The position numbers and the translations under genes were made by a program. The notes under the pieces were generated by a model. The model saw only the letters and a program-made list of their open reading frames with translations, had not been told where the DNA came from and ran no database searches. DNA of 64,000 bases. Source: Natronococcus sp. AD-5. GTDB lineage: Archaea; Halobacteriota; Halobacteria; Halobacteriales; Natrialbaceae. Shown here in pieces: positions 1 to 64,000 of the stretch. The stretch is taken from positions 682,001 to 746,000 of the forward strand of contig NZ_CP132294.1 of the NCBI RefSeq assembly GCF_030734285.1. The letters are read 5' to 3'. The first letter of the stretch is position 1; every line of letters begins with the position of its first letter.

Positions 1-66
1 GGTTTCAGCGGTGATCGTTTCGCCGCTCGAGCGGTCGCAGTGATTGATTACTGGGGTGTGGATCCG

Positions 67-654
67 CTAGGACTCGTACTCGGCCCAGATGTACCGCGTC
101 GCGACGCTGCGATACGGTCGCCACGGTTCGGCGATCTCGCGCATCTCGGCGCGGATCAGCTCCTCGCCGTTCCCGTACAGCGTTTCGATGCCGCGGCGAA
201 CGGCGAGGTCGCCGAGCGGGAGCACGTCGGGTCGCTCGAGAACGAACAGGAGGTACATGCGCGCCGTCCACGCTCCGATCCCCTTGATTTCGGTGAGGGC
301 ATCGATCACCTCGTCGTTGGAGTACGCGGCCAGCCCTTCGCGCGTGTAATCGTTCTCCTGGAAGGCCCGCGCGGCGTTTCGCACGTACGCGACCTTGCTT
401 CGAGAGAGCCCCGCGTCTCGGAGCGCCGCCTCGTCCGCGGCTAGCACGGTCTCCGGCGTCACGGTGTCGTCGAGAAGCTCGAAGACCCGCTCGCGGACGG
501 CCGCCGCGCTCGCGGTCGAGAGCTGCTGGTTGATGATCGAGATGCAGAGTCGCTCGTACTCGTTCCAGTTCGGTTCGACGTACGGGTCGTGTCGATCGAC
601 GAGTTCCGCCATCACGGGGTCCTGGCGGAGGACGGGGTGAGCCTCTTCTAACAT
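67..654 (-). CDS. DNA-3-methyladenine glycosylase (AlkA/HhH-GPD family)
   Basis: Base-excision repair enzyme that removes alkylated purines from DNA. The protein has the HhH-GPD fold: a helix-hairpin-helix IKGIGAWTA near residue 125, followed by PLGDLAVRRG, whose Asp is the expected catalytic residue. At about 195 residues it is shorter than E. coli AlkA (282), which is usual for archaeal members lacking the N-terminal beta domain. The ATG at 654 (MLEEAHPVLR) is the likely start; a GTG at 672 would add six residues. It is divergent from the LVIVD gene at 843, with an AT-rich promoter region between them. The family is clear; the exact substrate range is inferred. Confidence 0.88.
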   Translation of the reverse strand: MLEEAHPVLRQDPVMAELVDRHDPYVEPNWNEYERLCISIINQQLSTASAAAVRERVFELLDDTVTPETVLAADEAALRDAGLSRSKVAYVRNAARAFQENDYTREGLAAYSNDEVIDALTEIKGIGAWTARMYLLFVLERPDVLPLGDLAVRRGIETLYGNGEELIRAEMREIAEPWRPYRSVATRYIWAEYES

Positions 655-802
655 GCGCAACTGTGGATACACGGGTACGGTTCCGAGAACGGATATGCGT
701 CTCGGTTGGTCCGACGGCGGCTGACCGTGGGCGTGCTCGAGCGACGCGACGACAGTACTAGTAGTTTTAATACATGATAATTGGATAAATTTGTCAAAAC
801 GT

Positions 803-810
803 TCTATAAG
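803..810 (+). promoter_or_regulatory. TATA-like box upstream of LVIVD gene 1
   Basis: The motif TCTATAAG sits about 33 bases before the ATG at 843, in an AT-rich stretch (760-810) of an otherwise GC-rich region. The spacing fits an archaeal promoter giving a very short leader. Inferred from position and sequence only. Confidence 0.45.
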
Positions 811-842
811 CAGTCACTGGTACCGAGATTCACGCCATTCGT

Positions 843-2921
843 ATGTTCACCCGTAACTCACTAGCGCGATCAACGAGGCGTGCGGTCCTGAAGGCTGCCG
901 CGGGCGCGCTGGGAATCGCGACCGTCGGCGGCGTCGCGAGCGGTCACAAGTACACGACCGACGGCGACCTCGGCGAACAGTTCGACGGAAACCGCGCGAG
1001 CGATGCGGCAAACACCGACGTCGTCGGCTACCACAGTCTCGGCGGGATCGGGTCGGCCTCGCTCGCCGGTTCCCCCGACGAGCCCCACTACGGCGGGCTC
1101 AGCGAGCTCCGAGTGCACGACGATATCGCGGTAATTTCGGCGTTCTCCTCGCGCGACGAGACGCCGGGTCGGGGCATGGCCGTCCTCGACGTCGGCCAGT
1201 TCACGCGCGCCGAGAGCCGCGCGGAGCTCGAGCACGCCGAGCTCACCGTCCTCTCGTTCTACGGCAACGAGAACGACGGTGCCGCCTGCATGGACGTGAA
1301 GCTCTCGGACGACGGCCGGTACGCGTTCATCTCGAAGCAGCCGTTTACCGCGCTGTTCGACGAGAGCGAACTCGACCTCGACGGCGACGACGCGGACGGC
1401 GGCGGGGCGGACGCGGCGGCGCTCGAGGTCGTCGACATCTCCGATCCCGGGAATCCCGAGTTCGTCGCGCAGACGTCGCTGTCCGTGTGGACGCTCGGGC
1501 CGCACAACGCCTGGTACCACCAGATCGGCGGTCGCGAGTACGTCTTCACGACGCACGGCGAGGACGGCGTGACGGGCGGCATCAACGTCTTCGAGTTCGA
1601 TCGGGTGTCCGGAACGCTCGACCACGTCAACTGGTGGAACTACTCCGCGGAGCTGGCCGAACCCGAAACGGAGACCGACGCGGACGGCGGCGAGGCCTAC
1701 GCACACGACGTCGTCGTCCAGGACGATCCTCGGTTCGGGACGCCCGTCGCCTACCTCGCGAACTGGAACGCGGGGACCCGCCTGCTCGACGTGAGCGATC
1801 CGACGGACATCGAGGAACTCGGCGTCTTCGAGCAGGACCGCGCCCACCACGCGGTGCCCGCGCCGACGCTGCTGGACGGCAAGCGCGTGTTCGTCGCCGG
1901 CCACGAGAACCCCTCGAGCCACGAGGACGGCTACGTCCGAAACGAGGGCGAGAGCGGCCACTACTACCTCGTCGACGCGGATCCGATCGACGACGTGCTC
2001 GGCGACGAGCGCGGCGATCCGGTTTACCTGGGCGCCTCGTCGACGCTGCGAGACGACGGCGTCGAGCCGACCACTCGCACGGCCTTCGAGACGTACGAGG
2101 ACAACGGGCGAACGGAACTCGACTACTGGATCCTGTTCGAGTCGACGGAGCAGACGTTCGACGAGACGCCGGGCTTCGAGGAAGAGGCCGCGGACGACGA
2201 CCGCGAGTACGAGGGCTTCGACGACTTCAACCTGAGCGGACACAACCTCGACATCGACGCCGAGGGGAACGTCGTCGCCGGCCACTACCACGCCGGGACG
2301 CGGTTCCTCGAGATCACCGACGACTTCGCCCTCGAGCCGACCGGCCACAGCCGCGTCGGCGCCGACGTTCCGGAGGACGCGACGCTCGGGGCGCTGTCGA
2401 CGGGAACGCCGTTCCACTGGTGCGCGGTCACCCGTAACGGCGTCACGTTCTCGAGCGGGATCAACGAGGGACCGCAGGCCATCGCACACGAGGACGTACC
2501 CGTCGGCGAAGACACGCCGATCGACGCCCGCGTCGAGCGCGAAGCCGACGCCTCGCTGTTCACCGCGGGGCAGACGAGTCAGGTGCGGATCCACGTCGAC
2601 GGCGACGAACCCGTCCGAGTGCGCGACCGCATCCCGGGCGACTGGGAGGTCGTCGGCGGCGACGTGACGGTCGACGAGATCAGCGGCGGCGATCGCAAGG
2701 TCGTCACCGTCGACGGAACGGTCGAGTCGGGGACGGTTCGATACTTCGTCCAAGTCCCGTCCGAACTGGCCGACACCGGCTCGTACACCGTCGGCCCGGT
2801 CGAGTACGCTCGTCCCGACGCCGCGGGCGAGTACGGCGGCGGCGTCAGCGCCAACAACTTCCTCTGGCGCAAGGAGAACGGCGAGACCGTCACGAAGACC
2901 GTCCTCGGAGTCGAGACGTAG
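843..2921 (+). CDS. Tat-exported LVIVD-repeat protein, paralog 1
   Basis: Secreted beta-propeller-like protein of unknown function, 692 residues. The N-terminus has a twin-arginine signal (STRRAVLKAAAGALG, ending near VASG), so it is probably exported folded. Repeats of the LVIVD type are visible: EVVDISDPGNPEF near residue 200 and LLDVSDPTDIEE near residue 317. Residues of about 560-692 form a separate beta-rich tail that is nearly the same as the tail of the next gene. An acidic insert near residues 405-460 is not in the paralog. It lies 45 bp upstream of paralog 2 on the same strand, probably one transcript. The family is fairly sure; no enzymatic role can be assigned. Confidence 0.82.
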   Translation: MFTRNSLARSTRRAVLKAAAGALGIATVGGVASGHKYTTDGDLGEQFDGNRASDAANTDVVGYHSLGGIGSASLAGSPDEPHYGGLSELRVHDDIAVISAFSSRDETPGRGMAVLDVGQFTRAESRAELEHAELTVLSFYGNENDGAACMDVKLSDDGRYAFISKQPFTALFDESELDLDGDDADGGGADAAALEVVDISDPGNPEFVAQTSLSVWTLGPHNAWYHQIGGREYVFTTHGEDGVTGGINVFEFDRVSGTLDHVNWWNYSAELAEPETETDADGGEAYAHDVVVQDDPRFGTPVAYLANWNAGTRLLDVSDPTDIEELGVFEQDRAHHAVPAPTLLDGKRVFVAGHENPSSHEDGYVRNEGESGHYYLVDADPIDDVLGDERGDPVYLGASSTLRDDGVEPTTRTAFETYEDNGRTELDYWILFESTEQTFDETPGFEEEAADDDREYEGFDDFNLSGHNLDIDAEGNVVAGHYHAGTRFLEITDDFALEPTGHSRVGADVPEDATLGALSTGTPFHWCAVTRNGVTFSSGINEGPQAIAHEDVPVGEDTPIDARVEREADASLFTAGQTSQVRIHVDGDEPVRVRDRIPGDWEVVGGDVTVDEISGGDRKVVTVDGTVESGTVRYFVQVPSELADTGSYTVGPVEYARPDAAGEYGGGVSANNFLWRKENGETVTKTVLGVET

Positions 2922-2966
2922 CGCGCACCGACCACGAACCGCATCCCGATTTTCTACCAAACGACC

Positions 2967-4949
2967 ATGACTAACGATACGAACTTCGACGGCGCGAACG
3001 GGGCGCGTACGGGAGGCGAACGAACCAGACGAGCGATCCTCGAGGCGGCGGGCGCCACGCTCGGCGTCGCGGCCGTCGGGGGCGTCGCGAGCGGCCACCC
3101 GGGTCACGGCGTTCCGCTGGGCGACCCCGAGGACCCCGGGCTGGCAGACGACAGCGAGCGGACCGAGGAAGTCGGCTACCACAGCCTCGGCGGCGTCGGT
3201 CCGGCGTCGCTTTCCGGGAGCGAGGACGAACCCCACTACGGCGGGCTGTCGGAACTGCGGGTCCACGACGACCTCGGGTTCGTGACGGCCCTCTCCTCGC
3301 GCGACGAGACGCCGGGTCGCGGCCTCGCCGTTTTCGACGTGAGCGACTTTACCCGGGCCGAGAGCCGCGCGGAACTCGAGCACGCCGAACTCACCTGCCT
3401 GTCGTTCGTCTCGAACGACAACCCCAACTCGTCGTGTATGGACGTGAAGGTCAGCGACGACGGCGAGTACGTCTTCGTCTGCAAACAGCCGGTCGCGGCG
3501 CTCTCCGGCGAGTACGCCGTCGGCGACGCCGACGATCACGACACCAGTCCCGAAGACGCCGCCCTGCTGGCGGTCGACGTCTCCGACCCCGGCAACCCGA
3601 TGATCGTTTCCCGGGTCAACCCGGGAATCTGGGCGCTCGGCCCGCACAACTGCTGGCACCACCAGATCGGCGGGCAGGAGTACGTCTTCACCGCCCACGG
3701 CGCGGACGGCGTCACGGCGGGGATTAACGTCTTCGAGTTCGATCGGGAGGCCGAGTCGCTCGCGCACGTCAACTTCTGGAAGTTCGGCGCCGAGACCGCC
3801 CAGGGCCACCTCACCGGCGAGGTAGACGCGGCTTACGCCCACGACATCGCGGTGCAGGACGACCCCGTGACCGGAAAGCCGTACGGCTACGTCTCCTACT
3901 GGAACGCCGGCACCTGGATCGTCGACCTCTCCGATCCCGCGGACGTCGAACCGCTCGCCGTCTTCGAGATGGATCGCTCGCACCACACGGTCCCGGTTCC
4001 GACGCTGCTCGAGGGCAAGCGCCTGTTCGTCTCCGGCCACGAGAACCCCGATTCGACGGCCGGGCAGGACGGCGACACCGGCTTCTACTACCTCGTCGAC
4101 GCCGACGGCGCGGAGGGGGACGGCGTGACCCACCTCGGAAGAGCCTCGAACCTCGAGGACGACCTCGAACCCGGCGACGACGGCGCGGAACTCGACCGCT
4201 GGATCTTCAACCGGGACGGCGAATTCGAGAATTTCGTGCTGAGCGCGCACAACCTCGACATCGACGTCGACGGTCGGATGGTCGCCGGTCACTACTGCGT
4301 GGGCGCGTTCTTCTACACGATCGATCCGCCGGGCGAGAACGGCGACGGCTGGTCGCTCACCGAGCGCGGCTTCTTCCGCGAGGGGAAGGACGTCCCCGAG
4401 GAGTCGACCCGCGACGGACGGACGACGGCGACGCCGTACTACTGGAGCGCGGTCCTGCGCAACGGCGTCACCTTCCCCGGCGGTATCAACTCGGGAGCGG
4501 CGGCGCTCGCCCACGACGAGTTCCCCGTCGGCGAGGACACCCCGGTCGACGCCGTCCTCGAGCGCGAGAGTAACGCCTCGATCTTCGCCGCGGGGCAGAC
4601 GAGCCAGGTGCGGATTCACGTCGACGCCGACGAACCGGTTCGCGTGCGCGATCGGATCCCCGTCTCGTGGAAGGTCGTCGGCGGCGACGTGTCGGTCGAC
4701 GAGCTCGACGGCTACCGGACGGTCGTCACCTTCGACGAAGAAATGCGGGAGGGGACGCTCCGCTACTACGTCCAGGTACCGGACGACGAGACGGACGGCT
4801 ACCGCCTCGGCCCGGTCGAGTACGCCAGGCCGTCGGCGGCCGACGAGCTACCGGCGCCGTACGGCGGCGGCGCGACGGCGACGCACCGGCTGTGGCGAAC
4901 GGTCAACGACGAGATCGTCGACGTGACGGTCGCCGCACTCGATCTCTGA
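2967..4949 (+). CDS. Tat-exported LVIVD-repeat protein, paralog 2
   Basis: Second member of a tandem pair, 660 residues. It has its own Tat signal (ERTRRAILEAAGATLG). The body matches paralog 1 over most of its length: VGYHSLGGVGPASL, ELRVHDD, SSRDETPGRG and GPHNCWHHQIGG have near-identical counterparts. The tail from about residue 530 (AGQTSQVRIHVD) is the most conserved part. It shares the LVIVD motifs LLAVDVSDPGNP and WIVDLSDPADVE. The pair arose by gene duplication. Function unknown; extracellular or cell-surface binding is only an inference. Confidence 0.82.
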   Translation: MTNDTNFDGANGARTGGERTRRAILEAAGATLGVAAVGGVASGHPGHGVPLGDPEDPGLADDSERTEEVGYHSLGGVGPASLSGSEDEPHYGGLSELRVHDDLGFVTALSSRDETPGRGLAVFDVSDFTRAESRAELEHAELTCLSFVSNDNPNSSCMDVKVSDDGEYVFVCKQPVAALSGEYAVGDADDHDTSPEDAALLAVDVSDPGNPMIVSRVNPGIWALGPHNCWHHQIGGQEYVFTAHGADGVTAGINVFEFDREAESLAHVNFWKFGAETAQGHLTGEVDAAYAHDIAVQDDPVTGKPYGYVSYWNAGTWIVDLSDPADVEPLAVFEMDRSHHTVPVPTLLEGKRLFVSGHENPDSTAGQDGDTGFYYLVDADGAEGDGVTHLGRASNLEDDLEPGDDGAELDRWIFNRDGEFENFVLSAHNLDIDVDGRMVAGHYCVGAFFYTIDPPGENGDGWSLTERGFFREGKDVPEESTRDGRTTATPYYWSAVLRNGVTFPGGINSGAAALAHDEFPVGEDTPVDAVLERESNASIFAAGQTSQVRIHVDADEPVRVRDRIPVSWKVVGGDVSVDELDGYRTVVTFDEEMREGTLRYYVQVPDDETDGYRLGPVEYARPSAADELPAPYGGGATATHRLWRTVNDEIVDVTVAALDL

Positions 4950-4970
4950 CCGAACTCCGAAGCCACCGAT

Positions 4971-6827
4971 CTACTCGAGGTGGTGATAGTCGAGTTCGTA
5001 CCCTTCCTCGAGCGCATCCTGCACCGCCTCGCCGGGTTCGGCGACGCCGCGACGGCGGATCGAGAGCTCGCCCTCGTCGACCGAAACCAGGAGGTTGACG
5101 CGCCAGTCGGGATCCGTTTCGGGGTGGTCCGTTCGGTAGTGCGCACCGCGGGACTCGGTTCGCTCGAGGGCCGCCCGGAACAGCGCCTCGGCGAGGGTGA
5201 GGCTGAACGAGAGGTCCACAACGTACTCGAACGAGCGCGAGGTGAGGCCCCCGTCGACGCGGACGTCGGCCGTCCGATCCCGCAGCGACTCGAGTTCCGC
5301 CAGTCCCCCCCGGAGGCTCTCCTCGTCCCGAAGGATACCCGCGTGGTCCCACAGTAGTTCGCCGAGTTCGTCGAGGAGCGCCCGCGGCGCGACGTCGCCG
5401 TCGGCGGCTGCGAGGCCCTCGAGCGCCCGGAACTCCCGTTCGGCCAGCGCTCGCTGGTCGTCGGTCACGGCGGGATCGCGGTCTCCGTCGGCGACGGCGC
5501 CCGCGACGTGTTCGCCGACGAGTTTCCCGATCGCGACGGTTTCGGCCAGCGAGTTCCCGCCGAGGCGGTTCGCGCCGTGGACGCCCGCGACCGACTCGCC
5601 GACGGCGTAGAGCCCGTCGACGCCGGTCTCGCCGGTCCGGAAGTCGACGTCGACGCCGCCCATCGTGTAGTGGGCCGTCGGCGCGACCTCCATCGGTTCC
5701 GCGGTGATGTCGACGCCGAGAGATTCGAACCGCTCGACCATCGACGGCAATCGGTCGCGGACGTAGTTGGGATCTCGGTGTGAGACGTCGAGGAAGACGC
5801 CGCCGTCGTCGGTACCGCGACCTTCTCGGACCTCCCGGGCGATCGCTCGCGCGACGACGTCCCGCGCGTCGAGTTCCATCTGGTCGGGCGAGTAGCGCTT
5901 CATGAACCGCTCGCCATCGACGTTGTAGAGCCGTCCCCCTTCGCCGCGAACCGCTTCGGTGACGAGGCGGCCGTCCCACTCCTCGCCGTACCGGTCGCCG
6001 ACCATCCCGGTCGGGTGGAACTGGACGAACTCGAGGTCCAGCAGCCGCGCGCCGGCCTCGAGCGCCAGCGCCTGGGCGTCGCCGTTGTTCTCGTCGTCGC
6101 GCGAGGAGTGGCGCCGATAGAACGCGGAGAATCCGCCCGCTGCCAGCACGACGTGGTTGCTCCGAAAGAGGAGGCCCCGGCCGGTCTCCATGTCGAAGCC
6201 GACGGCGCCGGAGACGCGCCGGCCGTCCGAGAGCAGCCGCGTGATCATCACGTTCTCGCGGTAGGGGACCTCGAGTTCGCGGGCCCGGCCGATCAGCGTC
6301 TCGAGCATCGCCTCGCCGGTCCGGTCGCCGATGAAGCAGGTGCGGCGATACGACTGGGCGCCGAAGTAGCGCTGGTTGATCTCGCCGTCGTCGGTGCGGT
6401 CGAACGGCATCCCCCAGGCCTCGAGTTCGCGAATTCGGTCGGGCATGTGCTTCGCCGTCAGTTCGACCGCCTCGGGATCGTTCAGGTGGTGGCCCTCGTT
6501 CAGCGTGTCCGCCGCGTGGATCGTCCAGTCGTCCTCGGGATCGAGCGTGCCGAGCGCCGCGTTGACGCCGCCGGCCGCCCACGTCGTGTGTGCGTCTCCG
6601 TGGTCGCGCTTGCTGATCACCAGCGCTTCGATCCCCGCGTCGGCGAGCTCGATCGCGACGCGGGCACCCGCCGCGCCCGCCCCGATGACGAGCACCGGCG
6701 TCGCGACGACCTCGTACTCGAGCCCGACGGACGAGGCCGCGTTCCCGCCGTCGATTCGGTTTTCGACGCCCGCGACGTCGGTGGCAGTCGTCGGCTCCTG
6801 ACGGTCGTCTGTCGGTGTTTCTGTCAT
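4971..6827 (-). CDS. FAD-dependent fumarate reductase/succinate dehydrogenase-type flavoprotein (L-aspartate oxidase-like)
   Basis: Flavoprotein of the SdhA/FrdA/NadB superfamily, about 618 residues. Visible signatures are the FAD Rossmann motif VIGAGAAGARVAIELA (near residue 45), TTWAAGGVNAALG, the active-site segment QFHPTGM, the capping-domain segment APTAHYTMGGV, and GANRLGGNSLAE near the second FAD-binding region. It stands alone: no iron-sulfur or cytochrome b subunit genes adjoin it, and nadA/nadC are not nearby. It could be an L-aspartate oxidase (NAD synthesis) or an SdhA-like dicarboxylate oxidoreductase. The ATG at 6827 (MTETPTDD) is preferred over one 14 codons upstream. The superfamily is certain, the substrate is not. 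Confidence 0.8.
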   Translation of the reverse strand: MTETPTDDRQEPTTATDVAGVENRIDGGNAASSVGLEYEVVATPVLVIGAGAAGARVAIELADAGIEALVISKRDHGDAHTTWAAGGVNAALGTLDPEDDWTIHAADTLNEGHHLNDPEAVELTAKHMPDRIRELEAWGMPFDRTDDGEINQRYFGAQSYRRTCFIGDRTGEAMLETLIGRARELEVPYRENVMITRLLSDGRRVSGAVGFDMETGRGLLFRSNHVVLAAGGFSAFYRRHSSRDDENNGDAQALALEAGARLLDLEFVQFHPTGMVGDRYGEEWDGRLVTEAVRGEGGRLYNVDGERFMKRYSPDQMELDARDVVARAIAREVREGRGTDDGGVFLDVSHRDPNYVRDRLPSMVERFESLGVDITAEPMEVAPTAHYTMGGVDVDFRTGETGVDGLYAVGESVAGVHGANRLGGNSLAETVAIGKLVGEHVAGAVADGDRDPAVTDDQRALAEREFRALEGLAAADGDVAPRALLDELGELLWDHAGILRDEESLRGGLAELESLRDRTADVRVDGGLTSRSFEYVVDLSFSLTLAEALFRAALERTESRGAHYRTDHPETDPDWRVNLLVSVDEGELSIRRRGVAEPGEAVQDALEEGYELDYHHLE

Positions 6828-6951
6828 CAGTATGAGGTTAGCGCCGGACGGATTTAGGTATCGTCCCAAACGGTGTAGCAGCGGGAGAACTCCCTCGCCA
6901 GCGGTTGCTAGCCCGACGCTTAGAACGCTCGCGGACGTAGCCGGTGCCGAG

Positions 6952-7479
6952 ATGCAGCCGATCGTTCACCTCGCCGTCGGCTACCTCTGTTACGCGGGGT
7001 ACGCACGCTGGGAGCGCGGGGAACCGCCCGCCGCAGCGCCCGCCGAAGCCGCGATCGTCGGCGCGGCGCTTCCGGACCTGCTCGACAAACCGCTCTGGCT
7101 GTCCGGCGTCCTCGACGTCGGGCGAACGATCGGCCACTCGCTGCTGTTTGCGATCCCCGTGATCGCCGCCGTCTGGCTGGTCGCGAGGGCGCGCGACCGG
7201 CGGGCGCTCGGCGTCGCCTTCGCCGTCGGCTACCTCTCGCACCTCGCGACCGACGTCCCATGGCACCTGCTCTCGGGCGATCTCGACGAACTCGGCTTTC
7301 TGCTCTGGCCGCTCACCCCGATGCCGGAGTACACGGGAACGAAGCCGCTCGGAACCGTCGTCGGACTCGAGGTTACGACGCTGTGGCTCGAGGCCGTCGT
7401 CCTCGTCGCGGGCGTCGCGCTGTGGTGGTCCGACGGACGGCCGGGATTCGAACCGACTCGCCGCTCGGAGAGCGGGTAG
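6952..7479 (+). CDS. YdjM-type membrane-bound metal-dependent hydrolase-like protein
   Basis: Membrane protein of about 175 residues with several hydrophobic segments (near residues 5-15, 60-80, 90-110 and 145-165). It carries the scattered His/Asp pattern of the YdjM/LexA-regulated membrane-hydrolase family: an early His (IVHLAVGY), ALPDLLDKP, GHSLLF and SHLATDVPWH. The start is taken at ATG 6952 (MQPIVHLAVG), because the family begins directly with this segment; an earlier in-frame ATG at 6832 would add a non-conserved arginine-rich stretch. It is convergent with zntA. The hydrolase role is a family label without experimental proof that I know of. Confidence 0.72.
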   Translation: MQPIVHLAVGYLCYAGYARWERGEPPAAAPAEAAIVGAALPDLLDKPLWLSGVLDVGRTIGHSLLFAIPVIAAVWLVARARDRRALGVAFAVGYLSHLATDVPWHLLSGDLDELGFLLWPLTPMPEYTGTKPLGTVVGLEVTTLWLEAVVLVAGVALWWSDGRPGFEPTRRSESG

Positions 7480-7621
7480 CTAGTTACCCGGTATCGGGTC
7501 CGAATCCGAACCGGCCTCTCCGTTACGTAGCTGTGCGAACTGCGCGTCGCGATAACGGCGGTTCGTAGCCGCGACTCCGCTCGTAAACATCCAAAATAAC
7601 GGGTGGTTCGAACCGGTTTCG

Positions 7622-10165
7622 TCACCTCTGAACGTCGCCGGCGTCCTCCATCGCGTCCGGGGTCTCGGGTTCGACGCCCGCGAGCCGCATCGCGTTGCCC
7701 GTCACGCCGAGACTCATCCCCATGTCGCCGACGACGACCGCGTGAATCACGGTCACGATCCCGAACGGCGCGCCGGCCGCGAGCACTGCCTTGACGGCCA
7801 GGCTCGACCAGATGTTCTGTTGAATGACGCCGTTCGCCTTGCGCGAGAGGTCGTAGAGGTACGGCAGCCGGGTGAGGTCGTCGCCCATCAGCGCGACGTC
7901 GGCCGTCTCGAGCGCGGTGTCCGTCCCCGCCGCGCCCATGGCGATGCCGACGCTGGCGGTCGCGAGCGCGGGCGCGTCGTTGATCCCGTCGCCGACCATC
8001 GCGACGCGGGCCTCGTCGGCCGTCTCGTACTCGGCCTCCAGTTCGCGGATCAACTCGAGTTTCTCGTCCGGCAGCAACTCGGCGTGGTACTCCTCGATCC
8101 CGACGTCCTCGGCGATGGCCCGCGCGGTGCCCTCGTTGTCGCCGGTGAGCATCACGACGCGGACGCCCTGCTCCTGTAGCCGCGAGACGGCCCACCGCGC
8201 TTCCGGCCGAACCCGATCCGCGACGCCGACGACGCCGATCGGTCCGTCCTCGGTGCCGACGATGACGACGGTTTTCCCCTCGGCCTGGAGGTCGGGTACG
8301 ACCTCGCTTACGACGTCGAGGCAGGCCTCGCGCTCGCACTGCGACTCGGCCTCGTAGCCCATCGACTCGAGCGTCAGCCCGCCGTCGGTGGTCGCGTGGA
8401 CGTGCGCCAGGTCCGCCAGCCCCTCGAAGAGCTCCGGCTTGCCGACGTAGTGGATGGTGCCGCCGACGTCGGCGCGGACGCCCTTCCCGGTCAGCGCCTC
8501 GAACGCCGAGACGTCGGGGTCGTCGGGCTCGAGCCCCCGCTCCTCGGCGTAGCCGACGATCGCCCGACCGATCGGGTGCTCGCTCCGGCGCTCAGCGGCG
8601 CCGGCGCGGCGGAGCACGTCCGCCTCGTCGGCGCCCTCGAGCGGGATGACGTCGGTCACGGAGAGGTTACCCGCGGTCAGCGTCCCCGTCTTGTCGACCG
8701 CGAGGACGTCGCTCTCGCCGACCGCCTCGAGGTGGCGACCGCCCTTGATCAGCACCCCGTTCTTGGCGGCGCTCGTGATTCCGGAGACGACGCTCACGGG
8801 AGTGGAGATGACGAACGCGCAGGGACAGGCGATGACGAGCAGCGTCAGCCCGCGCAGGAACCACGTGTCCCAGGCGGCGCCGACGAGCAGCGGCGGCAGC
8901 GCCGCGACGGCGAGTGCGAGGGCCACGACGATCGGCGTGTACACGTTCGCGAACCGGTCGACGAACTGCTCGCGTTTCGTCTGCTCGCGCTCGGCGTCTT
9001 CGACCAGCCGAACGATCCGCGCGATGGTCGAGTCGCTCGCCTCGCTCTCGACTTCGACCTCGAGGTAGCCCGATTCGGGGATCGTCCCGGCGTAGACCTC
9101 GTCGCCCTCGCCCTTGTCCGCGGGGACGCTCTCGCCCGTGATCGGCGCCTGATCGACCGCGCTCTCGCCCTCCAGGACGACCCCGTCGGCCGGGATCTTC
9201 TCGCCCGGCCGGACCACGACGACGTCGCCGATCTCGAGGTCGTCCGCCGGGACCGTCTCCTCGGAGCCGTCCTCGCGCCGAACCGTGGCGGCGTCCGGCG
9301 AGAGGTCCATGAGCTCTCGCAGCGAGTCGCGCGCGCGGTCCATCGAGAACCGCTCGAGCAGCTCGGCGACGCTGAAGAGGACCGCGAGCATCGCGCCCTC
9401 GAAGGGGTGGTAGGTCGCGACGCTCGCGACGATCCCGGCGCTCATCAGGAAGTCGATGTCGAGGCTCCGATTTCGCGCGGAGTAGTAGCCGTTCCGGAGG
9501 ATCGGCGCGCCGGCGACGGCCGCGGCCGCGACGAAGAGGGCGTGCGAGAGGCCGTACGGCTGGCCCGCGACCGCGCCGAGCGCCGGGTCGAGCGCGGGGA
9601 GGACGAACTCGAGAACCATCCCCGCCGTGACCAGGACGGCGCCGATTCCCGTCCCGACGGCTCGTCGGCTCCGCCAGACCGCCTCCGATTCGGCCATCGA
9701 GTTGCGCTCGTCCGCGATCGGCGTCGCCTCGTAGCCGGCGGACTCGATCGCCGCGGTGATCGTCTCGGGATCGGTTCCCGCGGCGCCCGTCACGGTAACT
9801 CGCCCCGTCGCGGGTCGCGTCTCGATGTCAGCGACACCGTCGACGTCGGCCAGCGCGTTCTCGACTTTCGTCGCGCAGGAGGGGCAGTCCATGTCGGGGA
9901 CCGAGACCGAGAGCTCGGCGCTCTCGGACTCGATCGCGTAGCCGGCCGCCCTGACGCGTTCGCGAACCGCCGACTCGCTCGTCAGCGTCGGATCGTACTC
10001 GACGACGAGGCGGCCGCTGGTCACCTGCGGCTCGAGGCGGCCGATCCCCTCGAGTCGCTCGACGCTGTTTCGCACCTTGCCGGCACAGGAGGGACAGTCC
10101 ATCTCGGGGACCCGCAACTCGAGGGTGCGACTCGAGCCCGGCGATTCGGTAGAGGGCTCGCTCAT
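7622..10165 (-). CDS. zntA: P1B-type heavy-metal ATPase, Zn/Cd type
   Basis: ATP-driven exporter of divalent heavy metals in the cytoplasmic membrane, about 847 residues. Two N-terminal metal-binding domains each carry MDCPSCAxKV. Then come the actuator loop ITGES, the membrane metal site CPC (IACPCAFVIS), the phosphorylation motif DKTGTLT, SEHPIG and the hinge GDGINDAPAL. The last membrane helix has an Asp (VVGDMGMSLGVTGNAMRL), the mark of Zn/Cd/Pb ATPases rather than the Met/Ser of copper pumps. The nucleotide domain has a small extra Cys pair (CEREAC). It lies 58 bp downstream of a Cys-rich regulator with a palindrome between them. ATG 10165 is chosen; a GTG lies one codon upstream. The substrate is inferred from motifs. 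Confidence 0.88.
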   Translation of the reverse strand: MSEPSTESPGSSRTLELRVPEMDCPSCAGKVRNSVERLEGIGRLEPQVTSGRLVVEYDPTLTSESAVRERVRAAGYAIESESAELSVSVPDMDCPSCATKVENALADVDGVADIETRPATGRVTVTGAAGTDPETITAAIESAGYEATPIADERNSMAESEAVWRSRRAVGTGIGAVLVTAGMVLEFVLPALDPALGAVAGQPYGLSHALFVAAAAVAGAPILRNGYYSARNRSLDIDFLMSAGIVASVATYHPFEGAMLAVLFSVAELLERFSMDRARDSLRELMDLSPDAATVRREDGSEETVPADDLEIGDVVVVRPGEKIPADGVVLEGESAVDQAPITGESVPADKGEGDEVYAGTIPESGYLEVEVESEASDSTIARIVRLVEDAEREQTKREQFVDRFANVYTPIVVALALAVAALPPLLVGAAWDTWFLRGLTLLVIACPCAFVISTPVSVVSGITSAAKNGVLIKGGRHLEAVGESDVLAVDKTGTLTAGNLSVTDVIPLEGADEADVLRRAGAAERRSEHPIGRAIVGYAEERGLEPDDPDVSAFEALTGKGVRADVGGTIHYVGKPELFEGLADLAHVHATTDGGLTLESMGYEAESQCEREACLDVVSEVVPDLQAEGKTVVIVGTEDGPIGVVGVADRVRPEARWAVSRLQEQGVRVVMLTGDNEGTARAIAEDVGIEEYHAELLPDEKLELIRELEAEYETADEARVAMVGDGINDAPALATASVGIAMGAAGTDTALETADVALMGDDLTRLPYLYDLSRKANGVIQQNIWSSLAVKAVLAAGAPFGIVTVIHAVVVGDMGMSLGVTGNAMRLAGVEPETPDAMEDAGDVQR

Positions 10166-10200
10166 CACGTCCCTGTAGACCCTCGACTGCTATACGGGTT

Positions 10201-10218
10201 ATTTGGCGTGCGCCAAAT
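10201..10218 (-). promoter_or_regulatory. Perfect palindrome upstream of the metal ATPase, candidate operator
   Basis: ATTTGGCG-TG-CGCCAAAT is a perfect 8-bp inverted repeat. It lies 6 bases past the stop codon of the regulator gene and 36-53 bases before the zntA ATG, just upstream of a weak TATA-like patch (CCGTATAG on the minus strand, near 10189-10196). That is where an archaeal activator or repressor would bind. A transcription terminator for the regulator gene is the alternative, but no T-tract follows. Confidence 0.5.
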
Positions 10219-10223
10219 CGAGA

Positions 10224-10985
10224 TCAGAGGGCGCCGCTCGCGCCGGCGGCCGCCAGCGTTTCGATCGACTCGTCCTCGGCGACGAACGTCGTCGCGAGAG
10301 CCGCCTCGGCGCGCCGCAGTCGGTAGGAGAGGGTCGACCGCGGAACCTCCAGTCGATCGGCGAGTTCCGAGAGTTCGATCCGTCGCGGCGTCTCGTAGTA
10401 GCCGTGTTCGACGGCCGCCCGCAGCGCCTCGCGCTGCTCGGCGGGCAGCGAGTCGTCGGGATCGACGCTGTGGCGGTTCGGATCGAGTTCCGTCAGCCGG
10501 AGCATCTCCATGCCCGTACACTCGCCGACTTCCTCGCCCAGCGCGTCGAAGAAGTCGTGAATCGGCGCGTCGCTGCCGAGCACGATCCGCCAGCGGTAGC
10601 GCCGCCCCTCCCGGTAGGTCTCGAACAGCAGGCCGTCCCCGAGGTACTCGAGCGCGACGTGGGGGACCGAGGTACAGACCTCCGTGCGGTCCCAGTAGGT
10701 GTAGACGACCAGCGTGTCGCTCGAGCGATCGAGCACCTGCGTCTCGCACTCGGCCCCGCAGTGGTCTTTCACCAGACAGTCGGCGAAGTAGTCCGCCGTC
10801 TCGTAGGCGGCCTCGAGCCTCGCGAGCGCGTCCTCGGGGCCGGTCGCGAGGTCGACGCGCCAGAGGCTGTCCGGGGAGACGTGACACGACAGCGATCGAA
10901 CCGAGGCGTCGGGATACGAGGCGAGCACGTCGGCGACCGGGTTCGTTCCCGGATCGTACTCGAGTGCGAAGACGAATTCTCTCAT
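10224..10985 (-). CDS. HTH_10 (bacterio-opsin-activator-type) regulator, likely metal-responsive
   Basis: Transcription regulator of about 253 residues. The C-terminal part (EQREALRAAVEHGYYETPR... STLSYRLRRAE) is the haloarchaeal HTH_10 domain of the Bat family. The N-terminal sensor domain is rich in Cys and His: SCHVSPD, ADCLVKDHCGAEC, VCTSVPH and ECTGMEM. Such clustering suits metal or thiol sensing. The gene is directly upstream of, and in the same direction as, the Zn/Cd ATPase, so it most likely controls that pump. ATG 10985 (MREFVFALEY) is chosen because upstream residues look non-coding. The DNA-binding family is confident; metal sensing is inferred. Confidence 0.8.
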   Translation of the reverse strand: MREFVFALEYDPGTNPVADVLASYPDASVRSLSCHVSPDSLWRVDLATGPEDALARLEAAYETADYFADCLVKDHCGAECETQVLDRSSDTLVVYTYWDRTEVCTSVPHVALEYLGDGLLFETYREGRRYRWRIVLGSDAPIHDFFDALGEEVGECTGMEMLRLTELDPNRHSVDPDDSLPAEQREALRAAVEHGYYETPRRIELSELADRLEVPRSTLSYRLRRAEAALATTFVAEDESIETLAAAGASGAL

Positions 10986-11053
10986 ACGACGAGTACGGGA
11001 TCGTGCGAAAAAGGGTTCTCGGTCGATCGCGTAGTGGCGGTAGTGATCTCGTC

Positions 11054-11563
11054 GTGATCGAGTGGTTTCGGGGACTGTGGGCGTTCTACCTCGCGTACAC
11101 AAAGACGGGAGTCCACGCGGCGGCGGCCGCGGGGCTGGCGATCTTCGGCCTGCTGATGTTCGTCAACGAGGCGTTCGTCGCCCTCGCGATCGCCTCTTAC
11201 GTGCTTCCTCCGGTGATCCTGTACGCCCTCGCGGACGACCCGGTCGAAGCGCACGTCCGGGACGAGAGTCCGGCGGAAGCGATGCTCGCTCGAGACGCCT
11301 CGAGACTCGCCAAGGAGACGACCACGGACGGCGGAGCGGGCGAGACGGATCGCGCGACTGCCGCCGACGCGGGCAGGTCGGCCGCCGATCTCGAGGATGG
11401 CGATACGGATTCGGATCGAGACGACGGCGATACCGATTCCGACAGCGACGACGGGGATACGGACTCGGACAGCGACGACGGAGACACCGATTCGGATACC
11501 GATGATGGCGACACCGATTCAGATAGCGACGACGGAGATACTGACTCCGACAGCGACAGTTGA
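11054..11563 (+). CDS. Small membrane protein with acidic Asp-Ser-Thr repeat tail
   Basis: A 169-residue protein starting at GTG 11054. Residues 1-60 hold two hydrophobic helices (HAAAAAGLAIFGLLMF and ALAIASYVLPPVILYAL), then a charged linker to residue 114. The rest is six copies of a nine-residue unit, DGDTDSDxD, ending at the stop. The tail carries a very large negative charge and is probably disordered; it may face the outside or bind cations. The membrane part resembles short haloarchaeal proteins of unknown function. The open frame continues far upstream, but that part is antisense to zntA and its regulator and is not coding. Confidence 0.65.
   Translation: MIEWFRGLWAFYLAYTKTGVHAAAAAGLAIFGLLMFVNEAFVALAIASYVLPPVILYALADDPVEAHVRDESPAEAMLARDASRLAKETTTDGGAGETDRATAADAGRSAADLEDGDTDSDRDDGDTDSDSDDGDTDSDSDDGDTDSDTDDGDTDSDSDDGDTDSDSDS
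11396..11557 (+). repeat. Six tandem 27-bp repeats encoding DGDTDSDxD
   Basis: The 162-bp stretch encodes six nine-residue units. Units differ mainly at third codon positions (GAT/GAC, ACC/ACG/ACT, TCC/TCG), and the eighth residue varies (Arg, Ser, Thr). The nucleotide copies have therefore diverged while the protein repeat has been kept. Confidence 0.85.
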
Positions 11564-11608
11564 GAGAGGATGTGGCTCGAGTAGCGAACCGACCTATATG
11601 GCCGGGAG

Positions 11609-11635
11609 CGCGGTCGGCGGAATCCGCCGACCGCG
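11609..11635. terminator. Perfect 12-bp hairpin downstream of the repeat-tail gene
   Basis: CGCGGTCGGCGG-AAT-CCGCCGACCGCG forms a perfect 12-bp stem with a three-base loop. It lies 46 bases after the stop of the membrane-protein gene, between convergent genes. It may terminate or stabilise the transcript. No T-run follows, so intrinsic termination by the usual archaeal T-stretch is not evident. Confidence 0.4.
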
Positions 11636-11774
11636 AGACCCGGGGAAGGGCAGGCGGTTACACCGTAATCGCCGCGAGCGCCGCAGGCGCGAGCGGGCTG
11701 ACGACTGACTCGAAGCGAGAGAAACGAGCGGAGAGGAAGAAGGAGTGCTTTTCATCGAAGTTTTGCCGAGCGTC

Positions 11775-11812
11775 GGCGAGACGTACGCCAGCTGTGCTGG
11801 CGCCGTCTCGCC
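11775..11812. terminator. Bulged hairpin after the acyl-CoA dehydrogenase stop
   Basis: Arms GGCGAGACG (11775-11783) and CGTCTCGCC (11804-11812) pair, and inside them GCCAGC (11787-11792) pairs with GCTGGC (11796-11801) around a TGT loop. It lies 25 bases beyond the stop codon of the minus-strand gene ending at 11837, between convergent genes. Termination or mRNA-end protection is likely but unproven. Confidence 0.4.
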
Positions 11813-11836
11813 AGAGCGCAGCGCAAAAGTTCGTCT

Positions 11837-12988
11837 CTAGAATCCTTTGCCGAGCATCTCGCGGGCGATGACGTTCTTCTGGATCTCGGTGGTTCCCTCG
11901 TAGATCTGGGTGATCTTGGCGTCGCGGTAGAACCGCTCGACGGGGAAGTCGTTGACGTAACCGGCGCCGCCGTGGACCTGAACGGCCTCGTCGGCGACCT
12001 CGACGGCGACGCGGGAGGCGTACTCCTTGGCCATCGAGGCGAGCTTGGTGATGTCCTCGCCCTGGTCGACCTTCCAGGCGGACTTGTAGGTCAGGTTGCG
12101 CGCGGCTTCGGTGTCCGTGGCCATCTCGGCGAGTTTGTGCTGGATGGCCTGGAACTCCGAGATCGACTGCCCGAACTGTTCGCGGTCCTGGGCGTACTCG
12201 AGGGCGGCGCGGGTGGCTCCCTTCGCGATGCCGACGCCCTGTGCGGCGACCGCGGTCCGGGTTTCGTCGAAGAACTGCATCTGCTGCATGAAGGCGGCGT
12301 CCTCGGTCCCGACGAGGTTCTCCTCGGGGACGCGGACGTCGTCGAAGATGAGCTCCGCGGTGTCGGAGGCGCGAATGCCGAGCTTGCCCGTGATCTTGTC
12401 GGCCTCGAAGCCGTCGCGGTCGGACTCGACGATGATCTGGCTGAAGCCGTTGTAGCGGCCCTCGGCGTCCGGGTTGGTCTTACAGAGCACGACGAAGAAG
12501 TCGCCGATACTGCCGTTGGTGATCCACATCTTGTTGCCGTTGATCACCCACTCGTCGCCGTCCTTCTCGGCCTCCGTCGAGACCGACGAGACGTCGGAGC
12601 CGGTGTCCGGTTCGGAGATCGCCGCGCCGGAGATCTTCTCGCCCATCGCGACGGGCTCTAAGAAGCGCTCCTTCTGATCCTCGGTCCCGAAGTTCATGAT
12701 CGCCTCGCAGCCGAAGGAGGTCGAGACGATCGAGAGGGCGATGCCGGGATCGTAGGAGAACAGCTCCTCCGTGATGATCGCGGTGTCGAGGATCGAGTAG
12801 CCGGCGCCGCCGTAGTCCATCGGGATGTAGGCGCCGGTCAGGCCCATCTCCGCGGCCTTGTCGATGATCTCGTGGGGGTACTTCTCTTCCTCGTCGTACT
12901 CCTGGGCGACGGGGACGATTTCGTTCTCCGCGAACCGAGTGATCTCGTCGCGGATCTGCTGTTGTTCTTCGGTGAGACCGAATTCCAT
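11837..12988 (-). CDS. Acyl-CoA dehydrogenase
   Basis: FAD enzyme for the first step of beta-oxidation, converting acyl-CoA to trans-2-enoyl-CoA and passing electrons to ETF. It has 383 residues, the normal length. Typical segments are SEPDTGSDVSS (FAD/substrate contact), WITNGS, DREQFGQSISEFQAIQHKLA, VQVHGGAGY and the catalytic-loop region QIYEGTTEIQKN, whose Glu is the usual base. It is divergent from the HBD-ECH fusion gene across a 115-bp shared promoter region, so the two catalyse consecutive steps and are probably co-regulated. Chain-length preference cannot be read from the sequence. Confidence 0.93.
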   Translation of the reverse strand: MEFGLTEEQQQIRDEITRFAENEIVPVAQEYDEEEKYPHEIIDKAAEMGLTGAYIPMDYGGAGYSILDTAIITEELFSYDPGIALSIVSTSFGCEAIMNFGTEDQKERFLEPVAMGEKISGAAISEPDTGSDVSSVSTEAEKDGDEWVINGNKMWITNGSIGDFFVVLCKTNPDAEGRYNGFSQIIVESDRDGFEADKITGKLGIRASDTAELIFDDVRVPEENLVGTEDAAFMQQMQFFDETRTAVAAQGVGIAKGATRAALEYAQDREQFGQSISEFQAIQHKLAEMATDTEAARNLTYKSAWKVDQGEDITKLASMAKEYASRVAVEVADEAVQVHGGAGYVNDFPVERFYRDAKITQIYEGTTEIQKNVIAREMLGKGF

Positions 12989-13103
12989 AGACGATCGTTA
13001 TTTTTGGAGTGGTAAAGAGGTTTGTAACCGTGAGTAAACGGAACTATAGTTTTCTTTACTGGAGAGGGAAACGTTCAAACGGGTGTACGTTGCATAGGAA
13101 ACC
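12989..13103. promoter_or_regulatory. Shared divergent promoter of acyl-CoA dehydrogenase and HBD-ECH
   Basis: This 115-bp region between two divergent beta-oxidation genes is AT-rich compared with its surroundings (TTATTTTTGG near 13000, AACTATAGTTTTCTTTA near 13044-13060). Promoters for both directions must lie here. The short inverted repeat CCGT-N6-ACGG near 13028 could bind a regulator, but this is weak evidence. Confidence 0.5.
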
Positions 13104-15083
13104 ATGGAGATCGACGATATCAACACCATCGCAGTTCTTGGAGCGGGTAACATGGGTCACGGTATCGCGGAGGTCGCCGCGATGGCCGGCTACGACGTCA
13201 ACATGCGCGACATCAAAGACGAATTCGTCCAGGACGGCTACGAGCAGATCGAGTGGTCGCTGAACAAACTCGCCGAGAACGATCAGCTCTCCGAAGACGC
13301 CGCCGACGCCGCCCTCGAGCGCGTGACGCCGCTGGTCGACATGGAGGAGGCCTGCGGCAACGCCGACGTCGTCATCGAGGCCGTTCCCGAGAAGATGGAG
13401 ATCAAGCGGGACGTCTACGAGGAACTCGAGGAAGCCGCGCCCGACCGCGCGATCTTCGCGACGAACACCTCGAGCCTCTCGATCACGAACCTGGCCGAGT
13501 TCACCGACCGTCCCGGCCGGTTCTGCGGGATGCACTTCTTCAACCCGCCGGTCCGGATGCCGCTCGTCGAAGTGATCTCGGGCGCCGAGACCGACGAGGA
13601 GACGCTGGACCTGATCGAGGGCCTCGCCGAAGACTTCGAGAAGTCGCCCGTGCGCGTCCACAAGGACTCGCCCGGCTTCATCGTCAACCGCATCCTCGTG
13701 CCCCTGATGAACGAGGCCTGCTGGCTCGTCCACGAGGACGAGGCGACGGTCGCCGAAGTCGACTCGACGACGAAGTACGGCATGGGCCTCCCGATGGGCT
13801 CGTTCGAACTGGGCGACCAGGTCGGCAACGACGTCAGCTACCACGTCCTCGACTACATGCACGAGGTGCTCGGCGAGGCCTACGAACCGTGTCCGTTCCT
13901 CGAGCGGAAGGTCGAGAACGAGGAACTCGGCAAGAAGACCGGCAAGGGCTTCTACGACTACGAGGACGGCGACGGCGTCGACATCCCGACCGACGAGCAG
14001 TCCGAGCTCGTCGAGAGGCGCCTCGTCGCCTCGATGGCCAACGAGGCCGCCAAGCTGATCGGCGGCGACGTCGCCCCGCCGGAGTCGATCGACGAGGCGA
14101 CGAAGCTCGGCGCCGGCTTCCCGGACGGGCCCGTCAAGGTCGTCGACGAGTTCGGCCTCGAGAACGCACTCGAGGCGCTCGAGGAGGCCCACGAGAAGAC
14201 GGGCCACGAGCGCTACGAGCCCGCCGACTACCTGCAGGAACGCGCCGAGGAGGTCGGCTCGTTCTACGAGGCCGACGAGGTCGAAGGCGAGGGCCTCGAA
14301 TTCGACGCCGTCCGCGTCGAGTACCCCGGCGAGATGGTCGGCCACATCGTGCTCGACCGGCCGCACCGCATGAACACCATCAGCGCCGAACTGCTCGACG
14401 AGCTCTCGGAGGCGGTCGACATCCTCGAGGACGACGACGAGGTCCGCGCGATCCTCATCACGGGCGAGGGTGACAAGGCCTTCTCCGCCGGTGCCGACGT
14501 CCAGAGCATGGCCGCAGGCGGTGCGGACCCGCTCGGGGCCGTCGAACTCTCGAAGAAGGGCCAGTCCACGTTCGGCAAACTCGAGTCCTCCGAGCTGCCG
14601 GTCGTCGCGGGCATCGACGGCTACTGCCTCGGCGGCGGGATGGAGCTGTCGACCTGCGCCGACATCCGCGTCGCGAGCGAGCGCTCGGAGTTCGGTCAGC
14701 CCGAACTCGACCTCGGCCTGATCCCCGGCTGGGGCGGCACCCAGCGACTCGCGAACGTCGTCGGCGAGGGGCCGGCGAAGGAGATCATCCTCACCGCCGA
14801 GCGCTACGAGGCCGACGAGATGAAGCACTTCGGCTTCGTCAGCGACGTCGTCGACAACGACGACCTCGAGGAGCGAGCGTTCGAACTGGCCGCCGATCTC
14901 GCCGACGGCCCGCCGATCGCGACGAAGTACACCAAGCGCGCGATGCTCGCCGGCCGCCACGACACCGACGCCGGCCTCGAGTACGAGGCCGCCGCGTTCG
15001 GACAGCTGATGGCGACCGACGACCTCATGGAGGGCATCACGGCCTTTATGGGCGACGGGGAGCCGGACTTCCAGGGGAAGTAA
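13104..15083 (+). CDS. 3-hydroxyacyl-CoA dehydrogenase / enoyl-CoA hydratase fusion
   Basis: Bifunctional beta-oxidation enzyme of 659 residues. The N-terminal half is a 3-hydroxyacyl-CoA dehydrogenase with the NAD motif VLGAGNMGHGIAEVA and the segment NPPVRMPLVEVI. The C-terminal half, from about residue 400, is a crotonase-fold hydratase: GEGDKAFSAGAD (oxyanion region), DGYCLGGGMELS and FGQPELDLGLIPGWGGTQRL with the two catalytic Glu positions. The order HCDH-then-hydratase is opposite to bacterial FadB and common in haloarchaea and Sulfolobales. It pairs with the divergent acyl-CoA dehydrogenase. Both halves look intact. Confidence 0.93.
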   Translation: MEIDDINTIAVLGAGNMGHGIAEVAAMAGYDVNMRDIKDEFVQDGYEQIEWSLNKLAENDQLSEDAADAALERVTPLVDMEEACGNADVVIEAVPEKMEIKRDVYEELEEAAPDRAIFATNTSSLSITNLAEFTDRPGRFCGMHFFNPPVRMPLVEVISGAETDEETLDLIEGLAEDFEKSPVRVHKDSPGFIVNRILVPLMNEACWLVHEDEATVAEVDSTTKYGMGLPMGSFELGDQVGNDVSYHVLDYMHEVLGEAYEPCPFLERKVENEELGKKTGKGFYDYEDGDGVDIPTDEQSELVERRLVASMANEAAKLIGGDVAPPESIDEATKLGAGFPDGPVKVVDEFGLENALEALEEAHEKTGHERYEPADYLQERAEEVGSFYEADEVEGEGLEFDAVRVEYPGEMVGHIVLDRPHRMNTISAELLDELSEAVDILEDDDEVRAILITGEGDKAFSAGADVQSMAAGGADPLGAVELSKKGQSTFGKLESSELPVVAGIDGYCLGGGMELSTCADIRVASERSEFGQPELDLGLIPGWGGTQRLANVVGEGPAKEIILTAERYEADEMKHFGFVSDVVDNDDLEERAFELAADLADGPPIATKYTKRAMLAGRHDTDAGLEYEAAAFGQLMATDDLMEGITAFMGDGEPDFQGK

Positions 15084-15327
15084 GGCGACCGTCGAACGAC
15101 GAGCGGAGCGAGTCGTTCGGAACGGGGTCGGGATTCGAGAGGCGCCGGCCGCGTCGCGGAACCGATAGTCGAACGTGAACGGCCGAGACTGTCGATCGAA
15201 ATCCGTCCGAGATTCGCGCTCCGACTCGATGCGTAGATTCGACGAACCGGCCTCTGGTAGGCAATTTTACACGTCGTCGCGAAATTTATCACAACGCGGA
15301 ACTATCTATAAACCGTGTCTGTAACCG

Positions 15328-15924
15328 ATGATGGAAACGGAAGGCGATCGGATGGGTGACGAGCAGACCGTGCTCGTCGTCGACGACGAGTCGCAGCTTG
15401 CGGACCTCTTTGCGACGTGGCTCACCTCGAACTGGACGACGGAGACGGCCTACGACGGGACGGAAGCGCTCGAGAAAATGGACGCGGCGGTCGACGTCGT
15501 TCTCCTGGACCGCCGGATGCCGGGGCTCTCCGGCGACGACGTCCTCGAGAAGGTCCGTGCGCAGGGGTACGGCTGCCGCGTCATCATGGTGACGGCGGTC
15601 GATCCCGACTTCGACATCATCGAGATGGGGTTCGACGACTACCTCGTCAAGCCCGTCTCGAAGAACGAACTCCTCGAACTGGTCGCGGAGGTCGCCGGCC
15701 GCTCGGAGTACGAGTCGGCCATCCGGGACTACTACGCGCTCGTCTCGAAGAAAGCGTTACTCGAGTCCGAGAAGGGAGACCACGAACTCGCGGACAGCGA
15801 CGAGTACCGGGACCTCCGTGAGCGGATCGAGGATCTCGAGCAGCGTCTCGACGAGACGGTCGGCGAACTATCGACGCACGACGAGTTCGTCGGCGCGTTC
15901 GAGGACCTCCGGTCCGAATACTGA
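15328..15924 (+). CDS. HalX-domain response regulator
   Basis: Cytoplasmic signalling protein of 198 residues. A receiver domain occupies about residues 10-125: acidic pair VVDDES, phospho-acceptor Asp in VLLDRRMPG, switch Thr in MVTAVD and Lys in LVKPVS. The C-terminal part (YYALVSKKALLESEK... LEQRLDETVGEL) is a HalX domain, partly coiled coil. It has no DNA-binding domain, so output is probably through protein contact. No histidine kinase gene adjoins it. The first of two adjacent ATGs (15328) is used; an ATG at 15352 would also keep the receiver whole. A TATA-like CTATAAA lies near 15307. Confidence 0.88.
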   Translation: MMETEGDRMGDEQTVLVVDDESQLADLFATWLTSNWTTETAYDGTEALEKMDAAVDVVLLDRRMPGLSGDDVLEKVRAQGYGCRVIMVTAVDPDFDIIEMGFDDYLVKPVSKNELLELVAEVAGRSEYESAIRDYYALVSKKALLESEKGDHELADSDEYRDLRERIEDLEQRLDETVGELSTHDEFVGAFEDLRSEY

Positions 15925-16008
15925 TCCGTCGCTACCCGACGGATCCCGACGCGCGCCGCTCGTCCCCGGCAGCCGCCTTTCGTTTTGCTCGAACGGTACC
16001 GCGCTCGA

Positions 16009-17307
16009 TCACGGTGCCTGTCCGTAGATCAGGTTGCGCTGAATCTCGTTTGCACCCTCGTAGATGACGGGGATTCGCGCATCCCGGTAGACGCGGGCGA
16101 TCCGGCGCTCGTCGAGGATCGATCGGCCGCCGTGGAACTGCATCCCCCGCTCCGAGACGTCGACGGCCGCCTCCGTCGCCGCCGTCTTGGCTAGCGCAGC
16201 CCAGTATCCGGCGTTCTCCCGCCGTTCGACCTTTTCGCACGCGCGCCAGGTGAGCGTTCGCGCGCTTTCGAAGCCGATGAGCATGTCCGCGAGACCGTGC
16301 TGGACCGCCTGGAACTCGCTGATCGTCCGGCCGAACTCCTCGCGGTCGTGAGTGAACTCCCAGGCTTCCTCGATGGCGGCGGCGGCGAGACCGAGGCCGT
16401 GACCCGCGACGATCACGCGGCCGCGGTTGAAGAAGTCCGCGAGCATCGTGAACCCGGCTCCCTCGTAGCCGATCAGGTTCGATTCCGGGATGCGGCAGTC
16501 GTCGAACGTGATGTGGGCCTGCTTGGAGGCGCGCATCGCCATCTTTTCGGGAATGTGCTCGGCCTCGTACCCCTCGGTATCGGTCGGGACGATGAACATC
16601 GAGTGATTGCCGTAGCGGTCGTCCTCGTCGTCGCCAGTTCGCGCGTACACCGTGATCCAGTCGGCCTCGACGCCGTTGCCGATCCAGTACTTCTCGCCGT
16701 TGATGACGTACTCGTCTCCCTCCTTCTCCGCGGCTGCGCCGTCTTCTCGCGGGCGGGGGGACGGCTTCGCCGTCCCGTTCGAGGCGGCTTCGCCGCCTCG
16801 CAGCCCGCTCGAACGGTCCGCGGAACTCCGTTCCGCGCTACTCCGTTCCGAGGCACTTTGCGCCTCGCTCTTCTCGGCCCGGGTTCGCATTCCCGCGAGA
16901 TCGCTCCCCGTCTCGGGTTCCGAGACCGCGAGGCCGGAAATCTGGTCTCCTTCCGCCACCGGGCGAACGTACCGCTCGCACTGCTCGTCGGAGCCGTACT
17001 CGTAGGTGATCTCGCAGCCGAAGCTCGCGAGCTGCAGCGTCAGCGCGATTCCGGCGTCGGCCCGGTAGAACTCCTCGGCGAGCGCGAGCAGCTGCGGGAG
17101 ATCCAGCCCCCGGCCGCCCCACTCCTCCGGAATGTCCTGGGCGACGAGGTTCGCCTCCTGGCCCGCCTCGAGAACGTCGTGGGGATACTCGCCCGATTGA
17201 AAGTACTCCTGGGCGTTGGGTTCGATCCGTTCGCGAGCGAACTCGCGAGCCTCGGCCTTGACGTCGCGTGCGTGCTCCGGAACGATGCTGTCGTCCAGCA
17301 GATCCAT
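16009..17307 (-). CDS. Acyl-CoA dehydrogenase with 49-residue in-frame insertion
   Basis: Second acyl-CoA dehydrogenase of the window, 432 residues against about 380 for the family. Normal segments are SEPETGSDLAGMRTRAEK, WIGNG, DREEFGRTISEFQAVQHGLA, MQFHGGRSI and VIYEGANEIQRNL. Residues 147-195 are extra: a Ser/Arg/Glu/Ala-rich stretch encoded by tandem short hairpins (16723-16869), flanked by near-perfect copies of a 9-bp direct repeat. The insertion falls in the surface loop before the middle beta domain (VINGEKYWIG), so the fold may tolerate it. All catalytic segments remain, so the enzyme may still work. Confidence 0.88.
   Translation of the reverse strand: MDLLDDSIVPEHARDVKAEAREFARERIEPNAQEYFQSGEYPHDVLEAGQEANLVAQDIPEEWGGRGLDLPQLLALAEEFYRADAGIALTLQLASFGCEITYEYGSDEQCERYVRPVAEGDQISGLAVSEPETGSDLAGMRTRAEKSEAQSASERSSAERSSADRSSGLRGGEAASNGTAKPSPRPREDGAAAEKEGDEYVINGEKYWIGNGVEADWITVYARTGDDEDDRYGNHSMFIVPTDTEGYEAEHIPEKMAMRASKQAHITFDDCRIPESNLIGYEGAGFTMLADFFNRGRVIVAGHGLGLAAAAIEEAWEFTHDREEFGRTISEFQAVQHGLADMLIGFESARTLTWRACEKVERRENAGYWAALAKTAATEAAVDVSERGMQFHGGRSILDERRIARVYRDARIPVIYEGANEIQRNLIYGQAP
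16723..16869. repeat. 147-bp in-frame palindromic insertion inside acyl-CoA dehydrogenase
   Basis: The block holds four hairpins: 16758-16776 (GGGACGGC stem, TTC loop), 16780-16800 (CGAGGCGGC stem, TTC loop), 16820-16836 (GCGGAAC stem, TCC loop) and 16849-16867 (CGAGGC stem, 7-base loop). It is flanked by CTTCTCCGC (16723-16731) and CTTCTCGGC (16870-16878), an 8-of-9 direct repeat like a target duplication. Its length is a multiple of three and it contains no stop in the gene frame. It encodes residues 147-195, which the related dehydrogenase at 11837 lacks. Confidence 0.75.
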
Positions 17308-17395
17308 GCCGTGTCACTCGGTGGCAACGACCAAATAGTCGGTGGGCGTCGGTGCAAGCCCTCGTCCGCCGCCGTCTCGAGTCCGCTCGCGTCTA

Positions 17396-17860
17396 TCAAG
17401 GCGACCGAATCAGGTCGTCCGCGGAAACGTCCGTCCGTTCCAGACGCCGGACGTCCCAGGCGACGTCGGCGACGACGTGCGCGTAGAGCACGACGGCCGT
17501 GATGACGGCGAGCGACACGCTCGCGAGAGCGAGCGCCGGAACGAGGATGCCCGTGAGCATCAGGTGGCTCAACAGTCGCGTGAGCGCGCCGACGTCGCCC
17601 CGGTCGAAAATTCGGTCCTGGTCCGTAAACGCCGCGAACGGATTGACGAGAGAGAACCGGAGGGGATCCCACGTCCCCGTCTTGAAGCGCGCGATGACGA
17701 AGTGATCGAGATCGATGAACACGCCGACGGCCGTGCCGTAGGCGACGACGACGGGGGCGGGAACGGTCAGACCGCCGACCTCGACCGGCCCGACCGCGGA
17801 GACGAGAATCGCAGAGACGACGAGCGAAACGGCCGCGTGGTGTTTCGAGTAGATCGAGTT
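17396..17860 (-). CDS. Membrane protein with YSKHHAAVS N-terminus; start codon apparently lost
   Basis: Multi-helix membrane protein of unknown function. The frame between the stop at 17861-17863 and the stop at 17396 reads well throughout: YSKHHAAVSLVVSA, a helix, GTAVGVFIDLDHFVIARF, LTRLLSHLML and two more hydrophobic stretches. There is no ATG or GTG at the beginning; the first GTG is at 17722, inside the conserved-looking GVFIDLDHF segment. One A fewer in the AAA at 17859-17861 (minus strand) would create GTG-AAC-TCG in frame. So either the gene has a one-base insertion or sequence error, a non-standard ATC start at 17854 is used, or translation starts late at 17722. Confidence 0.55.
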   Translation of the reverse strand, partial: NSIYSKHHAAVSLVVSAILVSAVGPVEVGGLTVPAPVVVAYGTAVGVFIDLDHFVIARFKTGTWDPLRFSLVNPFAAFTDQDRIFDRGDVGALTRLLSHLMLTGILVPALALASVSLAVITAVVLYAHVVADVAWDVRRLERTDVSADDLIRSP

Positions 17861-17909
17861 TCACCTGGTGCCGCTGACGCCGTCGAGACACTAAATGGTC
17901 TCGCAACCC

Positions 17910-18287
17910 TCACCCGGCGAACCCGGAGAGCAACCAGTCGCCGTCCTCGCTCTCCTCGTCGGCGATCCCCGGCGCGCTCACGAGGACGAACGCGCTCTCG
18001 CGGTCGCCGTTGCGGATCTGGCGCGTCGATTCCGGCGGGATCCACAGCGCATCACCCGTCTCCATCTCGACGGGTTCGTCGTCGATGACGACCGTCGCTT
18101 CGCCCTCGATGAGGACGTACACCTCCTCGTGTTCGTTGTCCGCGTGGTCGTGTGGCTGACTCTTCCAGTCCGGGTCGCAGCGTGCGACCGTCACACCGAC
18201 CTGCTCCGTCTCGAGCGGGTCGCTGAGAAAGTGCATCGCACTCGAGACCTGATCGACGTCCTCGTAATTGACCTTCCGGTAAGACAT
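17910..18287 (-). CDS. Cupin-domain protein
   Basis: Small single-domain cupin of 125 residues. Metal-binding motif 1 is visible as HDHADNEHEEVYVLIEG (two His and a Glu spaced as in the family), followed by the second motif region GDALWIPPES, in which the usual His is not obvious. The protein probably forms a dimeric beta barrel binding a metal ion. Enzyme or sensory function cannot be told. It lies downstream of nikR on the same strand with a 240-bp gap, so co-transcription is possible but not shown. Confidence 0.8.
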   Translation of the reverse strand: MSYRKVNYEDVDQVSSAMHFLSDPLETEQVGVTVARCDPDWKSQPHDHADNEHEEVYVLIEGEATVVIDDEPVEMETGDALWIPPESTRQIRNGDRESAFVLVSAPGIADEESEDGDWLLSGFAG

Positions 18288-18529
18288 AGGTGCCAGTACG
18301 TCGGGCCGATAGTAAAACTACACGTTCTGTGAAAATAGGACCCGGTGCGAATACGTCCCGACTCTCCTGTACGAGTGCCGTACGGCGCGGGTTACGCGGT
18401 AGACCGTTTCGAGACGTTCCGTCCTGCGGTCCGCGAGTATCGGTTTCGGCCGACTGTTCGTTCGCGTACGGCCGCGACCGATCGACGCGAAGAAGGGTTC
18501 CGGTATCGAACTACGTCTCCGGTTGAGAT

Positions 18530-18967
18530 CTACTGATTACTTCCCTCTTGTGAAATTGGGTCGAAACTGTCGACCGGCGTCACGGAGTAGTCGACGGTCA
18601 GCGCGTCCTTCGTCGCCCGAATCTTTCCGACGAACGTCGAAATATCCTCGAGTTCGCCCTCGAGGACGAACAACTCCATACAGTAGTGGTCGCCGACGTG
18701 GCTGTGGAAGTTCGACGCGACGAGGTCCTCGTGTTCGTGACGCAGGTGCATCATTCGCTCTTCGACGCTCGTCGTCTCGTAGTCGAATAACACGGTGACG
18801 ATTCCCATCAGATCGTGGTCCTCGAGGCGAGTGTCCTCGAACTCGCCGAGGAGGTTGCGGGAGGCCTCGCGGACGACCTCGCTGCGGCCGGTGTAGCCGT
18901 GTTCGTCGGCGAACTGGTCGAGTCGCTCGAGGAGTTCGTCCGGCATCGAGACGCTGACGACTGCCAT
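18530..18967 (-). CDS. nikR: NikR-type nickel-responsive ribbon-helix-helix regulator
   Basis: Metal-dependent transcription repressor of 145 residues. Residues 1-45 form the ribbon-helix-helix DNA-binding domain ([32 protein letters not shown]). The rest is the ACT-like nickel-binding domain: [25 protein letters not shown] contains the His-x-His and Cys ligands seen in E. coli NikR, followed by VLEGELEDI. No nickel transporter or urease gene is in the window, so its targets lie elsewhere or include itself. A TATA-like CTTAATAG lies about 25 bases before the ATG, and an inverted repeat lies further upstream. Nickel is inferred from the conserved ligands. Confidence 0.88.
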
Positions 18968-18987
18968 ATAATAACTCGGTGCCGTTC

Positions 18988-18996
18988 AACTATTAA
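18988..18996 (-). promoter_or_regulatory. TATA-like box of nikR
   Basis: CTTAATAG on the minus strand ends about 21 bases before the ATG at 18967, which fits a leaderless transcript. Inferred from position and sequence only. Confidence 0.4.
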
Positions 18997-19010
18997 GGCT
19001 TACTATCGAT

Positions 19011-19041
19011 CCGGTTACCGGCCGAACCCGTCGGTAGCCGG
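19011..19041. promoter_or_regulatory. Inverted repeat upstream of nikR, candidate operator
   Basis: Half-sites CCGGTTACC (19011-19019) and GGTAGCCGG (19033-19041) are inverted copies matching at 8 of 9 positions, 13 bases apart. They lie just upstream of the nikR TATA-like box. NikR proteins bind widely spaced inverted repeats, so autoregulation is a fair guess. The site could equally serve the divergent creatininase gene at 19113. Confidence 0.35.
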
Positions 19042-19112
19042 GGCGAAGCGGTCGACTTCACGGCGCGACGAAGGCCGCACAACGTTTTGGCGATCCGCGG
19101 CGAGGGTGAAAT

Positions 19113-19904
19113 ATGTTCTTACCAGAGCAGGCCTGGCCCGATCTCGCCGACTACGTCGCGAGCGAGTCGCTCGCGGTGATTCCGCTCGGGTCGACCGAAC
19201 AACACGGGCCGCACCTGCCCGAGGGCACCGACTATCTGATCGCGGAGGCGCTCGCTCGAACGGCGACCGGCCGTACCGGGCACCTCTGTACGCCGCCGAT
19301 CCCGATCGGCGTCAGCTCTCACCACCGGCAGTTCCACGGGACGATGTGGGTCGACCCGCCGGTGTTTCGCGATTACGTGGAGAATCTCTCGCGCAATCTC
19401 ACCTACCACGGCATCGACCGGATCGTCTACGTCAACGCTCACGGCGGCAACGTCGCCCACCTCCGCGAGGTCGGCCGCCGACTACACGACGACGAGACCG
19501 CCTTCGCTATCGAGTGGATGTGGGACGAATCGATCCCCGGACTCATCGAGGAAGTTTTCGAAACGCCCGGCCCCCACGGCGGCCCGAAGGAGACGGCGAT
19601 GATCATGCACATCGCCGAGGAACTCGTCCACGACGACCGCCTCGAGGAGGCTCGCGACGGCGGCGCGGTCTTCGATTACGACGCCGAGCGCGTCCACGGC
19701 GCGACGACGTTCTACGATTCGATCGAGAACAGCCCAAACGGCGTCTTCGGCGATCAGACCGACGCGACGCCCGCCGTCGGCGAACGGCTCTTCGAAGCCG
19801 CGACCGACCAGTTGGTCGCGCTGCTCGAATGGCTCGACGGCCAGCCGTTCGACGACCTGATGCCGGAGCCTCACCTCGGCTCCTATCCCGGAGGCGAGGG
19901 CTAG
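19113..19904 (+). CDS. Creatininase-family amidohydrolase
   Basis: Metal-dependent amidohydrolase of 263 residues in the creatininase superfamily. Metal-ligand segments are visible: PLGSTEQHGPHLPEGTD (Glu, His and Asp) near residues 25-40, GVSSHHRQFHGTM, VNAHGGNVAHL near residue 110 and GGPKETAMIMH. The family includes creatinine amidohydrolase, the ArfB deformylase of archaeal flavin/F420 synthesis and MftE peptidases. The neighbours do not point to any one of these. It is divergent from nikR. The fold is certain, the substrate unknown. Confidence 0.85.
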   Translation: MFLPEQAWPDLADYVASESLAVIPLGSTEQHGPHLPEGTDYLIAEALARTATGRTGHLCTPPIPIGVSSHHRQFHGTMWVDPPVFRDYVENLSRNLTYHGIDRIVYVNAHGGNVAHLREVGRRLHDDETAFAIEWMWDESIPGLIEEVFETPGPHGGPKETAMIMHIAEELVHDDRLEEARDGGAVFDYDAERVHGATTFYDSIENSPNGVFGDQTDATPAVGERLFEAATDQLVALLEWLDGQPFDDLMPEPHLGSYPGGEG

Positions 19905-20525
19905 ATCGGCTCCGAGCGGGCGGACGCGCATACGACGGGTGTCTTCGACCAATCATCCATTACCGAACCTGTCGTTCCAGACGGATCTTCGTCCGTCGCC
20001 GTGTGCGTTCCGCGATCGAACTCCGCTTCGGTCGCTGTAGGCGTGTACGCCGCTCGGCGCTGTTGCGCTCGGACCTACCACTCTCACCGCCTCGAGACGG
20101 CGATTCGATTCGTCCCGTCCCATCGTTCGCCCGCGCGAACGTCCTCGAACGGCGCTTCGTTCCCTGATCGGGTCGAAATCCGAATGCGGGTGGCGTTCGG
20201 TCGTGAATGAAACTCGGTAGATCGGTTCGACCAACGGATTCTCAACTGAAAGGTCCCGAGACGGGACGTATCGATCGGCTGGCGGCGCTGGCACCAATTG
20301 TCGTTTATCGCCGGCCCGCGCAACGTCGCTCCGTACTCGTCGAGGATTTTCCGTTTCGCCAGTAATTCGCGTTCGACACGGATCGCGTACGGTTCGCCTG
20401 CCGCGCAATTCGGGGTAACAGACACTTCAAATAAGACGCCCCATTCAACCCAAATATATTGTTTTCGTTATATTTTGATAGACACTCAATTACAAAGCCC
20501 GGGACGCGACTAACGCCGTTCGTAC
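19905..20525. other. 621-bp intergenic region, no gene recognised
   Basis: Short open frames occur on both strands (for example 20084-20425 minus and 20298-20513 plus), but none has a recognisable motif or convincing amino-acid composition. The last 80 bases are AT-rich (AAATATATTG near 20451) and probably hold the promoter of the MscS-like gene at 20526. Confidence 0.4.
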
Positions 20526-21338
20526 ATGGTACAGTTACAACCCGTCCAACAGGTACAGGTCCCCCCGTGGCTACAAGATCCCGTCGCGGACCTCATCACG
20601 TTCCTTCCGCGCCTCGTCGGCGCGCTGGTGATCCTCTTCATCGGCTGGATCATCGGTCGCCTCGCCGCGGGCGTCGTCCGGCGCCTCGCCGACGGCGTCG
20701 AACTCGACCGCATGGTTCTCGAGACGCCGCTCGGACGCATACTCGGCGGCACGGAACGGGCAGTCTCGGCCGCGTTCGGTAAGCTGGCGAAGTGGTTCGT
20801 CTACGCCCTCGCGATCCTGGCGGCGGCGAACGCCCTCGCGATCCCGCTGCTCTCGCAGTGGATCAACACCGCGGTAACCTACCTGCCGGCTTTCATCGCG
20901 GGGCTGCTCGTCATCGTCCTCGGCTTCGTCGTCGCCGACTTCATCGGTGACATCATCGAACGGACGCAGGCGGCGACCGAATCCGCGTACACCGGCTGGT
21001 TCGCCAACGGCGCCCGGCTGTTCCTCTACTTCACGGCGATCGTCATCGGTCTCGACACGATGGGGATCAACGTCAACATCCTCTACGTCTTCGCGCGAGC
21101 GCTCGCGTGGGGACTCGCCGCGGCCGTCGCAATCGGCGTCGGCGTCGCGTTCGGCTGGGGCGGCAAGGACTACGTCTCCGAGAACATCGATCGCTGGATG
21201 GGACGTACCGCTAGCGTGACGCCCGACGAAGGAGCCGGATCCGGCGGATCGAGGGATCGATCCCGCGGCCAGACTCGCGGCGCCGACCGCGAATCCGGAT
21301 CCGAACCCGGCCCCGGTCCGAGCGACGAAGACGACTGA
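20526..21338 (+). CDS. MscS-like small-conductance channel / conserved TM-helix protein
   Basis: Membrane protein of 270 residues with five or so hydrophobic helices (residues about 25-55, 90-110, 115-140, 165-180 and 190-210). The first, RLVGALVILFIGWIIGRLAAGVVRRL, is the conserved TM-helix repeat found in mechanosensitive-channel relatives, and a second copy starts near YLPAFIAGLLVIVLGFVVADFIGDIIERT. The soluble beta domain of true MscS is missing. The C-terminal 50 residues are polar and low complexity. It probably belongs to the CmpX/TM_helix group involved in osmotic stress; channel activity is inferred. Confidence 0.75.
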   Translation: MVQLQPVQQVQVPPWLQDPVADLITFLPRLVGALVILFIGWIIGRLAAGVVRRLADGVELDRMVLETPLGRILGGTERAVSAAFGKLAKWFVYALAILAAANALAIPLLSQWINTAVTYLPAFIAGLLVIVLGFVVADFIGDIIERTQAATESAYTGWFANGARLFLYFTAIVIGLDTMGINVNILYVFARALAWGLAAAVAIGVGVAFGWGGKDYVSENIDRWMGRTASVTPDEGAGSGGSRDRSRGQTRGADRESGSEPGPGPSDEDD

Positions 21339-21364
21339 ATCCCGCAGTCGACTCTGTCGACGAG

Positions 21365-21874
21365 TTACTCCGCGGTCGACCGAGCCCGCGGCGCTTTTCC
21401 GGTCGGGTCGTCCGGAAAGAGCGGTTTGACCGGGACGACGACGAAAGACTTGACGAGCTGGCCGCCGCTCGGTCGCCACTTTTCGAGACGCGCGATCGAG
21501 TGCGTCTCGGCGTAACACGCCTCGATCCGGTCGAGAGCGCTCTCGAACGCGTTCCTGTCGAACCGGTCGGCCAGGACGCGGTCGCTAACTACTGCGACCC
21601 CGTTCGTGCGCGCGTACACGTCGAGACGCCCCTCGAAAACGTACTCCAGTTCCTCGATGCACTCGTGGATCTCGCTGAACGCCGATCGATCGCCGCCCAT
21701 CGGGAAAGAGACGTACGCCTGATACCGGTCGGGTCGTTCGGCGACGCGTCGCTTCCAGAGTCGCTTCGCGAACGCCAGACACCCTCCGCCCGGAAGCCGC
21801 GACGCGATACCTCCTCCCGCGGGATCCGTTCGACGGTCCGCGAGCGTCCGGATCGTCTTCGACTGGGTCGCCAT
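21365..21874 (-). CDS. Conserved hypothetical protein
   Basis: A protein of about 169 residues with no motif I recognise. The segment RYQAYVSFPMGGDRSAFSEIHECIEELEYVFEGRLDVYAR looks like an alternating helix/strand domain, and the mix of hydrophobic and acidic residues is that of a real soluble protein. The N-terminal 40 residues are basic and less ordered. The start is ATG 21874 (MATQSK); a second ATG lies two codons upstream. It is convergent with the MscS-like gene (26 bp apart). Function unknown. Confidence 0.6.
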   Translation of the reverse strand: MATQSKTIRTLADRRTDPAGGGIASRLPGGGCLAFAKRLWKRRVAERPDRYQAYVSFPMGGDRSAFSEIHECIEELEYVFEGRLDVYARTNGVAVVSDRVLADRFDRNAFESALDRIEACYAETHSIARLEKWRPSGGQLVKSFVVVPVKPLFPDDPTGKAPRARSTAE

Positions 21875-22022
21875 CCACATCCGTTCTCACCTTCGTCTCG
21901 TCGGCGCCGGTAATACGTCCTTTGTTGTCGACCGCGGACGAACGACGATCGCCGCCCGCCCGGTTCGGCGCGGCCGGTTCGGGGGAGTTTTGTATAAACA
22001 GCTCACTACCTACGCAGCAGGC

Positions 22023-22475
22023 ATGACCCGACCGTTTTCCGCCCTCCGGTCGCCGCCGCTCGCCGGTTCCGTCGCCGTCGTCGCCGTCGGCGTCGCGGTT
22101 AATACCGGATTGGATTCGCCGTACCGGCTCCTCCCGGCCCTGCTGTTGACGGCCGTCGGCGTCGCCGGCGTGGCCAACGGCGCCCGCGACTACACCGTCG
22201 ATCGGCTCCGTCTCGCGACGAAACGCTGGTGGGCGCTCGCGTTCGTCGCGTTCCTCCCGTACGGACTGGCGACGGCCCCCGAGAACGAATCCGCGGCAGC
22301 CGTCGGCGACGCGTTCGCCGACCCGATCGCCGGGTTCGTGCTCGAGTCGGTCGCCGGAGCGGCGGTCTGCTGTGCGGTGGCGATAACGGTACTGTACGGC
22401 CTCGCTACCTACGGCATCCATCCGGGACGTCCGTCTCCGGAGGAGCGCATCCTGGTCGACGGAGGCGAAGAATAG
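22023..22475 (+). CDS. Small four-helix membrane protein, unknown function
   Basis: A 150-residue protein with hydrophobic stretches near residues 14-30, 38-52, 70-85 and 105-130 (VAGAAVCCAVAITVLYGLATYG) and a short acidic tail. ATG 22023 (MTRPFSALRS) is chosen; an in-frame ATG at 21990 would add 11 residues. It is followed 52 bp later by another membrane protein of the same size and layout, so the two may act together. No function can be assigned. Confidence 0.65.
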   Translation: MTRPFSALRSPPLAGSVAVVAVGVAVNTGLDSPYRLLPALLLTAVGVAGVANGARDYTVDRLRLATKRWWALAFVAFLPYGLATAPENESAAAVGDAFADPIAGFVLESVAGAAVCCAVAITVLYGLATYGIHPGRPSPEERILVDGGEE

Positions 22476-22527
22476 TCGCCGTACCCAACAGGTATTTGTA
22501 CGCCCGCACACTGCTCACAGCAAAACG

Positions 22528-22980
22528 GTGCCTCCCGTGCTCCCAACAGTTCATCGTTCGGATCGGCTCTCGCTCGCCGTCTCGTTCGCCCTGTTCGCCG
22601 GTGCCGGCGCGACGACCGCCGCCGGGGACGCCCTCGGTCCGACTGCGGGCGCGACCGCGCTCGCCGTCGGCGGCGTCTACTGCACGGCGCGCTACGCCGA
22701 CCGCGTCTCTCGAAAGGAACTCGCCCAGCTCGCGCTGGGGCTGTGGATCGGCTTTCTCGCTATTGCCGGCCTTCACCTCGCCGGCCTCGGGACGATCGCC
22801 TCGGTCGTCCCCGGTTCGACGACCGTCCTCGCGCACTCGCTGATGGCGGTCACGTGGGCGTCGCTGCTCTCGTCCTGTTCGGCGACGGTCTTTCTCGGTT
22901 TCCGCGAGTACGCGAGAACCGGGACGGAACTCCCGGAAGAACAGGTACTCGAGGGCGAGACGCCCTCCGATTACAGATAG
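22528..22980 (+). CDS. Small four-helix membrane protein, unknown function
   Basis: A 150-residue protein beginning at GTG 22528, with four hydrophobic stretches (SLAVSFALFAGAGA, GATALAVGGVYC, LALGLWIGFLAIAGLHLAGL and LMAVTWASLLSSCSATVFLGF) and an acidic tail. It follows a protein of the same layout on the same strand and is convergent with the O-methyltransferase. Function unknown. Confidence 0.62.
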   Translation: MPPVLPTVHRSDRLSLAVSFALFAGAGATTAAGDALGPTAGATALAVGGVYCTARYADRVSRKELAQLALGLWIGFLAIAGLHLAGLGTIASVVPGSTTVLAHSLMAVTWASLLSSCSATVFLGFREYARTGTELPEEQVLEGETPSDYR

Positions 22981-23004
22981 TCGGGGCGAAACCCGCGGCG
23001 GAAG

Positions 23005-23673
23005 TCACTCGACGCGGTAACTCACCGCGATCCCTTCCCCGAGCGGGAGGACGATCGTCTCGAACGCCGGATCCGTCGTGACGCGCTCGAGGTAGTCGGC
23101 GATCCCCTGCGTGTGCTCGTCGACGTCGTCGGGTGTATCGCCTTCAGCAATCGCCAGCAGCTTATCGAAGTCTATCGGTCCCGCGGTGATCGCGTTGTCC
23201 GCGACGACGACGCCCCCGACGGGAACCTTCGAGCGGACGGCCTCGAAGGCGTCGGCGTACCGGTGTTTCTGGTGATCGATCAGCACGACGTCGAACGGCC
23301 CCTCGTAGTCGTCGATCGTCTCGAGCGCGTCGCCGAGTTCGTACCGCGTGCGGCCCTCGTAGCCGCCGGCGGCCATGTACTCGCGGGCGAGCTCGAGTTC
23401 GTCCGCGTCGACCTCGGTGAGCACGATCTCGCCGTCTGCGGGAAGGGCGTCGGCGAACCAGTACGCCGAGTAGCCGTAGCCGGAGCCGAACTCGAAGATC
23501 CGCTCGGCGTCGGCGAGTCGGGCGACGAACCGGAGGACCGCGCCGACTTCCGGGCCGACGTGGGGGAACCCCTCGGCGCGGGCGTACTCGTCCATCTCGC
23601 GCAGCGTCTCGTCCGGTTCGGGGCCGACCGCGCGAACGAAGCGAACGATTTCGTCTGACAGGACGTCCGTCAT
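23005..23673 (-). CDS. Class I SAM-dependent O-methyltransferase
   Basis: Methyltransferase of 222 residues resembling the catechol/caffeoyl-CoA O-methyltransferase family. The SAM-binding motif FEFGSGYGYSAYWFADAL is at about residues 60-78, the acidic end of strand 2 is LTEVDADELELA, and the metal/active region is DVVLIDHQKHRYADAFEAV, followed by GGVVVADNAITAG. The first ATG within the conserved part (23673, MTDVLSDE) is chosen. It is divergent from the amidase gene at 23755. The acceptor is unknown. Confidence 0.85.
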   Translation of the reverse strand: MTDVLSDEIVRFVRAVGPEPDETLREMDEYARAEGFPHVGPEVGAVLRFVARLADAERIFEFGSGYGYSAYWFADALPADGEIVLTEVDADELELAREYMAAGGYEGRTRYELGDALETIDDYEGPFDVVLIDHQKHRYADAFEAVRSKVPVGGVVVADNAITAGPIDFDKLLAIAEGDTPDDVDEHTQGIADYLERVTTDPAFETIVLPLGEGIAVSYRVE

Positions 23674-23754
23674 ACCGGTTCGTACGACCCGGATCACATA
23701 GAGTTCCGGGACGACAACGAATTTGGGATCCGTTATGCAACATCACACCGTTCC

Positions 23755-25227
23755 ATGACCGAGGATCTCTCAGCCGAGACGCTCGAGCGCGCCGCCGACA
23801 GGTACGGGATTTCCCTCTCCGACGAGGCGCGCGCCGAACGCCTCCAGGCCGCCAGAAACCGGGCGATGACGGCGAACGCCTTCGACGTCGATCCGCCGAC
23901 GGCCGACCGGCCGGCCGAGATTCGAGACGGCGACGATCCGCACAACGCGTTCCGAAGCCGATTCGAACTCTCGCCGACGGCCGACGGGACGCTCGAGGGG
24001 CTCGAGATCGCGGTCAAGGAGAACGTCGCCGTCGCCGGCGTCGAGACGACCTGCGGCTCGCCCGGCTTCGCCTACGCGCCGCCGTACAGCGCCACGGTCG
24101 TCGAACGACTCCGCGACGCCGGCGCCGCGGTCGTCGGCACCACGAACATGGACGAGTTCGCCTTCTTCACGACCGGCGAGACCTGCGCCCACGGCCGGAC
24201 CGAGAACCCCGTCGTCGACGGCTGCGTTCCGGGCGGCTCCTCGAGCGGGAGCGGCGCCGCGGTCGCCGCCGGCCTCGTCGACGCCGCGATCGGAACCGAC
24301 ACCGGCGGCTCGATCCGCATTCCCGCCTCGTTCTGCGGCCTCGTCGGCGTCAAGCCGACCCACCGGCTGGTCTCCCGGTTCGGCGTCGTCGACCTCTCGC
24401 TCTCGCTCGATCACGTCGGGCCGCTCGCCCCCGACGTCGAAACCGCCGCCGCGGTGACGGCCGCGATTGCCGGGCCGGACGTCGCCGATCCGTCGACGCA
24501 CGCGACGCCCGGGATCGGTGCGGACGAGTTCACGGCGGATCTCGAGGCGGGCGTCGACGGCCTCGCGCTCGGCGTCGTCGAGGAATCGATGGCCGCCGTA
24601 GACGACGCCGTCGAACGGACGATAGAAGGGGCGCTCGCGGAGCTCGAGGCCGCGGGCGCGACGGTGACGCGACGCTCGATCGACGGCTACGACCTCGTCG
24701 GTCCGGCGGTCGGCGCGATCACCGGGGCGGAGTTCGCGTCGTTCGTCGCGAACGGCGGGGTCCAGTACGGCGTCGGGACGGGCGCGACGGCGCCGCTCCG
24801 CGATGCGCTCGCGTCGGCGACCGACGACTGCGCGTTCGGGGAAAACGTCCAGGAGCAGTTGCACTACAACGGCGCGCTCAACGACCACTTCGACGGTCGC
24901 CACTACGCCGCCGCGATGGACTTCCGGCGGCGGTTTACGGCGACCGTTCGCGAGCTGTTCTCCGAGGTCGACGCGCTCGTGACGCCGACGACGCCGATGC
25001 CCGCCCCGCCGTTCGGAACTATCGAGGGCATGAGCGGGCTGTTGCGAACCATCGGGAACACCGCGCCGTTCAACCTGACCGGGACGCCCGCCGTTTCGGT
25101 CCCCTGCGGCGAGACGGAGGCGATCGACGGCGACGCGTCGAAGCCGGTCGGCTTCCAGGTCGTCGCGGCCTGGCACGACGAGGCGACGGCGTTACGGGTC
25201 GCTCGGGCGGTCGAGACGAACGCGTAG
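23755..25227 (+). CDS. Amidase-signature enzyme (GatA/AtzF-like amidase)
   Basis: Amide hydrolase of 490 residues with the complete Ser-cisSer-Lys triad: Lys in AVKENVAVAG, the signature GGSSSGSGAAVAAG and the nucleophile region GTDTGGSIRIPASFCG. The C-terminal half (TPTTPMPAPPFG, NLTGTPAVSVPCG) is typical of general amidases. It is probably not the tRNA amidotransferase subunit, because no gatC/gatB adjoins it and its N-terminus is long. It is convergent with the M20 amidohydrolase, another C-N hydrolase, so the two may serve the breakdown of an amide or ureide compound. Confidence 0.85.
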   Translation: MTEDLSAETLERAADRYGISLSDEARAERLQAARNRAMTANAFDVDPPTADRPAEIRDGDDPHNAFRSRFELSPTADGTLEGLEIAVKENVAVAGVETTCGSPGFAYAPPYSATVVERLRDAGAAVVGTTNMDEFAFFTTGETCAHGRTENPVVDGCVPGGSSSGSGAAVAAGLVDAAIGTDTGGSIRIPASFCGLVGVKPTHRLVSRFGVVDLSLSLDHVGPLAPDVETAAAVTAAIAGPDVADPSTHATPGIGADEFTADLEAGVDGLALGVVEESMAAVDDAVERTIEGALAELEAAGATVTRRSIDGYDLVGPAVGAITGAEFASFVANGGVQYGVGTGATAPLRDALASATDDCAFGENVQEQLHYNGALNDHFDGRHYAAAMDFRRRFTATVRELFSEVDALVTPTTPMPAPPFGTIEGMSGLLRTIGNTAPFNLTGTPAVSVPCGETEAIDGDASKPVGFQVVAAWHDEATALRVARAVETNA

Positions 25228-25233
25228 TCGCTC

Positions 25234-25248
25234 GCCGCCTTCGGCGGC
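25234..25248. terminator. TTC-loop hairpin between convergent genes
   Basis: GCCGCC-TTC-GGCGGC, a perfect six-pair stem, fills the 20-bp gap between two convergent genes and overlaps the first base of the minus-strand stop. It has the same stem-TTC-stem design as the hairpins found inside the acyl-CoA dehydrogenase and the acyl-CoA ligase. Confidence 0.45.
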
Positions 25249-26504
25249 TACTCGCTCGAGAGCTGCGCCAGCGCGACGGCGAGCACCCGCGTCGCCGTCG
25301 CGCAGTCCTCCCAGTCGGTCCACTCTCGCGGATTGTGCGAGATGCCGTCCCGGGAGGGCGCGAAGAGCATGCCGGCGTCGGTGACCCGCGAGACGCGCAT
25401 CGCGTCGTGGGCCGCGCCGGAGTGCATCGAGGCGGCCTCGACGCCGGCGTCCGCCGCGCCCGATTCGAAGGCGCGTCGACACCGGTCGCTCATCGGCGCG
25501 GGTTCGAGGGCGAGGGCGCGCGCGAACGACGTCTCGACGCCGCGCTCGTCGCCGATTCGCTCGAGACACCGTTCGGCGCGCTCGAGGATCGCCGTCATCG
25601 TCTCGTGCTCGACGTCGCGGACGTCGACGCCGAGTTCGGCCGCGCCGGGGACGACGTTCGTCGCGTTCGGTCGCACGTCGCAGCCCCCGACGGTCGCGAC
25701 GGCCGTGTTCTCGCCCGCGAGCGCGCGCTCGCGGCCCGCCCGCTCGAGTTCGAGGACGAACTCGCTCGCGGCCGCCAGCGCGTCGCGTCGCTCGTCCATC
25801 GGCGTCGCGCCCGCGTGGTTCGCCTCGCCGACGAGGCGCGCCGTCGACTGGCTAATCCCCGTGATCGTCGTCACGACTCCGACGGGAACCCCGGCGCTCT
25901 CGAGTCGCGTATCCTGTTCGACGTGCAACTCGAGGAAGCTATCCCACGCGCTCGCGTCGAGGCGGCCCTCGCCGCGGTACCCGATCGACTCGAGCGCGTC
26001 CCCGAGGCTCGTTCCCTCGCCGTCGGTCAGCGCGAGGGCGTCGTCGACGCTCCGATGGCCGGTCGCCACCGCCGAACCGAGCATCCCGCCGCCGAAGCGC
26101 GTCCCCTCTTCTTCGGTGAAACAGACGACCGCGATCGGCCTGTCGGGTTCGAATCCGCCGTCCCGGAGCGCGCGAACGGCCTCGAGTGCTCCGTAGGTGC
26201 CGAGCGGGCCGTCGAAGATCCCGCCCTCGGGAACCGAATCGAGGTGGCTCCCGGCCGCGACGGGCGCGGCGTCGACGTCGGCGCTCGCCGGGGTCCACGC
26301 GGCCGCGATATTCCCGACGGCGTCAACGTCGACGGAGAGCCCTGCCTCTTCACACCGTTCGACGAAGCGATCTCGAGCCGCCCGGTTCGCCTCGGTCCCC
26401 GCGAGAACGGTCCGACCGCGGCCGGTCTCGGCGTCGATCGCGCCGAAGGTCGCGTTCGTCTCGAGGTCCGTCCGCAGTCGCTGCTGACTGACGTCCACGT
26501 CCAT
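25248..26504 (-). CDS. M20-family Zn-dependent amidohydrolase (N-carbamoyl-L-amino-acid hydrolase / allantoate amidohydrolase type)
   Basis: Dinuclear-zinc hydrolase of 418 residues. Metal ligands appear in AGSHLDSVPEGGIFDGPLG (His and bridging Asp), FTEEEGTRF (Glu), ELHVEQ (His) and the last His in GISHNPREWTDW. The dimerisation domain has NHAGATPMDERRDAL. These motifs are those of AmaB/HyuC/AllC enzymes, which split carbamoyl or ureido groups. It sits tail to tail with an amidase. ATG 26504 (MDVDVSQQ) is chosen, since the frame upstream overlaps the divergent gene at 26595. The substrate (N-carbamoyl amino acid, allantoate or ureidoglycolate) cannot be fixed. Confidence 0.88.
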   Translation of the reverse strand: MDVDVSQQRLRTDLETNATFGAIDAETGRGRTVLAGTEANRAARDRFVERCEEAGLSVDVDAVGNIAAAWTPASADVDAAPVAAGSHLDSVPEGGIFDGPLGTYGALEAVRALRDGGFEPDRPIAVVCFTEEEGTRFGGGMLGSAVATGHRSVDDALALTDGEGTSLGDALESIGYRGEGRLDASAWDSFLELHVEQDTRLESAGVPVGVVTTITGISQSTARLVGEANHAGATPMDERRDALAAASEFVLELERAGRERALAGENTAVATVGGCDVRPNATNVVPGAAELGVDVRDVEHETMTAILERAERCLERIGDERGVETSFARALALEPAPMSDRCRRAFESGAADAGVEAASMHSGAAHDAMRVSRVTDAGMLFAPSRDGISHNPREWTDWEDCATATRVLAVALAQLSSE

Positions 26505-26594
26505 GCGTCGCCGTTTCGCGCCCAGCGGAATACCGTTTCGCTCCGCGAGCGGACGCCACATTTTTTGCCGCTTCGAACCGTCGTCTCGGCCGAG

Positions 26595-27044
26595 ATGAGC
26601 GCCGAACACCCGCTCGCCGAGTACGTCGACAATCTGGTCTACGAACCGGTACAGGCCCACAAGTACGGGATCGACCTGACGGTGAGCGCGATATACGAGG
26701 TCGCCGCGCCCGGCCGCATCGACTTCGGCGGCGACGAACTCGAGGACGCCGACCTCGAGCCGATCCCCACGGAACTGCGCGACCCCGACGACGAGTACGG
26801 CTGGTGGGTCCTCGAGGGCGGCCAGTACGTCTTCCAGCACAACGAGTTCCTCACGGAGCTCGAGGAACCGCTCCTGCTCCAGCCCGCCAACGAACTGCTC
26901 GCCCGCGGCGGCTCGCACCCGACGGTGCAGGTGGCCTCGCACTTGCCCCTGATGCCGCTGACCGTCGCCGGCGGCGGGCTCGAGATCAAGGAGAACGCGC
27001 GCGTCTCGACGCTCGCACCGATCGGAGCCGGACGGCTCGAGTGA
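26595..27044 (+). CDS. dUTPase / dCTP-deaminase-like protein
   Basis: Protein of 149 residues probably from the trimeric dUTPase/dCTP deaminase superfamily. The beta-rich core segments GGQYVFQHNEFLTELEEP, LLLQPANELLARGGSHPTVQV and GLEIKENARVSTL resemble the haloarchaeal short Dcd/Dut-like proteins. The classical dUTPase motif 3 (Gly-rich with Tyr) is not obvious, so activity on dUTP or dCTP is uncertain. It is divergent from the M20 hydrolase with a 90-bp gap. Complete from ATG to TGA. Confidence 0.65.
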   Translation: MSAEHPLAEYVDNLVYEPVQAHKYGIDLTVSAIYEVAAPGRIDFGGDELEDADLEPIPTELRDPDDEYGWWVLEGGQYVFQHNEFLTELEEPLLLQPANELLARGGSHPTVQVASHLPLMPLTVAGGGLEIKENARVSTLAPIGAGRLE

Positions 27045-27077
27045 GCCGCCGACCCCGGGCCGCAGCGTCGATCCGAA

Positions 27078-27512
27078 CTACCGCGTCAACGACCCGTCGG
27101 AGTTCTTCTCGGGATCTTCGGATCGAACCTGCCGCTCTCGCTCGAGGCGCTGACAGCCGACCACGAGCGGGTCCGGAATCTCGGTCGCGGTCGCCTGGAG
27201 GCTCTCGAGAACGACGGCGACTTCGTCGAATCGCGATCCGCGACGCGCGACGAGCGGATCGGTCTCCCACTCGATGTACCCCGCGTCCTCCAGCATCGGC
27301 AGGTGGCAGTGGTACAGCTCGCGCCGAAGCGCCTCCGGGTCCGGAGGAACGTTCGGGTTGATCGCCGTCTCCGGGAGCGAAACCGGTTCGTCCGCCGGCC
27401 GGTCTGACAGAGAGAGGACCAGTTGCCGCCGGGGTTCGGCCGAGAGAGCGTCGAACACCCGATCCCACCCGCGAATAACGCGCTTTCCGTTTTCGAAGCG
27501 TACCGCCGTCAT
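27078..27512 (-). CDS. Winged-helix DUF7344-type transcription regulator
   Basis: Cytoplasmic HTH protein of 144 residues. The pattern VFDALSAEPRRQLVLSLSDR ... LRRELYHCHLPMLEDAGYIEWE is the ArsR-like winged helix of the haloarchaeal DUF7344 group, in which a YHxHLPxLxxxGxIE segment is the recognition/wing part. No membrane helix is present, unlike its relative at 30964. Start ATG 27512 (MTAVRFEN) is chosen over an upstream one at 27560. It is convergent with the dUTPase-like gene. Targets unknown. Confidence 0.75.
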   Translation of the reverse strand: MTAVRFENGKRVIRGWDRVFDALSAEPRRQLVLSLSDRPADEPVSLPETAINPNVPPDPEALRRELYHCHLPMLEDAGYIEWETDPLVARRGSRFDEVAVVLESLQATATEIPDPLVVGCQRLERERQVRSEDPEKNSDGSLTR

Positions 27513-27649
27513 ACCGCGAGCTACGGGCCGTCTCACATAAGGGGGTGTCACCGTCGACAATATTGGTGATTACCTGCTCGAGACGAACGCTTCGAACCGC
27601 CGGTCGACCGCTCGCCCTTCGGAGACGGTGATCGCGCGGGTTGCAGCGC

Positions 27650-28450
27650 CTACCGGCCCTCGAACTCGGGCTCGCGATTCTCGAAGAACGCGGTGACGCC
27701 CTCCTCGTGGTCGTCGGTCTCGAAGACGATCCCCTGCGCGGTCGCCTCGTCGACCAGCGCCCGTTCGATCGACTTCTCGAGTCCCTCGCCGACGAGCCGT
27801 TTCGTCTGTCGCATCGCGATCGGCGGACCGGAGACGATCTTCTCGACGAACTCATCGACCCGCTCGTCGAACTCCTCGTCGGCGTAGACGTGATTGACGA
27901 GTCCCAGATCGGCGGCGCGATCCGCGCCGACGACGTCGCCGGTGAGGACGAGTTCCTTCGCGACGTTCTCGCCGACGACCCGCGGTAGCAGATAGGAGGT
28001 GCCGGCGTCGACGCTCAACCCGACCTGCCGGAAGACGAAGCCGAAGGCGGCCTCCTCGGTCGCGAGTTGGATATCGCAGGCCAGCGCCAGGTTCGCCCCC
28101 GCGCCGACGGCGGGGCCGTCGACGAGCGCGATCGTCGGAAGCGGGAACTCGACCAGCCGTGCGATCGTCTCGTTCGTCGTCCGCTCCAGCGTACGGACGC
28201 GCTCGTCGAGCGGCATCTCCGACCGTATTCCCTCGACCATCGCCTCGACGTCGCCGCCGGCCGAGAACGAGCCGCCGGAGCCCTCGATCACGACGCAGCG
28301 CGCGTCGCTCCCCTCGATCTCGTCTAACGCCTCGACGATGCCCGCGCCGACCTCCCGCGAGAGCGCGTTCCGCCGATCCGGCTGGTCTAGGGTGACCGTC
28401 GCCGCGCCCTCGCCTTCGATCTCGAGGAGGACTGCCTCGCCGAGCGCCAT
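27650..28450 (-). CDS. Enoyl-CoA hydratase/isomerase (crotonase family)
   Basis: Crotonase-fold enzyme of 266 residues. The oxyanion-hole segments are GSGGSFSAGGDVEAM and DGPAVGAGANLALACD. The second catalytic region, RQVGLSVDAGTSYLLPR, has Val-Asp-Ala where classic hydratases have a Glu, as in PaaG-type isomerases, so it may isomerise or hydrate special enoyl-CoAs. Its ATG overlaps the stop codon of the upstream acyl-CoA ligase by one base, so the two are co-transcribed and translationally coupled. Together they would activate and process a carboxylic acid. Confidence 0.88.
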   Translation of the reverse strand: MALGEAVLLEIEGEGAATVTLDQPDRRNALSREVGAGIVEALDEIEGSDARCVVIEGSGGSFSAGGDVEAMVEGIRSEMPLDERVRTLERTTNETIARLVEFPLPTIALVDGPAVGAGANLALACDIQLATEEAAFGFVFRQVGLSVDAGTSYLLPRVVGENVAKELVLTGDVVGADRAADLGLVNHVYADEEFDERVDEFVEKIVSGPPIAMRQTKRLVGEGLEKSIERALVDEATAQGIVFETDDHEEGVTAFFENREPEFEGR

Positions 28451-30075
28451 TATTCGGCCTCCGTCTCCGCGTCCTCCCGCTCGCGTAGTTTGAACTTCTG
28501 AACCTTCCCCGTCGTCGTTCGGGGCAGCTCCTCGACGAACTCGACCTCGCGGGGGTGTTTGTACTCCGCGAGGTTCGTCAGGCAGTACTCCTTGATCTCG
28601 TCGGGCTCGACGTCGGCGTCGGGCGTCGGGACGACGTACGCCTTGACGGTCTCACCCCGGCGCTCGTCTGGGATCCCAGCCACGGCGGCGTCGGCGACGG
28701 CCTCGTGTTCGAAGAGTAATTCCTCGACTTCTCGCGGGTAGACGTTGTAGCCGCCGGTGACGATCATGTGCTTCTCGCGGTCGACGACGTAGAAAAATCC
28801 GTCCTCGTCGTGGTAGCCGAGGTCGCCGGTGTGGAACCAGGGCCGGCCGTCGGCCTCGGTGAACGCCTCCTCGGTCGCCTCCGGGAGCCCGTAGTAGCCC
28901 TTCATCACGTTCGGTCCCGAGACGACTATTTCCCCGGTAATATCGGTGAGATCCGCGTTCTCTTCGTCTATCGGACCCCGCTCGACCGGCGGGACGACCT
29001 CGAAGTCCTCGTCGACGACCCGCGAATCGACGCCGGGAACCGTCTTTCCGATGCTGCCGACGCGTCGCCCCTCGATCGGACCGTTGAAGTGCGTGATCGG
29101 ACTCGTCTCGGTCAGTCCGTACCCCTCGTAGAGTTGGACGTCGTAGAGCTCCTCGAAGCGCCGGAGAACCTCGACGGGGATGCCGGCGCCGCCGACCCCG
29201 CAAAGCCGCAGCGAGGAGAGGTCGAACTCCTCGGCGTTCGGCTGGTTGATAACGTCGTTGTACATCGCCGGGACGCCGTGCATCAGCGTCAGCTCCTGCT
29301 CTTCGATGATCGAGACGGCCTCCTGGGCGTCCCACTGCGGGACCGCGTAGTAGGTGCCGCCGCCGAACAGCGTCGCGTTCATCACGACGGTCATCCCGTA
29401 GATGTGAAACAGCGGCAGCACGCCGAGCTGTTTATCGCCCGGCCGGATCCCGTCGGGAATGAGTTCGTCCGCCATCGAAGTGTTGGACTCGAGATTCCGG
29501 TGGGTCAGCTGTACCCCCTTCGGCTGGCCGGTCGTCCCGCTGGTGTACGGCTGGACCGCGACGTCGTCGTCGTCGCGGTCGACGACGTCGGGCGCGCCGC
29601 GTCCCAGGAATTCCTCGAACGGCGTCGCGCCGTCGGCGCCGCCGCCGACGTCGTGAGACGACGTCTCACTGCCCGGTGAGCTTCGCTCACCGACGCTCAC
29701 GACGTGTTCGACGTCGGTGTCGTCCCGGACCTCCTCGACGAACGGGACGAGATCGGCCAGCGCGACGACGACCTTCGCCTCGCTGTCGGCGAGCAGGTGG
29801 CCGATCTCGCGGGCCTTGTACTGCGGGTTCATCGGGACGACGACCCCGCCGGCTCGCAGCGTCCCGTGGAACGCGATCACGAACGGCGGCACGTTCGGCA
29901 GATAGAGCGCAATCCGGTCGTCCGCGCCGATTCCCCGCTCCTCGAGTGCGGCGGCGAACGCGCCGGTCTGGCCCCAGAACTCCTCGTAGCTCGTCTCCTC
30001 CCCCCGGAACCCGATCGCGGCGTCGTCACCGTGCTCCCGAACGGTCTCCGCGACGTGATTGACAAGGTTTGTCAT
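28450..30075 (-). CDS. Long/medium-chain acyl-CoA ligase (AMP-forming)
   Basis: Acid-CoA ligase of 541 residues from the ANL superfamily: acid plus ATP and CoA gives acyl-CoA. The P-loop YTSGTTGQPKGV is near residue 175, followed by YGLTETSP, WFHTGDLGYHDEDGFF, DREKHMIVTGGYNVYPREVE and the C-terminal catalytic Lys in LPRTTTGKVQKF. It is followed directly by a crotonase gene in the same operon. Around residues 124-143 a Ser/Gly-rich stretch (GERSSPGSETSSHD) is encoded by two hairpins (29648-29705) and looks like an insertion in a surface loop before the P-loop. Substrate chain length unknown. Confidence 0.92.
   Translation of the reverse strand: MTNLVNHVAETVREHGDDAAIGFRGEETSYEEFWGQTGAFAAALEERGIGADDRIALYLPNVPPFVIAFHGTLRAGGVVVPMNPQYKAREIGHLLADSEAKVVVALADLVPFVEEVRDDTDVEHVVSVGERSSPGSETSSHDVGGGADGATPFEEFLGRGAPDVVDRDDDDVAVQPYTSGTTGQPKGVQLTHRNLESNTSMADELIPDGIRPGDKQLGVLPLFHIYGMTVVMNATLFGGGTYYAVPQWDAQEAVSIIEEQELTLMHGVPAMYNDVINQPNAEEFDLSSLRLCGVGGAGIPVEVLRRFEELYDVQLYEGYGLTETSPITHFNGPIEGRRVGSIGKTVPGVDSRVVDEDFEVVPPVERGPIDEENADLTDITGEIVVSGPNVMKGYYGLPEATEEAFTEADGRPWFHTGDLGYHDEDGFFYVVDREKHMIVTGGYNVYPREVEELLFEHEAVADAAVAGIPDERRGETVKAYVVPTPDADVEPDEIKEYCLTNLAEYKHPREVEFVEELPRTTTGKVQKFKLREREDAETEAE
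29648..29705. repeat. Nested palindromes inside the acyl-CoA ligase gene
   Basis: Outer arms ACGTCGTGAG (29648-29657) and CTCACGACGT (29696-29705) are exact inverted copies. Inside are GTGAGAC-GAC-GTCTCAC (29653-29669) and CGGTGAGC-TTC-GCTCACCG (29674-29692). The second has the same stem-TTC-stem design as the block in the dehydrogenase at 16758-16800. It encodes a Ser/Gly-rich loop of the protein. Confidence 0.7.
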
Positions 30076-30223
30076 TATCCACGGCCAACGTTGCCGCGTA
30101 CCGTAAAAAAGATTTACATTGTTCGGGTTAGATAGGTGATATTCTTACCGGGAATAAATAATTCGAGCGCGTTCGTCGGACGGCGACGTCGCTTCCGGCG
30201 ATCGGTCGATCGCCGACGCGGGG

Positions 30224-30231
30224 TATTTATT
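30224..30231 (+). promoter_or_regulatory. TATA-like box of the UspA gene
   Basis: TATTTATT ends 25 bases before the ATG at 30256, the spacing expected for a leaderless haloarchaeal mRNA; this also supports that start over the open frame that begins at 30136. Confidence 0.5.
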
Positions 30232-30255
30232 GCCGCCATCCATACCTCCGAACCG

Positions 30256-30867
30256 ATGTACCAGGACGTCCTCGTCCCGACGGACGGGAGCGACGGGACC
30301 CGACGAGCGATCGCTCACGCCCTCACGATCGCCGACCGCTTCGACGCGACGGTGCACGCGCTGTCGATCGTTCCGCAGGGGCCGCTCGGCACCCTCGAAG
30401 AACCGGACGCGACCGATACCGCACACCGGGCCGTCGAGCGCGTCGAGTCCGAGGCCAGGCGAAACGGAACCGCGGTCACCACCGCGATCGAGCGCGGCGT
30501 CCCGCACGAAGAGATACTCGCCTACGTCGAGGACAACGGGATCGACATCGTCGTCATGGGAACGCAGGGTCGAACGGGACTGGATCGAGTGCTGGTCGGA
30601 AGCGTGGCGGAGCGCGTCGTTCGCCTGGCCGACGTCCCGGTCGTCACCGTCCGGCTGACCGACCAACTCCAGCTCGAGGATCCCGCGGAAGCCGAGCGGC
30701 TCGCCCGCGAACGAGCCGAAGCGGACGGCTACGAGGTCGTCTCGCTTCGCGACGAGCCACACCGGACGAGCGCGTCGTGGACCGTGGCGCTCGAGACGGC
30801 CAGCGGTCCGATCTCCGTGGAGGTCGACGCGGTCACGGCTGACGCTCGGATCACGACGTCCGACTGA
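30256..30867 (+). CDS. Universal stress protein (UspA family) with C-terminal extension
   Basis: Cytoplasmic stress protein of 203 residues. Residues 1-140 form one Usp domain: YQDVLVPTDGSDG at the start and the ATP-binding motif GTQGRTGLDRVLVGSVAERV (G-2X-G-9X-GS), then VPVVTVR. The remaining 60 residues (from about 145) are an extra domain, with GYEVVSLRDEPHRTSASWTVALETASGPISVEVDA, not part of the usual 140-residue family. The extension may be a small beta domain; its role is unknown. The gene is monocistronic. Confidence 0.87.
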   Translation: MYQDVLVPTDGSDGTRRAIAHALTIADRFDATVHALSIVPQGPLGTLEEPDATDTAHRAVERVESEARRNGTAVTTAIERGVPHEEILAYVEDNGIDIVVMGTQGRTGLDRVLVGSVAERVVRLADVPVVTVRLTDQLQLEDPAEAERLARERAEADGYEVVSLRDEPHRTSASWTVALETASGPISVEVDAVTADARITTSD

Positions 30868-30963
30868 TCGATCGCCGCTTCGGACGGACCCGCATCGGCG
30901 ACGAACCGAAGAAACGGCACAAAGGGACCCCTACTCGAGACCCGCGGTGTCGTCGAACTCGGC

Positions 30964-31641
30964 TTATTTTAGCGATCGTCCGTCGGTCGGCTCGTTCGAG
31001 ACGAGCGAGGACGCGTAGTTCTTCCCGACCGCGAGCGCGAGCACCGCGGTGGCGGCCGTGCCGAGAACCATCCCGGGAATCGCGAGCGCTCCGACCGCGA
31101 GGGCGAGGGTCGGATTCGTCTCGAGCGCGCTGATCGCGGCGTAAACGCCGATCGCGGAGGACAGCAGCAGACTGGCGCTCGCGACGGCGAGGACGATGGA
31201 GCGCCGTCGCAGTGCGCGTAACCGCCCGCGGCCGTCCTCGGACTCGTCGGCCTCTCGCAACTCGAGGTACGGACGGAAGAGTTCGAGTTTCTCCGTCGGA
31301 CGGACGATTCCGCGGGACTTGTTGTACTCGATGATACCTTCCTTGTCGAGTTTCGGGAGGTGCGATTGATACAGCGGGATGTAGACGCGCTGTCGCTCCG
31401 TCGAGGTCAGTTCCGCGACGGTCGTGTCGTTCTCCCGGGCGGCGACGTACTCGGCGACGTCGCGCATCTTGACGGTGTCGTCCTTCTCGAGGAGGAACCG
31501 GATCGCGTCTCGACGACGGTTCGTCTGCAGAATGTGGAAGATGTCGTCGTCCGGGAGCGTCGCTGCATCCGTGTCGGTACTCCGCGCGTCGGTGGGGGGG
31601 TCGTCTGCGGGGTGTGGAGGGCGGTCTGTTTGGAGGGACAT
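30964..31641 (-). CDS. Membrane-anchored DUF7344 winged-helix protein
   Basis: A 225-residue protein. The N-terminal region (DDIFHILQTNRRRDAIRFLLEKDDTVKMRDVAEYVAA... YIPLYQSHLPKLDKEGIIEYNKSRG) is a DUF7344 HTH domain, followed near residue 145 by two membrane helices (SIVLAVASASLLLSSAIGVYAAI and LALAVGALAIPGMVLGTAATAVLALAVG). Such proteins are presumed membrane-bound regulators. ATG 31641 is preferred over the GTG three codons upstream. A TATA-rich, U-rich leader region lies upstream (31660-31740). Confidence 0.78.
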   Translation of the reverse strand: MSLQTDRPPHPADDPPTDARSTDTDAATLPDDDIFHILQTNRRRDAIRFLLEKDDTVKMRDVAEYVAARENDTTVAELTSTERQRVYIPLYQSHLPKLDKEGIIEYNKSRGIVRPTEKLELFRPYLELREADESEDGRGRLRALRRRSIVLAVASASLLLSSAIGVYAAISALETNPTLALAVGALAIPGMVLGTAATAVLALAVGKNYASSLVSNEPTDGRSLK

Positions 31642-31842
31642 CGTCTGCACTCAAACGGTGAGATCAACACTACATAATCTTTTTCTTATTTCGCCTAGCG
31701 GAAAATACTATTTCTTTTTTATTGGACTTTTCGTGACATTCGTTGCATTCACAAGGTGTGGAGGGCCGCGGTCAGCTGCCGACGGAGCGATCGGAGGGGT
31801 CGCCCGTCGGTATCGGCCGGTTCGGCGGTCCGGCAGTTGCGC

Positions 31843-33108
31843 TCAGCGGGCGATTCGATTCACGACCGGCGTCGCCGTAACGCCGTGGACGAAGATCGAG
31901 AGCAGGATTACCGCCCCGACCAGTGCCCACAGCAGGTCGGCGTCGGTGAACGCGCCCTCGTTCAGGCCGTGGGCGAGGTAGTAGAACGAGCCGATCCCGC
32001 GGATCCCAAAGAAGGCGATCGTTCCTCGTTCGGCCCATCCTCGATCGAAACCGAGCAGCGACGCGATCCCGGCGACGGGACGGACGACGAAGACGATCGC
32101 CACCGCGGCGACGATCGCCTCGAGCGTCAGCGGCTCGAGGAGTCCGCCGGCGATCGCGCCGCCGAAGAATAACATGATGACCGCCATCGCCGTCTGCTCC
32201 GCCAGTTCACTGATCTCGTGGAGCGCCTCGTTGTAGTCGTGCGACCGCTCGTAGTCGCGGATCATCACCGCGGCGACGAAGACGGCGATGAACCCGTAGG
32301 CGCCGGCGAGCTCCGTGGTTCCGTAGACCAACAGCGTTCCGGCGACCGCCTCGAGCCCCTGGACCGACTTCGCGATCTGCGTCTCGGGGTTCGTCAGGAA
32401 GACGAGCCGGGCGACCACCCAGCCGAGCGCGACGCCGAGGACGGCGCCGACGACGATCCTGTAGACGACGTCGATCAGGAGCCACTCGCCGGCCCAGTTG
32501 CCGGGCGCGATCCCGACGAGCGCGAGCGCGAGCGCCAGGTTGGTAAACGGAAACGCGAACCCGTCGTTCAGCCCGGCTTCGGAGGAGAGCGCGAACCGAA
32601 CCTCGTTCTCGCGATCGATCTCGTCCGACCCGTCCACCGGGCCGGCGCCGTTGGGTCCGTCGCCGGGGTCGGCGACCTGGACCTCCGAGGCGAGCACCGG
32701 GTCGGTCGGCGCGATACACGCGCCGAGTAGGACCGCCGTCGGGAGGAACAGGCCGACGTACCACCAGCCGAGCAGTGCCGCGCCGGCGATCGACAGCGGC
32801 ATCGCGATCGCGAGGAGCCGCCAGGTCGATACCCACGCGCGCAGCCCCGGCGGCCGGTCGATCTTCAGTCCGACCGCCATCAGTGCGATGATGACGCCGA
32901 ACTCCGCGAGCCGTTCGGTGAGGATTCCCTGCTCGAGCGGATCCGGCGCCGGCAACCCGGTCGGGAGTCCGAACGCGAGCAGACCGAACGAGACGAAGAA
33001 AATGGGAAGCGAAATCGCCCTGTCGGAGACGAATCGCGGCAGGATCGAAACGCCGAACAGTACGATCCCGACGAGGATCAGGCCGACGTCGTACAACTCG
33101 AGAGCCAT
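31843..33108 (-). CDS. Na+/H+ antiporter (CPA1/NhaP type)
   Basis: Cation:proton antiporter of 421 residues with about 12 membrane helices. Family marks are GACIAPTDPVLASEVQV (the conserved TDP helix break), EAGLNDGFAFPFTNLALAL (the Asp of the ion-binding ND pair) and GIRGIGSFYYLAHGL near the end. It exchanges Na+ (or K+) for protons and helps pH and salt balance. The short hydrophilic C-terminus has no regulatory TrkA domain. Start ATG 33108 (MALELYDVGLI) is chosen; the frame stays open upstream but overlaps the divergent lipoprotein gene. Confidence 0.88.
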   Translation of the reverse strand: MALELYDVGLILVGIVLFGVSILPRFVSDRAISLPIFFVSFGLLAFGLPTGLPAPDPLEQGILTERLAEFGVIIALMAVGLKIDRPPGLRAWVSTWRLLAIAMPLSIAGAALLGWWYVGLFLPTAVLLGACIAPTDPVLASEVQVADPGDGPNGAGPVDGSDEIDRENEVRFALSSEAGLNDGFAFPFTNLALALALVGIAPGNWAGEWLLIDVVYRIVVGAVLGVALGWVVARLVFLTNPETQIAKSVQGLEAVAGTLLVYGTTELAGAYGFIAVFVAAVMIRDYERSHDYNEALHEISELAEQTAMAVIMLFFGGAIAGGLLEPLTLEAIVAAVAIVFVVRPVAGIASLLGFDRGWAERGTIAFFGIRGIGSFYYLAHGLNEGAFTDADLLWALVGAVILLSIFVHGVTATPVVNRIAR

Positions 33109-33199
33109 CGATACCGCAACCAACGTGTACTCGGTCTTGAGTAACGGGCTGGCAGCTGCAGAACCAACGTCTATTGCCGGGGGATTCGGAACGTTTGCT

Positions 33200-33805
33200 A
33201 TGGAATCGGGATCTTCCTCCGGAAACGCGAGTCGGTCGCCAAACCGACGACGGCTCCTGCAGTTGGCCAGCCTCGGCGGGGTGTCGCTTCTGAGCGGCTG
33301 CACCGAAGACGTCGGCGAAGAGCTTCCGCCGAACAGGGAGTGGCCCGTCGCCGAGCTGAAACCGAAGCTGCCGGTCGAGGAGCAAACGGAGGTACTCGAG
33401 GAGCGCATCGAGGCGATGGCCGACGCCGAGATCGCGGACGAGGACGAGTTCGCCGCCGCCTTCGACGAGTACGCCTTTGAGATCGAATCCGTCGAGCGGG
33501 AGCGAGAGGTCCTGACGGTCGAGTACGTCAGCACCGAGCGGTACGCGGAGGGAACGCTCCACGACGTCGCGCCGATCGCGGGTGCGTTCGCGGCGCTGCT
33601 CGAATCCGGCTACGACGTTCTCGCGCTCGGTATCACCGCCTTGGACGGAGCGCCGGCGGCGTACGGGTCGGCCTCGGTCGAGGCCGAGTGGACCGAGGCG
33701 TACAACGAGGGGGGGCTGACCGCCAAGGAGTACGGCGAGCTGGTGGCGGGAACGATCGAGTCCGAGCGCCAGCCGCCGGAAGTCGAGACCGAACCGGACG
33801 AGTAA
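33200..33805 (+). CDS. Tat-exported lipoprotein, unknown function
   Basis: A 201-residue protein with a twin-arginine signal and a lipobox (RRRLLQLASLGGVSLLSGC), so it is probably anchored to the outer face of the membrane. After the Cys come an acidic region and a helix-rich domain (KLPVEEQTEVLEERIEAM... DEFAAAFDEYAFEIESV... LEVGYDVLALG-like). I recognise no enzyme motif. It is divergent from the NhaP antiporter, across about 90 bp of shared promoter DNA, and could be functionally linked to it. Confidence 0.75.
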   Translation: MESGSSSGNASRSPNRRRLLQLASLGGVSLLSGCTEDVGEELPPNREWPVAELKPKLPVEEQTEVLEERIEAMADAEIADEDEFAAAFDEYAFEIESVEREREVLTVEYVSTERYAEGTLHDVAPIAGAFAALLESGYDVLALGITALDGAPAAYGSASVEAEWTEAYNEGGLTAKEYGELVAGTIESERQPPEVETEPDE

Positions 33806-33936
33806 CGCCTCGGGACGGGTCCGGCGACGCGAATCGGATCGCCCCGAGCGCCGACGACGGTTCGATTCGGTCGACGACCGCGCAACCGGTCGCACGCCGG
33901 TGAAACATATGTCCCCCTTCGGGCCCTCGGGTACGT

Positions 33937-35157
33937 ATGAACAGCCGGACCGACGTTCTCGTCATCGGCGGCGGCGCAACCGGGGCCGGGGTCGCCAGGG
34001 ACCTCGCGCTCCGAGACGTCGAGGTAACGCTCGTCGAACGCGACGGACTCTCGGCCGGCACCTCGGGGCGATCGCACGGGCTGCTCCACAGCGGCGCGCG
34101 CTACGCCGAGGCCGACCGGCCGGAGGCGCGAGCCTGTCTCGAGGAGAGTCGGATTCTGAAGGAAATCGCCGGCGTCTGCGTTCGCGATACGCGCGGCCTG
34201 TTCGTCCAGCTATCCGAGGACGATCCGGACTACTTCGAGGCGAAGCGCGCGGCCTGCGAGGAGGTCGGCATTTCGACCGAGGTCGTCGACGGCGAGTCGG
34301 TTCGCGCCGAGATCCCCGACCTCACCGACGACGTCGAGCGGGCGATGTGGGTTCCCGACGGCGTCGTCCTCCCGTCTCGGCTGGTCGCGGCGAACGCGGC
34401 CGACGCGCGCGATCACGGCGCGGAGGTTTTGACCCGCGCGCCGGTGACGGGGATGCGCCGCGAGAACGGCCGCGTCACCGAGGTCGACCTCGGGGGCGAG
34501 GTCGACGAGACGATCGAACCGACCTACGTCGTCAACGCCGCCGGTCCCTACGCGGCGTCGATTGCGGAGATGGTCGATGCGACCGTCACCCTCCACCCGA
34601 CCAAGGGCGTCATGGTTTCGGTCGAGTACGATCGGCTCGAGCCGGTGCTCAACCGCTGTCGCGACCCCGACGACGGCGACATCATCGTCCCGCACGACGA
34701 CGAGGTCGTCCTCGGGACGACGAGCGTGCCGGTTGACGATCCGGAGGAGTACGAGCGAGCCGACTGGGAGGTCGAGCGCTCGGTCGAAGAGTGTGCGAAG
34801 ATGCTGCCGCCGGTCGCCGACGCCGCCCGCCTCCGGACCTGGTGGGGCGTCCGCCCGCTCTACGAGCCCGAGGAGGCCGCGCTCGACGAGCGCGGGATCT
34901 CGCGGGGCTTCCACCTGCTCGAGCACGACGACGAGGGCGTGGACAACATCGCCAGCATCGTCGGCGGGAAGCTCACGACCTACCGGAAGATGGCCGAAGC
35001 GACGGCGGACCTGGTCTGTGATCGGCTCGACGTCGACGCCGACTGCGAGACGGCGACGCGACGGCTCCCCGGCGCGGACGATCCGGAGCAGGTCGACGAA
35101 TTCGTCGCGGAGTTCGACGGCCAGGGGCCGACGGACGAGGATCTGATCGGTCGCTGA
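33937..35157 (+). CDS. GlpA-like FAD-dependent glycerol-3-phosphate dehydrogenase/oxidase, short form
   Basis: FAD oxidoreductase of the DAO/GlpD superfamily, 406 residues. The FAD motif is VLVIGGGATGAGVARDLALR, followed by the GlpA/GlpD segment GTSGRSHGLLHSGARYA and, at the C-terminal part, TTWWGVRPL-type (LRTWWGVRPLYEP) and SIVGGKLTTYRKMAE. Haloarchaeal GlpA proteins usually have about 550-590 residues with a C-terminal Cys-rich BFD-like domain; that domain is missing here, and there is no glpB, glpC or glycerol kinase beside it. It may be a stand-alone paralog acting on glycerol-3-phosphate or another hydroxy acid. Confidence 0.8.
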   Translation: MNSRTDVLVIGGGATGAGVARDLALRDVEVTLVERDGLSAGTSGRSHGLLHSGARYAEADRPEARACLEESRILKEIAGVCVRDTRGLFVQLSEDDPDYFEAKRAACEEVGISTEVVDGESVRAEIPDLTDDVERAMWVPDGVVLPSRLVAANAADARDHGAEVLTRAPVTGMRRENGRVTEVDLGGEVDETIEPTYVVNAAGPYAASIAEMVDATVTLHPTKGVMVSVEYDRLEPVLNRCRDPDDGDIIVPHDDEVVLGTTSVPVDDPEEYERADWEVERSVEECAKMLPPVADAARLRTWWGVRPLYEPEEAALDERGISRGFHLLEHDDEGVDNIASIVGGKLTTYRKMAEATADLVCDRLDVDADCETATRRLPGADDPEQVDEFVAEFDGQGPTDEDLIGR

Positions 35158-35210
35158 GCGCTCGCGCGTCGAAACCGAGCGAAACGGAGCCTCGAACGGG
35201 GAGACGGAGA

Positions 35211-37034
35211 CTACTCGAGGACGACCAGCGTGTCGCCCATGTCGACGCTCTCGCCCTCCTCGATAGCGACCTGGGAGACCGTGCCGCCGCGGGAGGCGAC
35301 GATATCGTTCTCCATCTTCATCGCCTCGAGGACGACGAGCACGTCGCCGGCCGTGACCTCGTCGCCGACCTCGACTTCGACGCCGAGGATCGTTCCCTGC
35401 ATCTCCGCGTCGACCGTCTCGCCGTCGCCCTCGACGGCGGTCTCTTCGTCGGCGGACCCGCCGGCGGGCTGTGGCGGGCTCGCGGCCCGACTGCCGCCGT
35501 CGCCGGTCGGGATGGCCGGCGCGCCGTGTTCCTCGAGGTTGACCTCGAAGCGCTTCCCGTTGACCTCGACGGTGAACTCGCGCTCGACGGACTCCTCGTC
35601 CTCGGCGCCGCCGGTGTCGGCCGATCCCCACTGCTCCTGGGCGTCCGCGATGCGGCTCTCGTCGAGCTCCTCGTCCAGGTACTTCGTGGTGTGGGTGCTG
35701 GCGACGAACTCCTCGTCGGTGAGCATCAGCCGGTGGAACGGGATGATCGTCGGGATGCCCTCGATCTCGTACTCCCTGAGCGCGCGCAGCGACCGCTCGA
35801 GGCACTCGTCGCGGTCCTCGCCCCAGACGATCAGCTTCGCGATCATCGAGTCGTAGTCGGTGACCAGTTCGTCGCCCTGTTTGAGCGCGTCGTCGAGGCG
35901 GACGCCGATCCCGCCCGGCGGATCGTACGTCGTCAGCGTGCCGCCGGTCGCGGGCGCGAAGTCCTCGGCGGCGTTTTCGGCGTTGATCCGGAACTCGATC
36001 GCGTGGCCGTCGATCTCGACGTCGTCCTGGTCGAAGTCGATCTCCTCGCCGGCGGCGATCCGGATCTGGCGCTTGACGATGTCGATGCCCGTGATCTCCT
36101 CGGTGACCGTGTGCTCGACCTGGATCCGGGTGTTGACCTCGAGGAAGTAGAAGTTCGCGTCCGGCCCCAGCGGGCCGTCGCGGCCGGGCTCCTCCTCGAC
36201 GAGGAACTCGACGGTGCCGGCGTTGGTGTAGTCGGCGGCGGAGACGCCGCGGCGGGCCGCCTCGCCGATCTTCTCGCGGAGGTCGTCCGTCAGCGCCGCG
36301 GACGGGCCCTCTTCGATGACCTTCTGGTGGCGGCGCTGGAGCGAACAGTCGCGCTCGCCGAGGTGGCGGACGTTGCCGTGCTGGTCGGCGACGATCTGGA
36401 CCTCGATGTGGCGGGGTTGCTCGAGGTAGCGCTCGAGGTAGACCGACGGGTTGTCGAAGTACGCTTCGCCCTCGCGCTTGGCGCTCTCGAGTTGGTCTTC
36501 GACCTCGCTCTCGTCCCAGACGACCTTCATCCCGCGGCCGCCGCCGCCGCCCTCGGCCTTGATCGCGATCGGGTAGCCGTGTTTCTCGCCGAAGGCTTTG
36601 ACCTCCTCGGGTTCGGTGACCGGGTCGGTCGTGCCGGGCACGATCGGGACGTCGGCCTCGTTCATGATCTTCCGGGCCTTCGTCTTCTCGCCCAGCGACT
36701 CCATCGCGTCGCTCGAGGGGCCGACCCAGGTGATCCCCTCCGCGTCTTCGACCTTGCTCGCGAACTCGGCGTTCTCGGCGAGAAAGCCGTAACCGGGGTG
36801 GATGGCGTCGGCGTCGGCCTTGCGCGCGGCCTCGATGACGGCCTCGTGATCCAGATACGAGTCCGCCGCGCGGGCTGGCCCGACGTTGTAGGCCTCATCG
36901 GCGTAGCGGACGTGTCCCGAGTCCTTGTCGGCCTCGGAGTAGATAGCGACGGTTCCGACGTTCAACTCTTCGCACGCTCGCATCACGCGAACGGCGATCT
37001 CCCCGCGGTTCGCCACGAGAACCTTCCTGAACAT
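35211..37034 (-). CDS. pccA: Propionyl/acetyl-CoA carboxylase, biotin carboxylase-BCCP subunit
   Basis: Biotin-dependent carboxylase alpha subunit of about 607 residues. It has the N-terminal biotin carboxylase domain ([21 protein letters not shown]-grasp segment [31 protein letters not shown]) and a C-terminal biotin carrier domain with the biotin-accepting Lys in [11 protein letters not shown] linker near residues 500-540 is acidic and Ala/Gly-rich. It charges biotin with bicarbonate and ATP; PccB then transfers the carboxyl group to propionyl- or acetyl-CoA. ATG 37034 (MFRKVLVA) is the conserved start; another ATG is six codons upstream. It is downstream of pccB and pccX, with a 250-bp gap. 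Confidence 0.92.
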
Positions 37035-37284
37035 TCCTGTTGAAATCGTCATCGGGCGGCTACCTTACTTTTTCGCAACGGTTCCGTCGACTGGCGGGTA
37101 AACTCGGGTTGACGGGCGGTGCCGAGACGGCGGTCGCCGCGTTAGCCGCCGATTTCCGCGGCGATCTCCTCCAGCGCGTCGTCGCCGTTCGTCGAGGGAG
37201 GGAGACCGCGGCCGCAACTTCCGGGTTAACGAGCCCGCCGCTGCCGTCGGTTCGCGACTCGAGAGCGCCGAACGCGCTCGTGGT

Positions 37285-37596
37285 TCAGAACCGATCCGTC
37301 CGTCCCGCGGCGGTCCACGGATCCGTCGGCGCGTCGCGCGGGATGCGGACGTGGCGCTGCTGCTGTTCGCGGATCCGGCCGCTGAAGGCCCACCGGCGGT
37401 CGTCCCAGGTCTCCTCGTCGTCGGCTTCCGCGGCTGCCGCCAGCGCCTGATCGTGGAGGTGTGCGCCGATGGCGGCGACGATCGCCGCCGCCTCCTCGGA
37501 GTCGGCGTCGTCCGGGATGTCGAGGGCGACCCCCGGCGGCAGGACGCCGCCGAACGGGTCGCCGTCGGTCGCGTTCGACTGGTGCTGTGCGGTCAT
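37285..37596 (-). CDS. pccX: Small PCC subunit (PccX-like)
   Basis: A 103-residue acidic protein between pccB and pccA. The conserved part is the end: [18 protein letters not shown]. The helix [25 protein letters not shown] precedes it. In Haloferax a small third subunit of this type (PccX) is required for propionyl-CoA carboxylase activity; the location and the C-terminal WxF...GR motif fit. The ATG lies one base after the pccB stop, so expression is coupled. It has been compared with the epsilon subunit of actinobacterial carboxylases. Confidence 0.8.
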
Positions 37597-37597
37597 C

Positions 37598-39148
37598 TCA
37601 GAGCGGGATGTTGCCGTGTTTCTTGTCCGGGTTCTCCTCGCGCTTCGTCTCGAGCATCTCGAGGTCGGCGATCAGCCGCGGGCGCGTTTCGGTGGGGAGA
37701 ATGACGTCGTCGAGGAAGCCCTTGTCCGTCGCCGTGTAGGGGTTGGCGAACTCCTCGCGGTACTCCTCGATGAGTTCGTCCCGGAGTTCGTCGGGGTTCT
37801 CCGCTTCGGCGAGTTCCTCGCGGTAGAGGATGTTGACCGCGCCCTGCGGCCCCATGACGGCGATCTCGGCGGTCGGCCAGGCGTAGTTGACGTCGGCGCC
37901 CAGGTTCTTCGAGGCCATGACGCAGTAGGCGCCGCCGTAGGCCTTGCGCGTGATGACCGTCAGCAGGGGAACGGTCGCCTCCGCGTACGCGTAGAGTAAC
38001 TTGGCGCCGTGGCGGATGATCCCGCGGTGTTCCTGGTCCGTTCCGGGCATGTAGCCGGGGACGTCGACGAAGGTCACGATCGGGATGTTAAAGGAGTCGC
38101 AAAAGCGGACGAACCGCGAGCCCTTCATCGAGGCGTCGACGGTGAGCGTGCCGGCGTTGACCCGCGGCTGGTTTGCGACGAGACCCACCGAGCGGCCGTC
38201 GAGGCGCCCGAAGCCGACGACGACGTTCTGCGCGAAGTTCTCGGCGACCTCGAAGAACGAACCCTCGTCGACGATCGAGTCGATGACGTTGGTCATGTCG
38301 TACGGTTTCTGCGGGCTGTCGGGGACGATCGACTCGAGCGCCTCGTCGCGCCGATCCGGATCGTCCCAGGGGTCGACCCGCGGCGGGTCCTCGACGTTGT
38401 TCTGCGGGAGGTACGAGAGCAGGCGCTTGATGTCGTCCAGGGCCTGTTCCTCGTTCTCGCAGACGAACTCGGCGACGCCGGTCTTGTTGGCGTGGGTCAT
38501 CGCGCCGCCGAGTTCCTCGTGCGTGACGTCTTCACCGGTGACCGTCTTGGTGACGCCGGGGCCGGTGATGTACATGTGGCTCGTGTCCTTCACCATGAAG
38601 ATGAAATCGGTGATCGACGGCGAGTAGACGGCGCCGCCGGCACAGGGTCCCATGATCGAGGAGATCTGGGGGACGACGCCGCTGGCTTCCTGATTGCGCC
38701 GGAAGATCTCGGTGAAGCCGGCGAGGCTCTTGACGCCCTCCTGGATGCGCGCGCCGGCGGAGTCGTTGAGGCCGACGACGGGGGCGCCGACCTCCATCGC
38801 CATGTCCATCACCTTGCAGATCTTCTCGGCGAAGACCTCGCCCAGCGAGCCGCCGAAGACGGTGAAGTCGTGGGCGAAGACGAAGACCGTTCGACCGTTG
38901 ACCTCGCCGTAGCCCGTGATGACGCCGTCGCCCGGGATCTGCTTTTCCTCCATCCCGAACTGGCTCGTCTGGTGGGTTCGGAGCTGATCGAACTCCGTGA
39001 ACGTCCCGTCGTCGAGGAAGTAGTCGATCCGCTCGCGGGCGGTCATCTTCCCCTTGTCATGTTGTTTCTCGATTCGGGCCTCACCACCGCCCATCCGGGC
39101 TTCTTCCCGGAGTTCCTCGAGTTCCTCGATGCGATCCTCCATCGTCAT
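37598..39148 (-). CDS. pccB: Propionyl/acetyl-CoA carboxylase, carboxyltransferase subunit
   Basis: Carboxyltransferase of 516 residues, normal for PccB. Recognisable segments are [17 protein letters not shown], the N-domain oxyanion region [31 protein letters not shown], the CoA-binding stretch [14 protein letters not shown], and in the C-domain [31 protein letters not shown] and [20 protein letters not shown]. In haloarchaea the enzyme serves propionate and odd-chain or branched-chain catabolism, and the 3-hydroxypropionate route to PHBV precursors in some species. ATG 39148 is chosen ([11 protein letters not shown]); the upstream frame has no conserved residues. Confidence 0.93.
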
Positions 39149-39523
39149 GCCGGAAACACCTCCATCGGTTGCATACGGCGTTGTGTGACGACCAACAGGA
39201 AAAGAATTCCGTAACCCGCTACAATTGATCAGTAACAAACGGGCATCAACCGTAGCGTGAAGGACGTGCCCGAGCGAGGGGAAGTTGGGTGAGAAGCAAT
39301 GCTCGACCGTTGTCCGGGCAGCGGTCGACTGTGAGTACGAGCACGAGACCTCGGGAAATCGCTCGTCGAAGTCTGGTTCGTGATCTCCGAATACCGAATC
39401 AGACGCTTCTGACACCGATTTCCCTACTATAGCGAAACTGACTCAACCAGATCACAGCTGACAGCCTTCGCAACTCTCCACAATGCTACGATCTCACCTT
39501 GATACCGTGGAGTTCGGGCCCGG
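39149..39523. other. 375-bp intergenic region upstream of pccB
   Basis: No gene recognised. It contains the pccB promoter side on the minus strand, with an AT-rich patch near 39215-39235, and the 3' side of the NSS symporter gene that ends at 39524. I saw no strong hairpin or clear TATA box at the usual distance from the pccB ATG. Confidence 0.35.
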
Positions 39524-40870
39524 TCAGAAGAGAGCGGGACCGCCCAGCGTGACGATCAGGTCGCGGGCGGAGATCAGCAACACCAGACCGACGACGAGGA
39601 GGATGACCGTCCGGATGTACCAGACCCAGGTAGTCGGAATCGTGCCGTTCGCGTCACTCTTTAGTCCTTTCGCCAGTTCGTCCGCCGAGTTGGGGTACAC
39701 CCACCCGACGAAGATCACGAGGAGGAACACGCCGAGGGGTAACAGCAACTGCCCGGTGATGCCGTCGATGAGTTCCAAGAAGTCCAGGGACATCGCCGAC
39801 GGAACGCCGAGAACGAACGCGATGGCCGCGATACCGAAGGTAGCTAGCTTGCGATCGATTCCGTAGTTGTCGATGAGGAACGAGACGACGACTTCGAGAA
39901 TGCTGATCGCGCTCGAGAGCGCGCCGATCAACACGACGCCGAAGAACAGGAAGCCGACGATCCGACTCCCCGGAATCTCGGCGATCGCGCCGCCGACACC
40001 GATGAACAGTTCGCCGGCACCACCTTCGCCCGGCGTCGCGCCGATGGAGAAAAGCACCGGGAAGATGATTAGTCCGGCCATGATCGCGATGCTCGTGTCC
40101 AGCGCGGCGATCCAGGCGCTGTCCTCAGCGAGGTTGCGGTCCTCGCCGAGGTAGGAGGCGTACGTGATCATCACGCCCATTCCCAGCGACAGCGTGAAGA
40201 ACGCCTGGCCGGCGGCCGCGGGCAGGATCGACTGCCACTGATCGGCGATCACTGCCGTATCGAGCGAGAAGTAGTACTCGTACCCCTGAGAGGCGCCCTC
40301 GAGCGTGAACGCGTAGGCGATCAGCGCGAGGAAAATGACGATCAGGCTCGGGATCATGAGCTTTACCGAAAGTTCGATTCCGCGCTGGATCCCGAGCGCG
40401 ACGATTATCGCCGTCGTCAAGAGGAAGATCGCGTGCAAGACCACGGTCGTCGGCCCTTCGGCTACAGCCAAGAAGTACCCTTCCGGATCCGCGAAGTACG
40501 ACCCGGTGAGGCTCGCGCCCGTGTATCGGAGGACCCAACCGGCTGCGACAGAATAGTAGGATAAGATGGCGAATCCGGTAACTACGAACAGTGCCCCTAA
40601 GATTCGCCAGTTTCCGTACCCCAGCCGCTCGAACGCGTTGAACGGGTTACGCTCGGATCGGCGCCCGACGACGAACTCGACCAGAATCACGGGGATCCCG
40701 ATCAGGAGAACGAATAGCAGGTAAATTGCTAGGAAGGCGGAACCCCCCTCTTGGCCGGCCTGGAAGGGGAACCGCCAGATGTTCCCGAGACCGACGGCAC
40801 TTCCTACAGCTGCTAAAATAAATCCGATTCGTGTAGCCCAATTTTCACGGGCGTTGGCACTTGTTGCCAT
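39524..40870 (-). CDS. Neurotransmitter:sodium symporter (NSS/SNF) family transporter
   Basis: Sodium-coupled importer of amino acids or related compounds, 448 residues with about 11-12 helices. The N-terminal signature RIGFILAAVGSAVGLGNIWRFPFQAGQEGG is the unwound TM1 that binds Na+ and substrate. Others are GYGNWRILGALF, SLGMGVMITYASYLGEDRNL (TM6-like Gly hinge) and LSSAISILEVVVSFL. ATG 40870 (MATSANAREN) is preferred: a TATA-like box at 40895-40904 lies about 25 bases upstream, which leaves no room for the GTG at 40876 in a leaderless mRNA. A remnant of another copy lies at 41122. Substrate unknown. Confidence 0.9.
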   Translation of the reverse strand: MATSANARENWATRIGFILAAVGSAVGLGNIWRFPFQAGQEGGSAFLAIYLLFVLLIGIPVILVEFVVGRRSERNPFNAFERLGYGNWRILGALFVVTGFAILSYYSVAAGWVLRYTGASLTGSYFADPEGYFLAVAEGPTTVVLHAIFLLTTAIIVALGIQRGIELSVKLMIPSLIVIFLALIAYAFTLEGASQGYEYYFSLDTAVIADQWQSILPAAAGQAFFTLSLGMGVMITYASYLGEDRNLAEDSAWIAALDTSIAIMAGLIIFPVLFSIGATPGEGGAGELFIGVGGAIAEIPGSRIVGFLFFGVVLIGALSSAISILEVVVSFLIDNYGIDRKLATFGIAAIAFVLGVPSAMSLDFLELIDGITGQLLLPLGVFLLVIFVGWVYPNSADELAKGLKSDANGTIPTTWVWYIRTVILLVVGLVLLISARDLIVTLGGPALF

Positions 40871-40894
40871 ATCCACCTGACGATTCTTTCCTTA

Positions 40895-40904
40895 CCTTAT
40901 AAAG
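40895..40904 (-). promoter_or_regulatory. TATA-like box of the NSS symporter gene
   Basis: The minus strand reads CTTTATAAGG here, ending about 25 bases before the ATG at 40870. This is a good match to the haloarchaeal TATA element and decides the start codon choice. Confidence 0.6.
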
Positions 40905-41121
40905 ATTGATGAATATCAGAGATCTATACCGCGATTACGGCCGAATGTCGTTTACGGTTGCACGCCCTACCGGCCGAACGGAATTATTCGTTCGACGATA
41001 TGTTTCCTGGCTCCACGGTCGGCGAGACGCCAAACCGCTAACGAGTCACTACTGAGTCGGTATCCATAACCACCTCAGGGACGGTCACGCCTCGTCGCAG
41101 ACCGGCACCGCCGCACGCTAA

Positions 41122-41310
41122 TCACCGCGGATCGCCGTCGACGAACTCGAGAAGGGGATCGGCGATCTCAACGGCCTCGGCCGGGTGCGGATTTCGGCGA
41201 TCCACGTCCCGATCGTCATCGTGCTGGTCGTCACGCTGTATCTCGCCATCGTCGGGTACATCGACTTCCTCACCGGAGCGTTCGCGGAGTGGACGAACGC
41301 GAACCTGTAA
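41122..41310 (+). pseudogene. C-terminal remnant of a second NSS symporter gene
   Basis: Between the stop at 41119 and TAA 41308 the plus strand encodes about 62 residues without a start codon: AVDELEKGIGDLNGLG, then a membrane helix HVPIVIVLVVTLYLAIVGYI and DFLTGAFAEWTNANL. This matches in layout the end of the intact NSS gene next door (SADELAKGLKSDANGT, helix, DLIVTLGG): both have xDEL-KG, a short polar link and one last helix. It is best read as the tail of a degraded paralog in the opposite direction. A T-run after 41330 (TTTCGTTTTTTG) could be its old terminator. Confidence 0.6.
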
Positions 41311-41555
41311 CGGACGCAACTTCGGTTTCGTTTTTTGTACCACCGATCGACGTCCCGCAGTGTTGCCGGCACGGTGCCCCTCGGCGAACTGCAAGTGTGT
41401 CGCTACCGATATTCCGCCGAGACCGGGCGAAGGGAACGGTCTCATCTGGTCGTCGAAACGACGAGTAGCCGAGCGGCTCGCTTCCGTTCGGACGCGAACC
41501 GCGGTAAGCGACGTACTTTCTTTCCTCGATTGAGGTATGTTATCATCACATAAAC

Positions 41556-41566
41556 TCTTTATATGG
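41556..41566 (+). promoter_or_regulatory. TATA-like box of the Liv binding-protein gene
   Basis: CTCTTTATATGG lies 20-30 bases before ATG 41586. It supports a leaderless mRNA starting at MGREFN rather than at the in-frame ATG 41571, and it shows that the permuted gene still has a normal promoter. Confidence 0.55.
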
Positions 41567-41585
41567 TTGGGTGAGACCATATGGC

Positions 41586-42872
41586 ATGGGTCGGGAATTC
41601 AATCGACGCAGGGTGCTCAGTGGGATCGGTGTTGCCGGAACGCTCGGTCTCGCCGGCTGTATCGGAGACGAAGGTCAAATCGAAGAGGGGGGACCTGACG
41701 TTCTGAACATCATCGGCTATCCGGAAAGCGGCATTCAGATCTTCCGAGATTACTACTCGGAGTTCGGTGCCGGTACGGCCGACATTATCGTTCCGGACGG
41801 GCTGCTCGACGATGCGTTACCGGGCGAGGTCGGCGAGGACATGGGCGACGTCACCGGGACCGCACCGTCCTCGGCGGGCCCCAACGAGCAAGCGTTCGAC
41901 GAGATGTACCAGGACGAGTACGGCGAGTCGGCCGGCGTGTTCAACTCGCACACGTTCGACGCCGTCGCGGTGATGGTCCTCGCGAACATCGCCGCGGGCG
42001 ACAACGACGGCGAGGCGATCCGGGATCAAGTTCGCAACATCACCAATCCGGACGAAGGCGACGAGTACGGACCGGACGAGTTGCAGGAAGCCGCCGAAGC
42101 GGTCGCCGACGGCGAGCCGATCAACTACCAGGGCGCCTCGAGCGCGGTCGACTTCGACGACGTCGGCGATCCCGCCGAGGCCGCCTACGACATCTGGAAC
42201 TTCACCGAGGACGGAACCGAGACGCAAGATACCATCAACTTCGAGGGCGAAGGCCCCGGCGGCGACGCGGCCGACGAGATCCCCGGCGGAACGGATCGCG
42301 ACCAAGTGAGCGTCGCCATCCTCCTGCCGCAGACGGGCGACCTCGGGGAACTCGGCAGCCTGATGATCCAGGCCGGCGAACTCGCAGCTCAGGAGTTCCA
42401 GGGTGCCTTCGAGATCGACCTGCGGATCGAAGACACCGCGACCGACGAAGATACGACCTTGAGCTCGGCGGAGTCGCTCATCGACGCCGGCTATCCCGCG
42501 ATCGTCGGAGCGGCGTCGTCCGGTAACTCCGTTCCGCTCAGCGGGCTTAGCAGCGACTCCGGCATCGTCCAGTGCTCGCCGGCGAGCACCGCGCTGAGCC
42601 TCTCCGAGATCGATGACGACGGCTACTTCTTCCGGACCGCGCCCAGCGACCTCCTGCAGGGCCAGGTGATGGCGGACGTCGCCGCCGGTCGACTCGAGGC
42701 CGAAACTACGTCGACGCTGTACGTCAACAACGACTACGGCCAGCAGCTCTCCGAACGGTACGCGGAGATGTTCCAAGACGAGCAGGACGGCGAGGTCATC
42801 AACCAGGTCTCGTTCGAACCGGAACAGGGATCGTACACGAGCGAACTCGAGTCGGCGCTGGCCGGCGACTGA
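41586..42872 (+). CDS. Circularly permuted Liv-type substrate-binding lipoprotein
   Basis: Branched-chain amino-acid-type binding protein of an ABC importer, 428 residues, but with its halves in reversed order. Residues 1-25 form a Tat signal with lipobox (RRRVLSGIGVAGTLGLAGC). Residues 37-222 are what family members have at the C-terminal side: PDVLNIIGYPESGIQIF, AFDEMYQDEYGESAG, HTFDAVAVMVLANIAAG, NDGEAIRDQV. Residues 241-428 are the normal N-terminal part: VSVAILLPQTGDLGELG, AGELAAQEF, AIVGAASSGNSV, SPASTALSLSE, FFRTAPSDLLQGQVMA, VNNDYGQQL, SYTSELESALAGD and then the stop. GD would normally be joined to PDVLN. No stop or frameshift interrupts it. Neighbours are livF-G-M-H, convergent. Confidence 0.85.
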   Translation: MGREFNRRRVLSGIGVAGTLGLAGCIGDEGQIEEGGPDVLNIIGYPESGIQIFRDYYSEFGAGTADIIVPDGLLDDALPGEVGEDMGDVTGTAPSSAGPNEQAFDEMYQDEYGESAGVFNSHTFDAVAVMVLANIAAGDNDGEAIRDQVRNITNPDEGDEYGPDELQEAAEAVADGEPINYQGASSAVDFDDVGDPAEAAYDIWNFTEDGTETQDTINFEGEGPGGDAADEIPGGTDRDQVSVAILLPQTGDLGELGSLMIQAGELAAQEFQGAFEIDLRIEDTATDEDTTLSSAESLIDAGYPAIVGAASSGNSVPLSGLSSDSGIVQCSPASTALSLSEIDDDGYFFRTAPSDLLQGQVMADVAAGRLEAETTSTLYVNNDYGQQLSERYAEMFQDEQDGEVINQVSFEPEQGSYTSELESALAGD

Positions 42873-43036
42873 TCGGCCGCGCCGACGATTTTGCGGCTAC
42901 GACGGGATCTCGAGCGGTGCCTCTCTCGATGGACCTGTTCGACGACCGGAGAACGGGATTCGGAACGGGACGCGCTCGCGAGTTCCGTCATCGAAGGACG
43001 GCGTCGAAGACGATCGAAACCGCGAGCGGCGACGGG

Positions 43037-43741
43037 TTAACCGCCGAGGAACTGCTGTCGGACCTCGTCGTCTCCCAACAGCGCCTCGCCCGTATTCTCG
43101 TAGCGGTTCCTTCCCTGGACGAGGACGTAGCCGCGGTCACACCGGCGCAGCGCCTCCTTAGCGTTCTGCTCGACGACCAGGACCGCGGTGCCGTTTTCGT
43201 TGATCGCGTCGACGTGATCGAACATTTCGTCGACGAGGTCGGGCGCGAGCCCCGCGCTCGGCTCGTCGAGCAACAGCAGATCCGGATCGAGCATCAGCGC
43301 CCGTCCCATCGCGACCATCTGTTGCTGTCCGCCGCTCATCGTCCCGGCCTTCTGGTCGCTGCGCTCTCGAAGGACGGGGAAGTGGTCGAAGACCGTCTCG
43401 AGCGCCTCCTCGGGCACTTCGTCGAGGATGTACGCGCCCATCTCGAGGTTCTCTCGTACCGTCAGCGACGGAAAGACGTTGTCGTTCTGGGGAACGTATC
43501 CGATCCCCTCGTGGATGACCTCTTCGGGGGGGCTGTCGGTGATGTCTCGGCTCTGGAACTCGACCGAACCACCCATGTAGGTCGTCAGCCCGAAGACGGA
43601 CTTCATGGCCGTCGACTTCCCCGCCCCGTTCGGACCAACGATCACGACGTACTCCTCCTCGCCGACGTCGAGGTCGACGTCGTGGAGGATCTGCAGGTCG
43701 CCGTAGCCCGCGTCGAGGTCGTGAACTTCGAGCATCGACAT
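43037..43741 (-). CDS. livF: Branched-chain amino-acid ABC transporter ATPase LivF
   Basis: ATP-binding subunit of 234 residues, peripheral at the inner face of the membrane. Walker A is GPNGAGKST, the Q-loop segment is GYVPQNDNVFPSLTV, the ABC signature is MSGGQQQMVAMGRAL and Walker B is LLLLDEPSAGLAP. VVEQNAKEALRRCDRGYVL is typical of LivF rather than LivG. It is the last gene of livH-livM-livG-livF, with its start directly abutting the livG stop. The operon ends 164 bp from the convergent binding-protein gene. Confidence 0.93.
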   Translation of the reverse strand: MSMLEVHDLDAGYGDLQILHDVDLDVGEEEYVVIVGPNGAGKSTAMKSVFGLTTYMGGSVEFQSRDITDSPPEEVIHEGIGYVPQNDNVFPSLTVRENLEMGAYILDEVPEEALETVFDHFPVLRERSDQKAGTMSGGQQQMVAMGRALMLDPDLLLLDEPSAGLAPDLVDEMFDHVDAINENGTAVLVVEQNAKEALRRCDRGYVLVQGRNRYENTGEALLGDDEVRQQFLGG

Positions 43742-44578
43742 CTACACCTCACCCCCGAGGTAGGCCTCGATGACCTGCTTGTTCGAAGTGATCTCCGCCG
43801 GTCTCCCCTCCGCGAGGACCGAACCTTGGTGCATCACGATGATGTGTTCGCAGTTTTCCATAATGACGTCCATATCGTGTTCGACGATCAGGAAGGTGTA
43901 GCCCTCCTCGCGCAGGCCGTGGACGTGTTCGAGGAGTTTCTTTTCGAGCGTCGGATTGACGCCCGCGAACGGCTCGTCGAGCAGCAGCATCTCCGGGTCG
44001 GTCATCAACGCCCGGGCCATCTCTAAGAGCTTGCGCTGCCCGCCGGAGAGGGTTCCGGCTTTCACCTCGGCGAGGTGTTCGATCTCGAAGAACTCGAGGG
44101 TATCCCACACCCGTTCCAGAAGCTCGCGTTCTTGTCGTTCGATCTCCCGCCTGACGACGGGCGTGACGGAACGCCAGAGCGCTTCCCCTTTCTGGTGCTT
44201 CGCCGGAAGCATCAGATTTTCCAGGACGGTCATGTTCGACATCTCGCGGGCGATCTGGAACGTCCGAACGAGTCCGTAATCGACGACCTCGTAGGGGGAC
44301 AGTCCGGTGATGTCCTGCCCTCGAAACGTGACCGTGCCCGCATCCGGTCGGTGAGCGCCGGTGATGCAGTTGAACGTCGTCGACTTGCCGGCCCCGTTCG
44401 GACCGATCAGGCCGGTCATCGACCCTTCCTCGACCTGGAACGTCGCACCGTCCACGGCGGTGATACCACCGAAGCGTTTTACGAGCCCGTTTACCGCGAG
44501 GGCGACGTCCCTGCTCCGACCCGAATCAGGCTCTTCGGCGGTTATCGGCGCCGACCGATCGCTCGCTACGTCGCTCAC
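43742..44578 (-). CDS. livG: Branched-chain amino-acid ABC transporter ATPase LivG
   Basis: Second ATP-binding subunit, 278 residues. Walker A is GPNGAGKSTTFNCITG, the signature is LSGGQRKLLEMARALM and Walker B is MLLLDEPFAGVNP, followed by LIVEHDMDVIMENCEHIIVMHQGSVLAEG. The long insertion between Walker A and signature (MLPAKHQKGEALWRS...) is usual for LivG. An N-terminal extension of about 25 acidic residues precedes the domain. Its start overlaps the livM stop by 4 bases (ATGA). Confidence 0.93.
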   Translation of the reverse strand: MSDVASDRSAPITAEEPDSGRSRDVALAVNGLVKRFGGITAVDGATFQVEEGSMTGLIGPNGAGKSTTFNCITGAHRPDAGTVTFRGQDITGLSPYEVVDYGLVRTFQIAREMSNMTVLENLMLPAKHQKGEALWRSVTPVVRREIERQERELLERVWDTLEFFEIEHLAEVKAGTLSGGQRKLLEMARALMTDPEMLLLDEPFAGVNPTLEKKLLEHVHGLREEGYTFLIVEHDMDVIMENCEHIIVMHQGSVLAEGRPAEITSNKQVIEAYLGGEV

Positions 44579-45885
44579 GTCGACTCACCCCCATCGTTAC
44601 CGCTAGCGGCCTCTGACGGGCGTCTCGCGAGCGGTACCGCCGCTGCCGTCTCCTCGCGGTGGCCGAGTAACCCTTCCGGGCGTCGTTGCATCAGTACGAC
44701 GAGCGTAATTCCCATGATGACGAACTGGAGGGTCAGCAAGTTGTCGAACGTGTACCGCAGCAGTGGGGCCGGGTCGGCGGCCAGCAAGGCTCCGGTTCCC
44801 TCCGCAAAGGTGTTCGGGGCCGCGTCGACGTTGACCCACGAGCCGATCAGTCGGCGGATGTACCGCGGGCCCTCGAAGAGGACGGCCACGAACAGCCCGG
44901 ATCCGAGGATGCTGCCCGTATTCGATCCCGCTCCGCCGATGATCAGCGCGATCCAGATGAAAAACGTGACGTGCGGGCGGAACGCGTCCGGCGTAACCCC
45001 TGTTCGGCGGAAACGCCACAGGATGCCCGCCAGTCCCATGAGTGCGCACCCGAGAATGAACACTTTGATCTTGAACATGTTTGTGTTCTTTCCGAGCGCC
45101 TGCGCCGCCTCCTCGTCTTCACGAATCGCCTTGAGGACGCGTCCGAACGGCGATCTGCTGGTTCGCTGGATAAGCCAGTAGAATCCGACGAGAAACAGGA
45201 GGAGGACCAGCGAATACGCCAGCGCTCGCGCCTGCCGCGGCCCGAAACCGAACCATCGGTTCGTCGTGTCGACGAAGGTCGTGAACGCCGGGAGGTCGAA
45301 GATGAAATTCATCGGATCGGAGTAGTTACCGATGATCCCCCGACCGCCGCCCGTCCCGAGCTCCCTCCCGAAGATCGTGAAGCTCTCTAACGGGCCGGAT
45401 TTGAGGGAGAGACGTACGATCTCGGAGAACGCGATAGTGACGATCGCGAGGTAGTCCGCGCGCAGTCGCAACGCCGGAAGCGCGACGACGAGTCCCGCGA
45501 TGGCGGCGGCGAGAACGCCGCCGGCCATGGCGATCGGCATCGGAAGACCGAGGCCCGGATACTGGGCCGCGCCCGTCGTCTCAACGGGTTTGGCGAGCAT
45601 CATCGTCACGTACAGCCCGATCGCCATGAACCCGGCGACCCCGATGTTGAACAGTCCGGTGTAGCCCCAGTGTAAGTTCAACGCGAGGGCGACCATGCCG
45701 TAGACGGCGATGAGGTACGTCAGATGTCTGAGCGTGTTGGCGATACCGGCCATCGAGTATCCGAGCACCAGTCCGATCGCCGCATAGACGACGTAGATGG
45801 CGCCGATGACTCCCACGATCTTCACTGCGTCGTATTCCCAGTACTCGTTGAACCGATCCCTTGCGTTGGTTACGTTCGTGCTCAT
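44575..45885 (-). CDS. livM: Branched-chain amino-acid ABC transporter permease LivM
   Basis: Inner-membrane permease of 436 residues with 8-10 helices. Typical LivM segments are LNLHWGYTGLFNIGVAGFMAIGLYVTM, RLRADYLAIVTIAFSEIVRL and the EAA-like coupling loop SPFGRVLKAIREDEEAAQALGKNTNMFKIKVFILGC. The C-terminal 30 residues are hydrophilic (LLGHREETAAAVPLARRPSEA). Its ATG overlaps the livH stop by 4 bases, so the operon is translationally coupled. Confidence 0.93.
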   Translation of the reverse strand: MSTNVTNARDRFNEYWEYDAVKIVGVIGAIYVVYAAIGLVLGYSMAGIANTLRHLTYLIAVYGMVALALNLHWGYTGLFNIGVAGFMAIGLYVTMMLAKPVETTGAAQYPGLGLPMPIAMAGGVLAAAIAGLVVALPALRLRADYLAIVTIAFSEIVRLSLKSGPLESFTIFGRELGTGGGRGIIGNYSDPMNFIFDLPAFTTFVDTTNRWFGFGPRQARALAYSLVLLLFLVGFYWLIQRTSRSPFGRVLKAIREDEEAAQALGKNTNMFKIKVFILGCALMGLAGILWRFRRTGVTPDAFRPHVTFFIWIALIIGGAGSNTGSILGSGLFVAVLFEGPRYIRRLIGSWVNVDAAPNTFAEGTGALLAADPAPLLRYTFDNLLTLQFVIMGITLVVLMQRRPEGLLGHREETAAAVPLARRPSEAASGNDGGEST

Positions 45886-47015
45886 GCTGTCGTCTTCCCT
45901 CCGAACAGTCCCGATGGCTTGATAAGCAACACGACGATCATGATGAGGAACGCGGTGATCGTGGTGAAGTCACCGCCGGGCAACCAGATCAGCGATAGGC
46001 GCATCGCCAGCCCGATGACGATCCCGCCGACGATAGCACCGTAGACCGAACCGATACCACCTAGGATCACCGCGGAGAAAATAAGCAATAGCAACAGCCA
46101 ACCGAACTGGTAATTGATCGTCCCCGTCCAGAGTACCATGAGGTACCCCGCGACCCCCGCTAGGCCACCTCCGATGATCCACGTCCAGCGAATGACGCGT
46201 TCGGTCGGAATTCCGGTTACCTGTGCGAGGTCCTTGTTGTCGGACATCGCGCGCATCGCTTTCCCTAGCTTCGTTTTCTGGAGCAAGAGGTGGACGCCGA
46301 TCATGAGACCGCCCGCCGCCACTAACAGCGTGGCGTCGTGCATGTCGACGTTCACCGTTCCATCAACCAACAGGAAATTGAACTCCGGCAGTCCGAAGGT
46401 GCTCGTCGTTCCGCGCGTACGCGACGAGTAGACGAATACGAGGAGGTATCGGAGCGCGAACGCAACCCCGATACTCGCGATCAGCAGTGGAATCCCCCCG
46501 GACCCGCGCATCGGCTTGTACACGTACCGATCGATCAGCAGGACGAGTGCGGCCGTAGCGGCGCCGGTGAACACGAGACCGATCAGAATCGCCAGCGGCG
46601 TCGACCAGATCGAAATGCCGATCTCAGCGCCTCCGACCCCGCGCTGTGGAGCAACGAGGGCGAGGTGTCCAAAACTCACCTCGTCCCCGAGCACGAGAAC
46701 CCGCCCGGCGATGATGTACGTGACGCCCCAGCCGAGAAAGGCGCCCGTCGAGATGTAGTCCCCGTGAGCGAAGTTCGCGAAGTTCAGAATGCTGTACGTC
46801 ATCGAGAGGCCGATGCCGGCCAGTCCGATGATCAGCCCGTACATCAGCCCCTGCCACGCGTACCTCCCGATCCGGGAGATGCTGTATCTCCCCGTCACGA
46901 TCCCGTGAACGAGATCCACGGCCAACACCAAAGCCGCGAATATCGCCAGTATGAGCACGATTTGCTCGAGAGTAAGCCCCCGTCCCCGGTTCACCGCCTC
47001 ATCGACAGTCGCCAT
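45882..47015 (-). CDS. livH: Branched-chain amino-acid ABC transporter permease LivH
   Basis: Inner-membrane permease of 377 residues, first gene of the four-gene liv operon. It has GLIIGLAGIGLSMTYSILNFANFAHGDYISTGAFLGW and the coupling loop TKLGKAMRAMSDNKDLAQVTGIPTERVIRWTWIIGGGLAGVAGYLMVL. An N-terminal stretch of about 45 residues precedes the usual first helix. A TATA-like CATATAAC (47057-47064, minus) lies about 45 bases upstream. No substrate-binding gene precedes it; the only candidate partner is the permuted binding protein at the other end. Confidence 0.93.
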   Translation of the reverse strand: MATVDEAVNRGRGLTLEQIVLILAIFAALVLAVDLVHGIVTGRYSISRIGRYAWQGLMYGLIIGLAGIGLSMTYSILNFANFAHGDYISTGAFLGWGVTYIIAGRVLVLGDEVSFGHLALVAPQRGVGGAEIGISIWSTPLAILIGLVFTGAATAALVLLIDRYVYKPMRGSGGIPLLIASIGVAFALRYLLVFVYSSRTRGTTSTFGLPEFNFLLVDGTVNVDMHDATLLVAAGGLMIGVHLLLQKTKLGKAMRAMSDNKDLAQVTGIPTERVIRWTWIIGGGLAGVAGYLMVLWTGTINYQFGWLLLLLIFSAVILGGIGSVYGAIVGGIVIGLAMRLSLIWLPGGDFTTITAFLIMIVVLLIKPSGLFGGKTTA

Positions 47016-47056
47016 TGATACCCCTCCACATGGTATCCTACTTTTGCGGACCCCCT

Positions 47057-47064
47057 GTTATATG
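47057..47064 (-). promoter_or_regulatory. TATA-like box of the livHMGF operon
   Basis: The minus strand reads CATATAAC about 42-49 bases before the livH ATG at 47015, implying a leader of roughly 15-20 bases. Inferred from sequence only. Confidence 0.45.
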
Positions 47065-47180
47065 TTCCGGTGTGACAAGCTAGTATGTCTCACGGAAAGC
47101 GCGGACGAATAGATTCGTTTCGCGCGTAGATACGCGGCGGTCGGTAGCATCGACCGCGGTCGAAGCCGAGATCCGTACCG

Positions 47181-47903
47181 TTAGGCTTCGCCGTACACGG
47201 GGACGGCCGCCCCGCTGGTCACCGTTGCACCGTCGCTGCAGAGAAACGCCAGCACGTCGGCGATTTCTCCCGGGTCGACCCACGAGTCGTGGTCGGCGTC
47301 CGGCATCATCTCTCGGTTCATCGGCGTGTCGATCACGCTCGGCATCACGCAGTTCGCCCGGACGACGCCCTCGTTCTCCTCGGCCAGCGTCTCGGTCAAC
47401 AGCCGAATTCCCGCCTTCGTGATCCGGTAGGGGCCGTCGCCCTCGCCGCCCTCGAGCGACGAGCGGGCGCTGATGCTGACGATCGATCCCTCGGACTCCC
47501 GGAGGTGGGGGAGCGCGTGCTTCGAGGCCAGGAACGCCGTCTTCAGGTTGACGTCGACCAGCAGGTCGAACTCTTCGAGGTCGGTCTCCTCGATCGGGTC
47601 GCCGCCGCGCCAGGTGCCGGCGATGTTACAGAGGTGGTCGATCCGACCGTGATCGTCGACGATTTCGTCGACGAGGCGCGCGACGTCGTCCTCGTCGGTC
47701 AGGTCCGCCTCGTAGAAGTGCGTCCCGTCGTCGGGTTCGAGCAAACTGTCCTCGTCGTCGGGTTCGACGACGTCGACGGCGCAGACGGTCGCACCGGCCT
47801 CGCGAAAGCGGTCGACGGCGGCGCTTCCCAGCGCGCCGCTCGCACCCGTGATCACGGCGACGGTTCCGTCGAAGTCGACGTCGAATGCTGTCGTCGGCGA
47901 CAT
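47181..47903 (-). CDS. Short-chain dehydrogenase/reductase
   Basis: NAD(P)-dependent oxidoreductase of 240 residues. The nucleotide motif is ITGASGALGSAAVDRF (TGxxxGxG form), the acidic residue after strand 2 is VDVVEPDDED (suggesting NAD rather than NADP), then CNIAGTW in place of NNAG, and the active site has SISARSS and YRITKAG (Ser, Tyr, Lys). It is complete. Substrate unknown. It is upstream of the liv operon in genome order, but on the same strand and with a 165-bp gap that holds the liv promoter, so it is transcribed separately. Confidence 0.87.
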   Translation of the reverse strand: MSPTTAFDVDFDGTVAVITGASGALGSAAVDRFREAGATVCAVDVVEPDDEDSLLEPDDGTHFYEADLTDEDDVARLVDEIVDDHGRIDHLCNIAGTWRGGDPIEETDLEEFDLLVDVNLKTAFLASKHALPHLRESEGSIVSISARSSLEGGEGDGPYRITKAGIRLLTETLAEENEGVVRANCVMPSVIDTPMNREMMPDADHDSWVDPGEIADVLAFLCSDGATVTSGAAVPVYGEA

Positions 47904-48008
47904 ACCCCCTCCTCCGACGGCGCGATAGATGAATCGTCGGGGTGCCGGCGACGGCGCTCGCGGAGCGGAGCCGGAAGAGGTGTCGTCGGACGCGGTAGAG
48001 AACGGAAT

Positions 48009-48509
48009 TTACGGGTGGATCGGCGGGAGCGACGCTCGCTCGAACCAGAAGCGCTCGATCGCGGTCGCGATCGTCTCGAAGGCGGCGGGATCGGACGGCT
48101 TCGTGAGATAGGCGTTCGCGGCGCGGTCGTAACTCTCGTGAACGTCCTCGGTGGCGTCCGAGTTCGTCAGCACGAGCACCGGAAGGTGGACCAGCTCCCC
48201 GTCCTCGCGAATCGCCTCGAGAAGCTCGAAGCCGCCCATTCCGGGCAGGTCCAGGTTCAGAAGAACCAGATCCGGAACCGGACTCGACTCGTCGAGGCGC
48301 TGTTGGAGGAACTCGAACGCTTCCTCGCCGTCCGCCACCACGTCGACCGTGGTCTCCGTCGAGCCTCCCTCGAAGGCCTCTCGGATGAGTTGCGCATCGT
48401 CGGAATCGTTCTCGACGAGCAACACTCTCACGCGGTCTTCGGCCGCGGCGTCGTACCGGTTCCTCTCTAAGGCCGAGGAACGCGGAATCGAGATATATCT
48501 ACTTTCCAT
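48009..48509 (-). CDS. Rcp1-type single-domain response regulator with Asn at the phospho-acceptor position
   Basis: Receiver-domain protein of 166 residues. The acidic pocket VENDSDD is near residue 30, the switch Thr is in LVLTNSDA and the Lys in LTKPSDP. The segment that normally reads LLDLNLPGMxG reads LLNLDLPGMGG: Asn occupies the phospho-acceptor position four residues before Pro, and the Asp is two residues later. So the usual Asp appears lost or swapped. The N-terminal 25 residues are a polar extension. ATG 48509 is chosen because a TATA-like CTTATATG sits at 48546-48553. No kinase gene adjoins it. Confidence 0.83.
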   Translation of the reverse strand: MESRYISIPRSSALERNRYDAAAEDRVRVLLVENDSDDAQLIREAFEGGSTETTVDVVADGEEAFEFLQQRLDESSPVPDLVLLNLDLPGMGGFELLEAIREDGELVHLPVLVLTNSDATEDVHESYDRAANAYLTKPSDPAAFETIATAIERFWFERASLPPIHP

Positions 48510-48838
48510 AATGTGCTGTTCTTGTGACTGTTTACTTATCCTTCCCATATAAGTTTGTTTGCCGACAGACAGTGGGTAGAAATCACCTCCGAGAGACGAA
48601 TGTGCGCCCGTAAGCCGCCAGCTCGCCCGTTTATTACGTGGCGCTACCAAACAAAATCGTATCTGCTCCGTATCATGTTCCATCGTTATCCGTGTCAGTA
48701 GCTATACTGCCGTCTGGGCCGTTTGTGAGATTCGCCGCGGCCGTCCGGCGAATCCGCCGCGCTAACGTCCGGTCGACGGGAGATGCGGGATCGGAAAGAC
48801 CACAGGCTAAAGCCGCCCCTCCTCGTCCCTTCACGCGA
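48510..48838. promoter_or_regulatory. 329-bp divergent intergenic region
   Basis: It separates the receiver gene (minus) from the glycerophosphodiesterase gene (plus). On the minus side, CTTATATG at 48546-48553 is a good TATA-like box. On the plus side, AT-rich DNA near 48645-48690 may hold the other promoter. No coding frame here has recognisable features. Confidence 0.45.
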
Positions 48839-49540
48839 ATGCGTCTGATCGCTCATCGCGGCTTCGCCGCGACGGCTCCGGAGAACACGATCGCCGCCGT
48901 CCAGTCCGCGGCAGCGCAGGCCGCCGCCGTCGAGTTCGACGTGAGACGCTGTGGTTCGGGCGAACTCGTCGTGATCCACGACGAGACGATCGACCGCGTC
49001 ACCGGGGGCGTCGGCGCGGTCGCCGACACCGCGCTCGAGGACCTGCAGGCGCTTACGGTGCTCGAGTCGGGCGAGCGAATACCGACGCTCGAGGCGCTGC
49101 TCGAAGCGCTCCCGACCCGCGTCGAGGTCAACCTCGAGATGAAAGCGCTCGGCATCGCCGAAGACGTCCTCGACGCCGTCGCGGACGTCGACAACCGGGT
49201 CGTCGTCACCTCCTTTCTGCTCCCCGAACTGCGCTCGATCCGGGAACTCGACCGGGACCAGCCGATGGGGTTGCTGGTCAGCCGCCGACTCGACGCCCCG
49301 GTTACGACCGCCGTCGAACTCGACTGCGACGTCATCGGTGCGAACTACTGGCGCTGTCTGACGACGCGACTCGTCCCCCGGGCGAAGGCGGTCGGCCTCG
49401 AGATACACGCGTGGGCGATCGAGCGGTGGACGACCACTCGAGCGCTCGGACTCCGGGGCGTCGACTGTATCTCCGCGGATCGTCCGATTCAACTGACCGG
49501 CCGGAGAAACGACGCCGCCGACTGCGGCTACGAGAGCTGA
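48839..49540 (+). CDS. Glycerophosphodiester phosphodiesterase
   Basis: TIM-barrel phosphodiesterase of 233 residues that hydrolyses glycerophosphodiesters to glycerol-3-phosphate and an alcohol. Catalytic and metal residues are in IAHRGFAATAPENT (His and Glu), VEFDVRRCGSGELVVIHDETIDRVT (Glu, Asp and His) and NLEMKA (Glu-x-Lys). ATG 48839 (MRLIAHRGF) starts right at the conserved motif. There is no signal peptide, so it is cytoplasmic. Its 3' end overlaps the convergent HEAT-repeat gene by 13 bp. Confidence 0.9.
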   Translation: MRLIAHRGFAATAPENTIAAVQSAAAQAAAVEFDVRRCGSGELVVIHDETIDRVTGGVGAVADTALEDLQALTVLESGERIPTLEALLEALPTRVEVNLEMKALGIAEDVLDAVADVDNRVVVTSFLLPELRSIRELDRDQPMGLLVSRRLDAPVTTAVELDCDVIGANYWRCLTTRLVPRAKAVGLEIHAWAIERWTTTRALGLRGVDCISADRPIQLTGRRNDAADCGYES

Positions 49541-50544
49541 TCGCACGCCCACGCCGCCCGGTCGCGCACGGCCGGTTCCGGATCGCCGGCCGCGAGTTTC
49601 GAGAGACGCTCGCGGGCTTCGGTGACGTCGCCGTAGCCGAGCGCGACGCACGCGTTCGCGCGGACGTACGGAAACTCGTCTTCGAGCAGCGCGATCAGCC
49701 GCGTCCGCGCGGGATCGACGACGTCGGGCCGTCCGACGGCGACGCGACCGATCGTGACCGCCGCGTTGGCCCGCGTCTTCGGGTCGTCGCTCTCGAGGGC
49801 CGGCGTAATCCGCGGACAGGCCTCCTCAACCGCGGACGGCGTCCGGTGGGCGACGTCGGCCAGACAGCCGATCGCGTTCCGCCGCACGGAATCGTCGTCG
49901 TGATCGACGAGTTCGATCGCGCGGGCGACGAACGCCAGCGAGGGAAGCGACGCCTCCGCGCGAGCGGCGCGACCCAGCACGGTGAGTGCCGGGGCGCCGT
50001 TCGCCTCGGGATTCGCCGCTAACGCGTCCGAAAGTAGCGGAACCGCCGGCTCGAGCGCGGCCGGGGCTTCCCGCGAAACGTGCGCGAGGGTTCGGAGCCC
50101 CCAGCGGTCGTACCCGCGACGGGCCGTCAGGACGTCGACGACCGTCGCGACGTGGTCGGCGACGGCGTCCGGCTGGTCGTCGGCGACGGCGGCGAGACAG
50201 CGAAGCAGGTGCCGCGTCGCCGGCGCGCGCTCGTTCTCGGCGGCGAACCAGATGAGTTCGCCGACCGACGGGGCGACGTCGGCCGGCGCCTCTCGCGCCA
50301 GTTCGGCGAGACAGTATGCGACGTCCTTCCGGACCTCGAGTTCCGGCTGACTCAGTAACGCCCGGAGCTTCGGAACCGTCGGCACGTACGCGCCGGGACG
50401 ATCGTCGATTCCCTCGCGGATCGTCCGTACGGCGGCCCGTCTGGGTTCCGGTTCTTGCGCGTCGAGCTGTGCGAGTACCGACGGCAGATCTACCGACCCG
50501 GATCGACGACTCTGCTCGACGGCCTCGCCCCCATCCCCGTCCAT
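49528..50544 (-). CDS. HEAT-repeat protein
   Basis: Helical-repeat protein of 338 residues. Repeats of about 40 residues recur, with motifs such as EVRKDVAYCLAELAREAP, DSVRRNAIGCLADVAHRTP, KTRANAAVTIGRVAVGRP and YVRANACVALGYGD; these are the paired helices of HEAT/PBS-lyase-type repeats. It probably acts as a scaffold for protein binding. The N-terminal 30 residues are acidic. ATG 50544 (MDGDGGEAVE) is chosen over a further upstream one. Its end overlaps the glycerophosphodiesterase gene. Partner unknown. Confidence 0.8.
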   Translation of the reverse strand: MDGDGGEAVEQSRRSGSVDLPSVLAQLDAQEPEPRRAAVRTIREGIDDRPGAYVPTVPKLRALLSQPELEVRKDVAYCLAELAREAPADVAPSVGELIWFAAENERAPATRHLLRCLAAVADDQPDAVADHVATVVDVLTARRGYDRWGLRTLAHVSREAPAALEPAVPLLSDALAANPEANGAPALTVLGRAARAEASLPSLAFVARAIELVDHDDDSVRRNAIGCLADVAHRTPSAVEEACPRITPALESDDPKTRANAAVTIGRVAVGRPDVVDPARTRLIALLEDEFPYVRANACVALGYGDVTEARERLSKLAAGDPEPAVRDRAAWACDQLS

Positions 50545-50620
50545 CTCGTGTGAGCCATGCGTGAAAGTCAGTAAAAGTGTTGCGACCGTTCGTTCCGTTC
50601 CGGTGTGCACAACCGCCGGC

Positions 50621-52648
50621 TCAGGCGAGCCATTCGTCCGGTTTCGTGTCGTAATCGACGTCGTCGGCCGCGAGGTGTTCGACCTCGTCCCAGGGGACGT
50701 CCTCGGTCGTCACCTCGTTCCCGTCGTACCGGATCAGCTTCCCGCGCTCTTCGGGCTCGGGTTCGCGGTTGCGCCGCTTCGCGACCTCGACGTCGTGTTC
50801 GTCGACCTCCTTGACGATCGTCAGCAGGTTCACGGGGCGACCCCAGAGTTCGAAGATCCGCTTCAACGTCTCCCGGGCCTGCCCGAGGTCGAGCATGACG
50901 CCGTTGTACTGGTGGCCCAGCAGCAGTTCGTTCGCGTTGTTGTAGTTGCCGTCGTAGACCGCGATCGTCGGCTTCCCGAAGTTGGTGAACTGCAAGAGCA
51001 GTTTCTTCTTGACGTCCTCCGCGGCGTCGCTGGCGACGTGGAACTGGCCCGTCGCCTGCGAGTGCTCGTAGGTGAAGTAGTTGTTCTCCGTGATGAACTC
51101 CCGGGTGAGGAACTCGTCCAAGAACGTGACGTCGTTGTGGCTCTCGCGGACGTCGAAGAGCCGGTCCCAGCCCGCGGCAAAGTCGACGTCTTCGAGCGCC
51201 TCCTCGACCGACCCGTACCGGGCGTCGTCGAAGAGGTAGCGGCCGATCCGCTCGAGTTCGTTCTGGTTGACGCGGCTCAGGAACCCGCGGTGCTGGCGCT
51301 TGACCAGCGAGTAGTGCCGGCGGGCCAGCCCCTCGTAGGTGAGTAGCTTCCAGGGGTACTTGTCTACGTCAATCTCGCCCTCGCGGGCGCGTTCGAGCGC
51401 CTCGCCGTCGATCCACTCGTCGGGAAGCTCCGCGAGGCCGTCGAGCGTCTCGGCGTCGATGCTGGCGAGCGCTTCCGGCGGCGAGAGGATCTCGAGCACC
51501 ACGTCGAAGTCGACGACCTCCGTCAGGTTGCGCCAGGAGATTCCCTCGACGCGCAGCAGCCGCTCGAGCACCTCCCGTCGGTTGGTCGTGTTCTCGACGT
51601 ACTCCCACAGCTCCATCCCGAGGCTGTAGGGATTGAGGCCGCCGGAGGCGAGCACCTTCGCCATGTGGTCGGCGTAGTTCAGGAACTCGTCGTCGCCGGC
51701 GAACACCTCGTCGGTCATCATCGTCGACTCCCAGTAGGCGGCCCACCCTTCGTTCATCACCTTGGTCATCTTCTGGGCGGCGAAGTAGTACGCCTCCGCC
51801 CGCATCATGTCGAGGACGTCACGCTGCCAGGGCTCCATCTCGACGGCGCGTCCGGCCTCCTCGTCGTACCGTTTGCCGTGTTCGCGGACGAACGCCAGCA
51901 CGTCCTTCTGGGGCGTTTCGGGGAAGTTCGACGGCGCGTCCCCGTTCTCGAGCTTTTCGATCCACTCGTCGTCGAACACCTCGCCTTTGATCTCGTCGGA
52001 GAGGCCCAGTTCGTCGAGTTTCGCGGCCAGGTCCTCGTCGATCTCTTCGACGGGGCCGTCGACGTCCAGCCGACGGCTGAACACCCGGTGCTGGTCGATG
52101 TTATCCTCGAGCGAGAGACAGTGGTCGACCCACTTCTCGACCTCGGCGCGGTCGATCTCGGGATCGGACATGTACTCGTCGATCGCCCGAGCGTGGCGCT
52201 CGAGCATGGCCGCGGCGTTGACCTGCCCTTCGTCGGACTGGCCCCGGGTGAAGAGGCCGAACCACTCGTTGTTCGCGAAGAAGTCCGAGTGGGCCTCGAC
52301 GTGCGTGATGACGGCCTTCTGGTCGGCCAGCGCGTTCGACTCTTGCAGGAACGCGTGGGCCGGGTTGTCGTTGTTGACGATCTCGAAGGCCTTGCCGCCG
52401 CCGTACTGGCCCTGTTTCTGCTGGCGGTCGTACTGCATGCCCCACCGCCAGTGGGGGTACCGCGACTGGAACCCGCCGTAGGCGATGAGTTCGTTCATCT
52501 CGTCGTAGTCGACGATCCAGTAGTTGACCGGGTACGGCTCGAGGCCGAGTTTCTCGGCTAAGTTGCGCGCCTCCCGGACCGGCTCCTCGAGGTCGGTCGC
52601 GATCGCCTGTTTGCGGAATCTGTCGGCGTTGGAGTTGGACTTACTCAT
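50621..52648 (-). CDS. SpoVR-family protein
   Basis: Cytoplasmic protein of 675 residues in the SpoVR/YcgB family. Diagnostic segments are [33 protein letters not shown] near residue 40, [26 protein letters not shown]-type histidines and [15 protein letters not shown] near residue 285. The role is unclear even in bacteria, where the family is tied to sporulation or stress and to the YeaG-YeaH kinase module. It overlaps the upstream DUF444 gene by 8 bases and closes a four-gene operon with two PrkA proteins. Full length. Confidence 0.92.
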
Positions 52649-53969
52649 CGGTCTCACCTTCCGTGCTGAGGATCTCGTAGATCGCGTCGGTCACGTCGTC
52701 CTTGCTGTTGACGTAGGCCACCGCCACGTCGTCGGCGTCGGTGCCGAAGTGGCGCTCGAGTTCCTCGGCGTGGGTGGCGTTGATCGCGTTGCCGCTCGGC
52801 TGGGTCTCCACGTAGGCGTGGAGGTTCGCCGGGATCTCTTCCATCAGCGGGATCACCCGCTCGCCGGTGTCGTTGCTCGAGTTCTCGGAGTCGCCCGCGG
52901 CGAAGACGTACCGGTTCCAGTCGCTCCAGGGGTACTCCTCTAACAGCTCGGCGGCGAGTTCGTACGCGCTCGAGATCTTCGTGCCGCCGCCGGAACGGAT
53001 GCCGAAGAACTCGTCGCGCTCGACCTCCCAGGCGTCGGCGTCGTGGGCGATGTAGACGAACTCGGCGTTGTCGTACTTCCCGGTGAGGTACCAGTCGAGC
53101 GGCGTGAAGGTGCGCTCGACCAGTTCGCGTTTCTTCTCGCGCATCGAGCCGGAGACGTCGCGGATGTTGACGACGACGACGTTCTTCTCCTTCTCTTCGA
53201 TGATCTCGGGGTAGCGGTAGCGTTCGTCCTCCCGCCGGAAGGGGACGTGTTTGATTCCCTCGCGACGGATCTTCTGCTGGACGCTCTCGCGCTCGACGTT
53301 CGCCTCGACCTCCTCGATCGAGGCCCACGTGTTGCGCTCGGCGGACGGGATGTCGTCGTAGGCGTTCTCGATCCAGGCCATCGACACGGGCAGGTTCTCG
53401 CCGCGGGCCCACTCGAACACGTCGCGGGGACCGAAGCCCTCGATCTTGCAGATTTCCCGCACGAAGTCCTCGTCGAAGTCCATCGCGAGTTTGCGCTTTA
53501 GCCCCTCCTTGAACATCCGCTCGAAGTCGAGCGTGCTGTCGGGTCCGGTGCGGGTGAGGTCGGTGTAGGGGCCTTCCTTCTCCTCGACGACCTTCTTGCC
53601 CTTCGGATCGAGGTCGAGTCCGAGCTCCTCGTCGAGCTCCTGGGCGAACTCCTCGGGGTCCATCTCGTAGTACTCGTGCTCGCCGCCGCCCTCCTCGCCG
53701 GGTTCGTCGCCGTCGCCGTCTTCGCCCGGCTGGGGCTGCGGCTGGCCGACCGGCTGGCCGACGTCGGGGGTGCCGCCGTCGCCCTGCCCGACGCCGCCCT
53801 GGTCGCGCTGGTCGTACTCGAACTCCGGCAGCGAGACGATCTTGACCGGAATCTGAATCTGGTCGGATCGGCTGCCGCCGAGGTCGCCGTACTTGATGAA
53901 GTCGGCGAGGTCCTCGCGGCGCTCCTCGCCGACTTCGCGGAATCGTTCGAGGTCGTCTCTCAGTCCCAT
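52641..53969 (-). CDS. YeaH/YhbH (DUF444) family protein with vWA domain
   Basis: A 442-residue protein. Residues 1-110 hold a Gly/Gln/Pro-rich acidic linker ([27 protein letters not shown]). From about residue 250 there is a von Willebrand A domain with the metal site [34 protein letters not shown] and the segment [16 protein letters not shown]. Bacterial YeaH works with the PrkA kinase YeaG in nutrient stress. It overlaps the neighbouring prkA gene by 10 bases and spoVR by 8, so the operon is tightly coupled. Confidence 0.9.
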
Positions 53970-56245
53970 CTGTAGCACACCTGTCCCATAACGTGTCTGC
54001 TGGTCAGTTCGGCCGACGCCTCGGAGTAGTCGAAGCGGTCGACCATCGTCTCGATCGTTCGCTCCTTGACCGTCTCGGTCTCCGTCCCGCTCGGCGGGTC
54101 GTCCCACTGGCGCGGGTCGAAGTCCTCGAAGGTCCGCTCGACGTCGTCCCAGTCGTGGCTCTCGAGGACGCTCTTGATCACCGGAATCGCCGCCAGGTCG
54201 ACGTCCTCGACCGAGAAGTCCTCGTTGCGGTGCTCCCACGCGTGGCGGTTCAGCGACGTGATCACCTTCTCGCGGCGGAAGTTCCGCACGCTCTCGCGGG
54301 GCATGTTCCCCTCGTACTCGGCCTCGGAGAACCGACCCAGGTGCTCGACCTCGAACAGCTTCATCTTCAGCGGGTCCGGCTCGACGCGCTCGCCGCGGTC
54401 GTTGTACAGCGGCTCGTCGGTCTCCCAGGCGTAGACGTGTTCGACGTACTCGGCGACGGTCTCCTCGTCGACGCGCCTGTCGTGCATGATCGCCTCGATG
54501 ACGTCCGACTCCTGCTGGTCGAAGATGTAGTTCTTCACGGGAACGACCCGGTTCTCGAACTCCGACCGTTCGCCCGTCGAGAAGACCGGCGCCTCGGAGA
54601 GCCCCTCGGCCATCGTGTTCAGCACGTCGCGGGGCATCACGACGTCCTCGACCGACAGCTCCGAGTGGTGGCGATCCCGGTCGGTCTGGAGCAGTTCCGC
54701 GAGGGTGTCCCGCGTGTAGGTGACGGGGATCCCGTGGTCGCCGTCGTTCCCGTCGCCGCCGAAGTCGAACTCGTCCTTGTCGCGGCGGGTATCGCCCTCC
54801 TGGAGGTAGCCCTGGTCGAAGATCAGCGCCTTGTCGACGAGGTCCAGCCCGTTCGGGAGGTCCTCCTCGTCCAGCCGGGTCACGACGGCGTACAGCGCCG
54901 CCGCCTCGATCGCGTGCGGGGCGAACTCCCGCGTTCGCGGCTCGCCGTCGCGGTTCTTGACCGTCACCGCCACCGGCTCGCGGATGCGCTCGGCCAGGTC
55001 GTCGTACCGATCGGCCTCCCAGACCTCCGTCTCGTTGGTCAGCTCCCGGCGGATGAGCTCGGACTCGAGGCTCAGATTCGTTAGGTAGCCGAACTGGTGC
55101 CTGTCGAGTCGGCGCTTGAGCGCCTTCAGCGGGTCCATCCCGTTGCGGTCGGCGTGCTGGTTGAGCTGGGCCTCGAGGTCGGGGTTGGAGATGATCAGCA
55201 TCTGCGTGTCGACGTCCATCCCGATCCCCTGGTCGAGCTTCACCGACTGCTCGTCGGGGACGTTCAGCAGCTTCTGCAGCAGGTCGGCGTGCTGGGCCGC
55301 GTCCTCGACGATCGAGAGGACGCCGTTCCCCTGCGACAGCACGCCGTCGTAGCTGAACGCCTGCGGGTTCTTCCGCCCCCGCGAATCGAGTTCCTGGAGC
55401 ATCCCGTGCATCCACGAGCCGACGAGCCGTTCCTTCGGACGGCCGTCGTCCTCGCTGTGGAGGACGCCGACGCCCTGTCCGACGTCGACGACGTAGTTCT
55501 TCACGCGAAGGTGCTGGTCGTCGGTGATCGCCGAGAACAGGGCGTCTTTCCCCTCTCGACGGTAGTACTCCTCGAGGTAGTCGTAGGCTTCCCGGGAGAA
55601 CGGATCCAGCGCCGCGTCGACCCGGACGGGGACGTGGTCCTCGAGGCCGTCGTTCAGTTCATCGAGGAGGTCCTCGCGGATCCCGTCGGGGAAGACGGAG
55701 AGCGGGTGGGCCTGGACGGGGCTCTCGTACCAGTGCGTATCGTCCGCGGCTGTCGGATCGATGCCGTAGCTCAAGCTGCGGTCCTCGACGTCCGCGGTGG
55801 TCACGTTCCACTCGACGGTGTACCGACGTCCTTCGGGCGTCTTCGAGTACTCGCGCAGCCCGTTGACCAGACAGCGCTTGAGCTCCGACTTGCCGGTCGC
55901 CGTCGGTCCCTCGAACCAGATGATCTTTTCGTCTTTCGCCCGACCCGCGGCGATCGAACGCAGGTCGTCGACGAACTGGTTCAGCACCTCGGTGTTGCCG
56001 AGGATGGCGTGTTCGCCGTCGTTGTGCGGATCGTCGAAGAACCGGTACCGTTCTTTCTCCTCGCCCTCCTCGACCACCGTTCGCGTGCCGGCGGCTTCGA
56101 TCGCCTCGAGCAGGTACTTCGAAGCGTGGGAGGCGATCGTGGGGTTCTCGAAGACGCGATCGACGTAGGTAGCGAGGGTCATCGGCTCCTCGTAGGTCTC
56201 CTCCAGGGTGCGGTCGGCCTCGCTGACGTAGTCGCGTCCGGTCAT
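53960..56245 (-). CDS. PrkA-family AAA/serine protein kinase, second copy
   Basis: A 761-residue PrkA-like protein, longer than the usual 640. Near residue 120 there is a P-loop, [17 protein letters not shown], then [12 protein letters not shown] and [12 protein letters not shown]. The middle has the PrkA segment [20 protein letters not shown] and [18 protein letters not shown]. The C-terminal part is the PrkA helical domain. It differs a good deal from the copy upstream, so it is an old duplication. Its start lies one base after that gene's stop. It is expected to be an ATP-dependent Ser/Thr kinase or AAA motor; activity unproven in archaea. Confidence 0.87.
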
Positions 56246-56246
56246 G

Positions 56247-58319
56247 TTAGTCTTCCATCTCGGCTTTGGCGACCTCCGCGCCAGCGAACTCGAGCACTTC
56301 CTTGGCCCCGTCCTCGGAGTAGCCCTGCTCCATCAGCGCGTCGATCCACGCGGAGCGCTCCTCGTCGTCGAACTCGTTGGCCGACACCAGCGCCGAGAAG
56401 TTGATGTTGTGCTTCTTGTCCTCCCAGAGCTTGCGCTCCAGGGCGCGGCGCAGCCGTTCGTTGTCCTGCGGGTTGAACGCCTCGCCCTCGCGGGCGCGCC
56501 GGGAGACCCAGTTCGAGACCTCCTGGCGGAAGTCCTCCTTGCGGTCTTCCGGCACCGCGAGTTTCTCCTCGACCGAGCGCAGGAACGTCTCGTCGGGCTC
56601 CTGCTCGCGGCCCGTGAGTTCGTCCTCGATCGTGTCGTCGTCGATGTAGGCCATCACGTGATCCATGTACTTCTCGCCCTGGCGCTGGATTTCGTCGATG
56701 TCGTAGGCCAGCGCGTGGCGGACGTCCTCGATGGCGCGCTCGCGGTACTCCTCGCGGACCGTCTCGAGGTACCGGTAGTACGTCTCGAAGTTCTCCTCGG
56801 GGATGGAGCCGTGGTGCTCCAGGTTCTCCTCGAAGAAGTTGAACACCGTCAGCGGCGAGAGGAAGCCCCGAGAGCGGTGCTTGGAGTCCATGATCGCCTC
56901 GGCGATCTCGTCGCCGATGAAGCGGGGTGAGACGCCGACCATCCCCTCGCCGATCTCCGCTTTCTGTTCGGCTTCTTCGCGGAGCTTCTTGGGGTCGATG
57001 TCGTCGCCTTCGTCGATCTCGCCGTTGTACGCCTTGGCCTTCGAGAGCAGGTCGACGGTCTCGGTGTCGGGTTCCTCGATCCGGGTGAGCACGCCGAAGA
57101 GGCCGGCCATCTCGAGCGTGTGCGGCTCGACGTTGATGTCGGGGACGTCGGCGTTGTTCAGCATCTTGTCGTAGATGAGCGCCTCGTCCTCGTAGGAAAG
57201 GACGTACGGGAAGTCGATCCGCTTGGTGCGGTCGTTGAACGCTTCCATCTTCTCGTCGCCCTTCTTGTCCTTGTACTCGGGCATGTTCGTCCGCCCGACG
57301 ATCACCTGGTCGATGTCGATCCGCGGGTTGTTCTTCGGCTTGATCGTCTGCTCCTGGGTGGCGTGTAAGAAGTCGTAGAGGAACTCGCGCTGGAGCTTCA
57401 GCAACTCCTCGCCGGAGAAGACGCCGCGGTTCGCGTTACAGAACGCCCCCGAGTAGTCGAACGCGCGGGGGTCGCTCTCGCCGTAGATGGCGATCTTCGA
57501 GTAGTTGACGTCCCCCGTCAGTTCGGTCTCGTCCTGGTTCTTCTTGTCCTTGGGTTCGAACGTCTCGAGACACTGGCGCTTGTTCTCGTCGGCGACCAGC
57601 CGGATGATCTCGACGTGGTTTTCCAAGACCTGCTGGAGGTCGTCCTCGTAGTAGGCGAGCAGCCTGTCCATGTAGAACTCGCTCTCCGGATCCAGCGCCT
57701 GCTCGTTCTGGATCGTGTACGGCGCATCGAGGTTGCCGTTCAGGTCGTCAATCACCCGCTGGCGCTGCTCGAGCGGGAGCAAGACGAGCGGATCCTGGTT
57801 CATCGGCGACCGAACGGTGTCGTCGGCCGGATCCTGGTCCTGAATGACGTCGCAGAGGTTGGTCCACCGGAAGGTGTACATCCGCCCCTCCTCGCGGAGC
57901 GTGTAGTCCTCGAGGTACTTGCGGACCTGCTTGTCGAAATGGGATTTCCCCGAACCGACCGGCCCGAGCAGGAGCTTGATCCGCCGTTCGGGACCGAGCC
58001 GTCGAGCGCCCGATTTCACCTTGTTGACGAACTCGTGGATCGACTGGTGGATCACCTTCCCGTAGAAGGTGTTCTCCCCGTCGCCGAGCGGATCCACGGA
58101 GGCGAGTTCGTACTCCACCACCCCTTCGGTCTCGTCGTAGGCGGTGCCGTAGTAATCGAACATGTCCGCGACCCGCTGGTGTGCGTTACGAGTGATCTTC
58201 GGATCCTCGTAGCACTCTTCGAGGTACCAGTCGAAGGACTTGGTCTCCCGCAGGTCCGCGGGCATCGATTCTTTGTAATCCGTACTGAGCTTCTCGAGCG
58301 TCTCGATGTCACCGTTCAT
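56247..58319 (-). CDS. prkA: PrkA-family AAA/serine protein kinase, first copy
   Basis: First gene of the PrkA-PrkA-YeaH-SpoVR operon, 690 residues. The P-loop LLGPVGSGKSHFDKQVRKYL is near residue 118, followed by YTFRWTNLCDVIQD and SPMNQDPLVLLP. FDYSGAFCNANRGVFSGEELLKLQREFLYDFLHATQEQTIKP and IDQVIVGRTNMPEY are the classical PrkA core, and the C-terminal PrkA domain follows from about residue 430. It is closer to bacterial YeaG/PrkA than the second copy. The promoter is not obvious at the normal distance. A role in starvation or stress phosphorylation is inferred from bacteria. Confidence 0.9.
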   Translation of the reverse strand: MNGDIETLEKLSTDYKESMPADLRETKSFDWYLEECYEDPKITRNAHQRVADMFDYYGTAYDETEGVVEYELASVDPLGDGENTFYGKVIHQSIHEFVNKVKSGARRLGPERRIKLLLGPVGSGKSHFDKQVRKYLEDYTLREEGRMYTFRWTNLCDVIQDQDPADDTVRSPMNQDPLVLLPLEQRQRVIDDLNGNLDAPYTIQNEQALDPESEFYMDRLLAYYEDDLQQVLENHVEIIRLVADENKRQCLETFEPKDKKNQDETELTGDVNYSKIAIYGESDPRAFDYSGAFCNANRGVFSGEELLKLQREFLYDFLHATQEQTIKPKNNPRIDIDQVIVGRTNMPEYKDKKGDEKMEAFNDRTKRIDFPYVLSYEDEALIYDKMLNNADVPDINVEPHTLEMAGLFGVLTRIEEPDTETVDLLSKAKAYNGEIDEGDDIDPKKLREEAEQKAEIGEGMVGVSPRFIGDEIAEAIMDSKHRSRGFLSPLTVFNFFEENLEHHGSIPEENFETYYRYLETVREEYRERAIEDVRHALAYDIDEIQRQGEKYMDHVMAYIDDDTIEDELTGREQEPDETFLRSVEEKLAVPEDRKEDFRQEVSNWVSRRAREGEAFNPQDNERLRRALERKLWEDKKHNINFSALVSANEFDDEERSAWIDALMEQGYSEDGAKEVLEFAGAEVAKAEMED

Positions 58320-58942
58320 GGTATCATTGCCAGTTGCGGTCTCCCCCGTCGTCGGTTAGTATCGGAGTTGACGTCGTTCGACCAGCCGCGGCATCGCACG
58401 GCCGGACCGTCGGAATCCGCCGTGCCGCATCAGCCCGACACGAACTCCGCGCGCTCGGTGCTCCCGGTGAGCCGGCTCGCGGAGAGCGCGAACCAGTGCG
58501 GGCGGCGTCGATGTGCCATGCCATGTGTGATCTATCACCACTCGACGTCGCGCGAGAACCGGGGTACCGGTCTCGGACGGCGGTGCGCCGGGGACGGGCG
58601 CAGAGTGGATCGGTCCGGCGAACGGATACCGATAGTATTTAATGAGTGAGTAATCCAGCTACTTAAAGTTGGCCCCAAAAGATATTTATCAGGACATTAT
58701 TTCGTTCGGTGATCCGGCGAACATACCGGCGGTGATTGGTATCACGTACCACGAAGGGCCGTCGGCAAAATAAATCATTTGCCTGCAATCCACGCGTCCG
58801 CTGGGGCGCGCTCGTTAATCGAATCTTACAGATCTCCTACCGGACGTATCGTGGACGGCGCATCCGGCGTGCGCTGGGGGAACGACCGGCTCGGTTCGAG
58901 AGCGACGACGCTGATTTAGGGACGCCGTCCCTACCGCCGGGC
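58320..58942. promoter_or_regulatory. 623-bp divergent region upstream of the prkA operon
   Basis: No gene recognised. The prkA side (58320-58620) is GC-rich and lacks a clear TATA box near the ATG. An AT-rich patch at about 58625-58745 has TATA-like elements in both directions (TTAAATACT minus near 58634, GATATTTATC plus near 58681). If the minus-strand element is used, the prkA mRNA would have a leader of roughly 300 bases, unusual for haloarchaea. Confidence 0.4.
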
Positions 58943-59350
58943 ATGACCGAACTCGAGTCGCTCCCCGACGCCTGGGAGGTCTGGTCGGCCGGCGACGACG
59001 GCCGCCTGGTGCTCGCGTACCGACCGGACGTGTTTAACGGGGAGGCGTTTCCCGCGGCCTGTCTGCCGACGCTGTACCTGACCCACGGCAAGCGAACCCG
59101 GCGGCCGGGGACCAACCCGACCGACCGCACGCTCGAAGACGACTGGTTCGTGACGCTCTACCTCGAGCCCGACGTCTCGCTGAACGACACCCACCGGTTC
59201 GAGACGCGTGCAGAGGGGGTCGAGTGCACGCTCGAACTCGCCCGGCAGTTCGATAACGGCGAGATCGACTACCGCGACCTGTACCAGGTGCCGCGCGAAC
59301 GGTACTTCGAGCGGCTCGACGAACTCACCGGGTCAGGGGCGGAGTCGTAA
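58943..59350 (+). CDS. Conserved haloarchaeal protein (DUF5820-like)
   Basis: A 135-residue soluble protein. The conserved-looking core is PDAWEVWSAGDDGRLVLAYRPDVFNGEAFPAACLPTLYLTHG, followed by WFVTLYLEPDV and the end VPRERYFERLDELTG. ATG 58943 (MTELESLPDA) is chosen; the earlier in-frame ATG at 58736 would add basic residues of no visible conservation. It is followed 72 bp later by the UPF0179 gene. Function unknown; the family name is from memory and moderately sure. Confidence 0.7.
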   Translation: MTELESLPDAWEVWSAGDDGRLVLAYRPDVFNGEAFPAACLPTLYLTHGKRTRRPGTNPTDRTLEDDWFVTLYLEPDVSLNDTHRFETRAEGVECTLELARQFDNGEIDYRDLYQVPRERYFERLDELTGSGAES

Positions 59351-59421
59351 CTCGAGCCCGGCCGATCTTCTTCGACCGCGGGGACGTGAGGCTTAACCAG
59401 CGCTGGCGACTACCGGTTCGT

Positions 59422-59868
59422 ATGTCGACTGTCACCCTCGTCGGATCCCGCCTGGCCGAGCCGGGAACCGAGTTCGTCTACCACGGCGAGGCCGACGGCT
59501 GCGCCGGCTGTCCGTACCGAAGCCAGTGTCTCAACCTCTCGACCGGAACCAAGTACCGCGTCACGTCCGTCCGCGAAAACGCCCAGACGCTCGAGTGCGC
59601 CATGCACGACGGCGGGGTTCGCGCCGTCGAGGTCGAACCCGTCACCGTCCGCGCGAACATCACCACGAAGGGGGCGTTCGCGGGGAGCAAAACGAGCCTC
59701 CCCGGCCCCTGCCCGTACGTCGAGTGTCCGAGCCACGAGTACTGCGAACCCGACGGCGCGGCGTTCGACGAGGAGTACCGCATCCAGGAGATCGTCGGCG
59801 ATCCGCCGCACGACGTCTGTCACCTCGACCGCTCGCTGGAACTGGTCGAACTCGAGACGGAGGAGTGA
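59422..59868 (+). CDS. UPF0179 family protein
   Basis: A 148-residue archaeal protein of unknown function. Two Cys clusters stand out: CAGCPYRSQC near residue 28 and CPYVECPSHEYC near residue 100, plus single Cys in ECAMHDG and DVCHLD. They may bind zinc or an iron-sulfur cluster. The beta-rich middle, KYRVTSVRENAQTLECAMHDGGVRAVEVEP, resembles an RNA-binding or OB-like sheet, but this is inference. The family is restricted to euryarchaea. Confidence 0.87.
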   Translation: MSTVTLVGSRLAEPGTEFVYHGEADGCAGCPYRSQCLNLSTGTKYRVTSVRENAQTLECAMHDGGVRAVEVEPVTVRANITTKGAFAGSKTSLPGPCPYVECPSHEYCEPDGAAFDEEYRIQEIVGDPPHDVCHLDRSLELVELETEE

Positions 59869-59889
59869 CGACGCGATCGAAAACCGAGA

Positions 59890-60243
59890 TCACGCCTCGA
59901 GGGCGTCCTCGTCGAGCCAGCTGTCGGCCCAGCAGGCGATCTCGTCGAAGACGGGTTCGAGCGACTCGCCTTTCTCGGTGAGGCTGTAGTAGGTGGCGAT
60001 CGGCGCGTCCTCCTCGAGGCGACGTTCGACGAAGCCCATCTCGCCGAGGTCGTCGAGTACGCGCGAGAGCGTGCGCGCGTTGGCGCCGGTCGCCCGTTTG
60101 AGTTCGTTGAACCGGTGTTCGCCGTCGAGCAGCGTGTGGAGGACGGCCAGTCGCCACTGGGAGCCGATCTGTTCGAGCGATTCGACGACCGGACAGGCGG
60201 CGTCGCGGTCCTGATGCCGACTCGAGGATCCGGGGGAAACCAT
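59890..60243 (-). CDS. HxlR-family transcription regulator
   Basis: Winged-helix regulator of 117 residues. The conserved Cys at the domain start (CPVVESLEQIGSQWRLAVLHTLLDGEHRFNEL) and the segment ARTLSRVLDDLGEMGFVERR...YYSLTEKGESLEPVFDEI are typical of HxlR. The conserved N-terminal Cys acts as a redox or electrophile sensor in several relatives. No obvious target adjoins it except the SRPBCC gene downstream on the same strand order. Complete. Confidence 0.85.
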   Translation of the reverse strand: MVSPGSSSRHQDRDAACPVVESLEQIGSQWRLAVLHTLLDGEHRFNELKRATGANARTLSRVLDDLGEMGFVERRLEEDAPIATYYSLTEKGESLEPVFDEIACWADSWLDEDALEA

Positions 60244-60336
60244 CGTGGGAATCTACTCGGTCGTACGGTGCGACCCGCTATACCAGTTCGGATCCGAACC
60301 AGCTAACATTCGATTACCGGCGGCGTGCGGCGACGC

Positions 60337-60756
60337 TCACCGAGTCCCTTCCTGCTCCTCGAGGAGCGTTTCGATCCGCTCGAGCGACCGGAGACCGACG
60401 GGCGCGTAGCCGGACGCGCGCAGCGGAAATTCGAAGACGAGCCGGCAGCGCCGCTCGCCGAGATCGTCCACGCGGTGGCCGGTCGCGGGCAGACGGGCGA
60501 CCCGCCACGTCCAGCGGTAATCCGCACAGGAGGTGATCTCGAACGGGAGCCAGACGCCGGGGATGTTCACTCGCCCGGTCGTGCCCGTCCGAACCCGTCG
60601 ATCCGTCGCTTCGACGCCGGTGATGACCGGCGACCACTCCGGCCACCGCCGCGTGTCGACGAGCAGCTCCCAGACCTCTTCCGGCGGGGCGGGGAAGACG
60701 TGGGAGGCCTCGAGTCGGCGGCCGTCCGGGGTCGACGCGACCTGGAGCCGAGTCAT
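60337..60756 (-). CDS. SRPBCC (START-like) family protein
   Basis: Small helix-grip-fold protein of 139 residues. The opening ASHVFPAPPEEVWELLVDTRRWPEWSPVITGVEAT is the standard pattern of the polyketide-cyclase/SRPBCC group, which encloses a hydrophobic ligand. The core continues with VNIPGVWLPFEITSC and RVDDLGERRCRLVFEF. There are no catalytic residues to name. It is divergent from the aldo/keto reductase gene. The ligand is unknown. Confidence 0.78.
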   Translation of the reverse strand: MTRLQVASTPDGRRLEASHVFPAPPEEVWELLVDTRRWPEWSPVITGVEATDRRVRTGTTGRVNIPGVWLPFEITSCADYRWTWRVARLPATGHRVDDLGERRCRLVFEFPLRASGYAPVGLRSLERIETLLEEQEGTR

Positions 60757-60910
60757 GGCGGCTAGTAGGCGGACGAGGGTTAAGGGCGTTCGTCCGCCGT
60801 CTTCACCTCGCGGGCGCGTGATGCCGCCTCTAAAAGTGACGTGAATCGAGACCGTCGCGTCGGTTGCCGGGCCACGTACTGTTTTTTCGGTCCGGTTCGT
60901 ACGCGCCGGC

Positions 60911-61886
60911 ATGGAGTATACGACGCTCGGAGACACGGGCATGGAAGTCAGCCGACTCTGCCTCGGCTGTATGAGCTTCGGCTCGAGCGACTGGCGCGAG
61001 TGGGTTCTGGAAGACGAGGAGAGCAAGGAGATCATCGACCGCGCGATCGACCTCGGGATCAACTTCTTCGACACGGCGAACATGTACTCGCGAGGCGAGT
61101 CCGAGCGGATCCTCGGCGAGGCGCTGGAGGGCCACCGCGAGGAGTCGGTCGTCGCGACGAAAGTGTACCACCAGATGCGCGAGGACGACCCGAACTCCCA
61201 GGGACTCTCCCGGAAGGCCGTCGAGCAGGAACTCGCGGCCAGCCGTGAACGGCTCGGGATGGAGACGATCGATCTCTACCAGATCCACCGGTGGGATTAC
61301 GACACGCCGGTCGAGACGACGATGCGGGCATTAGACGACGCGGTTCGACGCGGCCACGTTCGGTACGTCGGCGCGTCCTCGATGTGGGCTCACCAGTTCG
61401 CCGAATCGCTGCACGCGAGCGATCGGCTGGATCTCGAGCGGTTCGTCACGATGCAGAACCACTACAACCTCGTGTACCGCGAGGAGGAACGCGAGATGCT
61501 CCCGCTGTGTGAGAAGGAAAACGTCGGCGTGATTCCCTGGTCGCCCCTCGCACGCGGGTATCATCACGCGCCCGCACGCGGAGATCGACGCGACGAAACG
61601 CGGCGAGACGGAAGAGCACATGTACGACCACCCCTACCGCGAGGGCGGCGGTCGGGAGATCAACGAGCGCGTCGCCGAGATCGCCGCCGAGAAGGGCGTG
61701 ACGATGGCCCAGATCGCCCTCGCCTGGCTGTTACACAAAGAGTGGGTCGACGCCCCGATAGTCGGAACCACGAGCGTCGAACACCTGGAACAGGCCGTCG
61801 AGGCGCTCGAGATCTCGCTGTCGGCCTCGGACATCGCGTACCTCGAGGAGCCGTACGAGCCCGTTCCGGCGTCGGGTCACAGCTGA
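60911..61886 (+). pseudogene. Aldo/keto reductase, frameshifted
   Basis: NADPH-dependent reductase of the AKR family, about 325 residues if read through. The first frame gives MEYTTLGDTGMEVSRLCLG, the catalytic region INFFDTANMYSRGESERILGEAL, VVATKVYHQ, DLYQIHRWDY and GVIPWSPLARGY, up to about 61561. Then the frame shifts by +1 and continues as ITRPHAEIDATKRGETEEH, MYDHPYREGGGREI, VTMAQIALAWLLHKEWVDAPIVGTTSVEHL to the stop at 61886. One extra base near 61562 explains it. All active-site parts are before the shift, so a single-base sequencing error or a very recent mutation is likely. Confidence 0.8.
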
Positions 61887-61912
61887 GGGGGGTCACGAGA
61901 GGGGAGATCCGG

Positions 61913-62593
61913 CTACGGAGCGTCGGCGTCGGTCTCCAGCTCCCACCCCTCTTGCGTGTAAGCCATCTCCCAGAATCGGTGCTCGAGCTTCGCGCTCGTC
62001 AGGAACGCCTGCTCCATCGCCTCGCGCTCACCGGGGTAGCGCTCGCCGCAGCGATCGACGAACGTCCGCATCCAGTCGACGGCCTCGCGGAACTCCTCGC
62101 TGGTGTACTTCTCGATGAACGGCGTGTAGCGGTGGTCCCCGTCGGCGAGGTCGGCCATGTACTCGGCGATATCGAGGTATCCCTGTCCGCAGGGGTAGAT
62201 CGCGGCGGCGATCGCCGCGAGAGATCCCTCGTGGGCCGTCCGCACGAGGAAGTTCGTGTACGCGACGCAGGTCGGCGCCTTCTCGACGGTCTCGAGTTCC
62301 GCCGGCGCGATGCCGTAGTCGGCGGCGAACTCCCGGTGGAGATCCATCTCGAAGTCGAGGATCTCGTGGGCGACGCCGAAGAGGTGCGTCATCGTCTCCT
62401 CGTCGCGGGCTTTCGACCCCGCGATCGCGAACACGCGGGCGTAGTCCAGAAGGTACCGGTAGTCCTGGCGGACCCAGTGGAGAAACGCCGCCTCTTCGAG
62501 CGTCCCCGCAGCGAGTTCGCGGACGAACGGGTGGTTTTTCTGTGCGTCCCAGATCGGTTCTCCTCCCTCGAGAAGGCGGTCGCTGAATGCCAT
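61913..62593 (-). CDS. tenA: TenA/thiaminase II family protein
   Basis: Helical-bundle hydrolase of 226 residues that salvages thiamin breakdown products (aminopyrimidine hydrolysis). The active-site Cys is in YPCGQGYLDIAEYM and the catalytic Glu in EHRFWEMAYTQEGWE near the C-terminus; HWVRQDYRYLLDYARVFAI and DFEMDLHREFAADYGI supply further pocket residues. The Tyr/Asp pattern fits TenA_C. It lies 27 bp from the end of the convergent reductase gene. No other thiamin gene is in the window. Confidence 0.88.
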   Translation of the reverse strand: MAFSDRLLEGGEPIWDAQKNHPFVRELAAGTLEEAAFLHWVRQDYRYLLDYARVFAIAGSKARDEETMTHLFGVAHEILDFEMDLHREFAADYGIAPAELETVEKAPTCVAYTNFLVRTAHEGSLAAIAAAIYPCGQGYLDIAEYMADLADGDHRYTPFIEKYTSEEFREAVDWMRTFVDRCGERYPGEREAMEQAFLTSAKLEHRFWEMAYTQEGWELETDADAP

Positions 62594-62669
62594 CGATCGG
62601 GGGTATCAGGCGGTGGTACAACTATGTTGTGGGTCGTATCGGCCGAGAGACAACCGGCGACGACTCGAG

Positions 62670-63209
62670 TCAGGAGAACCGCGCGGCGATGTCGGCCTCG
62701 GTGATGATGCCGACGGTCTCGCCCGCTTCGGTGATCATCACGGCCTTGTAGTGCTCGAGCAGGTTGCTGATCTCGTCCAGCGTGGCGTCTTTCGATACCG
62801 TCGGGAAGCTCTCGCTCATGTGCTCTTCGATCGGTTCGTCGCGCGCCTCGGAGTCGAGGTGGACGAGGTCGCTCTGACTGATCGATCCGACGGGGATGCC
62901 GTTCTGGATGACCGCGAGCTGCGAGTAGGCTTCCGCTTCCATCTTGCGGGCGGCCTCGCTGACGGGGTCGTCCGGCGCGACGCTCACGACCGCTTCGTTC
63001 ATGAGGTTCGCCGCGCGGACGACGTCGCTTTCGGCCTTCTCGAGCGCGTTGACGATCCGCCGCAGGGTCGAGAGGCGCGGATCGACGTCGCCGCCCTCGA
63101 TCCGGGCGATCAGCGGCTGGGAGACCTCGGCCTTGTCGGCGAGCTCGCTCTGGGTCAGCCCGAGTTCGGTACGGCGCTGGCGGAGATCCGCTGGCGTCGG
63201 GAGTTCCAT
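62670..63209 (-). CDS. XRE-type HTH regulator with paired CBS domains
   Basis: A 179-residue regulator. Residues 1-60 form a Cro/XRE helix-turn-helix (LRQRRTELGLTQSELADKAEVSQPLIARIEGGDVDPRLSTLRRI). Residues 65-179 hold two CBS motifs: MNEAVVSVAPDDPVSEAARKMEAEAYSQLAVIQNGIPVGSIS and MSESFPTVSKDATLDEISNLLEHYKAVMI...GIITEADIA. CBS pairs usually bind adenosine nucleotides, so it may link DNA binding to energy state. ATG 63209 (MELPTPADLR) is chosen over one three codons upstream. This architecture is common in haloarchaea. Confidence 0.87.
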   Translation of the reverse strand: MELPTPADLRQRRTELGLTQSELADKAEVSQPLIARIEGGDVDPRLSTLRRIVNALEKAESDVVRAANLMNEAVVSVAPDDPVSEAARKMEAEAYSQLAVIQNGIPVGSISQSDLVHLDSEARDEPIEEHMSESFPTVSKDATLDEISNLLEHYKAVMITEAGETVGIITEADIAARFS

Positions 63210-63271
63210 ACGGACCAATAACTGCGGGTTATAGAAAGGTGTTTGGGTGCCGTCGAATCCGGCGGCGGCGG

Positions 63272-63625
63272 TTACTCGTCGTCCGGCGTCTCGACGATTT
63301 CGACGACGGAAAGCGGGACGTCGCGCAGCGCGCCGCCGACCTCGCTCTTCGCGATCCGAGAGGCGTGTTCTTCGCCGTCGGCGTTGAACACCTCCATCTC
63401 GAGCGCCAGCCCGACGAGCGCGGTGTCGGCGGCGACGAAGGCGGAATCGAACGGTTCGCCGCAGGCCGGACAGCCCGTTGCGCCGACCTCGACTTCCACG
63501 TAGTCCATGTTCTCGCTATTGAGTCGTTTGCCGGCCTCGCTGACGGCGACGCCGATCGCGTCGTCGATCTCCTCGACGTCACGAACCAACCATGCTGCTT
63601 CCATCGCGACGAGATAGTTGCCCAT
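63272..63625 (-). CDS. UPF0212 (DUF555) family protein
   Basis: A 117-residue archaeal protein of unknown function. It starts MGNYLVAMEAAWLVRDVEEIDDAIGVAVSEAGKRL, which is the family signature, and has a single zinc-finger-like Cys pair GCPACGEPFD near residue 52. The end is acidic. It is 62 bp upstream of the CBS regulator on the same strand, so both may be in one transcript. The assignment rests on the characteristic N-terminus. Confidence 0.87.
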   Translation of the reverse strand: MGNYLVAMEAAWLVRDVEEIDDAIGVAVSEAGKRLNSENMDYVEVEVGATGCPACGEPFDSAFVAADTALVGLALEMEVFNADGEEHASRIAKSEVGGALRDVPLSVVEIVETPDDE

Positions 63626-63923
63626 ACGTGGTGGTCGTTCCGGGGGGTTTCCTGCTTTGCGGTTCCGGTCGCCGCGCGTGACCGTCGACCGGGACGCGGC
63701 GCGCACGCGAACCCGATGATGCGCATAAGTTACGAGAATCGGGCACGTCGATTCGAGTGGGGATAGTCGGATCTCGGCTCGAACTCGCACTGAGTTGTTG
63801 CTTCCACAAGCCAGGTTGAACCGCAAGCGGGCGTCGACCCAAATCTTGATGTACGATAATTATGAATGCCGCGTTTCAAGAAGACATATATACGACCTCG
63901 GTCTGACCATCGGGTGAACGTCG

Positions 63924-64000
63924 ATGAAATCCCGCGTGTACCGCGCGATGCTGCTCGCACTGTACCAGTTCTGTATTGTGGTCGGCATCATCGCGATGCC
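63924..64000 (+). CDS. Membrane protein, N-terminal part only (cut by window end)
   Basis: ATG 63924 opens a frame that runs off the window: MKSRVYRAMLLALYQFCIVVGIIAMP. A short basic start followed by a hydrophobic helix suggests a membrane protein. A TATA-like AGACATATATACG lies near 63885, about 30 bases upstream, which supports the start. Only 25 residues are visible, so no family can be named. Confidence 0.5.
   Translation, partial: MKSRVYRAMLLALYQFCIVVGIIAM

Follow-up and report, generated by a model that had tools for sequence, protein, structure and literature searches.

An acyl-CoA dehydrogenase gene encoding 432 amino acids is located on the minus strand at positions 16009–17307 of the window (the whole 64,000-nucleotide stretch of DNA that was analyzed), in a Natronococcus genome comprising 2 contigs and 5.17 Mb. 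The orthologs of this gene typically encode 383 amino acids, and its reading frame is extended by a 147-bp block (16723–16869, minus strand), corresponding to 49 codons. The initial annotation regarded this block as a mobile-looking palindromic insertion; its length, a multiple of three, the 49 residues that it encodes (147–195, SEAQ...AAAEK), the lack of an in-frame stop codon, and the absence of an insert from the related enzyme encoded at 11837–12988, a 38% identical paralog, were all borne out by the sequence. The four hairpins reported there were also recovered (16758–16776 and 16780–16800, each with a TTC loop; 16819–16837, TCC; and 16850–16866, TTT), but the list omitted a further hairpin at 16731–16741 and a closing stem formed by 16746–16754 and 16803–16811, such that the gene-strand fold of the block comprises five hairpin loops and one closing stem. 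The folding energy of the block is markedly lower than that of dinucleotide-shuffled sequences (z −5.4 as DNA and z −4.5 as RNA; 0 of 200 shuffles were as good), and a scan of the window for perfect hairpins identified three 8–9-bp stems with 3-base loops inside 80 bp at this position. In an AlphaFold2 prediction based on an alignment of 29 sequences, which is shallow and may lower the confidence of the flanking residues too, the segment containing the block (131–188) is placed between two strands with a pLDDT below 50; most of the dehydrogenase outside this segment exceeds a pLDDT of 80, and the core fold is retained.

To compare orthologs, one genome per species was searched, which returned 76 loci. 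Approximately 70 haloarchaeal orthologs lack the 49-residue block, and in the full-length orthologs, which include those of several Natronococcus species and numerous further Natrialbaceae, the sequence is ...AGM(Q)TRAEK-(D/E)GDEYV... with no insert, representing the clean empty site expected of an insertion. A loop of similar length with unrelated sequence was absent from the orthologs, a few of which have a short, unrelated extra sequence downstream of AEK. The 9-bp direct repeat that had been noticed around the block, with an 8/9 match, is present as CTTCTCCGC (16723–16731) and CTTCTCGGC (16870–16878). The latter, which reads GCCGAGAAG on the gene strand and is the left copy there, is the native target sequence, and at the DNA level either GCCGAGAAG or its near variant GCGGAGAAA is found once at the empty orthologous sites. 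The order on the gene strand is GCCGAGAAG followed by the block, which ends in GCGGAGAAG; because this right-hand copy is in part the conserved 3′-end of the element itself, GCCGCG(G)AG, the repeat is no proof of a target-site duplication. A duplication of the target was considered for this repeat and not accepted; an exact insertion in a tryptophan synthase gene (TrpA, below) occurred without one.

Anatomy of the compound element

The basic unit of the family is approximately 51–60 nt in length and consists of (T)AGC, a 17–21-nt hairpin, a GGA-N4–5 linker of the form GGANNNN(T), a second hairpin, and an (N)AGA end. The second hairpin contains a tandem G·A motif, CGAG-CGG...CCG-CGAG; an interpretation of this motif as a k-turn was rejected, as its G·A pairs are not flanked by the 3-nt bulge. 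Palindromes are present near the termini of the unit, and terminal inverted repeats and a transposase gene are absent from it. The tetranucleotide GTAG is located 5′ of the first hairpin, and the sequence GAGTAGC is found there in most of the aligned copies, although this invariance is inflated because a consensus was used in part to find the copies.

In the dehydrogenase gene, where all features lie on the minus strand, a 99-bp inner mobile unit (16742–16840, TAGC...GAGAAGA) is positioned between ...GGAG and CGGC..., and separates the 5′-half of an outer unit (16841–16869), composed of AGC, hairpin HP0, and GGAACGGAG, from its 3′-half (16723–16741), composed of the CGGCGCAGCCG hairpin HP3 and CGGAGAAG. 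The arrangement at 16841–16869 is found again in a paralogous dehydrogenase (L166), at the homologous position. HP0 (16850–16866) has the sequence GAGGCGC-AAA-GTGCCTC and HP3 (16731–16741) has the sequence CGGC-GCA-GCCG. Within the inner unit, HP1 (16820–16836, GCGGAAC-GGA-GTTCCGC) is the most conserved hairpin of the family, and HP2 is formed by a 5′-arm at 16803–16811 (CGAGCGGGC), which includes the GA of the tandem G·A/A·G motif, and a 3′-arm at 16746–16754 (GCCCGCGAG). The loop of HP2 contains two extra hairpins, A (16780–16800) and B (16758–16776), both of which are common to a copy in a DNA polymerase IV (polIV) gene (L226).

Inspection of the four-hairpin form revealed that taking out TAGC...AGA restores CGAG-CGGC...GCCG-CGAG: the four-hairpin form is one unit inserted in the second hairpin of another. 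The earlier description as a short palindromic element stands, but not as a single block: the insertion is a compound, with a unit nested in a unit, plus the two extra hairpins. The inner units located within genes are 51, 54, 60, or 99 bp in length, each a multiple of three, and one inner unit outside genes is 58 bp. Among the aligned copies, 98.1% of the stem cells are paired, and the covariation score is 0.091, compared with 0.045 in shuffled alignments, none of 500 of which scored as high. The most common double change, from A-U to G-C in HP1 (GAA...AGT to GAG...AGC), is synonymous on both sides; such compensatory and synonymous changes indicate that the pairing and the peptide are both kept.

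Distribution and movement of the unit

Other copies were searched for, as the initial annotation had proposed, and were present both in the same genome and in its relatives. A BLAST search of the host genome with a 74-nt consensus identified five strong copies, in the genes for ValRS, TrpB, CobN, and GatE and in the window gene (host genes were named by NCBIfam), all of which are in-frame insertions whose translations are variants of SSAERSSADSR..PRDDGDEPRE; a shorter copy is present in the PurK gene of this genome. Lower-scoring copies in genes for RecJ nuclease, a helicase, a thiolase, and a peptidase-like protein were detected with a covariance model derived from 31 copies, the E-values of which are rough and the matches of which under approximately 35 bits could arise by chance in GC-rich DNA; such low-scoring matches were left out of the copy-number claims. 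Short perfect hairpins are also clustered at 29568–29698 of the window, where the model matched weakly (27 bits, 29624–29698, minus strand); this is perhaps a decayed copy or chance. Scans with consensus words, performed first, mostly picked up GC-rich background and were not taken further.

Within the family, at least 95 of 125 genomes and at least 28 of 29 genera had a BLAST match (E up to 1e-4), counts that are lower bounds, with seven candidates scored per genome. The covariance model, which is frame-neutral, matched every one of the nine Natronococcus genomes and, across the order, 83 of 117 genomes, and the 10 genomes matched in a sample of 120 from the phylum were all members of the same order. 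Homologous sequence and arrangement extend across dozens of genera, with covariance-model E-values down to 1e-22, and the best-scoring copies are mainly intragenic. A credible match was not found in Rfam, and a search of a phage collection gave no match. In plasmid records of other haloarchaeal genera, the element was identified in MerA, a mismatch-repair gene, and CobN, and plasmid-borne genes may be carriers of the element between genera; the mercury reductase (MerA) genes with the element are on plasmids of three haloarchaeal genera (H2, H4, H5, and H6).

Several further arrangements were observed. The ValRS gene of one congener (G088, L224) contains two separate family inserts, and other congeners have other combinations. 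A multicopy non-coding sequence, GTGCGAGGTCTTCGCGAGTA...GGCTTGGCAGAG...GTTGGGGAGGACGTGGC..., carries hairpin units at different positions in several haloarchaea (L274:900-1200, L248, L286, L267, L262, L285, L296, and L298); the loci tested against Rfam gave no match, and the sequence could represent a family of structured RNAs or an RNA related to IS elements. Several Natronococcus genomes (L218, L210, L228, L220, L227, and L212) contain a near-identical intergenic subfamily, ATCACGGCCAGCATCCGC-GAGTAGCGCGGAACGTTCCGTTCCGCGG..., which is mostly followed by a T-rich tail, GGCGGCTTTTTAGCGTAGATTTTT, and resembles an intergenic regulatory or terminator element.

Evidence that the unit moves comes from comparisons of occupied and empty sites. 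The inner 105 bp of the block (from GAG/TAGC to AAGA/CGG) is identical at 99 of 105 positions (94%), without gaps, to the copy in the DinB/polIV gene of another Natronococcus (G090), and the similarity between the two genes ends at the flanking GAG and CGG. The polIV genes of the host and of most congeners are empty at the site of this copy, and that of N. occultus has a one-unit form. In TrpA, one species (G092) has a one-unit form, ...GATAGTCGAG CGGTGGAACCGCGAG..., and its sister species (G087) has ...GATAGTCGAG (TAGC...60 bp...CAGA) CGGTGGAACCGCGAG... within nearly identical flanks; this pair is an exact 60-bp nested insertion, GTCGAG^CGGTGG, without target duplication. Entry without duplication is thus documented at the nucleotide level by one exact case, with which other nested cases are consistent, the boundaries of primary (non-nested) insertions being ambiguous. 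Full-length, shortened, and empty states of PurK occur within Natronococcus, and a non-coding multicopy repeat reads GCGAGTAACACGAG where other copies hold the unit between GAG(TA) and (TA)ACACGAG. These comparisons show that the unit has moved into unrelated genes and into non-coding DNA.

Ectopic gene conversion or recombination between copies, or horizontal transfer of whole genes, could distribute the element without transposition, and this reading is in line with the ValRS and CobN sites common to different genera, with the MerA copies on plasmids of several genera, and with the compound element at the homologous turn of L166, a dehydrogenase paralog in another genus. The L166 gene is approximately 40% identical to the window gene and is orthologous to an empty gene of the host (L008, 82% identity), and its placement could reflect either a site preference of the element or conversion between the paralogous genes. 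As a general account, however, conversion or transfer is unlikely, given the unrelated host genes that share no flanking homology, as for polIV and the dehydrogenase, the exact nested insertion at CGAG^CGG in TrpA, and the polymorphic empty sites among congeners. We consider it very probable that the block represents a small, non-autonomous haloarchaeal mobile element, present here as a compound copy.

Reading frame and possible mode of mobilization

A total of 65 Natronococcus copies reached 40 bits or more. Codon usage strongly supports coding on both sides of 30 of these copies, every one of which is in the sense orientation. When weaker matches were added and the frame count was completed by reading translations, all 40 strongly coding copies were sense and 39 of the 40 used one linker frame, the exception being L287; the best copies from other families are in the same frame, non-coding ones excepted. 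Coding copies are thus shown to be multiples of three, in sense, and in 39 of 40 cases in one frame, encoding approximately SSAERSSAD(R/S)...PRED(D)G, and their translation products are probably disordered loops at the protein surface. The single frame is not accounted for by stop avoidance, since five of the six frames are open in most copies. In two consensus types, the used frame has a pI of approximately 4.9 and a charge of −1, the other five frames have a pI above 11, and the used frame is the only one of the six that is both stop-free and acidic. Haloarchaeal proteins are acidic, so a selective filter would suffice as an explanation. The many non-coding copies, in which hairpin lengths break the frame, indicate that insertion itself is not limited to genes.

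The uniform frame and the hydrophilic, acidic peptide would also fit a useful module, such as a flexible, salt-adaptive acidic loop under positive selection, with the hairpins as by-products of codon usage. The same hairpins are kept in non-coding copies, however, the stem pairs covary by synonymous substitutions, and orthologs of housekeeping enzymes carry the peptide only patchily, which suggests that it is dispensable; this explanation is improbable. Strong mRNA hairpins could alternatively mark an insert that is removed by the archaeal splicing endonuclease or skipped by ribosomal bypassing, but a length in multiples of three, the lack of stops, and a single frame would be needless in a removed insert, and the coding copies obey all three; we give this explanation very little credence. 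Ordinary low-complexity or simple-repeat expansion in GC-rich DNA, although GC-rich hairpins are frequent in the host genome, is refuted by the cross-genus homology (E to 1e-22) and by the 105-bp stretch that two unrelated genes share at 94% identity.

For the mobile element favored here, the unit sits, in the clearest case, exactly between CGAG and CGG without target duplication, and it also enters its own second hairpin, generating the four-hairpin form; selection would remove other orientations and frames, presumably because only the used frame is both open and acidic. The hairpins and the insertion 3′ of a short target without duplication suggest that the unit works like an IS605-derived PATE or a REP and agree with single-strand transposition of the IS200/IS605 kind, and the single-stranded hairpins may be mobilized in trans by an IS200/IS605-type (Y1, HUH) transposase, a suggestion that we make tentatively. 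The host genome contains a single Y1 gene, which adjoins a tnpB-like gene in an IS605-type element, and the ends of that element look unrelated to the unit when compared by eye. A Y1 transposase was not detected in two of the nine Natronococcus genomes, one of them nearly complete, both of which have many copies. A dedicated single-copy TnpA-REP (RAYT) gene was also considered, and none was found in a search of the host genome.

Relationship to known palindromic elements

The closest parallel in kind is the Rickettsia palindromic element (RPE), as the initial annotation had suggested, and the likeness holds in principle, with in-frame insertions in many unrelated genes and empty orthologous sites. 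RPEs are described as short hairpin-forming repeats inserted in frame in many unrelated genes, each with a conserved peptide, and found also outside genes (PMC10969869, citing Ogata 2000 and 2002); the 2024 review treats mobile protein-coding palindromes as unusual (PMC10969869). The haloarchaeal unit likewise is a hairpin element found in frame in many unrelated genes and in non-coding DNA, but differs in its archaeal host, self-nesting units of 51–60 nt, fixed CGAG^CGG target, practically single frame, and acidic peptide. The unit is not known to be related to RPEs in sequence, and homology is not expected of a GC-rich archaeal element.

Among haloarchaeal elements, the PATEs of Haloquadratum walsbyi are IS605-related, transposase-free, and include 52-bp terminal-only forms, according to the portions of the account used here (PMC3119063). 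Those portions describe palindromes close to the termini, a lack of inverted terminal repeats, and insertion at a short target that is not duplicated, all of which are shared by the unit, and describe no in-frame coding insertions, in which the unit differs (PMC3119063); an IS605 parent of the unit was not found. REP sequences consist of a hairpin preceded by GTAG, and the spread of small hairpins in trans by TnpA-REP (RAYT) has been proposed (PMC8266576, PMC3733652). The unit resembles REP in having GTAG before its first hairpin (GAGTAGC-hairpin), and differs in its two hairpins, its mainly intragenic best-scoring copies, and the lack of a dedicated RAYT in the host genome searched. Coxiella burnetii MITEs and enterobacterial RU elements with intragenic ORFs can extend or enter ORFs, and in the excerpts cited they are bacterial and MITE-like and are not a one-frame, self-nesting hairpin unit (PMC5896051, PMC2759123). 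PARCEL repeats are palindromic coding repeats that are mobile among genomes, and differ in forming amphipathic tandem domains, many of them in membrane proteins, with none reported in archaea (PMC2996958). The view that no haloarchaeal equivalent has been described agrees with our literature search, which found no haloarchaeal case of a mobile coding palindrome in the literature covered, subscription journals being mostly outside it, so that an earlier description is possible.

On balance, we favor the broader interpretation that these are order-wide, self-nesting, coding mobile hairpins, held under a double constraint of pairing and an acidic frame, that have repeatedly inserted peptides into core enzymes by means of an as yet undescribed mobilization system. 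Mobile palindromes that enter genes and leave them intact have previously been essentially a Rickettsia curiosity of unknown mechanism, and the present element represents an independent archaeal case, in an order some members of which can be cultured; its unit ends are defined, a target is apparent, copies are nested, and sites are polymorphic between sister species. How the units move and why one frame is used are thereby directly testable. The element further accounts for odd insertions rich in Ser, Arg, and Asp in haloarchaeal enzymes, which can be a source of confusion in annotation and alignment.

Follow-up and report, generated by a model that had tools for sequence, protein, structure and literature searches.

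Does the gene at 41586-42872 (+) in the 64,000-nucleotide stretch of Natronococcus sp. AD-5 DNA analysed here (the window) encode a substrate-binding protein (SBP) whose two halves have changed places, and, if it does, by what route and how often did such a rearrangement arise? A sequence-only reading of this DNA had claimed an inverted half order, an intact signal with Cys25, and two halves in frame and free of stops, and our analysis bears out these claims. The gene encodes a naturally circularly permuted LivJ/LivK-type (Peripla_BP_6) lipoprotein of 428 residues. Both halves are open and in frame up to the stop codon at 42870-42872. A GTG at 41571 is an alternative start in the same frame; the ATG at 41586 is supported by homologs. 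The parts of the gene are as follows.

41586..41660 (+): twin-arginine/lipoprotein signal, MGREFNRRR...LAGC, read from the sequence; RRR motif and lipobox LAGC present, anchor Cys25 at 41658-41660
41661..41693 (+): short tether, residues 26-36 (IGDEGQIEEGG), low complexity in homologs
41694..42245 (+): SBP C-half, residues 37-220, encoded first here and last in normal-order proteins (HMM halves; 3td9 204-359)
42246..42305 (+): closing linker, residues 221-240 (GEGPGGDAADEIPGGTDRDQ), from the old C-terminus to the old N-terminus (linker table; conserved in its clade)
42306..42869 (+): SBP N-half, residues 241-428, encoded last here and first in normal-order proteins (PF13458 2-187; 3td9 14-201)

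The chain order of C-half, linker and N-half emerges both from HMMs of the halves and from alignment to the LivK structure 3td9. The start of the PF13458 profile (positions 2-187) is matched by window residues 241-425 with an E value of 8.8e-26 and 91.8 bits, the cutoff being 31.7. By phmmer, 3td9 chain 14-201 corresponds to residues 238-425 and 204-359 to residues 36-193; because the N-part of the structure aligns to late and the C-part to early window residues, the order of the window protein is inverted. Once rotated, the protein shares 197 identities in 373 columns (53% identical) with L145, a normal-order haloarchaeal relative, and the alignment runs through the cut site without a gap (window ...SYTSELESALAGD/PDVLNIIGYP...; L145 SYTSQIGDALADDPDILMVVGFP), in agreement with the proposal that a natural join LAGD-PDVLN is now split between the two ends of the protein. 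The halves first delimited as residues 37-222 and 241-428 are real; the former has to be shortened, since the linker that joins them comprises residues 221-240. A profile search of the window protein returned Peripla_BP_6 and ANF_receptor only, and PF13458 is matched by all 55 of the aligned permuted members. Both Peripla_BP_6/HAAT (LivJ-LivK) halves are present by the HMMs and the rotated alignment, the linear N-half to C-half order of that family is absent, and the protein is therefore classed as a permuted variant and not as an ordinary Peripla_BP_6 member. The RR...(L/I)AGC pattern likewise precedes the cut in most permuted homologs.

An assembly or annotation error that swapped the halves of a normal gene is the most prosaic explanation for such an order, and normal order is indeed found at this locus in some close relatives, an outcome that the sequence-only reading had named, in combination with junctions left unsupported by long reads, as pointing to misassembly. 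Misassembly is not the reason: the locus itself differs between species. The same order, cut and linker recur in independently assembled genomes of many genera, and the window's genome was assembled in 2 contigs, so that a swap error has next to no probability. The search of related genomes that had been suggested as a check gave the same order and the same cut at more than 75 fetched loci. Co-linear full-length homologs (54-100% identity) occur in 24 of 125 genomes of the same family, the window's own included. With a query spanning the permuted junction only (window residues 175-300), 179 of the 392 class genomes sampled (about 45%), in 37 of 86 genera, gave a match at E<=1e-12; about 174 is the fair genome count, since G069 and G112 carry normal-order loci and three further matches are similarly weak and one-sided. 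Outside the class, among 295 sampled genomes of the phylum, there was no permuted junction among the matches listed. For the permuted form, plasmids gave one-sided matches only; tblastn of plasmids with the whole protein gave two-piece matches, and the two examples fetched had normal order. A contig scan from short peptides found one distant relative only, in normal order.

Sorting of the fetched loci with HMMs of the N- and C-halves yielded 79 permuted proteins (type 1), 3 with a second permutation and 55 of normal order. The cut position is identical in every intact type-1 protein, and some genomes carry a normal copy alongside a permuted one. The window's own genome holds a divergent normal-order SBP paralog (L084 6154-7431; G000:C1, about 2.93 Mb), and liv genes were not recognised in the 14-kb stretch around it. 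An apparent poly-alanine tail of L091 was discarded as an artefact of replacing X with A at unknown bases.

Would a protein so rearranged still fold? The AF2 model of the permuted window protein (pLDDT 92.7, pTM 0.89) is as confident as that of the normal-order L145 protein (pLDDT 92.4, pTM 0.91), and the two models share their helices and strands, which follow one another in rotated order; the closing linker has a pLDDT of about 84-94, and residues 1-6 of the model, at the tether, score low. With Foldseek, the normal model and 3td9 align over 379 columns (TM 0.83/0.89) and the permuted model and 3td9 over only 190 (TM 0.38/0.44), as is to be expected when a sequential aligner meets a permuted chain. 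The cut falls between helix 182-188 and strand 195-199 of the L145 model, as expected from the earlier placement of the new ends in a helix-to-strand loop, and within what we take, from knowledge of Type I SBPs, to be the second lobe. The chain starts in the second lobe between its second and third strands and runs to the native C-terminus, from which the conserved linker of about 20 residues leads to the native N-terminus, the chain ending exactly where it began. This arrangement retains the predicted fold and the conserved residues and moves the lipid anchor to the other lobe.

Among 63 positions that are invariant in normal proteins, 53 have that residue conserved in 90% or more of the permuted proteins. 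The dN/dS between the window gene and G094 is about 0.15 and low across both halves, and we therefore conclude that the gene is under purifying selection. The earlier expectation that the fold could survive permutation is in keeping with this selection and with the complete SBP fold, in rotated connectivity, given by AF2. A non-functional or repurposed relic has one precedent in a genome (G042) whose permuted SBP gene (L075 6289-7325) is broken, frame-shifted and truncated, and in which no livFGMH genes were found within the 14-kb stretch examined. The low dN/dS over both halves, the conserved family residues, the intact signal and the conserved liv neighbours make a relic very improbable for the window gene. 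These neighbours are listed below; all are conserved.

43037..43741 (-): livF-like ATPase of the adjacent ABC importer; best NCBIfam match LivF, below the equivalog cutoff
43742..44578 (-): livG-like ATPase; best NCBIfam match LivG, below cutoff
44575..45885 (-): livM-like permease; best NCBIfam match LivM, below cutoff
45882..47015 (-): livH-like permease; best NCBIfam match LivH, below cutoff

The SBP gene and the livF-livG-livM-livH cluster (43037-47015, -) are convergently oriented, a layout shared by most permuted and normal loci. Within the window's own family, a permuted or a normal SBP is found, depending on the species, at one AccC-AccD / SBP> <livF<livG<livM<livH locus, and both kinds of locus often have genes for acyl-CoA carboxylase on one flank and, past livH, an SDR gene. 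Species thus differ in the half order of their SBP at what is apparently one orthologous locus. In the window, the frequent flanks are represented by acyl-CoA carboxylase subunits and an SDR oxidoreductase (35211-37052, 37598-39415 and 47181-47903, all -), the carboxylase subunits being a biotin carboxylase with carrier domain and an MmdA-like carboxyltransferase; these flanks hint at a link to branched-chain or propionyl-CoA metabolism. A sodium-dependent transporter (NF037979; 39524-40876, -) adjoins the SBP gene, and its position around the locus varies in relatives. Two related genomes have tandem pairs of permuted SBP genes beside livFGMH (L089 5380-8192 and L090 5799-8630).

Taken with the predicted fold, we regard the window gene as very probably a functional, naturally circularly permuted HAAT/LivJ-type SBP lipoprotein of the adjacent LivFGMH-type ABC importer. 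The likely and simplest reading is that of an ordinary SBP, anchored by the other lobe, that serves the adjoining importer. The permuted SBP may supply LivHM with a branched-chain amino acid or a related one; as no Liv model is matched above its equivalog cutoff, these names do not fix the ligand.

How often the permutation arose was approached through trees of SBP sequences corrected for order. Bacterial outgroups, with their very long branches, root the SBP tree badly, and the counts of origins therefore rest on unrooted changes and AU tests. The permuted proteins fall into a large clade A, to which the window protein belongs, a small clade B, a clade C and L132 alone, and clade C is nested among normal-order proteins. 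Forcing all permuted SBPs into one clade costs 68 log-likelihood units (p-AU 0.006), a rejection that is moderate for the SBP by itself; what the trees can show is limited by short sequences and long branches. Trees of the N-half only and of the C-half only require the same number of changes as the whole-SBP tree. In a tree of LivFGMH, linked proteins that are free of the trait, A, B (with L132) and C are separated, and a single permuted clade is rejected by 123 units (p-AU 1.8e-6). The linkers, of 18-26 aa in 82 proteins, are unrelated in sequence among the clades (A, G.NPDG.GP.AD..PGG..RE; B, GGSGDIPQPEPAGSGSGADRT; C, GNELSDEDLNATAEDPVGVDEFEA). These data point to at least two, and probably three, origins of the permutation at one site.

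The main rival to recurrence is that the permutation arose only once, in ancient times, and spread; some lineages would later have reverted, or the halves would have been overwritten by gene conversion from normal-order paralogs, and the recurrence would be apparent only. A single origin most simply explains the identical cut across all clades; some genomes do hold both normal and permuted copies, and the half-only trees are weakly resolved. Nevertheless, one clade is rejected in both the SBP and the permease trees, each half separately puts clade C beside normal-order proteins, and gene conversion from normal genes could not replace a linker, yet those of A, B and C are unrelated. We consider one origin with reversals or conversion unlikely, although it is the alternative to be taken most seriously.

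A second, different permutation occurs in three genomes (L080 5726-7060, L081 5670-7001 and L127 6896-8341), in which start and end both lie after helix 1, the cut being between helix 1 and strand 2. These proteins retain a clade-A-like linker together with a restored N-C junction, and they are nested at two places within clade A; the second permutation is derived from the first. In addition, 3-4 residues occur at both of their ends (e.g., ...VNGEI stop and GSEIGL...), as expected if a tandem duplicate is trimmed on both sides (PMC3320104). A permuted gene would accordingly be produced, in the route we propose, by in-frame tandem duplication of the mature SBP region and trimming of both ends. 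At this one site, duplication and trimming would have occurred twice at the least, and probably three times; in two lineages a second round acting on the permuted form would have produced the rarer permutation, with its cut behind helix 1. No fused double-length or partly duplicated intermediate was seen among the fetched loci. In a fission and fusion scheme, the halves would once have been separate genes that were rejoined in opposite order, which could account for a half boundary that is identical every time; separately encoded halves were not seen in the loci examined, however, the cut lies within a lobe and not between lobes, and the short repeated ends of the second permutation are a prediction of duplication. 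We hold fission and fusion to be quite improbable. We judge it fairly likely that one and the same bond was the site of several independent permutations within a single syntenic transporter locus of haloarchaea, with a second permutation following on two occasions.

Compared with the canonical HAAT/LivJ-LivK SBPs (PF13458; 3td9 of Thermotoga maritima LivK; 1usg/2lbp/2liv of E. coli), the permuted SBP shares the family, the conserved residues, the predicted bilobed Type I fold and the liv permease and ATPase neighbours. It differs in starting in the second lobe and ending at the same point, and in having the extra closing linker of about 20 aa and the anchor on the other lobe. The sequence-only reading knew of no natural permutation in this family, and, consistently, no permuted LivJ/K protein or haloarchaeal case is described in the open-licence literature searched; for Type I SBPs at large the statement does not hold. 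TpMglB-2 (Tp0684, PDB 5JX2) is a permuted Type I SBP and the founder of the ‘Type Ic’ SBPs (PMC4990184). It belongs to the bacterial glucose/galactose (MglB) family and has the first three strands of its N-lobe moved to the C-terminus, the moved part having a poor sequence similarity of 13% (PMC4990184). In both cases a tethered Type I SBP has been circularly permuted in nature, and the permuted form is kept in many species. In contrast to TpMglB-2, the haloarchaeal cut is in the other lobe, each half keeps about half of its residues, and one locus houses both the normal and the permuted form. By the features of Type Ic, the window protein has the permuted Type I fold, in a structure that is predicted only, and has neither the MglB-type family nor the cut at the first three N-lobe strands. 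Permutation by duplication, with permuted relatives within one family, is known from saposin/swaposin and the DNA methyltransferases (PMC3320104). The proposed genetic route is alike, whereas here the same cut is apparently parallel, a second permutation is added, and one syntenic transporter locus is involved. The nearest precedent is TpMglB-2; permuted Type I SBPs were known already, and the possible recurrence is the surprising part.

Natural circular permutations have mostly been known as single events in distant relatives. The close homologs described here, in normal, permuted and doubly permuted form at one locus and for the same transporter, constitute a natural comparison set with which the effects of chain order and anchor position on folding, permease docking and evolvability can be addressed. 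The permuted family is common yet easily overlooked, because each half still matches the Pfam model. It has been suggested that permutation adapts SBPs to tethering (PMC4990184); a point that bears on this suggestion is that most normal-order relatives at the locus are lipoproteins as well. If the recurrence is true, the termini and lipid anchor of this SBP could shift freely in the course of evolution, one position being favoured.
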